34,423 nt of DNA, from NCBI GenBank assembly GCA_903848885.1, contig CAINHL010000039.1, positions 1 through 34,423 of the forward strand, given 5' to 3'. Positions 1-34,423 of this stretch are shown in pieces. Under the pieces are notes generated by a model. It saw only the letters and a list, made by a program, of their open reading frames with translations, was not told where the DNA came from and made no database searches. How positions within the stretch are numbered: the stretch's first letter is position 1; each line of letters opens with the position of its first letter. Source of the DNA: an uncultured Actinomycetes bacterium (GTDB lineage Bacteria; Actinomycetota; Acidimicrobiia; Acidimicrobiales; RAAP-2). The position numbers were made by a program, and so were the translations under genes.

Positions 1-242
1 GCCTCGCCGTCGAGGTGTTGGGTGGCAAAGGCTCTAAAGGTGACATCTCTCTGAACGACCAATGGGGCGTTATCACGGTCATTGAGCAGTTGACGACGAA
101 TCTTCTGCGCCTCAGTTTTAGAACGGGCTGTGCGCCGTACATAGCGAGTCTTGCCGTTCGGTAATTTCCCCACGGGGACACGGGCGTAGTAGCAACCCTT
201 TCCTTTGTCGTAGCCAACCGTGCCTTCACCGTGAATGCCCAT
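1..242 (-). CDS. Tyrosine recombinase / phage integrase, N-terminal part (C-terminus beyond left window edge)
   Basis: Manual translation of the minus strand from ATG at 242..240: MGIHGEGTVGYDKGKGCYYARVPVGKLPNGKTRYVRRTARSKTEAQKIRRQLLNDRDNAPLVVQRDVTFRAFATQHLDGE. Typical arm-binding plus SAM-like N-terminus of tyrosine integrases. AGGTGG ribosome-binding site upstream. Open to the window edge, so absent from the ORF track. Confidence 0.85.
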   Translation of the reverse strand, partial: MGIHGEGTVGYDKGKGCYYARVPVGKLPNGKTRYVRRTARSKTEAQKIRRQLLNDRDNAPLVVQRDVTFRAFATQHLDGE

Positions 243-360
243 CAGCGAACCACCTGGGGTGTAGTTGCGAAGACAAAAAGACTCCAATTCGTTCTCCGTG
301 CGTTTGGTAGTGTCTGTTTGAACATGGAAAAGCCCTTCGTTTAGGGCAATTCCGAACACT

Positions 361-423
361 GCAGTCGGGTAGAGCGGTTGTTTTGTAAACAACTGGTCGG
401 GGGTTCGAATCCCTCCACCGGCT
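361..423 (+). other. 3' fragment of tRNA-Thr(UGU), probable attachment-site (attR/attL) core
   Basis: Contains a D-loop remnant, anticodon arm gttgt-tttgtaa-acaac (anticodon TGT), T-arm ggggg-ttcgaat-ccctc and 3' acceptor strand CACCGGC. The matching 5' acceptor strand GCCGGTG is absent upstream. Confidence 0.8.
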
Positions 424-479
424 CTCAATTCGCAACAAAGTAGCAGGGAACTTTCGCAGGTACCGCACTAGATTTTGGT

Positions 480-1658
480 GTGCTCCTCTCCGATTCCTCG
501 GCAACCTCCACTCCCTTTCGTCCTGACGTGCAGGCTCTGCGCGCCCTCGCGGTGGGCTTAGTTGTTCTCTATCACTTTGGTTTTTCGTGGGTGCACGCCG
601 GATTCTTAGGAGTCGACGTCTTCTTCGTAATCTCCGGTTTCGTTATCACGCAAGTTTTGCTGCGCGAATACGAGACCACCGCGAGCACCTCACTTCTCAA
701 TTTCTACGGCCGACGTATTCGCCGCATCCTGCCGGCCGCCACCGCCGTCATCATCGCCACCGTTTTTCTCACGTATCACTACCTGGCCTTTGTCACTGGT
801 GCTTCCGTGGCCACCGACGCTAAGTGGGTCGCGGCCTTCTGGGGGAACTTTCACTTCTCCGCCGTGGGCACCAATTACTTTGCCCAGGGACAGCCGCCGT
901 CGACCTTGCAACAGTTCTGGTCCCTGGCCGTCGAAGAGCAGTTTTATCTGGTGTGGCCAATTTTGTTTTTCGCCCTCAGTCGGCTCTTCCCCGCGGTCGC
1001 CTCGCGAGTCAAGCTCACCGTGGGACTCACGCTTATTATCGCCATCTCCCTTGGTCTGTGCGTGACCCAATCGCTGAGTCCCGCGGGATCGGCCTACTTC
1101 TCACCTCTGACCCGCGCCTGGGAACTGGCCGCGGGCGCCGTGGTTGCGGTCCTCGCGCCGTGGATGGCGGGACGTTGGCGCGCCGTGGGTCCTTGGCTGT
1201 CGCTGGGGGGGCTCATGATGATTTTGTTCGCCACGTGGCACTTCTCGGCACAAACGGTGTGGCCCGGTGCGGCCGCCATCATTCCCATTGTCGGCACGGT
1301 GGCGATTCTGATGGGTGGCACCATGCATCAGGGCTCGAACAGCCGCATCTACCACGTGATTTCCAGTTTTCCGCCACTGCAGTGGATCGGCGCCATTTCC
1401 TTTTCGCTCTATCTGGTGCACTGGCCGATCATCACCCTGGCGCAGCAATACGCCCTGGCTCCACTCCCGCGGCATTCGGTCTACGAACTCCTCGCACTAT
1501 CGATTGGCGTTTCGGTGGCTCTCTACTTTCTGGTGGAGCAGCCCGTGCGCACATCCTCTCTCCTGGTGAAGAAACGTGCGCTGACCTTCGCGCTCGGGGC
1601 CGTTCTTATTGGCGCCACCTATGCGGCCATCTACTGGCACCTTCACAACTTCGGTTAA
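480..1658 (+). CDS. Acyltransferase 3 (OafA/YrhL-like) membrane protein without SGNH domain
   Basis: Starts FRPDVQALRALAVGLVVLYHFGFSWVHAGFLGVDVFFVISGFVIT; contains FYGRRIRRILPA and SLAVEEQFYLVWPI; multiple TM segments. GTG start. Confidence 0.9.
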   Translation: MLLSDSSATSTPFRPDVQALRALAVGLVVLYHFGFSWVHAGFLGVDVFFVISGFVITQVLLREYETTASTSLLNFYGRRIRRILPAATAVIIATVFLTYHYLAFVTGASVATDAKWVAAFWGNFHFSAVGTNYFAQGQPPSTLQQFWSLAVEEQFYLVWPILFFALSRLFPAVASRVKLTVGLTLIIAISLGLCVTQSLSPAGSAYFSPLTRAWELAAGAVVAVLAPWMAGRWRAVGPWLSLGGLMMILFATWHFSAQTVWPGAAAIIPIVGTVAILMGGTMHQGSNSRIYHVISSFPPLQWIGAISFSLYLVHWPIITLAQQYALAPLPRHSVYELLALSIGVSVALYFLVEQPVRTSSLLVKKRALTFALGAVLIGATYAAIYWHLHNFG

Positions 1659-2683
1659 GACCTATTTTCAGACCTTGGAAGTAGAACTCGCGTGATCGAA
1701 CCACCCATCACCCCGGACAGCCACGCGGCGTAGGGGGCGGAAACGTGGCTCTCGTCGTAGTACGTCACGATGTCATTAATAATCGGCTCTACTCCGGGAC
1801 CCGCTGTGGTGCAGAACCACTGCGTGGTGGGGATCAAGCCCGTCGACGTCGTCCGAGCGGCCGCTCGTTCCGCCGATTGCTGGCCGAGCAGCGACGCACC
1901 GGCGGCGTTCAGATTGGTGTTCGGGCAGGGCACCACGCAACCCTGTACCGATTTGAGATGTCGCGAAAGGCAGTTTCCGGGTGACCGTCCCACGTAGGGG
2001 ATGTCCTCCACGAGCACCACTCGCGGGGATGCTGCGTGCAACGACGCCAAGGTGACCGAAAGATTTCGTGACCAGATCGACGAAGGGAACAGGTTGCGCC
2101 CCGTGGCTGATGCCCCCATCACCACGTTGGCCGTACGCTCAGCGACCATAACGAGATTCGGGTGCAGACTCGAAATCGCTTGCATCGCGGACGTGCGAAA
2201 TATCGCGCACGCACTTTCGCTCGTCGGTCCCGCCGATCCGTTGTAACCAATCACGGTGTACGCACCGGGCAGGGCGATGATGGGACAGGCACCGAGCCAC
2301 AGCAGCACGAGTCGGAGATGGTTGTGGGTCGCGTAGGGGACCACGGCCGGCAACCACATCATCGCGTGCGAGTCACCGTAGAGAACCATGGTGCGTGAGG
2401 CATTTAGGTCGCCGAAGACGCAGGCGGTAACCGTCAGGCAGTCCTTCTTCACCACCGGGTAGCCAGCCGAAGTTCGCAGGGACATCGGGCTCGTGAGTTC
2501 GCCGAGAACTATCGCGCTCACCGTGGTGACCTTCGCGGATGCCGCGACCGCGGCGGCAACCTGGGCCGACGTTCCCGTCACCGCCCCGGCCCCCGCGGTC
2601 ACCGGGAGCAACAGCATCGCAGCAGCGATCACGGTTGACGTCGCGCGACGACGATGATGCGAATTCAACCGAGGCCACCCCAT
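1655..2683 (-). CDS. SGNH-type hydrolase domain protein with N-terminal TM segment (equivalent of the C-terminal half of AT3-SGNH proteins)
   Basis: Block I VLYGDSHAMMWLPAV and C-terminal YYDESHVSAPYAAWL (DxxH catalytic block); N-terminal hydrophobic stretch STVIAAAMLLLPVTAGAG. Confidence 0.8.
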   Translation of the reverse strand: MGWPRLNSHHRRRATSTVIAAAMLLLPVTAGAGAVTGTSAQVAAAVAASAKVTTVSAIVLGELTSPMSLRTSAGYPVVKKDCLTVTACVFGDLNASRTMVLYGDSHAMMWLPAVVPYATHNHLRLVLLWLGACPIIALPGAYTVIGYNGSAGPTSESACAIFRTSAMQAISSLHPNLVMVAERTANVVMGASATGRNLFPSSIWSRNLSVTLASLHAASPRVVLVEDIPYVGRSPGNCLSRHLKSVQGCVVPCPNTNLNAAGASLLGQQSAERAAARTTSTGLIPTTQWFCTTAGPGVEPIINDIVTYYDESHVSAPYAAWLSGVMGGSITRVLLPRSENRS

Positions 2684-2744
2684 ACACGCTTACCCTAAAC
2701 GAGAGAGTTCTGAGAATCGAACAACTCGGTTCTGGCCACGTGGT

Positions 2745-3707
2745 TTAGGTGGTTGCCGAGCCGTTGCGCGTGGCACTGCGCAACTGCGCTAGTCCGCCCT
2801 CCAGACCCATGCTCGGAGCCCACCGGAGGGCTCGTCGGGTTTCACCTTGATCGAACCAATGAGCCATCGAGAGTTGTTGGGCGGCGAAGGAGGTGATGGG
2901 TGGTTCACTGCCCCACCACGCACGATCCACGATTCCTCCGAGAAGCTTCACGAGTGGTGCGGGCCAAGAGCGGGGTGACGAGTTGATGTCCATGGCCGCA
3001 AGAAAAAGGCGGATTAATTCACCCAGCGGGCGCGGCTCACCACCCGTCACCACGTAGGCCTGACCCCACGTAGTGGAATCATCACCCGTTCGATCGAGAG
3101 CCGACACTAAGGACGCCGCCGCGTCGCTGACGTAGGTGGTATCCACCAGCGCTCGTCCCCCATCCGGCAACACCAGTCGACCCGCCCGCGCTCGTTCGGC
3201 CACGCGACCGAGTAGCTGCGTATCGCCTGGTCCCCAGACCAAGTGGGGTCGCACCACCACGGTGGCGCCGACGCCACTCCTGAGAGCCGCAATTTCCGCC
3301 AGGGCCTTGGTGCGGGTGTACACGTCACGACCGGTGTAGGTCGGTGGTAGTGCTCCCACGCCCACGGCGGGGGCGTGGGCGAAAGCCACCGACGGGCTGG
3401 ATACGTAGACCATGCGCCCCGCAGACCGAGCGGCGAGGGCGACATTGATGGTTCCGGTGACGTTGACGGCGTAGGCCTGGTCGTAACGGGGCTGGGGGGC
3501 CACCAGCGCGGCGAGATGAATCACCGCGTCGTGACCCTTCATCACCGCAGTGACCTGGTCCGCATCGCGAATATCTCCGAGCACTTCGGCACTTTCCACG
3601 GCGCTGGGGTGACGTTGAAAGCACGTGACCTCGTCACCACGAGCGAGTAATTGCTGCGCCACGTGACGCCCCAGCAAACTAGTGGCCCCCGTCACCAGAA
3701 CCTTCAC
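2745..3707 (-). CDS. oleD: OleD-like NAD(P)-dependent 2-alkyl-3-oxoalkanoate reductase (SDR/3-beta-HSD family)
   Basis: VKVLVTGATSLLGRHVAQQLLARGDEVTCFQRHP, Rossmann GxxxxxG; YTRTKALAE (YxxxK). The GTG start at 3707 lies 2 nt after the oleBC stop. The ORF-track start at 3761 is probably too far upstream. Confidence 0.8.
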   Translation of the reverse strand: MKVLVTGATSLLGRHVAQQLLARGDEVTCFQRHPSAVESAEVLGDIRDADQVTAVMKGHDAVIHLAALVAPQPRYDQAYAVNVTGTINVALAARSAGRMVYVSSPSVAFAHAPAVGVGALPPTYTGRDVYTRTKALAEIAALRSGVGATVVVRPHLVWGPGDTQLLGRVAERARAGRLVLPDGGRALVDTTYVSDAAASLVSALDRTGDDSTTWGQAYVVTGGEPRPLGELIRLFLAAMDINSSPRSWPAPLVKLLGGIVDRAWWGSEPPITSFAAQQLSMAHWFDQGETRRALRWAPSMGLEGGLAQLRSATRNGSATT

Positions 3708-3708
3708 G

Positions 3709-6102
3709 TCAGCGACCCGCGAGAAAGTCGCTGACCGAACGCGACAAGCGCGTCCGGTCAATTTTTGATTGGTGGCGGTGATCTACGGGCAGAGGTGAGG
3801 TGACGACCGCAGCGATGCTCCGGGCGCTCGCGTGGCGAACCGCGTCCGTCATCGCCACGTCCGCCACACCCAGCGATGCGCCTTCCACCACCACGCAGAT
3901 CAGCTGTGCCCCGATGGGGCCGACCGCTACCGCCGCTACCCGTCGCCCGAGCGCCGCCGCCACGGGACCTTCCACTTCCACCGAGGCCACCGCACCGTGC
4001 GCGGTGGCAATGACGTGGGCTCGCCGACCCAGATGGAAGAGGAGGCCGCCATCGAGGTAGCCCACGTCTCCCGTGCGGTGGAAACGAACTCCGTCGACCC
4101 GCACAAAACTTCCCGCGAGCGACAGATCACGTCCGTCGTAGCCATCGCTCATCCAGGGAGCCGCGACCCAGATTTCGCCCCACTCTCCACTCGCGGTGAG
4201 GTCACGGTCATCAAGGAGCGCGGCAATGCGTAGTTGGACACCCGGCAGCACGCGGCCGGTGGACGTTCCTCCACGCGGGCCGACCACGGTAGGTAACGTG
4301 CCGTCGGTGATGGGAAGACACTCGGTCATGCCGTAGGGGGCCAGCACCTCTCCGCTCACGACGGAGCTCACCGCATTCGCGAGTTCCGCACTTATAGGAG
4401 CTCCGGCCAGCAACACGCGGTCCACGGGCAGTTTTCGACCCTGCGCCGTCGCGACCAGACGCTCAGCGGCGGCGGGTGACAGCCAGGCCGCTCGCACGCT
4501 CGCCAATGTCGTGGTGGCGAGGAGTTCGTCGAAGCCCAAGGTAGAAGGTTTGTCAATATCAATGTCCGGACGCACGCAGCTCACTCCCAACACGGGAGCC
4601 AAGAGGACGAAGGCGGCGAAGGAAGTGGTGAAGGCTTCGTGATCGCCGAGTTGCACCAGACCCTGAACGGCGGACCGTTGGGCGACGAGGGCGTCGTGGG
4701 TGTAGCGCACGGCTTTGGCCGGACCCGTCGCGCCCGAGGTGTGCACAATGGCCACCACGTCCGAACCGGACGTCGATGCGATTTCCTCGTTCGAAGGAAC
4801 CCCGCGATCCAATTGCGTCATCGAGAAACGCACGGGGGCCTTGGTCAAGCGACCCACGTAATTCGCCGCGAGGGTGCGGCGAGTTCCCACCACCGCGCAG
4901 CATCCGCTGGCCCGCAGTAGTCGACGTAATTGGCGCAGACCTCCCGAAGCATCGGCCACCACGGGGATGGCCCCACAGCGCCAGATAGCCACGGCCGTCA
5001 CCAGTAGATCAGCGGAGGGCGGCGTCAACACCGCCACGCGGTCACCGGGGCGAATTTTCGCGCTGCGCAGCGCGCCCGCAGCGCGCGCCGAGCGCAGCGC
5101 GAGTTCGCGCCAACTCACGGTGCCATCGGGGCCGACGTAGACCGACGACTCATCGCCGGCACGGTCAATAACGGGCTGAAGGAGCGACGCTCCTGGTGAG
5201 CTTGCTTCGCTGGTGGAGTTATCAGAATTGAGCCACTCTTCGAACCTGACGGCCCAGGCGTCATCGAGGGGGGCTAAATGTGCCGCATTCTCCAGGCGTT
5301 CCACGCGAGCCTCGGGGCGACGACGACGAAGATCACTGAGGAAACGGTGATGAAACACCAGGTCGCGACCACCCCAGAGCAAAACCGTCGGCACGCGAGA
5401 AGTATCGAAAACCGTCGCCACACCAACCAAACTCATGAAGGAAGGATCCGACGAACGCACGGGAATATCGGCCACGAAGTCTCGCACTGCGCGTCGACGG
5501 CGACTCCCCCGATACGGCGCTCGCAAGGCCGCACGGTGTTGTCGATTGGTCATGGCGGCGGCGCCCCACACGAATCCGGGGGTGAGTTGGCACACGACGC
5601 TGGAAAGACTTCGCGAGAAGGCGATCAACGGCGGAACGGCGACGTGCTCCGGCTTCGATACGGCCGTGTTGGAAAGTGCCAGCGCGTCCACGTCGAGTTG
5701 ACCCATGGCCCCCACCGCCACCGCGCCACCCCAGTCGTGCGCCGCGAGAACAAGATTCCCGCTGACTTCTTGTCGACAGAAGTTCACGAGATCGTCAATG
5801 CGTTCGCCGAGGCGACGTGGTCGACCACGTTCGGAGTAACCCATACCCGTTTGGTCCACCGCAATCACACGCCACTGCGACGACAAAGTGGTCAGGACGT
5901 TCTTCCACAAATATCCCCAGGTGGGATTGCCGTGTACGCAGACGACGGTGCCACGACTGGGGGCCATGGGCTCTCCAGTGTCGAGAAGGTGCCAGGTGAC
6001 CGGAGCCCCATCAGCGCTAGGAAAGGTAACGACGCGCGACCACTCTGGTCGCAGTCCCCAGGAAGTGAGTTGAGCGGGGCTCGGCGCCGTAGGCCGCGAC
6101 AC
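3709..6102 (-). CDS. oleBC: OleBC fusion: alpha/beta-hydrolase (beta-lactone decarboxylase) plus AMP-dependent synthetase-like (beta-lactone synthetase)
   Basis: N-terminal half: VHGNPTWGYLWKN and nucleophile motif AAHDWGGAVA (haloalkane dehalogenase-like). C-terminal half: adenylate-forming motif VAIVHTSGATGPAKAVRYTH and APYGMTECLP. Likely GTG start at 6102, overlapping the end of oleA. Confidence 0.8.
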   Translation of the reverse strand: MSRPTAPSPAQLTSWGLRPEWSRVVTFPSADGAPVTWHLLDTGEPMAPSRGTVVCVHGNPTWGYLWKNVLTTLSSQWRVIAVDQTGMGYSERGRPRRLGERIDDLVNFCRQEVSGNLVLAAHDWGGAVAVGAMGQLDVDALALSNTAVSKPEHVAVPPLIAFSRSLSSVVCQLTPGFVWGAAAMTNRQHRAALRAPYRGSRRRRAVRDFVADIPVRSSDPSFMSLVGVATVFDTSRVPTVLLWGGRDLVFHHRFLSDLRRRRPEARVERLENAAHLAPLDDAWAVRFEEWLNSDNSTSEASSPGASLLQPVIDRAGDESSVYVGPDGTVSWRELALRSARAAGALRSAKIRPGDRVAVLTPPSADLLVTAVAIWRCGAIPVVADASGGLRQLRRLLRASGCCAVVGTRRTLAANYVGRLTKAPVRFSMTQLDRGVPSNEEIASTSGSDVVAIVHTSGATGPAKAVRYTHDALVAQRSAVQGLVQLGDHEAFTTSFAAFVLLAPVLGVSCVRPDIDIDKPSTLGFDELLATTTLASVRAAWLSPAAAERLVATAQGRKLPVDRVLLAGAPISAELANAVSSVVSGEVLAPYGMTECLPITDGTLPTVVGPRGGTSTGRVLPGVQLRIAALLDDRDLTASGEWGEIWVAAPWMSDGYDGRDLSLAGSFVRVDGVRFHRTGDVGYLDGGLLFHLGRRAHVIATAHGAVASVEVEGPVAAALGRRVAAVAVGPIGAQLICVVVEGASLGVADVAMTDAVRHASARSIAAVVTSPLPVDHRHQSKIDRTRLSRSVSDFLAGR

Positions 6103-6107
6103 ACGTC

Positions 6108-7118
6108 CTACCAACGAAGTTCGGCGGCCGCGCAGTTCAGGCCCGAACCAATGCCCATGAGCACAACCCGCTCGCCTTCGGAAATCTGATCGGCGATCGT
6201 CGACAAGGTGTAGGGGACGGCGGCTGGACCCATGTTGCCGAAGTGCGGGTAGGTCAAAGGAACGAGGTTGAGAGGAACCCCTAATTCTTCGCAGAGCCGG
6301 CTGGTGTGCACCTTGGATACCTGATGCATGACGTAACGGTCGCAGTTGGTCCACTCCCAGCCGAGGTCCAAGGCCGCCGCGAATGCTTCTTTGGCCAAGG
6401 TAAGTCCTTGCAGCAAGAGCACGGCGGTGTCGGTGCGCATGGTGTCGAGGTCGCCCACGCAGAGATCGTGATTAGCGGTGGCCGCCCGAGCGATGCCCCC
6501 GAGATATTGGTGCGCGCCCAATCGCGGCCCACCCATGACCACCGCGGCGGCGCCGGAGCCCAACGTCAAGGAAGCAAATTGATCAAACACGTCGGTCACC
6601 GTGGTGCTGTTGCGGCGCAGACGATCAATCGTGGCTTCTTGGGTAAAGCGGCTGCCTTCACCGTCAACGATCAACACCGTCCGCGCACGCCCCGTCTCAA
6701 TGGCCATGGCGGCGATGTCCATGGCATTCACGAAGCCCAGGCAGGCGTTACCGAGGTCAAAGTTCACGGCCGAGGTCGATAGTCCGAGGCGGTAGTGCAC
6801 CGCGCAGGCCACGCTGGGCTCGAGGTGGTGCTTGCAAACCGAGGTGGATATCAACATGTCGATGTCTTTGGCGGCGATACCGGCGGCGTCAATGGCACGC
6901 TGACCGGCGAGGGCGGCGGCCTCGTCGAAGGTCATCTCCTTGGGCCACCAACGGCGCTCGATGATCCCGGCGACGGATTCCAAAAGGCCCGGACGAATCT
7001 CGCACCGCTCGTAGGTTTCGCGCAATTGTTCGTCGATCCACGCCGAGGTGACAACCTCGGGGGCTTCGGCGTGAGCGACGCTCCAGAGAAAACTATTCGA
7101 GAACGTCGGCGCAGGCAT
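6108..7118 (-). CDS. oleA: OleA-like 3-oxoacyl-ACP synthase III / long-chain acyl-CoA condensing enzyme
   Basis: EVVTSAWIDEQLRETYERCEIRPGLLESVAGIIERRWWP; active-site FDLGNACLGFVNAMDIA; C-terminal YPHFGNMGPAAVPYTLS and GIGSGLNCAAAELRW. Confidence 0.85.
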   Translation of the reverse strand: MPAPTFSNSFLWSVAHAEAPEVVTSAWIDEQLRETYERCEIRPGLLESVAGIIERRWWPKEMTFDEAAALAGQRAIDAAGIAAKDIDMLISTSVCKHHLEPSVACAVHYRLGLSTSAVNFDLGNACLGFVNAMDIAAMAIETGRARTVLIVDGEGSRFTQEATIDRLRRNSTTVTDVFDQFASLTLGSGAAAVVMGGPRLGAHQYLGGIARAATANHDLCVGDLDTMRTDTAVLLLQGLTLAKEAFAAALDLGWEWTNCDRYVMHQVSKVHTSRLCEELGVPLNLVPLTYPHFGNMGPAAVPYTLSTIADQISEGERVVLMGIGSGLNCAAAELRW

Positions 7119-7214
7119 CCTTCTAGGTTAGGACTTTGTCGCCACATCTCCCATACGGACCTTTCGCGACCAAGGAACCTACAATTCACTTAGCAAGCAC
7201 TGGCGAAAGAGACA

Positions 7215-7679
7215 ATGATGAAGTGGCGAACTAAAGTCAACGTGGACGGGGCCAAAACGACCCTGCAAGAGTTCCGCAGTTTCGCCCTCAAAGCCAACGC
7301 CGTCGATTTGGCCATTGGTGTGGCCATTGGTGCTGCCTTTAACGCAGTGGTTAACTCCATCGTGACCGGGCTCATGACCCCGATCATCGGAGCGGTGTTC
7401 GGTGAGAAGGACTTCGCCGGACTCTTTTTCTCGATAAGGGGAAGCCAATTCCACTACGGCTTGTTCATCAACGCCATCATCTCGATGTTCATCGTGGCTC
7501 TGGTGCTCTTCTTCTTCGTCGTCAAGCCACTCAACGCCCTGCGGCGTCGCACGGGTCAAGAATCGACGCCCACCACCGCGCCGTGTATCGCCTGCACCAC
7601 GGAAATTAGTCGATCGGCCACGCGCTGTCCGGCCTGCACCGAAGCGCTCGGTGCTGACTGGAGCGAAGCGAAGGACTAA
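7215..7679 (+). CDS. mscL: Large-conductance mechanosensitive channel MscL with C-terminal zinc-ribbon-like tail
   Basis: LQEFRSFALKANAVDLAIGVAIGAAFNAVVNSIVTGLMTPIIGAVFG; C-terminal CIACTTEISRSATRCPAC. Confidence 0.93.
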   Translation: MMKWRTKVNVDGAKTTLQEFRSFALKANAVDLAIGVAIGAAFNAVVNSIVTGLMTPIIGAVFGEKDFAGLFFSIRGSQFHYGLFINAIISMFIVALVLFFFVVKPLNALRRRTGQESTPTTAPCIACTTEISRSATRCPACTEALGADWSEAKD

Positions 7680-8548
7680 CGGAGTTTGCGTTGACGTGCA
7701 GCTTCGAACATCGCTATCGACGACGCCACTCCGGCGTTCAGGGAAGAAATTTTTCCCAGCTGCGGAATCGAGACCACCGCGCCACAACGCTTGCGCGTGA
7801 GTGCCGATAGCCCGTCTTGTTCGCCACCGACCACCAGCGCAATGGGCGTGCTGGCGAGGTCGAGGTCGTACAGCGACATCTTGGATTCTCCCGCCAGGCC
7901 CACGGTCAAGAATCCGGCCTTGTTCAAACGATCAATGGCGCTCGGCACTCCGCCGACTTCGGCGAAGGTTAAGTACTCAATGGCCCCCACCGCCGTCTTG
8001 GTCACGGCGGGAGTAATGCGCGCGGTGCGGTGACGCGGCAACACGATGCCGCTGACCCCCGCGCCGTCGGCGCTGCGCAACATCGCTCCCAGGTTGCGAG
8101 GATCGGTCACGCCGTCGCAGACCAGCAAGAAGGGATCGGTTCCCGTCATCACGTCATCGAGAGCCACCGAGGGCAGCTTGTGGGCCAAGGCCATGACGCC
8201 CTGGTGGCCTTCGGTGCGCGCTTCCTTGTCCAAACGTGCCCAGGACACGAACTCCACGGGAATGCGACGCCCACGGGCGTAGTTCTCGATTTTGTCCAAA
8301 ATGTCGGCGGACTCCTGAGCTTCGGCAATAAGAATCTTGCGCGTCGTGCGACGATTGGCGGCCAGAAGCTCCAAGACGGCTTGACGCCCTTCGACCTGGT
8401 CGCCACCGAGGCCTTCGGGCGCGGCGCGGTGTTCCGGGCGAGTGCGTGCACCCGCCGGACGAGGAGGACGTGTCGAACGGGCGGCCCCACCGGGGCGACC
8501 GGGGCGAGAGGAACCAGACGAACGGGGGGCGGGGGGGCGGGGACTCAT
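7676..8548 (-). CDS. rlmB: 23S rRNA (guanosine-2'-O-)-methyltransferase RlmB / TrmH-family SpoU methyltransferase
   Basis: VEGRQAVLELL; VCDGVTDPRNLGAMLRSADGAGVSGIVLP; VVGGEQDGLSALTRKRCGAVVSIPQLGKISSLNAGVASSIAMFEAARQR. Start ATG at 8548, overlapping the ispF stop. Confidence 0.9.
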   Translation of the reverse strand: MSPRPPAPRSSGSSRPGRPGGAARSTRPPRPAGARTRPEHRAAPEGLGGDQVEGRQAVLELLAANRRTTRKILIAEAQESADILDKIENYARGRRIPVEFVSWARLDKEARTEGHQGVMALAHKLPSVALDDVMTGTDPFLLVCDGVTDPRNLGAMLRSADGAGVSGIVLPRHRTARITPAVTKTAVGAIEYLTFAEVGGVPSAIDRLNKAGFLTVGLAGESKMSLYDLDLASTPIALVVGGEQDGLSALTRKRCGAVVSIPQLGKISSLNAGVASSIAMFEAARQRKLR

Positions 8549-9018
8549 TATTTCTCCTTCACGAGAGCTACTGCTACCGCGGCGAGACCCTCGCCGCTGC
8601 CGAGCGAACCCAATCCCTCGGCCGTGGTGGCCGAGAGAGAAACGGGCGCGCCGACGAGCGTGCTGAGAGCCGCACTCATCGATTCGAAATACGGAGCCAG
8701 CCGTGGCCGTTCGGCCACCACGGTCACGGTGGCGGACTCGGTAACGAATCCGGCGGCGGCCACTAACGACAGGACCCGTGTCAGGAGATCGGCGGAGTTC
8801 GCTCCGCGCCACGTCTCATCCGTGTCGGGAAAGTGTTGGCCGATGGTGCCGAGGTTGACGGCACTGAGCAGCGCGTCGCAGAGAGCGTGGGTCACCGCGT
8901 CGGCATCCGAGTGTCCGTCGAGTCCTGGTGAGTGAGAAATCTCCACCGTCCCGAGCCGCAGAGTACGGCGGGGGTCATCACTCCAGCGGTGGATGTCGAT
9001 ACCTTGACCAATTCTCAC
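8548..9018 (-). CDS. ispF: 2-C-methyl-D-erythritol 2,4-cyclodiphosphate synthase
   Basis: RIGQGIDIHRW; GLDGHSDADAVTHALCDALLSA; GQHFPDTDETWRGANS; ATTAEGLGSLGSGEGLAAVAV. GTG start overlaps the ispD stop (GTGA). Confidence 0.94.
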   Translation of the reverse strand: MRIGQGIDIHRWSDDPRRTLRLGTVEISHSPGLDGHSDADAVTHALCDALLSAVNLGTIGQHFPDTDETWRGANSADLLTRVLSLVAAAGFVTESATVTVVAERPRLAPYFESMSAALSTLVGAPVSLSATTAEGLGSLGSGEGLAAVAVALVKEK

Positions 9019-9656
9019 GACCGACTCCCCTCGAACCAGATCGCCCATTCGTAATCGTCACGGGTAGTGATCTTGCGATTGCTGACTTCACCTTCGACGA
9101 TAGTGACCCGACCACCGGCGCGCTCGACTAACGCGGCGTCATCCGTGGCCTCCGCGTCGTGAGCGTGGGCCGCGACCAAAGTTGCGGTGCGAAAAGCCTG
9201 AGGGGTTTGCACGGCCACCAGCTCGTCGCGCTCCACCGTTCCGAGGGAAAATGACGGGAGCGACGAGGCGACGCGCTTGAGAGTGTCCACGACGGCGATG
9301 CCCGGAATAGCGGCGTCCGCGCCCGATTCCACGGCGCTCACCACGCGTGAAAAGAGCGCGGGGCTGGCAAAAGGACGTGCGGCGTCGTGGATCACCACGA
9401 TGTCGGCATCACCAATCTGTGAGAGACCCGAACGCACGGAAGCCGACCGGGTGGCGCCCCCGATACAAATCACGTCCGCACCTTCACCGTCACCGTCGTA
9501 GTCCGCGGGGACCACCACGACCACACGGTCAGCCACGCTGCGCGCGCGGGCGACGCTGTGACGGACGACGGTCTCGTTGCCGAGAGTCAAGAATTGTTTG
9601 AGCGAACCGAAACGTTCCGCTCGACCAGCGGCCACCACGACCGCGGTCACCGACAT
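9015..9656 (-). CDS. ispD: 2-C-methyl-D-erythritol 4-phosphate cytidylyltransferase
   Basis: VTAVVVAAGRAERFGSLKQFLTLG; VVIHDAARPFASPALF; VAVQTPQAFR. Confidence 0.93.
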   Translation of the reverse strand: MSVTAVVVAAGRAERFGSLKQFLTLGNETVVRHSVARARSVADRVVVVVPADYDGDGEGADVICIGGATRSASVRSGLSQIGDADIVVIHDAARPFASPALFSRVVSAVESGADAAIPGIAVVDTLKRVASSLPSFSLGTVERDELVAVQTPQAFRTATLVAAHAHDAEATDDAALVERAGGRVTIVEGEVSNRKITTRDDYEWAIWFEGSRS

Positions 9657-9658
9657 GC

Positions 9659-10150
9659 TTAGGGCAGCGCCGAAGCGAGCTTCTCTTCGGCGGCCTTCTC
9701 ATCCACGTTCAGAGCGAAGGTGAGCTCTGAGACCAAAATCTGACGGGCGCGCGTCAGCATGCGCTTCTCACCGGCACTGAGTCCTTTGTCCTTGTCACGA
9801 ATCGACAAGTTCCGCACGACTTCGGCGACTTGGTAGATGTCACCACTACGGAGCTTCTCCGAGTGGTTCTTGAAACGGCGCGACCAGTTGGTCGGCATAC
9901 GCGCTTCTTTCTTGCGGAGAACGGCGAATACTTCTTCGACTTCCTCGTCGTTAATCACTTCGCGCAGGCCCACTTCTTCAATCTTGGCTACCGGAACCAT
10001 GAGCACCAGGTCGGTGTAGGCGACCTTGAGCTTCAGGTAGTCCTGCTTGGTGCCGAAAGCTTCTTTTTTCTCAATCTTCTCGACGGTGCAGGCACCGTGG
10101 TGGGGGTAGACCAAGCGGTCACCCTTCTTGTATTTGCGGGCAGCGGTCAT
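9659..10150 (-). CDS. carD: CarD family RNA-polymerase-binding transcriptional regulator
   Basis: YKKGDRLVYPHHGACTVEKIEKKE; NWSRRFKNHSEKLRSGDIYQVAEVVRNLSIRDKDKGLSAGEKRMLTRARQILVSEL. Confidence 0.95.
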   Translation of the reverse strand: MTAARKYKKGDRLVYPHHGACTVEKIEKKEAFGTKQDYLKLKVAYTDLVLMVPVAKIEEVGLREVINDEEVEEVFAVLRKKEARMPTNWSRRFKNHSEKLRSGDIYQVAEVVRNLSIRDKDKGLSAGEKRMLTRARQILVSELTFALNVDEKAAEEKLASALP

Positions 10151-10267
10151 AAATGCGAGAACTCCTCAAGGGGCCCGTAGGGGCTAGGGGGTCATCTATT
10201 GTACCGCACTTTTCCGCGGAACTTTCCATAACCGATATTTGGGGCGCGAAGCGCCCTGATAGCTGAC

Positions 10268-12769
10268 TTAGGCGCTCGGAGCAGAGTCTTCGAGATCCAC
10301 CGTGGGCGGGAGTCCATCAACAGCCTCGAAGGTCAACACGGTGCCGTCGGGACCATCGGTGGTGTCCACCACAATGGTCTGACCGGTCGTGAATTCCTTG
10401 AAGAGCAACTTCTCGCTCAGGGTGTCCTCGATGTATTGCTGGATGGCGCGACGCAGTGGGCGCGCACCCAACTCGGGGTCGTACCCCTTGTCCGCAATAA
10501 AGCTCTGCGCCGAGGCGGAGAGCTCGAGGCCCAGGCCCTGCAGCGTCAGTTGGTCGCGTAGACGAGTAATGAACAGGTCGGCGATTTCGATGACTTCGGG
10601 CTTGGTGAGCTCGTGGAAGACAATCACGTCGTCGATACGGTTCAAGAACTCCGGACGGAAGTGTGCCTTCAAAGCTGCGTGGACCTTGACCTTCATCTTC
10701 TCGTGGGTAGCTGCTTCGCCATCCTTCGCGAAACCAATGGACGCCCGACGAAGGTCGGCGGTTCCCAGGTTCGAGGTCATGATCAAAATGGTGTTCTTGA
10801 AGTCGACCACGCGACCCTGGGAGTCAGTCAAACGACCATCTTCCAGAATCTGCAACAAGGTGTTGAACACGTCGGGGTGCGCCTTTTCCACTTCGTCGAA
10901 AAGCACCACGGAGAAGGGCTTGCGACGAACGGCTTCGGTGAGCTGACCACCTTCGTCGTAACCGACATATCCCGGGGGTGCACCCACGAGACGACTGACG
11001 GTGTGCTTTTCCATGTACTCGGACATGTCGAGCTGAATGAGTGCGTCTTGGTCGTCGAAGAGAAACTCGGCCAAGGTCTTGGCCAGTTCGGTCTTACCGA
11101 CTCCGGTGGGGCCGAGGAAGATGAACGATCCACCGGGGCGCTTGGGGTCCTTCAGACCGGCACGGGTGCGACGAATCGCGCGTGACAGGGCGGTGACCGC
11201 TTCTTCTTGACCCACGATGCGCTTGTGGAGTTCTTCTTCCATCCGCAGCAACTTGGAGGTTTCCTCTTCGCTGATGCGGTAGACCGGAATACCGGTCCAG
11301 GCCGCCAGCACTTCGGCGATGGTGTCTTCGTCCACGATGTCGAAAGTCTGGCCGCCGGCCGCCTTAACGCTGGCGTCGACCTCGTCGAGACGTGACTGCG
11401 CCTCTCGCTCTTGCTCTTCAAGAGCCTTGGCCTGCTCGAGAGCGCCTTTTTCGAGGGCGGACTCTTTGTCGGCGCGCAGACGAGCGACTTCTTCTTCGAT
11501 CTTCTTCTGCGCGGGCGGAGCGTCCATGCGACGAATACGCAGACGGCTTCCGGCTTCGTCGATTAAGTCGATGGCCTTGTCCGGCAAGAATCTGTCGGCG
11601 ATGTAGCGATCGGCCATGTTGGCTGCCGCTACCAAGGCCTGATCGGTGATGGTGACGGCGTGGAACTCTTCGTAGACCTCGCGTAGTCCCTTGAGAATCT
11701 CAATGGTCATGGCCACCGACGGCTGGTCCACCTTGACCGGCTGAAAACGACGCTCCAAAGCGGCGTCCTTTTCGATGTATTTGCGGTACTCGTCCGTCGT
11801 AGTAGCTCCCACGGTCTGGAGTTCGCCACGAGCCAGCATGGGCTTCAAGATGGAAGCGGCGTCAATGGCACCTTCGGCGGCTCCGGCACCCACCAGGGTG
11901 TGGATTTCGTCGATGAACAAGATGATGTCGCCACGGGTGCGAATTTCCTTGAGAACTTTCTTCAAGCGCTCCTCGAAATCACCGCGGTAACGACTACCGG
12001 CCACCAAGGCACCGAGGTCGAGGGTGTAGATCTGCTTGTCGGCCAAAGTGGAGGGAACCTGGTGTGCGACGATGCGCTGTGCCAATCCTTCGACGATGGC
12101 GGTCTTGCCAACTCCGGGCTCACCGATGAGAACGGGGTTGTTCTTCGAACGACGCGAGAGCACCTGCATGACGCGCTCGATTTCCTTCTCGCGCCCCACC
12201 AAGGGGTCGAGTTTTCCGTCTCGAGCGAGTTGGGTGAGGTTACGACCGAACTGGTCGAGCACGGCCGAACCGCTGGAGGACTCACCGTCGCTCTTCGACG
12301 AGCTGGGTGCGGCAGACCCCTGATCCTTGCCGGGCTGGCCCGACATCATCTGAATGACCTGCTGGCGCACACGGGCCAAGTCGGCTCCGAGTTGAATCAA
12401 AACTTGGGCGGCGACACCGTCACCCTCGCGCACGAGACCGAGCAACATGTGCTCGGTGCCGATGTAGGAGTGACCGAGCTGCAGCGCTTCGCGCAGTGAG
12501 AGCTCGAGAACCTTCTTGGCGCGGGGCGTGAAGGGAGGTGATCCCGGGGTGGGGTTTCCGTTGGAGCCAATCGCTTCTTCGACCTTCTCGCGGACGGCCT
12601 CGAAGGTGACGCCCAACGAGTCCAGAGCCTTGGCGGCTACGCCTTCGCCCTCGCGAATCAAGCCTAAAAGGATGTGTTCCGTACCAATGAAGGAGTGATT
12701 GAGATCACGGGCTTCTTCTTGCGCTAGTACCAATACCCTGCGGGCACGGTCGGTAAAACGTTCGAACAT
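10268..12769 (-). CDS. clpC: ATP-dependent Clp protease ATP-binding subunit ClpC
   Basis: [49 protein letters not shown]; Walker A motifs [19 protein letters not shown] and [16 protein letters not shown]. Confidence 0.97.
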
Positions 12770-12773
12770 TCCA

Positions 12774-12808
12774 ACCTCCCAGTTAGTGACTACAGACTAA
12801 CGGAGGTC
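12774..12808 (-). promoter_or_regulatory. Hairpin sequestering the clpC Shine-Dalgarno sequence (candidate RNA thermometer / translational switch, or dyad operator)
   Basis: Minus-strand GACCUCCGUUAGU-CUGUAGUC-ACUAACUGGGAGGUU followed by GGA-AUG. ACCUCC pairs with GGAGGU and GUUAGU with ACUAAC: 12 bp, one 2-nt bulge, 8-nt loop. The right arm contains the GGGAGGU SD ending 4 nt before the spacer to the start codon. Confidence 0.5.
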
Positions 12809-12913
12809 TGTGACAGCGAAACTCGCGGCCCACGTGAAGAATTTCCCAATCAGCCGTGGCAATTTCGTGCCCGAATGTCGGCCTCGAACGCCCGTAAAGA
12901 ATGAACTTCTAAG

Positions 12914-13900
12914 GTGGTGGTTGTGAACCCCCTCCAGCGGCTTACGCTTCCCTTGCTCGAGTCAGATCTCGTCCGATTCGAAGGACTCCTGGCGGATTCG
13001 GTCATCATCGGTGACGAGTATCTCGACAGCGTCACCACCCACCTTATTTATGCCGGTGGCAAGCGCATCCGCCCACTCCTCGCCCTCGCCTCCGCCACGG
13101 CAGGACAGCGCGAAGCTTCGAAAGAAGATCTACTCGGAGGAATCTGTCTCGAGCTCATGCACTTGGCCTCGCTCTATCACGACGACGTGATGGACGAAGC
13201 CGATATTCGTCGCAACGTGGACAGCGTGAACGCTCGCTACGGCAACTTGATCGCCATCGTCGCGGGTGACTACCTCATGGCACGTTCGGCGAGCATCGCC
13301 GCTTCTTTGGGTGTCGAAATCGCGGCCCTCTTGGCCGACACGCTCGCCCTGCTGACGCGTGGTCAAGTGTCGGAAGTCAAAACCGCCTATTCGGTGGATC
13401 GCAGCGAGGCCGACTATTACGAAGCCATCGACGGGAAGACGGCTTCACTCATGGCCTCGAGTTGCCGCGTGGGTGCACTCACCGCTGGTCGTTCTGCTGC
13501 CGATGTCGAAACCCTTACCCGTTACGGACGCCACTTCGGTGTGGTGTACCAACTCCGCGACGACGTCATGGACTTCATCGCCACCGACGGTCAACTCGGC
13601 AAGCCCGCCGGGCAAGATCTCCAAGAAGGCATTTACAACATGCCCACCCTGATCGCTCTGCGCCACCCCGACATCGGCGACGAGTTGCGATCTCTCTTGG
13701 GTAAGCCGCTCACCGACGAGGAGCGCGAACACGCTCGCCAGTTAGTGGTGGCCAGTGGGGCTATTACCGAGACCCTCACGATCGCTCACCGTTACGCCAC
13801 CGAAGCCCTCGAAAATCTGCAGTCGCTCGGCGAACCCGACCTGGCCAAGGGCTTTGGCGTGATTATCGCCGACCTGCTCGACGATCTTCCCACGTATTAA
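12914..13900 (+). CDS. Polyprenyl (hepta/octaprenyl) diphosphate synthase
   Basis: GGKRIRPLLALASA; first Asp-rich motif YHDDVMDEADIRR; second motif VYQLRDDVMDFI. Confidence 0.92.
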   Translation: MVVVNPLQRLTLPLLESDLVRFEGLLADSVIIGDEYLDSVTTHLIYAGGKRIRPLLALASATAGQREASKEDLLGGICLELMHLASLYHDDVMDEADIRRNVDSVNARYGNLIAIVAGDYLMARSASIAASLGVEIAALLADTLALLTRGQVSEVKTAYSVDRSEADYYEAIDGKTASLMASSCRVGALTAGRSAADVETLTRYGRHFGVVYQLRDDVMDFIATDGQLGKPAGQDLQEGIYNMPTLIALRHPDIGDELRSLLGKPLTDEEREHARQLVVASGAITETLTIAHRYATEALENLQSLGEPDLAKGFGVIIADLLDDLPTY

Positions 13901-14041
13901 ATTTTGACGAGCTCGACGACCCCCATCGGACGCCGCGGGCTTTTGATTCGATTACTGATCGAAAGTTAACCACTCACAACTACGGCATTGCTCGTAGTAC
14001 CCGCGCCCAGAGGTGTAATGGAAGCGACAAACGGACAACAC

Positions 14042-14066
14042 CCGCAGGGGGTTCTGCGGTTTATTT
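14042..14066 (+). terminator. Possible intrinsic terminator between the polyprenyl synthase gene and lysS
   Basis: Stem ccgcag / ctgcgg (14042-14047 and 14054-14059), loop ggggtt, followed by tttattt. Confidence 0.4.
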
Positions 14067-15464
14067 GCCCAGCGGCTTCAGCGTCGGGAAGGCGATGACT
14101 TCCTTGATATTCGACGAGTCGGTTAACAACATGACTAAGCGGTCGATGCCAATTCCCAGTCCGGCCGTGGGAGGCAGTCCCCACTCGAGGGCCTTGATGT
14201 AATCCTCGTCAATGGCCATGGCCTCATCATCACCGGCCGCAGCGAGTCGTGCCTGGTCTTCGAAGCGGCGACGTTGCTCGACGGGGTCAATGAGTTCGGA
14301 GAAGCCATTCGATAGTTCGCGTCCCACGCAGTAGGACTCGAAGCGTTCGGTGACCTCGGGGTCACGCCGTGACTGCCGCGAGAGCGGCGATATCTCGACC
14401 GGATGCTCGGTGACGTAGATGGGATCCCAGAGGTTGGCTTCGCAGGTCTCTTCGAAGAGCTCCGACAAGCAGCGCCCGGCACCCCAACTGGCGTGAACTT
14501 CCACGCCCCGTTCACGCAGCAGCGATGCGAGGTGCTCGCGGTCCGTGTGCACGGAAACTTCTTCGCCCACGGCCTCACTGGCCAACTCCGCCATGGTGCG
14601 GCGGGGCCACGGGGCCTTCAACGAAATTTCGCGACCTTGGTAGGTGATCTCGGTGGTGCCCAGAATCTCTACGGCGATTTTCTCCACCATATTCTCGACC
14701 AGAACCATCATGTCCTCGTAATCCCAATAGGCGCTGTAGAGCTCCATCATGGTGAATTCGGGATTGTGTCGCGGACTAATGCCTTCGTTGCGGAACACCC
14801 GACCAATTTCGAAGACGCGTTCGAATCCACCGACTACCAAACGCTTCAGCCATAGTTCCGGCGCGATGCGCAAAAAGAACTTCGCGTCGAGCGCGTTGTG
14901 GTGCGTGGTGAAGGGGCGAGCAGCGGCCCCGGTGGCGATGGCGTTCAGCATCGGTGTTTCGACTTCTTTGAAGTTCATGTCCCAGAGGTACTGGCGAATC
15001 ACCCGAATGACGTCACTGCGCTTGGCCAGAGCGTCACGTGAGGCGGGGTTCGCCACCAAGTCCGCTTCGCGGTGACGATAACGAAGGTCAAAGTCCGAAA
15101 TGCCGGCCCACTTGTCACCGAAATTATTCAGAGCTTCGGCCAAGCGCACGAAACTTTCGACTTTGACGCTCAGTTCGCCACGCTTGGTGCGCACTACTTG
15201 TCCGGTGACCCCCACCCAGTCACCGAGGTGCAACTTCGTGAAGTTCTCAAAATCCGCGGCCACCGCGGAGAGGGCGAAGAGTTGAATCTCCCCGGTGGAA
15301 TCACGCAGGGTGGCGAAGGCCAACTTGCCCTGTTCGCGCATCAACATGATGCGCCCGGCCACGTTGACGACGACGCCCGACTCTTCGCCATCCGTCAGGG
15401 CGGCGTACGTGGACTGCAGGTCGCCGGCGTAGGCGTTATGAGCAAAGGAATACGGCGTGGTCAC
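14061..15464 (-). CDS. lysS: Lysyl-tRNA synthetase, class II
   Basis: VVVNVAGRIMLMREQGKLAFATLRDSTGEIQLF; DFDLRYRHREADLVANP; GFERVFEIGRVFRNEGISPRHNPEFTMMELY; GLGIGIDRLVMLLTDS. Confidence 0.96.
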   Translation of the reverse strand: MTTPYSFAHNAYAGDLQSTYAALTDGEESGVVVNVAGRIMLMREQGKLAFATLRDSTGEIQLFALSAVAADFENFTKLHLGDWVGVTGQVVRTKRGELSVKVESFVRLAEALNNFGDKWAGISDFDLRYRHREADLVANPASRDALAKRSDVIRVIRQYLWDMNFKEVETPMLNAIATGAAARPFTTHHNALDAKFFLRIAPELWLKRLVVGGFERVFEIGRVFRNEGISPRHNPEFTMMELYSAYWDYEDMMVLVENMVEKIAVEILGTTEITYQGREISLKAPWPRRTMAELASEAVGEEVSVHTDREHLASLLRERGVEVHASWGAGRCLSELFEETCEANLWDPIYVTEHPVEISPLSRQSRRDPEVTERFESYCVGRELSNGFSELIDPVEQRRRFEDQARLAAAGDDEAMAIDEDYIKALEWGLPPTAGLGIGIDRLVMLLTDSSNIKEVIAFPTLKPLGK

Positions 15465-16291
15465 GAAGGGGCTCCCGAGTGGTTTCGCTCATGAACGATA
15501 CGCAGTCCGTGGAGGGTGAGCCAAGGCTCCACGTGTTCGATGGTCGTGGAATACGGAGCAATGAGCCCGGCCAGTCCGCCGGTGGCTATCACCGGGGCGG
15601 GCCCGAGCTCTTGGCGTACTCGTTCGCAGAGGCCGTCCACTTGGGCGGCAAAGCCGAAGAGTACGCCGCTTTGAATCGATTCCGCGGTGGTCTTGCCGAT
15701 CACCGACCGAGGCGTGACCAGTTCCACTGAACGCAGCGCGGCGGCGTGGGAGTAGAGGGCTTCGAGAGAAATGGCCACGCCCGGGCTGATCGATCCACCC
15801 AGGTACTCCCCGTCCTTAGAAATCACTTCGACGGTGGTGGCGGTGCCGAGGTCCACCACGATGCAGGGACCGCCGTAGAGGTCGTAGGCCCCCACCGAGT
15901 CGGCAATGCGGTCCGAACCCACGTCGCGAGGGTTGTCCACCAAAATCGACATGCCCGACTTGGTACCGGGCCCCATGACGGTCAGGGGAATGTCGTTAAA
16001 CCAACGAGCACACATGCGACGCAGTTGGGTATTCACGGCGGGCACGGACGAAGAAATGGCGATGCCGGTCACCGTGCCCCGTAGGGAAAGTCCTTCGAGC
16101 TCGAGTAACTGACTCAGGTTCATGGCGTGCTCGTCGGGGGTTCTCTCCGCCGAGGTCGACAATCGCCAGTGATAGGCGAGTCCGTGTTGTCCGTCGGCAC
16201 GAGCGAAGCCCGCCCCCTCGGCGCTCGAGGGAGGGTCGCCGAAGAGTCCGATGACCGTCTCGGTGTTTCCGACATCAATTGCGAGCAGCAC
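15461..16291 (-). CDS. coaX: Type III pantothenate kinase
   Basis: MLLAIDVGNTETVIGLF; CIVVDLGTATTVEVISKDGEYLGGSISPGVAISLEAL; APVIATGGLAGLIA. Confidence 0.93.
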   Translation of the reverse strand: MLLAIDVGNTETVIGLFGDPPSSAEGAGFARADGQHGLAYHWRLSTSAERTPDEHAMNLSQLLELEGLSLRGTVTGIAISSSVPAVNTQLRRMCARWFNDIPLTVMGPGTKSGMSILVDNPRDVGSDRIADSVGAYDLYGGPCIVVDLGTATTVEVISKDGEYLGGSISPGVAISLEALYSHAAALRSVELVTPRSVIGKTTAESIQSGVLFGFAAQVDGLCERVRQELGPAPVIATGGLAGLIAPYSTTIEHVEPWLTLHGLRIVHERNHSGAPS

Positions 16292-17138
16292 TCGTTCTCC
16301 CCTTCATTCCCAACGGTCCATTATCAATCACGCGGACCCCATCCACAGTTCCCGCTATCAATACTCTCCCGAATGGCACGGCAAAATCGGGAACCTCACT
16401 CCAGGACTCCTCGTCCACCACACTGACGTAGTGAACCACTACTCCCGCCGAACTCATCACTTCCGCGAGTGCGTGGCGTAATTCACCCACCGTGTCGAAG
16501 GTTGTGCTCGCGGCCAGGCGTAGCGCCACGGAGAGCGACAGGGCCTTGCGTCGACCTTCCGCGCTGAGTCGGACATTGCGACTCGACAATGCCAGACCGT
16601 CGGACTCGCGCACGATGGGGCATCCCACCAGAGTGACTGGTAGCTCGTGCGCGGCGATTAACTGACGCACGACGGCTAATTGTTGAAAGTCCTTCTCCCC
16701 AAAGAAGGCGCAGCAGGGGCCGGTGAGATCAAAGAGCTTGTCCACCACCGTGGCCACCCCGTCGAAATGGCCCGGCCGATCACGCCCTTCAAGCATGCGC
16801 GTGAGTTCCCCGTCCAGGGTGAGGGTGGCGTGGCCCACGGGCCACATCTCCTCTCGACGTGGGGTCACCACCACGTCCACTCCCGCGGCCTCACAGAGAG
16901 CCAGATCGGCTTCCAAAGTCTGAGGGTAATTCTCGAGGTCACGGGCGTCAGTGAACTGCAGGGGGTTGACGAAAATCGAGACCACGACAACGTCACACTG
17001 GGCCCGCGCCGCCGCCATCAAACTGCGATGTCCCGCGTGCAGGGCCCCCATGGTGGGCACCAGCCCGACACAGAGTTCGCGGTGGCGCGCGTCGTCACAT
17101 CTCTCTCGCCAACCGGCGAGATCACTCACTACTTCCAT
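16275..17138 (-). CDS. panC: Pantoate--beta-alanine ligase
   Basis: VGLVPTMGALHAGHRSLM; VVSIFVNPLQF; FFGEKDFQQLAVVRQL; RESDGLALSSRNVRLS. Confidence 0.95.
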   Translation of the reverse strand: MEVVSDLAGWRERCDDARHRELCVGLVPTMGALHAGHRSLMAAARAQCDVVVVSIFVNPLQFTDARDLENYPQTLEADLALCEAAGVDVVVTPRREEMWPVGHATLTLDGELTRMLEGRDRPGHFDGVATVVDKLFDLTGPCCAFFGEKDFQQLAVVRQLIAAHELPVTLVGCPIVRESDGLALSSRNVRLSAEGRRKALSLSVALRLAASTTFDTVGELRHALAEVMSSAGVVVHYVSVVDEESWSEVPDFAVPFGRVLIAGTVDGVRVIDNGPLGMKGRTSAARN

Positions 17139-17855
17139 TTACTTGTGAGTAGATATGCGCTGTTGTTCCGCCAGCGACAAGGCAGCGTTCACCAGGGCCA
17201 CGTAGGTAGCGCGCTCGGATTCCGGGATCGCCGCCAAGTGCGCATCAATAGTGCTGAGATCCCCACGCGACGCTGGACCCGTGAGCGCGGCCACGGGTCC
17301 ACGCTCACGCACGTCTTCCAGAGCGCTGAAGGCCAGGGGGAGAAAGTCATCGAGCTTCATCCCGACCTTGTCGGCCAGAGTGCCGACGTGACCCATGAGA
17401 GCCACCAAGTGATTCGCGGCCACGCAGGCGGCCGCGTGATAGCCCGCACGGTGGGCGTCATCAATTCTGATGGCCACGCCACCGAGGGATTCGACTACTT
17501 CGAACAGTAAAGGGTCGCCCGCCACGCTGTAGGTGGCTCCCTGGAGACGACGAGCGCCAATCTCCGGTGAGGAAAGGGCCACCAAGGGATGTAGCGATCC
17601 CACGCGAGGGTGATCGCCCAAGACTTCCAGAGTGCGCGAGCCAGCGATGTGTGCGACGACTGCTTGGTCGTCGGCGGGCAGGTTGCGGGCCGCTTCGGCC
17701 ACGTGGTCGTCGGGCACGCAGAGGAGAATGAGGTCGCAGGGGGTCACGGTGGACAGGTGGTCGTGGGCGAAGATGCGTACCGAGTGACCCGCAGCCCGGA
17801 GGGCGAGTTCAAAAGAGGTGCCGGCGCGACCACGCCCCACGATGCTGATATTCAC
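17139..17855 (-). CDS. Rossmann-like / DUF2520 domain oxidoreductase-like protein
   Basis: MNISIVGRGRAGTSFELALRAAGHSVRIF; LCVPDDHVAEAARNL; HIAGSRTLEVL..VGSLHPL; C-terminal helical part HAACVAANHLVALMG, GPVAALTGPASRGD. Confidence 0.82.
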   Translation of the reverse strand: MNISIVGRGRAGTSFELALRAAGHSVRIFAHDHLSTVTPCDLILLCVPDDHVAEAARNLPADDQAVVAHIAGSRTLEVLGDHPRVGSLHPLVALSSPEIGARRLQGATYSVAGDPLLFEVVESLGGVAIRIDDAHRAGYHAAACVAANHLVALMGHVGTLADKVGMKLDDFLPLAFSALEDVRERGPVAALTGPASRGDLSTIDAHLAAIPESERATYVALVNAALSLAEQQRISTHK

Positions 17856-17909
17856 GATGCCTTCTTTCGGTTCCGGTCCCTGGCGGGTACCGGTCGTACT
17901 AGATGCTGC

Positions 17910-18368
17910 TTAGTTGAGTGTAGTTATCACGCGCACGTCACCGCTCGCCAGTGCGAGAACTTCTTCCGACACCAAGTCAGGACGCAATTCCGCCAGAGGG
18001 GCCAGGACAAAACGCCGCTGCCACATACGGGGATGCGGCACGATCAGCTCGGGATCATCGGACTCGTAGTCCCCCAGCAACAAGAGGTCGACGTCGAGGG
18101 TCCGCGGACCCCAACGGACATCACGCACCCTCTCAGCGGCAGCTTCGGCGGCGCGGCAGCGCGCCAGAAGTTCCACGGGAGTAGCCGTGGTCTCCACTTC
18201 GGCCACCACGTTCCAAAAATCATCTTGGCTCACTCCCCCGACCGGTTCGGTTTCGTACACCGAAGAGACCCGGAGGTTTTCGTGATCAGAAAGAAAAGTC
18301 AGTCCGAGTCGCAAGAAGGCTTCGCGGTCACCAAGATTGGAACCGAGGGAAAAGTAGGCGAGAGCCAT
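17910..18368 (-). CDS. folK: 2-amino-4-hydroxy-6-hydroxymethyldihydropteridine diphosphokinase
   Basis: YFSLGSNLGDREAFL; VSSVYETEPVGGVSQDDFWNVV; RWGPRTLDVDLLLLGDYES; VPHPRMWQRRFVLAPLAEL. Confidence 0.95.
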   Translation of the reverse strand: MALAYFSLGSNLGDREAFLRLGLTFLSDHENLRVSSVYETEPVGGVSQDDFWNVVAEVETTATPVELLARCRAAEAAAERVRDVRWGPRTLDVDLLLLGDYESDDPELIVPHPRMWQRRFVLAPLAELRPDLVSEEVLALASGDVRVITTLN

Positions 18369-18730
18369 TACCCGCGAGTGACGCGAGTGCTCACTCCGAC
18401 GGTGCCCACGTCTTGGGGAACCGGTGGACGCAGCTTGCGCACGCGCACCATCACTTCGGTAATCTCGCCGTCGAGGGCCAGAATCTTCTCCGCCACCCGG
18501 CTCACCAGGGTTTCGAGCAGCAGGAACTTGCCCTCCACTGTGAGGCGCGAGGTCAAAGTGATGACCGTGGCGTAGTTGGTGGTGCGACGCACGTCGTCGC
18601 TCGTCGCCGCGGCGGCGAAGGGGCGAGTGAAGTCAATATCAAAACTCAGTGGCTGTTCGCGGTCACGTTCTTCGGGCAACAGGCCCACGATGGCGCTGAC
18701 GCGCAGATCGCGAATCTCGACGACGTCCAC
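18368..18730 (-). CDS. folB: Dihydroneopterin aldolase
   Basis: IRDLRVSAIVGLLPEERDREQPLSFDIDF; TTNYATVITLTSRLTVEGKFLLLETLVSRVAEKIL. Confidence 0.88.
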   Translation of the reverse strand: MDVVEIRDLRVSAIVGLLPEERDREQPLSFDIDFTRPFAAAATSDDVRRTTNYATVITLTSRLTVEGKFLLLETLVSRVAEKILALDGEITEVMVRVRKLRPPVPQDVGTVGVSTRVTRG

Positions 18731-19228
18731 TTAGGCCTCACCACCGAGGTCGTTCAGCAGAGCACGGCCGTCGGGACCGATAGAACGCCGAAAGAGTCGC
18801 TCCGTCATGGTGATGGCCTGCGTGGTCGAGGTGCACCGTCCCGAGAAAATGAGGTAGCCGGCGATGACGCCGACCAGTCGGTCGCTGACTTCGTCGCCGT
18901 GCAACAGCACCACGTCCGTGCCCGTGAGGGCCTTGTGGAGATCTTCGTAACACGCGAGGAGGACTTGGTGCTGCTCGGGGCCTTGACGCAGGGCGTAGTG
19001 GCTGGCCTTGAGACCGTGCTCGGTGTAGGAGGAGAGGTTGGCCATCGCAGGGAGAATGGAAATAATGCGGGTAAAGCCCTGGTGCTTCAGCCACAGGAGT
19101 TCTTCGTCGCGGCGTACCTTGCGGTGGACCAGCGTGGAGCCGCCGGGACGTTCGGAAACGGCCAGCCGCTCGCGGAACACCCAGGTGAAATTACGTGGCT
19201 CGATGCCCGCTGCCCACTTACCCCTCAC
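18731..19228 (-). CDS. Tyrosine/dual-specificity-phosphatase-like protein, predicted catalytically inactive
   Basis: N-terminal NFTWVFRERLAVSERPGG and GFTRIISILPA resemble DSP-like folds. The P-loop position reads VVLLHGDEVSDRLVGVIAGYLI, where the CX5R Cys is Gly. GTG start overlaps the folP stop; the next gene is folB. Confidence 0.6.
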   Translation of the reverse strand: MRGKWAAGIEPRNFTWVFRERLAVSERPGGSTLVHRKVRRDEELLWLKHQGFTRIISILPAMANLSSYTEHGLKASHYALRQGPEQHQVLLACYEDLHKALTGTDVVLLHGDEVSDRLVGVIAGYLIFSGRCTSTTQAITMTERLFRRSIGPDGRALLNDLGGEA

Positions 19229-20025
19229 GCGATGACCTCCTCGGCCGGTCGTTCCAATAATTCACGCAATGCCACGGCAGCCGTCACGTCGTGCACACGA
19301 ACCATAGTCGCGCCTTCCATCATCGCGAAGGCGTTTGCGGCTAAAGATGCTTCATAACGCTCTTCCACTGGCAGACCACTTCCCGAGAGGTCACTGAGGA
19401 AGCGCTTGCGACTGGTGCCGATGAGCAGTCCCGCACCGTGGCGATCGGCCATCTCGCGCAGTTCGCTCGTGGCCGCCAACAGCGACACGTTGTGTTGGGT
19501 GGTCTTGCCAAAGCCAATACCCGGATCCAACCAGAGCTTCGTCACTCCCGCCGACCTGGCCCGAAGGGCGAGGTGATCGAGGAAGGCGGAAACCTCCGCC
19601 ACCACGTCGGTATAGGTGGGGTTTACTTGCATGGTGCGTGCGTCACCTTGGCGGTGCATGCCGACGTAACCAACGCCCAATTCTCCGGCAACTTCCGCCA
19701 AAGTAGCCGAGACGTCATTTATCACGGTCGCCCCCACAGCCACTGCGGCACGAGCGACGGCTTCTTTTTGGGTGTCAATGGAAACGGGTCCGAAGGCCGA
19801 TAGGGCCTGAACGACGGGAACAACTCGGGCGAGTTCTTCTGATTCCGACACGTCATCGGCACCCGGACGAGTGGACTCGCCGCCCACGTCCACGATGTCG
19901 ACTCCCGCTGCGAACATCGCCATCCCGGTGGTGAGCGCTTCTTCAATGGAAGCGACCCGCGACGCGGGGAAAAATGAATCCGAGGTCACGTTGATGATGC
20001 CCATCACCGATGGACCAGCGTTCAT
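19225..20025 (-). CDS. folP: Dihydropteroate synthase
   Basis: [74 protein letters not shown] at 20025 overlaps the folE stop (ATGA). The ORF-track start at 20154 is too long. Confidence 0.94.
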
Positions 20026-20597
20026 GCGCCCCGCCGTTGATGAATAAAGTTGAGAACTTCGGCGCGCGAGGCGGGGTCGGTACGGAATGTACCGCGCACC
20101 GCGGAGGTCACCGTGGTGGAACCGGCCTTCTTCACTCCGCGCATGCTCATGCAAAAGTGTTCCGCTTCAATCACCACGATGGAACCGCGCGGCTGGAGCT
20201 CGCGCTCCATGGCGTCCACGATTTGGGTGGTCATGCGCTCTTGGACTTGCAAGCGACGGGCGTAGCCCTCGACCAAGCGAGCCATTTTGGAAAGTCCGGT
20301 AATGCGACCGCTGTCGCCCGGGAGGTAGGCCACGTGGGCGTGGCCCATGAAGGGCACCAGGTGATGTTCGCAGAGCGAGGTAAAGGGGATGTCGCGCACC
20401 AGAATCATTTCGTCGTGACCTTGCTCGAACGTCACTTGCAAGTGCCGACCAGGGTCCTCGTCCATACCCCCGAAGAGTTCTTCGTACATGTCGGCCACGC
20501 GACGCGGAGTGTCGAGCAAGCCGTCGCGGTTCACGTCTTCGCCAATAGCGGCCAAGAGTTCGCGGATGGCCGCGGCGGCGCGGGGCTGGTCGATCAC
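20022..20597 (-). CDS. folE: GTP cyclohydrolase I
   Basis: [75 protein letters not shown]. Confidence 0.96.
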
Positions 20598-21166
20598 GGG
20601 GTGCCCGTGAATTCGTAAATGCCGTCCAAGTTACGCAGTCGTTCGTTGACGTCGAGGCCGTAACCCACGACGAAATCCGGTTGAATGCGAAAGCCGGTGT
20701 AGCGAATGGTTTGCTCGACGCGTTGCTCGCCTTCTTTAAACAACAACGCGCAAACTTCCAGTGACGCCGGACTGCGAGCTCCGAGATACTGACGCAGATA
20801 GTTCAAGGTGAGTCCCGAATCCACGATGTCTTCCACCACGATGACGTGGCGTCCGGCGATCTCGGCGTCAAGGTCCTTGACGATGCGCACCACTCCCGAG
20901 GACTTGGTAGCCGCTCCGTAGGAGGACACGGCCATGAAGTCAATATCCACGGGGAGTTCGATGGTCTTCATGAGATCACTCATAAAGACCATCGCGCCTT
21001 TGAGCACTCCAATTAAGAGGGGTGGGCGACTGGCGTAGTCACGAGTAATTTCAGCTCCGAGCTGCGCGACGCGGGCGTGAAGTTCCTGTGGCGAAATGAT
21101 GACCCGGCCCAATTCGTGGGCGGCCCACTGCGGAATTTCGTCATCGCGGTGGTCGGTCATTGGCAC
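20594..21166 (-). CDS. hpt: Hypoxanthine phosphoribosyltransferase
   Basis: [22 protein letters not shown] loop [39 protein letters not shown]. Confidence 0.94.
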
Positions 21167-21185
21167 CCAGCGTAGTGGGTGGGCT

Positions 21186-22088
21186 TTAGCCCAGTTTCAG
21201 AAATTGCTCGTGTCGAGAGAGTCGTCGACCACCGGAAAGTTCGGTGGCCTGGCACTCGCCCCGGATCACTTCGATGGCCCGTTCCACCTCGGCCGCCGTG
21301 GGTGGGTGGGTGCCGTCGCCCATATCGGCGGTGGTCAAATGTGGTCGCAACCACGCCCGCAGCCGCGCCACCGGCCAGGTGGCCAGTTCACGGCAGTTCA
21401 ACTCGCCGAGACCGAATGCCGCGTCCGGGGACGCCACTTCTTCTAACCACTGACGCTCTCCCGCCATCAGTTCGGCTTGGCGGGCCAGAATCGGCACCAC
21501 GTCGCGGTCGGCCAGCTCGTTTAAAACGGGAACTAGTTGCGCCCGCACGGCGTTGCGTTTGAGTGCCAGGTCGTCGTTGGACTCATCGTGGGCGAAGGGA
21601 CGACCACTGGCTTCGACGTAGGCACGAAGCTCCGATCGGCGCACCCGAAGAAGGGGTTTGGTGGAATCTCCCACCATGGGTGACAGACCTGCCAGTCCGG
21701 CTCCCCGCATCAAGTTCAAGAGTTGGGTTTCGGCCAGATCATCCATGGTGTGACCGGTCAGGGCGTCGGGGGGCAGGACGCCACGACGAGCGGCGCGGGC
21801 CCGGGATTCAAAGTTCCCCTCCCCGTCGAGAACGACATCATGAACGGTGCAGGCCAGAGACAAATCGGCGGCTAAGTGCCGGACCAATTCGGCGTCATGG
21901 CCACTGCGGGGCCGCACGTGATGATCCACGTGGTGGAGGTGGGGAATGAGTCCGGCTTCCACGGCCAGCAGGGTCATTCCCACCGAGTCGGGACCGCCCG
22001 ACACCGCGAGGTTAACCAGACTCCCCGCAGGAGGGAAGAGACACTGAGATAAAAGGTCCGCCACATTGGATACGATACGCCGTGCCAC
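21186..22088 (-). CDS. tilS: tRNA(Ile)-lysidine synthetase TilS (short form)
   Basis: LAVSGGPDSVGMTLLAVEAG (PP-loop); HHVRPRSGHDAELVRHLAADL; GHTMDDLAETQLLNLMRGAGLAGLSPM. Confidence 0.9.
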   Translation of the reverse strand: MARRIVSNVADLLSQCLFPPAGSLVNLAVSGGPDSVGMTLLAVEAGLIPHLHHVDHHVRPRSGHDAELVRHLAADLSLACTVHDVVLDGEGNFESRARAARRGVLPPDALTGHTMDDLAETQLLNLMRGAGLAGLSPMVGDSTKPLLRVRRSELRAYVEASGRPFAHDESNDDLALKRNAVRAQLVPVLNELADRDVVPILARQAELMAGERQWLEEVASPDAAFGLGELNCRELATWPVARLRAWLRPHLTTADMGDGTHPPTAAEVERAIEVIRGECQATELSGGRRLSRHEQFLKLG

Positions 22089-22837
22089 CGACCAGCCCCC
22101 TGCGACACCAGAGTCGAGGATCTCTCGGGGTGTACGTCTTTGATGAGCTCACCGTTCCGGGTCTGGACGTGATTGTGACCGAACGCCTCGGCGGGGTCAG
22201 CTCCGGCCCCTACGACTCGCTCAATTTGGGTCTTCACGTCGGCGACGACGCGGAGAAAGTTCACGAAAACCGGAGCCGCGTGGCTGCGGCCTTGGGGGCG
22301 GAGGAGCTCTGCATCGTCCGACAAGTGCACGGATCGCGGATTCTGCTGGCCGCCGCAACCGATGCCAGTGACCAAGCCGACGCTCTCCTTATTACTAAGG
22401 GTGGACCGGCAGCGGCCATCTTGGTGGCCGACTGCGTTCCCCTCATCGTGATTGATCCCGTCGAACAACGAGCAGTCCTGGTGCACGCCGGTTGGAAGGG
22501 TTTAGCCGCGGGGATTGTGGAGTCCGCTATTCGAGAACTCGGGAACCCCGAACGACTGTTAGTGGCCGTGGGTCCTTCCATTTCCGGTGAGGCCTACCAA
22601 GTCGGACCCGACGTCATTGACGCCCAGGTCCTCTTTCGCGCGTGCGCCACTCCCGATATCGGTGATCGCTGGCGACTGGATCTTCGCCGCGCCACGCTGG
22701 CCATCGTGACGGAGGCGGGAGTGCCTGAAGGGCGAGTGACGATGAGCGCCCAGGTCACCGACGGGGGAGAAAGCTTTTTTTCCGACCGGGCACTACGGCC
22801 ATGTGGTCGCTTCGCTCTCGCGGCACGCTGGACCTAG
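22082..22837 (+). CDS. pgeF: Multicopper polyphenol oxidase / purine nucleoside phosphorylase PgeF (YfiH family)
   Basis: TERLGGVSSGPYDSLNLGLHVGDD; RQVHGSRI; ADCVPLIVIDP..AVLVHAGWKGLAAGIVE; FSDRALRPCGRFALAARW. Exact start uncertain; overlaps the divergent tilS start. Confidence 0.88.
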   Translation: MPPTSPLRHQSRGSLGVYVFDELTVPGLDVIVTERLGGVSSGPYDSLNLGLHVGDDAEKVHENRSRVAAALGAEELCIVRQVHGSRILLAAATDASDQADALLITKGGPAAAILVADCVPLIVIDPVEQRAVLVHAGWKGLAAGIVESAIRELGNPERLLVAVGPSISGEAYQVGPDVIDAQVLFRACATPDIGDRWRLDLRRATLAIVTEAGVPEGRVTMSAQVTDGGESFFSDRALRPCGRFALAARWT

Positions 22838-22867
22838 GCTGAGTACCACTATGGGAGTGGTTCACTA

Positions 22868-24154
22868 ATGCCGAAGCGCGCCGACCTCTTCTCCTACCGC
22901 GAACTGGAAATCAGCGCCGACCGCATGATCGGGCACTACGAACTTGACGGGCGGCGATTCCGCGAGGAAATCATTTTTTCCCTTGACGGTTCCCTCGATA
23001 CCGCAGCTGGCCGGCTGCTGGCCGAACTCTGGTTCCTTCTGGCCGGACTCTCCTATTACAAGGCCGGAGCCGCGTACGTCATTGATTTTGGAGACCACCA
23101 GGTCGGCCCCGCGGCGCGGGCCCTCATGGAAGCGGCCGTGGTCGATGGTCTCGGAGAATTCGCCTTTCGCAACCAGCTCGATCTCCGTGATGTTCTCTAC
23201 ACCGGTGGAACCTCCGGCTCACACGCCCACCCCCACCTCGACCCCACCAAAGTCCTCACCCCGTTTGGTGGAGGGATCGACTCCATCGTGACCGTGGAGT
23301 CCCTTCCCGCAAATATCGGTCAACGACTCTTCGTGGTGAGCCCCGCCAGTGGGAGCTTCGCTCCCCTCGAGGCGGCTGCGGCCGTGACCGGTCGTGGCGT
23401 GGCGCGAGCCACGCGGCAACTCGATCCCGAAATTCTCAAAAAGGACGAAAAAGTTTTCAACGGCCACGTCCCCGTCACCGCCATGGTGACCTTGTTGGCG
23501 GTAATTGCCGCGGTCGCGGAGGGTTGTGGTGGAGTGGTGATGAGTAACGAGCACTCAGCCTCTATCCCCAACGTGGTGCACGAGGGTGGGTCGGTGAATC
23601 ACCAATGGAGCAAGTCGGACGTCGCCGAGCTACTCATTGCCGACGCCGTGGCCGAGAGAATCGGTGCGGAATTCATAGTGGCCAGTGCCCTGCGTGATCG
23701 CAGCGAGTTATGGGTCGCCCAGCGCTTCGCCGCGCTCGGGCAGTATCACGAAAGTTTTCGTTCGTGCAACAAGGCCTTCGCGCAGGAAGTTTCGAACCGC
23801 GCTTCCCATTGGTGCGGGGTATGTGACAAGTGTCTCTTCATTGCGCTGGTGCTCGCACCCTTTATTGAGCGTTCGTCTCTCCGTGAATTTTTAGGATGTG
23901 AGCCCTTGAGCGATCCCCAACTGGTGGGTTCGCTACGCACCCTGGTAGGACTCGGCCACGAGAAGAAGCCTTTCGAATGCGTCGGCGACCCTGACGAATG
24001 CGGAGTGGCTCTGCGGGAAGTGGCCACCATGTCGGAATGGTCAGACGTCCCCGCGCTGGCTGAAATTGCCCATCAACTTCCACGCCACCCCACTCTCGAT
24101 GATGCCTTGACCACCCAAGGAGCCAGCCGTGTCCCGGCCACGTGGATTTTCTGA
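22868..24154 (+). CDS. murL: MurL-like UDP-N-acetyl-alpha-D-muramoyl-L-alanyl-L-glutamate epimerase
   Basis: PP-loop-like TPFGGGIDSIVTVE; VMSNEHSASIPN; HWCGVCDKCLFIALVLAPF; immediately upstream of and overlapping a MurD-family ligase, as in characterised murL-murD2 loci. Confidence 0.75.
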   Translation: MPKRADLFSYRELEISADRMIGHYELDGRRFREEIIFSLDGSLDTAAGRLLAELWFLLAGLSYYKAGAAYVIDFGDHQVGPAARALMEAAVVDGLGEFAFRNQLDLRDVLYTGGTSGSHAHPHLDPTKVLTPFGGGIDSIVTVESLPANIGQRLFVVSPASGSFAPLEAAAAVTGRGVARATRQLDPEILKKDEKVFNGHVPVTAMVTLLAVIAAVAEGCGGVVMSNEHSASIPNVVHEGGSVNHQWSKSDVAELLIADAVAERIGAEFIVASALRDRSELWVAQRFAALGQYHESFRSCNKAFAQEVSNRASHWCGVCDKCLFIALVLAPFIERSSLREFLGCEPLSDPQLVGSLRTLVGLGHEKKPFECVGDPDECGVALREVATMSEWSDVPALAEIAHQLPRHPTLDDALTTQGASRVPATWIF

Positions 24155-25439
24155 TCTCGCCGGACAGCGAGTCGGCATTTGGGGACTCGGGATAGAAGGC
24201 CGCGCCGCCCAGCGAGCCCTGCTCGCGGTCGGTGTCACGCCCGTTCTGGTTGATGACGCTCGCTTAGATGACCCCGACGTCCTCGTGACCACCGAGGGTG
24301 GGCTCGAGGCTCTCGCGACCTGTCAGGTGGTACTCAAGAGCCCCGGTATTTCGAAGTATCGAGATGATGTCGAACAGCTGCGTCACGCAGGAGTGAATGT
24401 CACCTCGGCCCTCGCGGTGTGGCTCGCCGGAACGGACCGATCACGAGTGATTGCGGTGACGGGGACCAAGGGGAAAAGCACGACCACCTCTCTTATTACC
24501 TTCATGCTCGGTACCATCGGTATTCCCGCAGTGAGCGCCGGGAACATCGGCGTGCCCCCGTATGACCCCGACGCTGACCTAGGCGCTCAAATGATCGTTC
24601 TCGAAGTCTCGAGTTTTCAGGCCTGCGACATTCGTGACTCGCCCGCCATCGTCGCAATTACTTCACTCGGCGAGGACCACATCGACTGGCACGGTTCACG
24701 GGAGAATTACCACCGCGACAAACTGTCGCTGACGCACGCTGAGGGCGAACACACGACCCTCCTTGCCAATTCGGCAGAACTGACGCAACGAGAATCTGAA
24801 TTCGGCGGCGAGGTAAGGATTTCCGGTTCGGATGAAGCCAAGCTCGCTACATCGCTCGGTCTCCTCGGAGAACACAACGCCCGGAACGTGAGTCTTGCAC
24901 TTGCCGTGACCTCTCACGTATCGCGCCACAATCTAGAAACTACGCGAGCCGCCGTCGAAGAGAATTGCACTTCCTACTCAGCCCTTCCTGGGAGATTCAG
25001 CCTCGTCTGCGAACGTGACGGTGTGAGCTTCATCGACGATGGCCTGGCGACTAGTCCGCTACCAGTGATTGCGGCACTGCAAATCTGCGGGGACTCACCG
25101 GTTTCGCTCTTGGTCGGTGGTTTTGATCGTGGTGTTGACTACCAAGGGCTTGTCGATGCGATATCGAATCGTTCGGCGAAAACTCAAATTTTTACGTTCG
25201 GGCCAGCGGGAAAAAGAATCGCTGAACTCTGCGAAAGCGGGGACTCATTGAGTTTTGATACCTTCGAAGAAGCCGTGAGAGCCGCATGCGCACGTACCAG
25301 TAGTGGTTTCGTTCTCTTTTCACCTGCCGCACCAAGCTTCGACGAGTACAAAAACTGGTTACAGCGTTCACTACATTTTCGAGATGTGGTATGGAGCCCC
25401 GGGACGGAATTGAACCGTCGACCTGCTCATTACGAGTGA
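24129..25439 (+). CDS. murD2: MurD-family UDP-N-acetylmuramoyl-L-alanine--glutamate ligase, probably MurD2 type (L-Glu adding)
   Basis: GIWGLGIEGRAAQRALL; VIAVTGTKGKSTTTSL; VLEVSSFQ; SLGEDHIDWHGS; FIDDGLATSPLPVIAAL in place of canonical NDSKATN; SPAAPSFDEYKNW. Confidence 0.85.
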   Translation: MSRPRGFSDLAGQRVGIWGLGIEGRAAQRALLAVGVTPVLVDDARLDDPDVLVTTEGGLEALATCQVVLKSPGISKYRDDVEQLRHAGVNVTSALAVWLAGTDRSRVIAVTGTKGKSTTTSLITFMLGTIGIPAVSAGNIGVPPYDPDADLGAQMIVLEVSSFQACDIRDSPAIVAITSLGEDHIDWHGSRENYHRDKLSLTHAEGEHTTLLANSAELTQRESEFGGEVRISGSDEAKLATSLGLLGEHNARNVSLALAVTSHVSRHNLETTRAAVEENCTSYSALPGRFSLVCERDGVSFIDDGLATSPLPVIAALQICGDSPVSLLVGGFDRGVDYQGLVDAISNRSAKTQIFTFGPAGKRIAELCESGDSLSFDTFEEAVRAACARTSSGFVLFSPAAPSFDEYKNWLQRSLHFRDVVWSPGTELNRRPAHYE

Positions 25440-25466
25440 GCTGCTCTGCCGCTGAGCTACCGGGGC
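25395..25466 (-). tRNA. tRNA-Thr (anticodon CGU)
   Basis: Minus strand GCCCCGGTAGCTCAGCGGCAGAGCAGCTCACTCGTAATGAGCAGGTCGACGGTTCAATTCCGTCCCGGGGCT: complete cloverleaf, anticodon loop CTCGTAA; no encoded CCA. Confidence 0.93.
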
Positions 25467-25508
25467 GTAGCGCTACAGGCTAACCGAAAAGGGCTGCTCG
25501 CCCCCACA

Positions 25509-26579
25509 TCAGACGTTGGCGAGGTGGACGATGAGATTGGTAAGGAGAAGTTCCTCGTTCACCACCGACAGTCTCTGCGAGGTATCACTAATCAGTTCGA
25601 TGGCCGTCACTGCGGCCTGGGTTTGACTGGTGGCGCGCGGGTCCTTGTCCCCCATTCCTTCTAAGCCGGCAATGAGGCGTTGGTGATAGACGTCGGCGAG
25701 GGAACGTAGTCCGAAGCGCAGGTCGTCAATGCGAAAGCGACGTACTTCTCGCTTGTGACGGGTTTCGATGTCCTTGCGCCCCGTCACCGTGCGCAGGCCC
25801 ACGGACTTGGCGTTGTCGATCAGGCGCTGGAGTTCTTCCTTTTGAATTTCCTCCAGTGGCTCCACCGCCACGTCGAGAGCTTCGAAGATCTCCTTGACCA
25901 CTCGCGCACTCGTGGCGTGGGTGCCGTTCAGGGTGTCGGGGAGAGATTGCCACAGGTGGACGCGGTCCGAGAAGGCTCGGTCTCTCACCAAGACCCGAGC
26001 ACGCCGCAAATCGCCCGCCGCAGCGGCCGCGGCCGCCCGGGCGGCCAGCGTGGCGTAGCCATCGCGCACTAAATAATCCACGATGGCTTCTTCACTCAGC
26101 GCCACGAAAGGAACTTCAACGCAACGCGAGACCACCGTGACCAAAGATTCCGGCAAATTCTCGGCGGTCAAAATGAAGATGGCGTTCGTCGGTGGTTCTT
26201 CGAGAATCTTGAGAAGTTTTCCGGTTTGACCATCAGAGAGTTGAATGTCTTCGAGAATCACAATCTGGAAACGAGCGAGTGGACGACGCCGTGAAATACG
26301 TTCCGCTTCGGCAAATTCGCTCACCGACCAGTTCAGGCCGTGTCGAGTCACCCAGGTGACGTCACTTTCCGAATCGCTGAGTACGCGCCGGCAAGAATCA
26401 CATTCCCCACAACCCTGATTCGCACACAGGAGTGCGGCGGCGAAAGCCCGTGCACCTTCAGCGGTTCCTGAACCAGTGGGCCCCACAAAGAGATAGGCGT
26501 GCACGGGGTGGGCGGCGTGGTGTCGCAGCAGCCCGACGGCGTGTTCTTGGCCTACTACCGCCGAAAAGACGTCGCTCAT
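25509..26579 (-). CDS. holB: DNA polymerase III subunit delta'
   Basis: VVGQEHAVGLLRHHAAHPVHAYLFVGPTGSGTAEGARAFAAALLC; zinc module CANQGCGECDSCRRV; FQIVILEDIQLSDGQTGKLLKILEEPPTNAIFIL. ATG at 26579 overlaps the tmk stop. Confidence 0.92.
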   Translation of the reverse strand: MSDVFSAVVGQEHAVGLLRHHAAHPVHAYLFVGPTGSGTAEGARAFAAALLCANQGCGECDSCRRVLSDSESDVTWVTRHGLNWSVSEFAEAERISRRRPLARFQIVILEDIQLSDGQTGKLLKILEEPPTNAIFILTAENLPESLVTVVSRCVEVPFVALSEEAIVDYLVRDGYATLAARAAAAAAAGDLRRARVLVRDRAFSDRVHLWQSLPDTLNGTHATSARVVKEIFEALDVAVEPLEEIQKEELQRLIDNAKSVGLRTVTGRKDIETRHKREVRRFRIDDLRFGLRSLADVYHQRLIAGLEGMGDKDPRATSQTQAAVTAIELISDTSQRLSVVNEELLLTNLIVHLANV

Positions 26580-27187
26580 AGCCCCGGCCATCCCACCTTC
26601 CGCAAATAACCATTGACCTGCTCGGTGACTGATTCCAGATCACCGTGAGCGTCCACAATCACCCAGTTGTCGGGGTGGCTGCGCGCTTGTTCCAAGAAAC
26701 CTTCGCGCACGCGTTCGTGAAAGTCACGGGCACTGGACTCGAAACGATCCGCACTGTCGGGATGGCGACGCGCATACGCCACCTCGACATCAACATCACA
26801 AAGAATTGTGATGTCTGGTCGGCACTGACCGATGGCTAATTCAGTGGCGTCGAGAAGTTGCCGTACATCCAAGCCCCGGCCAAAGCCTTGGTAGGCAATG
26901 GTGGAGGCGGCGAAACGATCACTCACCACGTGACGTCCACTCACCAGGGCTGGTTCAATAACGCTGCTGACGTGATGTGAACGATCAGCCAACATCAAGA
27001 GGGCTTCGGTTTCCGGCGACATGGGAGTACTGGCATCTAGCAGCCAGCGACGAAGCTCTGCCCCCAAGGGAGTATCGCCGGGCTCAAAGGTAAAGAGAGC
27101 CTCCGCCAGGGCGGCCACGCGACGAGCTTGGGTGCTCTTGCCGGAGGCGTCGATTCCCTCAAAGGCCACGAAGATACCGCGGGTCAC
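26576..27187 (-). CDS. tmk: Thymidylate kinase
   Basis: IFVAFEGIDASGKSTQARRVAAL; LLMLADRSHHVSSVIEPALVSGRHVVSDRFAASTIAYQGFGRGLD. Confidence 0.94.
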   Translation of the reverse strand: MTRGIFVAFEGIDASGKSTQARRVAALAEALFTFEPGDTPLGAELRRWLLDASTPMSPETEALLMLADRSHHVSSVIEPALVSGRHVVSDRFAASTIAYQGFGRGLDVRQLLDATELAIGQCRPDITILCDVDVEVAYARRHPDSADRFESSARDFHERVREGFLEQARSHPDNWVIVDAHGDLESVTEQVNGYLRKVGWPGL

Positions 27188-29949
27188 TAGTCCTCCGAGC
27201 GAGTGGCTTGAGCGGCCAGGGCGGTGTTTTTGGCGGCACCCTTCTTCACGGCCGCTTTCTTGGTGACTCCAGGTGACTTCTTGGTCGCTGCCTTCTTGGT
27301 GACTTTCTTAGTGACTTTCTTGGCTGCCTTCTTCACGCCCTTGCGGGGTCGTGACGACGGATCGGCGTTGCGACGTTCGGCCAGGAGTTCATTAGCGCGG
27401 TCCAAGGTGAGGTTTTCTACCGTGTCCGCGTTGCGCAGAGTGGCGTTGACTTCCCCGTCGGTGACGTAGTCCCCGAACTTTCCCGTCTTGACCAGAATGT
27501 GCTTCTTGGTCATCTCGTCGATGCCCAAATCCTTCAGAGGGCCCGCGGGGGTGCGGCGTCCGCGTTGCTTGGGTTGGGCCAACAGCGCCAGGGCTGCGTC
27601 CAAGTCCACCGTGAAGATGGAATCTTCGGATTCCAAGGAACGGGTTTCCTTACCCCAGGTGAGATAGGGGCCGTAGCGGCCGTTTTGGGCGAGTACCGGT
27701 TCGGAATCGTCGGGGTGTGGGCCCACGGTTCGTGGCAGGCTCAGAAGTTTCTGGGCTTCTTTGAGGGTCAACGATGCCAGGTCCATGGTGGAGAACAAGG
27801 AAGCCGTCTTGGGTTTGTTCTTGGGATCAACCATCTCTCCGAGTTGAACGTAGGGACCAAAACGTCCGGCCTTGGCGAAGATGGTGAGGCCCGTAGCCTC
27901 ATCGACGCCCAGCGGTCGGTCGTTGCTGGGGGCGGCCAGAAGTTCGAGGGCGCGTTCGACGGTGAGGGCGTCAGGTTCGGTGTCTTCGGGAATGGAGGCT
28001 CGTTCTTCTCCGTGCACGAGGTAGGGACCGTAGCGGCCGGAGCGAACGCTGACGGCATCGCCGTCGGGCGCGAGTCCCAGCGGCAGCGAGTTAATGGCCG
28101 CGAAGTCCAAGTCCAGTTGCTCGGTGGTGGCCTTGTGCAGCCCCATCTGGCGAAACGTGGTCTCGGCGGCGGCGTCACCGAAATAAAACTTTTGCAACCA
28201 GGGTTCAAGTTCCGCCTGGCCTTGGGCGATGAGGTCGAGCTCGTCTTCCATTTGGGCGGTGAACTGATAATCCACCAAGTCGCTGAAGTGCTTCTCCAAA
28301 AGGTTCACTACCGCGAAGGCCCGGAAGGCCGGCACCAAGGACTTACCCTTCTTCCAGACGTAACCACGGCGGTCAATGGTCTTCATCACCGAGGCGTAGG
28401 TGGAAGGACGACCGATACCAAGGTCTTCTAGTTTTTTGATCAAAGTGGCTTCGGAAAAACGGTCTGGTGGCTTGGTGTCGTGGCTCTTGGCGGCCGTTGA
28501 ATCCACCGTGGCCGTCGTGCCCTCGGTCAGACTCGGCAGGATGCGTTCTTGATCGGCCAGCTCCGCTTCGGGGTCATCGGAACCCTCGACGTAGGCCCGG
28601 CGAAAGCCGGCGAATTCAATCCGCAAACCGGTGGCGTTGAGCTCCACCTCGACGGGGCCGTCGTAGGTAGCAACGGCGGCCAGGGTGGTCGAAAGGCGGA
28701 CTCGATCCTGGGTCAAACGTGCGTCCACCATCTGCGAGGCGATGGTGCGCTTCCACACCAAGTCGTAGACGGCTAGCTCGTCGGCACTCAAGGCACGGTT
28801 CGCTTCGTCCAGAGTCTTAAACACTTCTCCGGCCGGCCGAATGGCTTCGTGGGCTTCTTGGGCGTTCTTGACCTTGCGGTCGTAACGGCGAGGACTGTCG
28901 GCCACGTAATCGTCGCCGAACATCTCGGCGGCCTGCGAACGAGCCGCCGAAATAGCTTCGTTCGACAAGGTGGTCGAGTCGGTGCGCATGTAAGTAATCC
29001 AGCCTTGTTCGTACAACCGCTGGGCGGCGCGCATCGTACGCTCCGGGTCGAATTTGAGTTTGCGACTGGCCTCGATCTGCAGCGACGAGGTCATAAAAGG
29101 CGCTTGGGGACGTTGCACCCGCGGGGTCGAGGTAATGGAATTAATGGACAAAGATGCACCCACGAGGGCGGTGGCCAGGGCTTCGGCGGAGGGCTGCAAC
29201 AGAATTTCCACCTTGCCGGAACCCTCTAAATGACCCGCGGCGTCGAAGTTCTTGCCCGACGCCAAAGCACCACCATTAATAAGGTCAACGGTGGCTTCAA
29301 AATTGCCCCCGGCCGCGTGGGCCTGGGCGACCACGTCATACCAATTGGCACTGGTAAAGGCCATTCGTTCACGCTCACGCTCGGTGACTAAACGCACCGC
29401 CACCGACTGCACGCGCCCCGCCGAACGAGCCTTGTCCACGGCGCGCCACAGGACCGGGGAGACTTCGTAGCCCACTAGACGGTCCAGAAAACGACGGCCC
29501 TCTTGGGCTTCGACCAAGTGAAGGTCTAAGTCCCGGGTGTCGTTAACGGCCTTTTCGATGGCCGCGGGGGTGATTTCGTGAAAGACCATCCGTTTGACGG
29601 GGACCTTGGGTTTGAGGACTTCTTGAAGGTGCCACGCGATGGCCTCTCCCTCGCGGTCTTCATCGGTGGCCAGATAGAGCTCGTCGACTTCTTTGAGGGC
29701 CGCTTTGAGCTCCGCCACGATCTTTTTGCGGTCCGTAGAGACCACGTATATAGGAGTGAAACCATTGTTCACGTCAATGCCCAGACGGGCCCACTTTTCC
29801 TTTTTCACCGCGGCGGGAATGTCGCTGGCGCTCTCGGGAAGGTCACGAATATGGCCGATGGAGGGCTTGACGATGTAGTCCTTGCCGAGCATGGCTTGAA
29901 TGCGGGTGGCCTTGGCGACCGACTCCACGATTACTAACGCGCGTGCCAT
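27187..29949 (-). CDS. topA: DNA topoisomerase I
   Basis: ALVIVESVAKATRIQAMLGKDYIVKPSIGHIRDLP; TDEDREGEAIAWHL; GWITYMRTDSTTLS; several C-terminal GRYGPY / GRFGPY repeats; Lys/Ala-rich basic tail. Confidence 0.97.
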   Translation of the reverse strand: MARALVIVESVAKATRIQAMLGKDYIVKPSIGHIRDLPESASDIPAAVKKEKWARLGIDVNNGFTPIYVVSTDRKKIVAELKAALKEVDELYLATDEDREGEAIAWHLQEVLKPKVPVKRMVFHEITPAAIEKAVNDTRDLDLHLVEAQEGRRFLDRLVGYEVSPVLWRAVDKARSAGRVQSVAVRLVTERERERMAFTSANWYDVVAQAHAAGGNFEATVDLINGGALASGKNFDAAGHLEGSGKVEILLQPSAEALATALVGASLSINSITSTPRVQRPQAPFMTSSLQIEASRKLKFDPERTMRAAQRLYEQGWITYMRTDSTTLSNEAISAARSQAAEMFGDDYVADSPRRYDRKVKNAQEAHEAIRPAGEVFKTLDEANRALSADELAVYDLVWKRTIASQMVDARLTQDRVRLSTTLAAVATYDGPVEVELNATGLRIEFAGFRRAYVEGSDDPEAELADQERILPSLTEGTTATVDSTAAKSHDTKPPDRFSEATLIKKLEDLGIGRPSTYASVMKTIDRRGYVWKKGKSLVPAFRAFAVVNLLEKHFSDLVDYQFTAQMEDELDLIAQGQAELEPWLQKFYFGDAAAETTFRQMGLHKATTEQLDLDFAAINSLPLGLAPDGDAVSVRSGRYGPYLVHGEERASIPEDTEPDALTVERALELLAAPSNDRPLGVDEATGLTIFAKAGRFGPYVQLGEMVDPKNKPKTASLFSTMDLASLTLKEAQKLLSLPRTVGPHPDDSEPVLAQNGRYGPYLTWGKETRSLESEDSIFTVDLDAALALLAQPKQRGRRTPAGPLKDLGIDEMTKKHILVKTGKFGDYVTDGEVNATLRNADTVENLTLDRANELLAERRNADPSSRPRKGVKKAAKKVTKKVTKKAATKKSPGVTKKAAVKKGAAKNTALAAQATRSED
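27235..27345 (-). repeat. Low-complexity Lys/Ala-rich C-terminal tail repeats of topA
   Basis: Encodes KGVKKAAKKVTKKVTKKAATKKSPGVTKKAAVKKGAAKN; tandem ttcttggtgac / ttcttagtgac DNA repeats. Confidence 0.75.
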
Positions 29950-30055
29950 TTCAATGTCCTCCTTTCGTGGTGATTACGGTTCCGTTGATAGCACAACGGC
30001 CGAAGGCTTTCCCACCACGCCCGCGTTTCCTTAGGCGCAGACTGAAGAAAGCGGT

Positions 30056-32428
30056 CTATTCGTCAGTGGCCGGACCGGCCACAATTTCGTAGGTGGGATT
30101 CATAATGACCGCTTCGCGGTCGTGAGATTGCACGGTGCCGGTGATGAGCAAGCGGGTACCGCGCTCGATGCCGGGGATCATGCTGCGGCCCTGAAAGACC
30201 AGCGAAATAGAACCGGTGGCGTCGGCCACCACGCAGCGCAGCTGCTTGTTACCGTCTCCCGACAGCGTCATGGAACGCACGCGTCCGGCCACGGTCACCA
30301 CGTCACGAAACTTCAATTCTCCGATGGGTACCGTATCGGCGTTCGAGGCACGCTCCGCTAATTGCTCGTCGGCTTCTAAGTGAGAGTCTTCGCGCAGCGC
30401 GCCGCGGGTGACTTCGTCGCTGAGCACCTCGTGATCCGTTGCCAGATCGCTCAGAGCGCGCTGGGCCATACGGTACGGAATGATCGTGGCCGCGGTGCGC
30501 GGCACGTGCATGACGGCGTTGGCAATCGAGTCCGCGGTGCGGTCGTGCAGGAGCCGTTGGATGCGGGAGTTAAAGCCCCGGCGCGGCAAGATCACCATGG
30601 CGAAGACCTTGGGGTCACGCACCATGTCCGAGACCACGTCGAGAGCGGCACGGTCCACGCGACGGTCTTCACACTCCATGATCTCGAGCGGGATGGACGA
30701 CGAGGCCGAATCCTTTCGACCCCAACGCTCTTCGAGTTCCTTGGTAACGGCCGGGTCAATGTCAAAGTGAATTGCGCGAAAGGCTGACGAGTTAAGCGTC
30801 TTGCAATAGGCCAGCGCGCGTTCGGTGGCCAAGTCGTATTGATCGACGAAGACCACGATGCGGTTGTGCGAGGTGGTGAGAGAACCAGACGTGCTCCCCG
30901 ACTCGAAAGCATCTTCTTCTCGGCTGTAGAGCTTGTGGAGGTGTAAAAGACCCCAGAACATAAAGGGCGCGATGCAGACCACCATCCACGCACCTTCACC
31001 GAACTTCACCACACCGAAGATAAGGGCCACGATGGAACAGGTGGCGCAGGAAAGACCGTTAACCACCACACCCACGCGCCAACGTCCTTCGCGGCGGGTC
31101 CAGTGACGCTTCGCCATTCCAGCGCCCGCCATGGTGAAGGCGGTGAAGACTCCAATGGCGTAGAGGGAAATCAAACCGTTCACACTGGCGTTAAAGACGA
31201 AGATCAATACCAGTGCCATGGCGCCTAGCCAGATGATGCCGGTAGAAAAGGCCAGTCGGTGCCCCCGCTTGGTGAGCTGGCGGGGCAGGTACTTGTCGGT
31301 GGCGACAAAGTTTGCCAAGAAGGGGAAGCCGTTAAAGGCGGTGTTGGCACCGGTGTACAAAATAGCCACCGTGGCCAGCTGCACTAAGAGATAAATGATG
31401 TGGCCAAAGCCGTGGGCGCCGAAAACGGCGGAGACTTCTTGTGAGACCACGGTGGGCGAACCGGCTTCGTAGGGCAGGGCGTGCGTCCAGGTGGCCAACA
31501 AGGTCGTACCGATGAGCAGAAAGCTCAGGATGCTGGCCATGATGACCATGACCTTGCGCGCGTTTTGTGCCTCGGGCCGTTTGAAGCCCGACACGGAGTC
31601 CGAGATGGCCTCGAGTCCGGTCAATGATGAACCACCGTTGGCATACGCGCGCAGCAAGGTGAGAAAGGCCACACCGAACAAGAAGCCGTGGCCTTGCGTA
31701 CCCAGGTGCCCACCCACCAAGACATTGGCGGCCGGCTGTTGCACGACTTTGAGTGCACCCGAGATGTGCTTGACCAGACCCACGATGATGGTGAGCGACA
31801 TCATGGCGATGAAGAAATAGGAGGGGAAGGCGAAGTAGGCCCCCGCTTCTTTGAGACCACGGAGGTTTCCGTAAATCAAAAAAGCCACTACCCCCACGGT
31901 GATCCACAAGGTGTAGGGGAGAAGAGAAGGAAAGGCGCTGGTCATCGCTGCGGTGCCCGCTGAACTTTGCACCGCCACCGTCACGATGTAGTCAATGAGC
32001 AAGGCCACCGCGGTGACCTGGGCGGTCTTGGGACCGAAGTTGTCCCGGGTGACGATGTAACTGCCACCCTTAATTGAATACGCCCCGATGACGTCGAGGT
32101 AACTCAGGGTGACCAAAAACAACACGCCCAAGATGACGAACATGATGGGAACCAGCAGCGAGAAGGCCGCGAGACCAATGGCCGGGGTGAGCTGAGTGAG
32201 AATCTGCTCGGCGCCGTAGGACGAGGAGGAAATACAGTCCGGAGCCAAGACGCCCAATGCAATGGGGTTGTTGAGTCGTTCGCCGCGCAACTGTTCGGAG
32301 ACGTAGGGCTTGCCTAAGAAGATCCGCTTGAGTCGGTAGCCCAGAGTTTCGGGGTAGAAATTACGCGTATCCGCGTGTGAGGTGAGGACCGGCGAGACAC
32401 GTGCAATCTGTTCACCGGAATTATCCAC
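30056..32428 (-). CDS. KimA-like APC-superfamily (potassium) permease with C-terminal OB-fold domain
   Basis: RIFLGKPYVSEQLRGERLNNPIALGVLAPDCISSSSYGAEQIL; GGSYIVTRDNFGP..LLIDYIVTVAVQSSAGTAAMTSAFPSL; SSLTGLEAISDSV; cytosolic USP-like region IVVFVDQYDLATERAL; OB-fold DVVTVAGRVRSMTLSGDGNKQLRCVVADATGSISLVFQGRSMIPGIERGTRLLITGTVQSHDREAVIMNPTYEIV. Confidence 0.85.
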   Translation of the reverse strand: MDNSGEQIARVSPVLTSHADTRNFYPETLGYRLKRIFLGKPYVSEQLRGERLNNPIALGVLAPDCISSSSYGAEQILTQLTPAIGLAAFSLLVPIMFVILGVLFLVTLSYLDVIGAYSIKGGSYIVTRDNFGPKTAQVTAVALLIDYIVTVAVQSSAGTAAMTSAFPSLLPYTLWITVGVVAFLIYGNLRGLKEAGAYFAFPSYFFIAMMSLTIIVGLVKHISGALKVVQQPAANVLVGGHLGTQGHGFLFGVAFLTLLRAYANGGSSLTGLEAISDSVSGFKRPEAQNARKVMVIMASILSFLLIGTTLLATWTHALPYEAGSPTVVSQEVSAVFGAHGFGHIIYLLVQLATVAILYTGANTAFNGFPFLANFVATDKYLPRQLTKRGHRLAFSTGIIWLGAMALVLIFVFNASVNGLISLYAIGVFTAFTMAGAGMAKRHWTRREGRWRVGVVVNGLSCATCSIVALIFGVVKFGEGAWMVVCIAPFMFWGLLHLHKLYSREEDAFESGSTSGSLTTSHNRIVVFVDQYDLATERALAYCKTLNSSAFRAIHFDIDPAVTKELEERWGRKDSASSSIPLEIMECEDRRVDRAALDVVSDMVRDPKVFAMVILPRRGFNSRIQRLLHDRTADSIANAVMHVPRTAATIIPYRMAQRALSDLATDHEVLSDEVTRGALREDSHLEADEQLAERASNADTVPIGELKFRDVVTVAGRVRSMTLSGDGNKQLRCVVADATGSISLVFQGRSMIPGIERGTRLLITGTVQSHDREAVIMNPTYEIVAGPATDE

Positions 32429-32504
32429 GTTCTACATCCTACGACTCGCTAAGAACTTTCCGAAGAAACTTGCGTTGCTCCTCTAAAGGTGGTCAGATAG
32501 GAAG

Positions 32505-33161
32505 GTGCACGTGGTCATTGTGGGTTGTGGAAGAGTCGGATCTGATTTGGCGACCCAACTCTCCGAAGCCGGACACTCCGTGTCAATCATCGACCAAAAG
32601 CGTGACGCCTTTCGCCGTCTCGGTCCGTCTTTTTCTGGAACCACCGTGGTGGGTTCCGGCTTTGACCGCGACACCTTACGCGACGCCGGACTTGCCCAGG
32701 CCGACGCTTTTGCCGCGGTAACTAGTGGGGATAACACCAACATTCTGTGTGCCCGCATCGCGCGCGAAAAGTACTCCATCTCCAACGTGGTGGCGCGTAT
32801 CTACGACCCCCGCCGTGCTTCCATCTACCAAAAGCTCGGCATTCCGACGGTGGCCACGGTGGCTTGGACCACGCAGCAGGTCAAAAGATGGCTCATTCCC
32901 GGAGATAACTCGTGGGTCTGGACCGACACCAACAACACCATCTTCTTAGTGCAGCGTGTTCTCCCCGACCACCTTGCGGGCAAGCACCTCCACGTTTTGA
33001 ACAACGGCCACGACGTGCGCGTCGTCGGTGTCACCCGGGCCGGCAAGGGCCGCCTCGACGTTGCCGAACTCATCGGTCAAGAAGACGACTTGGTCGCGCT
33101 CATGGTCACCGATCACGGCCTCAAGGAACTCGAACTCATGCTGCAAGGACCCCGCTCATGA
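32505..33161 (+). CDS. TrkA family potassium uptake regulatory protein (first copy)
   Basis: HVVIVGCGRVGSDLATQLSEAGHSVSIID; GFDRDTLRDAGLAQADAFAAVTSGDNTNILCARIAREKY; C-terminal RCK-C-like half. Confidence 0.92.
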   Translation: MHVVIVGCGRVGSDLATQLSEAGHSVSIIDQKRDAFRRLGPSFSGTTVVGSGFDRDTLRDAGLAQADAFAAVTSGDNTNILCARIAREKYSISNVVARIYDPRRASIYQKLGIPTVATVAWTTQQVKRWLIPGDNSWVWTDTNNTIFLVQRVLPDHLAGKHLHVLNNGHDVRVVGVTRAGKGRLDVAELIGQEDDLVALMVTDHGLKELELMLQGPRS

Positions 33162-33823
33162 AAATTGTGATTGCCGGAGGCGGTTCCGTAGGCGTGGCCA
33201 TCGCCCGTGACTTGCTGGAACGTCACCACGACGTCACCCTGCTCGAACAGCGCACGGACGTGGCCGACAAAGTACGTGGACAGATTCCCAACCTCAACGT
33301 GGTGACCTGTGATGCCTGCGAGGTGAGTTCCCTCGAACGGGCCGGTATGCGTAGCGCGGACGTGGTGATTGCCGCCACCGGCGATGACGAAGACAACTTG
33401 GTGCTCAGTTGGCTCTCCAAGCAGGAATTCGCAGTCCCTCGCGTCATTGCGCGGGTCAATAATTCACGCAATCAATGGCTCTTCGATGAGAGCTGGGGCG
33501 TCGACATGCACGTCTCCACCCCCGCACTCATTACCTCGCTGGTCGACGAAGTCGTTGAAGTGGGTTCGGTCATTAACTTGATGGACCTCGGCAGCAGCCA
33601 TACCAAGTTGGTGGAAGTCACCTTGGCGACTGACTCTCCCGCCGTGGGCGTGACCATTGAGGACTTGCACTTGCCCGACGGTGCGCGGGTCGTGGCCGTA
33701 GTCCGCGAAGATCAGCCGCTGAATCCCAATGCATCTTTGAAATTCATGGAGGGCGACCACGTGGTGATTATGGCGCGCCCCGACTCGGTCGAGTCCCTCA
33801 ACGGCACTTTGATCAAGGAATAA
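33158..33823 (+). CDS. TrkA family potassium uptake regulatory protein (second copy)
   Basis: MKIVIAGGGSVGVAIARDLLERHHDVTLLEQ; ADVVIAATGDDEDNLVLSWLSKQEF; C-terminal RCK-C-like half. ATGA overlap with the first trkA. The ORF-track start at 32912 is too far upstream. Confidence 0.93.
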   Translation: MKIVIAGGGSVGVAIARDLLERHHDVTLLEQRTDVADKVRGQIPNLNVVTCDACEVSSLERAGMRSADVVIAATGDDEDNLVLSWLSKQEFAVPRVIARVNNSRNQWLFDESWGVDMHVSTPALITSLVDEVVEVGSVINLMDLGSSHTKLVEVTLATDSPAVGVTIEDLHLPDGARVVAVVREDQPLNPNASLKFMEGDHVVIMARPDSVESLNGTLIKE

Positions 33824-33838
33824 GGGGTCGGCCGCGTA

Positions 33839-34423
33839 ATGAAGGCCGCCTTTTTCGATCTCGACAAAACACTGATAGCAAAGTCGTCGATCATTGCCCT
33901 CGGGCCCGAGTTACACGCCCGTGGATTTATTCACCGCTCCACCCTGGTCCGGAGCGTGGGACACCACTTGCTCTTCAATCTCTTTGGTGCTGACCAGCGC
34001 AAGATGGAAAAAATACGCACCACCGTGGGCAACCTCTCCGTGGGTTGGGACAGCAACGAAGTGCGTCGCATGGTGGAAGAAACCATCACTTCGGTGATTG
34101 AACCTTTGATCTACGCCGAAGCCCTCGAACTCATCGATCAGCACCAAGCCGCGGGTGACGAGGTCTGGGTGGTGAGTGCCTCACCCGAAGACATTGTCAT
34201 CCCCTTCGTTCACTTGCTCGGTCTCACGGGGGCGATCGCTACTCGTCCCGGAATCGATATGAAGGGTCGCTACACCGGCAAGATTGATTTCTATTGCCAG
34301 GGAGACCAGAAGGCCGAAGCTATTCGCGCCCTCGCGGCTGAACGAGGAATTAATCTCGCCGAGTCCAGTGCCTATTCCGATTCGGGAACCGATGTCCCCA
34401 TGCTCGAGTCGGTGGGGCTCCCA
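33839..34423 (+). CDS. HAD-IB family hydrolase (SerB-like phosphatase), truncated by right window edge
   Basis: Manual translation: MKAAFFDLDKTLIAKSSIIALGPELHARGF..EVWVVSASPEDIVIPFVHLLGL..GKIDFYCQGDQKAEAIRALAAERGINLAESSAYSDSGTDVPMLESVG. HAD motifs DxDxT, SASP and SDSxxDxPML present. Not in the ORF track because it runs off the window. Confidence 0.88.
   Translation, partial: MKAAFFDLDKTLIAKSSIIALGPELHARGFIHRSTLVRSVGHHLLFNLFGADQRKMEKIRTTVGNLSVGWDSNEVRRMVEETITSVIEPLIYAEALELIDQHQAAGDEVWVVSASPEDIVIPFVHLLGLTGAIATRPGIDMKGRYTGKIDFYCQGDQKAEAIRALAAERGINLAESSAYSDSGTDVPMLESVGLP

Follow-up and report, generated by a model that had tools for sequence, protein, structure and literature searches.

In mycobacteria and streptomycetes, we take the arrangement to be a permease gene divergent from two TrkA genes (Rv2690c / Rv2691-Rv2692), with a small OB-fold protein, Rv2694c, encoded nearby. 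In M. tuberculosis, the Trk system has been described as consisting of just two TrkA proteins (PMC13163235), and a transposon screen found a phenotype common to ceoB and its neighbor Rv2690c (PMC12216072). In Streptomyces, according to a 2026 synteny paper, trkA and kdpD/kdpE have an OB-fold protein encoded nearby (PMC13118837). KimA of Bacillus subtilis (BsKimA; PDB 6s3k, 8b70 and 8b71), a KUP-family K+/H+ symporter, is inhibited by c-di-AMP, and its cytosolic domain has been termed PPAT-like (PMC10284832). In the literature that we searched, we found no description of a KimA-OB or KdpD-OB fusion, or of an OB in a kdp operon of the order Acidimicrobiales.

We analyzed a stretch of 34,423 nucleotides (the window), which makes up an entire contig of a draft genome from this order (1.56 Mb, 97% complete). 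The locus shares its gene set (permease, two TrkA, small OB) with the mycobacterial ceoB-ceoC/Rv2690c region and the Streptomyces trkA/kdpDE cluster. However, the OB is a separate protein in those regions, whereas in the window it is fused to the permease. The features are listed in Table 1.

Table 1. Features of the kimA-OB locus in window coordinates
Feature	Position	Strand	Description
topA	27187..29949	-	downstream of kimA-OB
kimA-OB fusion gene	30056..32428	-	790 aa, GTG start, single open frame
OB-fold domain, PF01336	30077..30334	-	residues 699-784; six-stranded model
Linker	30335..30448	-	about residues 661-698; helix predicted ahead of OB
KimA cytosolic domain	30449..30928	-	about residues 501-660; c-di-AMP pocket positions altered
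KimA/APC-fold transmembrane domain	30929..32338	-	residues 31-500
Shared divergent intergenic region	32429..32504	.	76 bp
trkA1	32505..33161	+	RCK/TrkA_N, CeoB-like, divergent from kimA-OB
trkA2	33158..33823	+	TrkA_N + TrkA_C, CeoC-like; 4-base overlap with trkA1
HAD-family phosphatase gene	33839..34423		after trkA pair; cut by contig end

A KimA-type permease with a C-terminal OB-fold domain

An initial annotation, made from the sequence alone, had proposed that the gene encodes a relative of KimA with an OB-fold domain at its C terminus, and both parts of this proposal were confirmed. Residues 31-634 match BsKimA (PDB 6s3k; phmmer E 2.5e-87), the transmembrane and cytosolic domains corresponding to the full-length protein, and the permease part gives a Pfam match to PF13520 (E 1.8e-21). 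The residues compared for K+ coordination and proton coupling, whose roles are taken from PMC6994465 and PMC10284832, are all conserved: D64, Y71, T150, T270, E273, and Y423 are equivalent to BsKimA D36, Y43, T121, T230, E233, and Y377. From this conservation we infer that the product is a KimA-type K+/H+ symporter. A region that had been read as USP-like is instead the KimA cytosolic domain. The window protein differs from BsKimA in its additional C-terminal OB, in its altered c-di-AMP pocket, and in having two TrkA genes as partners.

The OB itself was recognized by Pfam as PF01336 at residues 711-782 (E 7.5e-9), with 35.8 bits against a gathering cut-off of 27, and PF01336 is also matched, at an E value of 0.01, by 25 of the 26 family members compared. 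Modeling with AlphaFold2 from three sequences yielded a six-stranded barrel of OB topology, with one confident model out of five (pLDDT 83, compared to about 40-44 for the other four). The top PDB matches of this model in Foldseek (E about 1e-4) were mostly OB proteins, namely RPA, POT1, CST, LysRS, and AsnRS. A full-length AlphaFold model, built from a shallow alignment, reached a pLDDT of 36 and is unusable for placing the OB relative to the cytosolic domain. The nearest named sequence relative of the OB is the RecG wedge (NCBIfam best E 9e-8 to 1.5e-7). Unlike RecG, the window protein has no helicase domains and carries its OB at the C terminus of a permease; the loop after strand 3 reads G-R-(R)-x-[IV]-x-G in the OB family, and the score falls far under the RecG cut-off. 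We rejected the possibility that the OB is a stray piece of RecG, as RecG-type matches form a separate, lower-scoring set in frames of about 700 aa or more.

The window comes from a draft assembly in 163 contigs, in which two genes could have been merged by an assembly or annotation artefact. However, permease and OB occupy a single unbroken frame in 30 of the 37 genomes of the genus, including the window's own. In four others (G003, G004, G011, and G020), a permease fragment continues into the OB, and where the remainder is absent the matches end at contig ends; in G018 the contig ends before the OB is reached, and two incomplete genomes of the genus gave no match. The fusion recurs without internal stops at 62-83% identity in same-genus genomes and at 41-49% in several other families, and is therefore neither a chance event nor the product of a missed stop or frameshift. 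With the frame continuous in dozens of independently assembled genomes and its breaks within the genus coinciding with contig ends, assembly error is ruled out as well, and an artefact of either kind is scarcely conceivable.

Fusions of kimA and OB recur across many families of the order, and separate small OBs are found elsewhere in the phylum. In the permease tree, the fused permeases form one well-supported clade, which we call type A, and permeases with an adjacent OB on the same strand branch both just outside and within the fused group. This pattern fits a history in which adjacency came first and fusion after, followed by some later fission, a direction that is not provable from the tree. 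One genome of another family (G153, locus L120 on contig G153:C7) carries an Acidimicrobiia-type kimA-OB fusion that shows 46% identity and branches within the clade of the order, and a genome of the same genus as G153 has an apparent broken remnant of such a fusion (L119, G203:C1). The nested position, together with this remnant, suggests horizontal transfer of kimA-OB. At another locus (L041:4604-9706), two kimA-OB fusion genes lie in tandem with a trkA pair alongside. A third KimA clade, without an OB and with F377 and H337, was seen in a few genomes (L059, L061, L062, and L072).

The surroundings of the gene also recur. In the window, topA shares the strand of kimA-OB and lies downstream of it, and the downstream position recurs in several families of the order (e.g., L031, L039, L142, L144, and L155-L158); this link between topoisomerase I and the K+ importer is conserved. 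The HAD-family phosphatase gene keeps its place after the trkA pair in L031, L144, L155, and L156.

The OB family beside KimA, TrkA, and Kdp genes

We examined an even sample of the phylum (247 genomes), taking OB matches with E <= 1e-13, a threshold set at a natural gap above the RecG-type matches. Of 75 such OBs, 70 are fused to a KimA-like permease or lie within 5 kb of one. The count becomes 73 of 78 when three weaker matches, noticed through their siting beside or inside permeases, are added. A permease is present in 73 of the 74 genomes with an OB (Fisher p about 2e-43, a value that overstates independence because the genomes are related). The TrkA pair usually accompanies the OB and the KimA-like permease. 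Arrangements varied and included OB next to trkA2-trkA1 and then kimA; the trkA pair next to OB-kimA; kimA and OB adjacent on one strand; and the fused form. In Chloroflexi, kimA-trkA-trkA stand in a row, and no OB was found in the 5-kb flanks of these loci. Two loci (L125 and L129) from genomes that are Streptomyces-like or mycobacterium-like in size encode a DUF3159 membrane protein (Pfam) in the space that separates the stand-alone OB from trkA2 of the pair; this protein is another candidate component of the K+ locus.

A second group of OBs, which the initial annotation had not foreseen, was found in the order. We selected weaker matches to the OB profile without knowledge of their context and added two Kdp-linked cases already noticed (G028 and G056), giving 16 loci. 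In 14 of these, kdpC is directly beside the OB, and kdpD is next in most; the remaining two are near kdpA fragments at contig ends. The OB gene of G056 overlaps kdpC by 4 bases and is located just ahead of kdpD, while in G028 the OB is the N terminus of the KdpD protein itself. In Kdp operons, members of this second OB group typically lie between kdpC and kdpD. These OBs are barely or not at all recognized by Pfam (E 0.07 or nothing). Nevertheless, when a profile was trained on OBs linked to KimA and Trk alone, it recovered all 16 loci (E 1e-13 to 1e-24), with zero matches in reversed sequences, and two of the Kdp-linked OBs had already been retrieved with the single window protein as query. 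The OB tree has too few columns for deep branching; its Kdp, Trk, and KimA labels are clustered, without each forming one clade. Two K+ islands (L154 in G308 and L138 in G088) combine kimA, the trkA pair, and OB with kdp genes within about 10-20 kb.

Together, these surveys show that the OB family is tied to KimA, to KimA/TrkA, and to Kdp. Because Kdp is mechanistically unrelated to KimA, its association with the OB is the strongest evidence that the family belongs to K+ uptake as such. The initial annotation had treated the fusion as a Rosetta stone linking an uncharacterized OB family to K+ transport. This reading is supported, as split forms, in which the permease has a separate small OB next door, are widespread and the family extends to Kdp operons.

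The TrkA pair and the c-di-AMP pocket

The divergent trkA pair of the initial annotation is present as described, 76 bp from kimA-OB. An Rfam search of the region between them found no element. TrkH (PF02386) is absent from the window's genome and from all 37 genomes of the genus, so that, compared to a Trk system composed of TrkH/TrkG and TrkA, the TrkH/TrkG membrane subunit is missing. Searches of the window's own genome also found no KdpA and no K_trans (classical Kup), and the only strong TrkA_N proteins in it are the pair adjoining kimA-OB. Among genomes of the order outside the genus, TrkH occurs in 6/6 that have no KimA and is missing from 15/18 that have one (p 0.0006). This complementary distribution argues that KimA-like permeases would substitute for TrkH. 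Most plausibly, the TrkA pair serves KimA.

A hint of c-di-AMP regulation in the initial annotation was not borne out. The diadenylate cyclase domain (PF02457) was found in 0/37 genomes of the genus, the window's included, compared to 21/24 other genomes of the order. We compared the binding pocket at the positions given by the structure of KimA with c-di-AMP (PMC10284832). At BsKimA positions V457 (the end of TM12), V506, F568, N580, and Q581, the window protein has E, F, R, D, and R, while R337 and H579 are kept. The OB-fused clade as a whole has E457, mostly F/L/I at 506, R568, and H-D-R-T at 579-582, in cyclase-positive genomes too, and nearly all of its members keep Arg337 and the transport residues. 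Since the replacement residues are well conserved, the pocket looks re-specialized rather than decayed. The TrkA-linked permeases of this order and of Streptomyces- and mycobacterium-like genomes mostly keep V457, V506, (F/Y)568, and H579-N580-Q581-S/T582. Some other TrkA-linked groups are also without the pocket, so its loss is not unique to the fusion. To our knowledge, the c-di-AMP pocket is not universal in the KUP family, and we did not count it as defining.

These data bear on whether the OB could be an extra c-di-AMP sensor on a c-di-AMP-regulated KimA. The inhibition of BsKimA by c-di-AMP (PMC10284832) and the cyclase in many other families of the order would favor such a role, but the genus has no cyclase, and the OB-fused clade replaces the pocket even in cyclase-positive genomes, where type-B permease copies keep it. 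We consider this explanation highly improbable and, with the cyclase missing and the pocket replaced, rejected c-di-AMP sensing by the window protein for the genus. Nor is the OB simply a stand-in for c-di-AMP sensing, as the pocket is intact in TrkA-type KimA that has an OB alongside.

Possible roles of the OB module

We propose that the OB probably works on the cytosolic side as a regulatory or coupling module for K+ uptake, acting through a ligand other than c-di-AMP or through a partner. The gene linkage of OB, KimA, TrkA, and Kdp indicates shared function or regulation, not mechanism. According to our model, the OB family would serve Actinomycetota as an accessory module dedicated to K+ uptake. 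Ancestrally, the OB may have been a free-standing small protein whose gene neighbored those of KimA and a pair of TrkA (RCK) subunits. It is also encoded between kdpC and kdpD, and in the Acidimicrobiia-type order it would have become covalently fused to a single KimA clade (type A). In the fused protein, the OB, presumably placed in the cytosol, would sit on the cytosolic domain, a dimer through which c-di-AMP inhibition reaches the membrane gate in Bacillus. What it binds there may be a small ligand, either a short nucleic acid or a nucleotide that is not c-di-AMP, or else a partner, for instance the TrkA subunits; binding would change the cytosolic domain so that the transporter is opened or trapped. 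In Kdp, the OB might act at the KdpC/KdpD interface. Its role would be regulatory rather than purely structural. Still more tentatively, and on the doubtful side, a single OB-based control module may be common to KimA, KimA/TrkA, and Kdp in Actinomycetota, and in OB-fused KimA it would work alongside the re-specialized cytosolic pocket, which would sense a nucleotide other than c-di-AMP.

A purely structural or docking function, in which the OB stabilizes the dimer of KimA or brings in the TrkA (RCK) pair with no small-molecule ligand, would explain why the OB accompanies KimA and the TrkA pair throughout the phylum, and would give a target to a TrkA pair that has no TrkH to act on in its own genome. 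OB folds also serve as protein-protein modules. On the other hand, OBs occur in Kdp operons, where no TrkA partner is needed, and the Chloroflexi KimA-TrkA-TrkA loci without an OB within 5 kb indicate that it is not required for KimA/TrkA pairing; we regard docking alone as rather unlikely. We judge it unlikely that the OB is an RNA- or DNA-binding domain that tethers nucleic acid to the membrane transporter or acts in regulation of the operon. PF01336 and the RecG wedge, the closest sequence families, are nucleic-acid-binding OBs, RPA, POT1, and LysRS are structural neighbors, and the GR(R) motif is conserved in the OB family. However, the net charge of the fused OBs averages only about +1.5 (range -3 to +8), which makes them weakly basic; the OB of the window is near neutral, and there are other members of the OB fold whose ligands are small molecules or proteins.

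An uncharacterized and widely conserved small OB family gains a concrete pathway, K+ uptake, along three lines: fusion to KimA, the neighborhood of the TrkA pair, and membership of Kdp operons, including fusion to KdpD. The KimA-like permease becomes a candidate membrane partner for the two TrkA proteins where TrkH is absent, and c-di-AMP-independent control of KimA becomes testable. If the common control module proposed above is real, lineages that lost c-di-AMP synthesis would still keep nucleotide control over K+ import.
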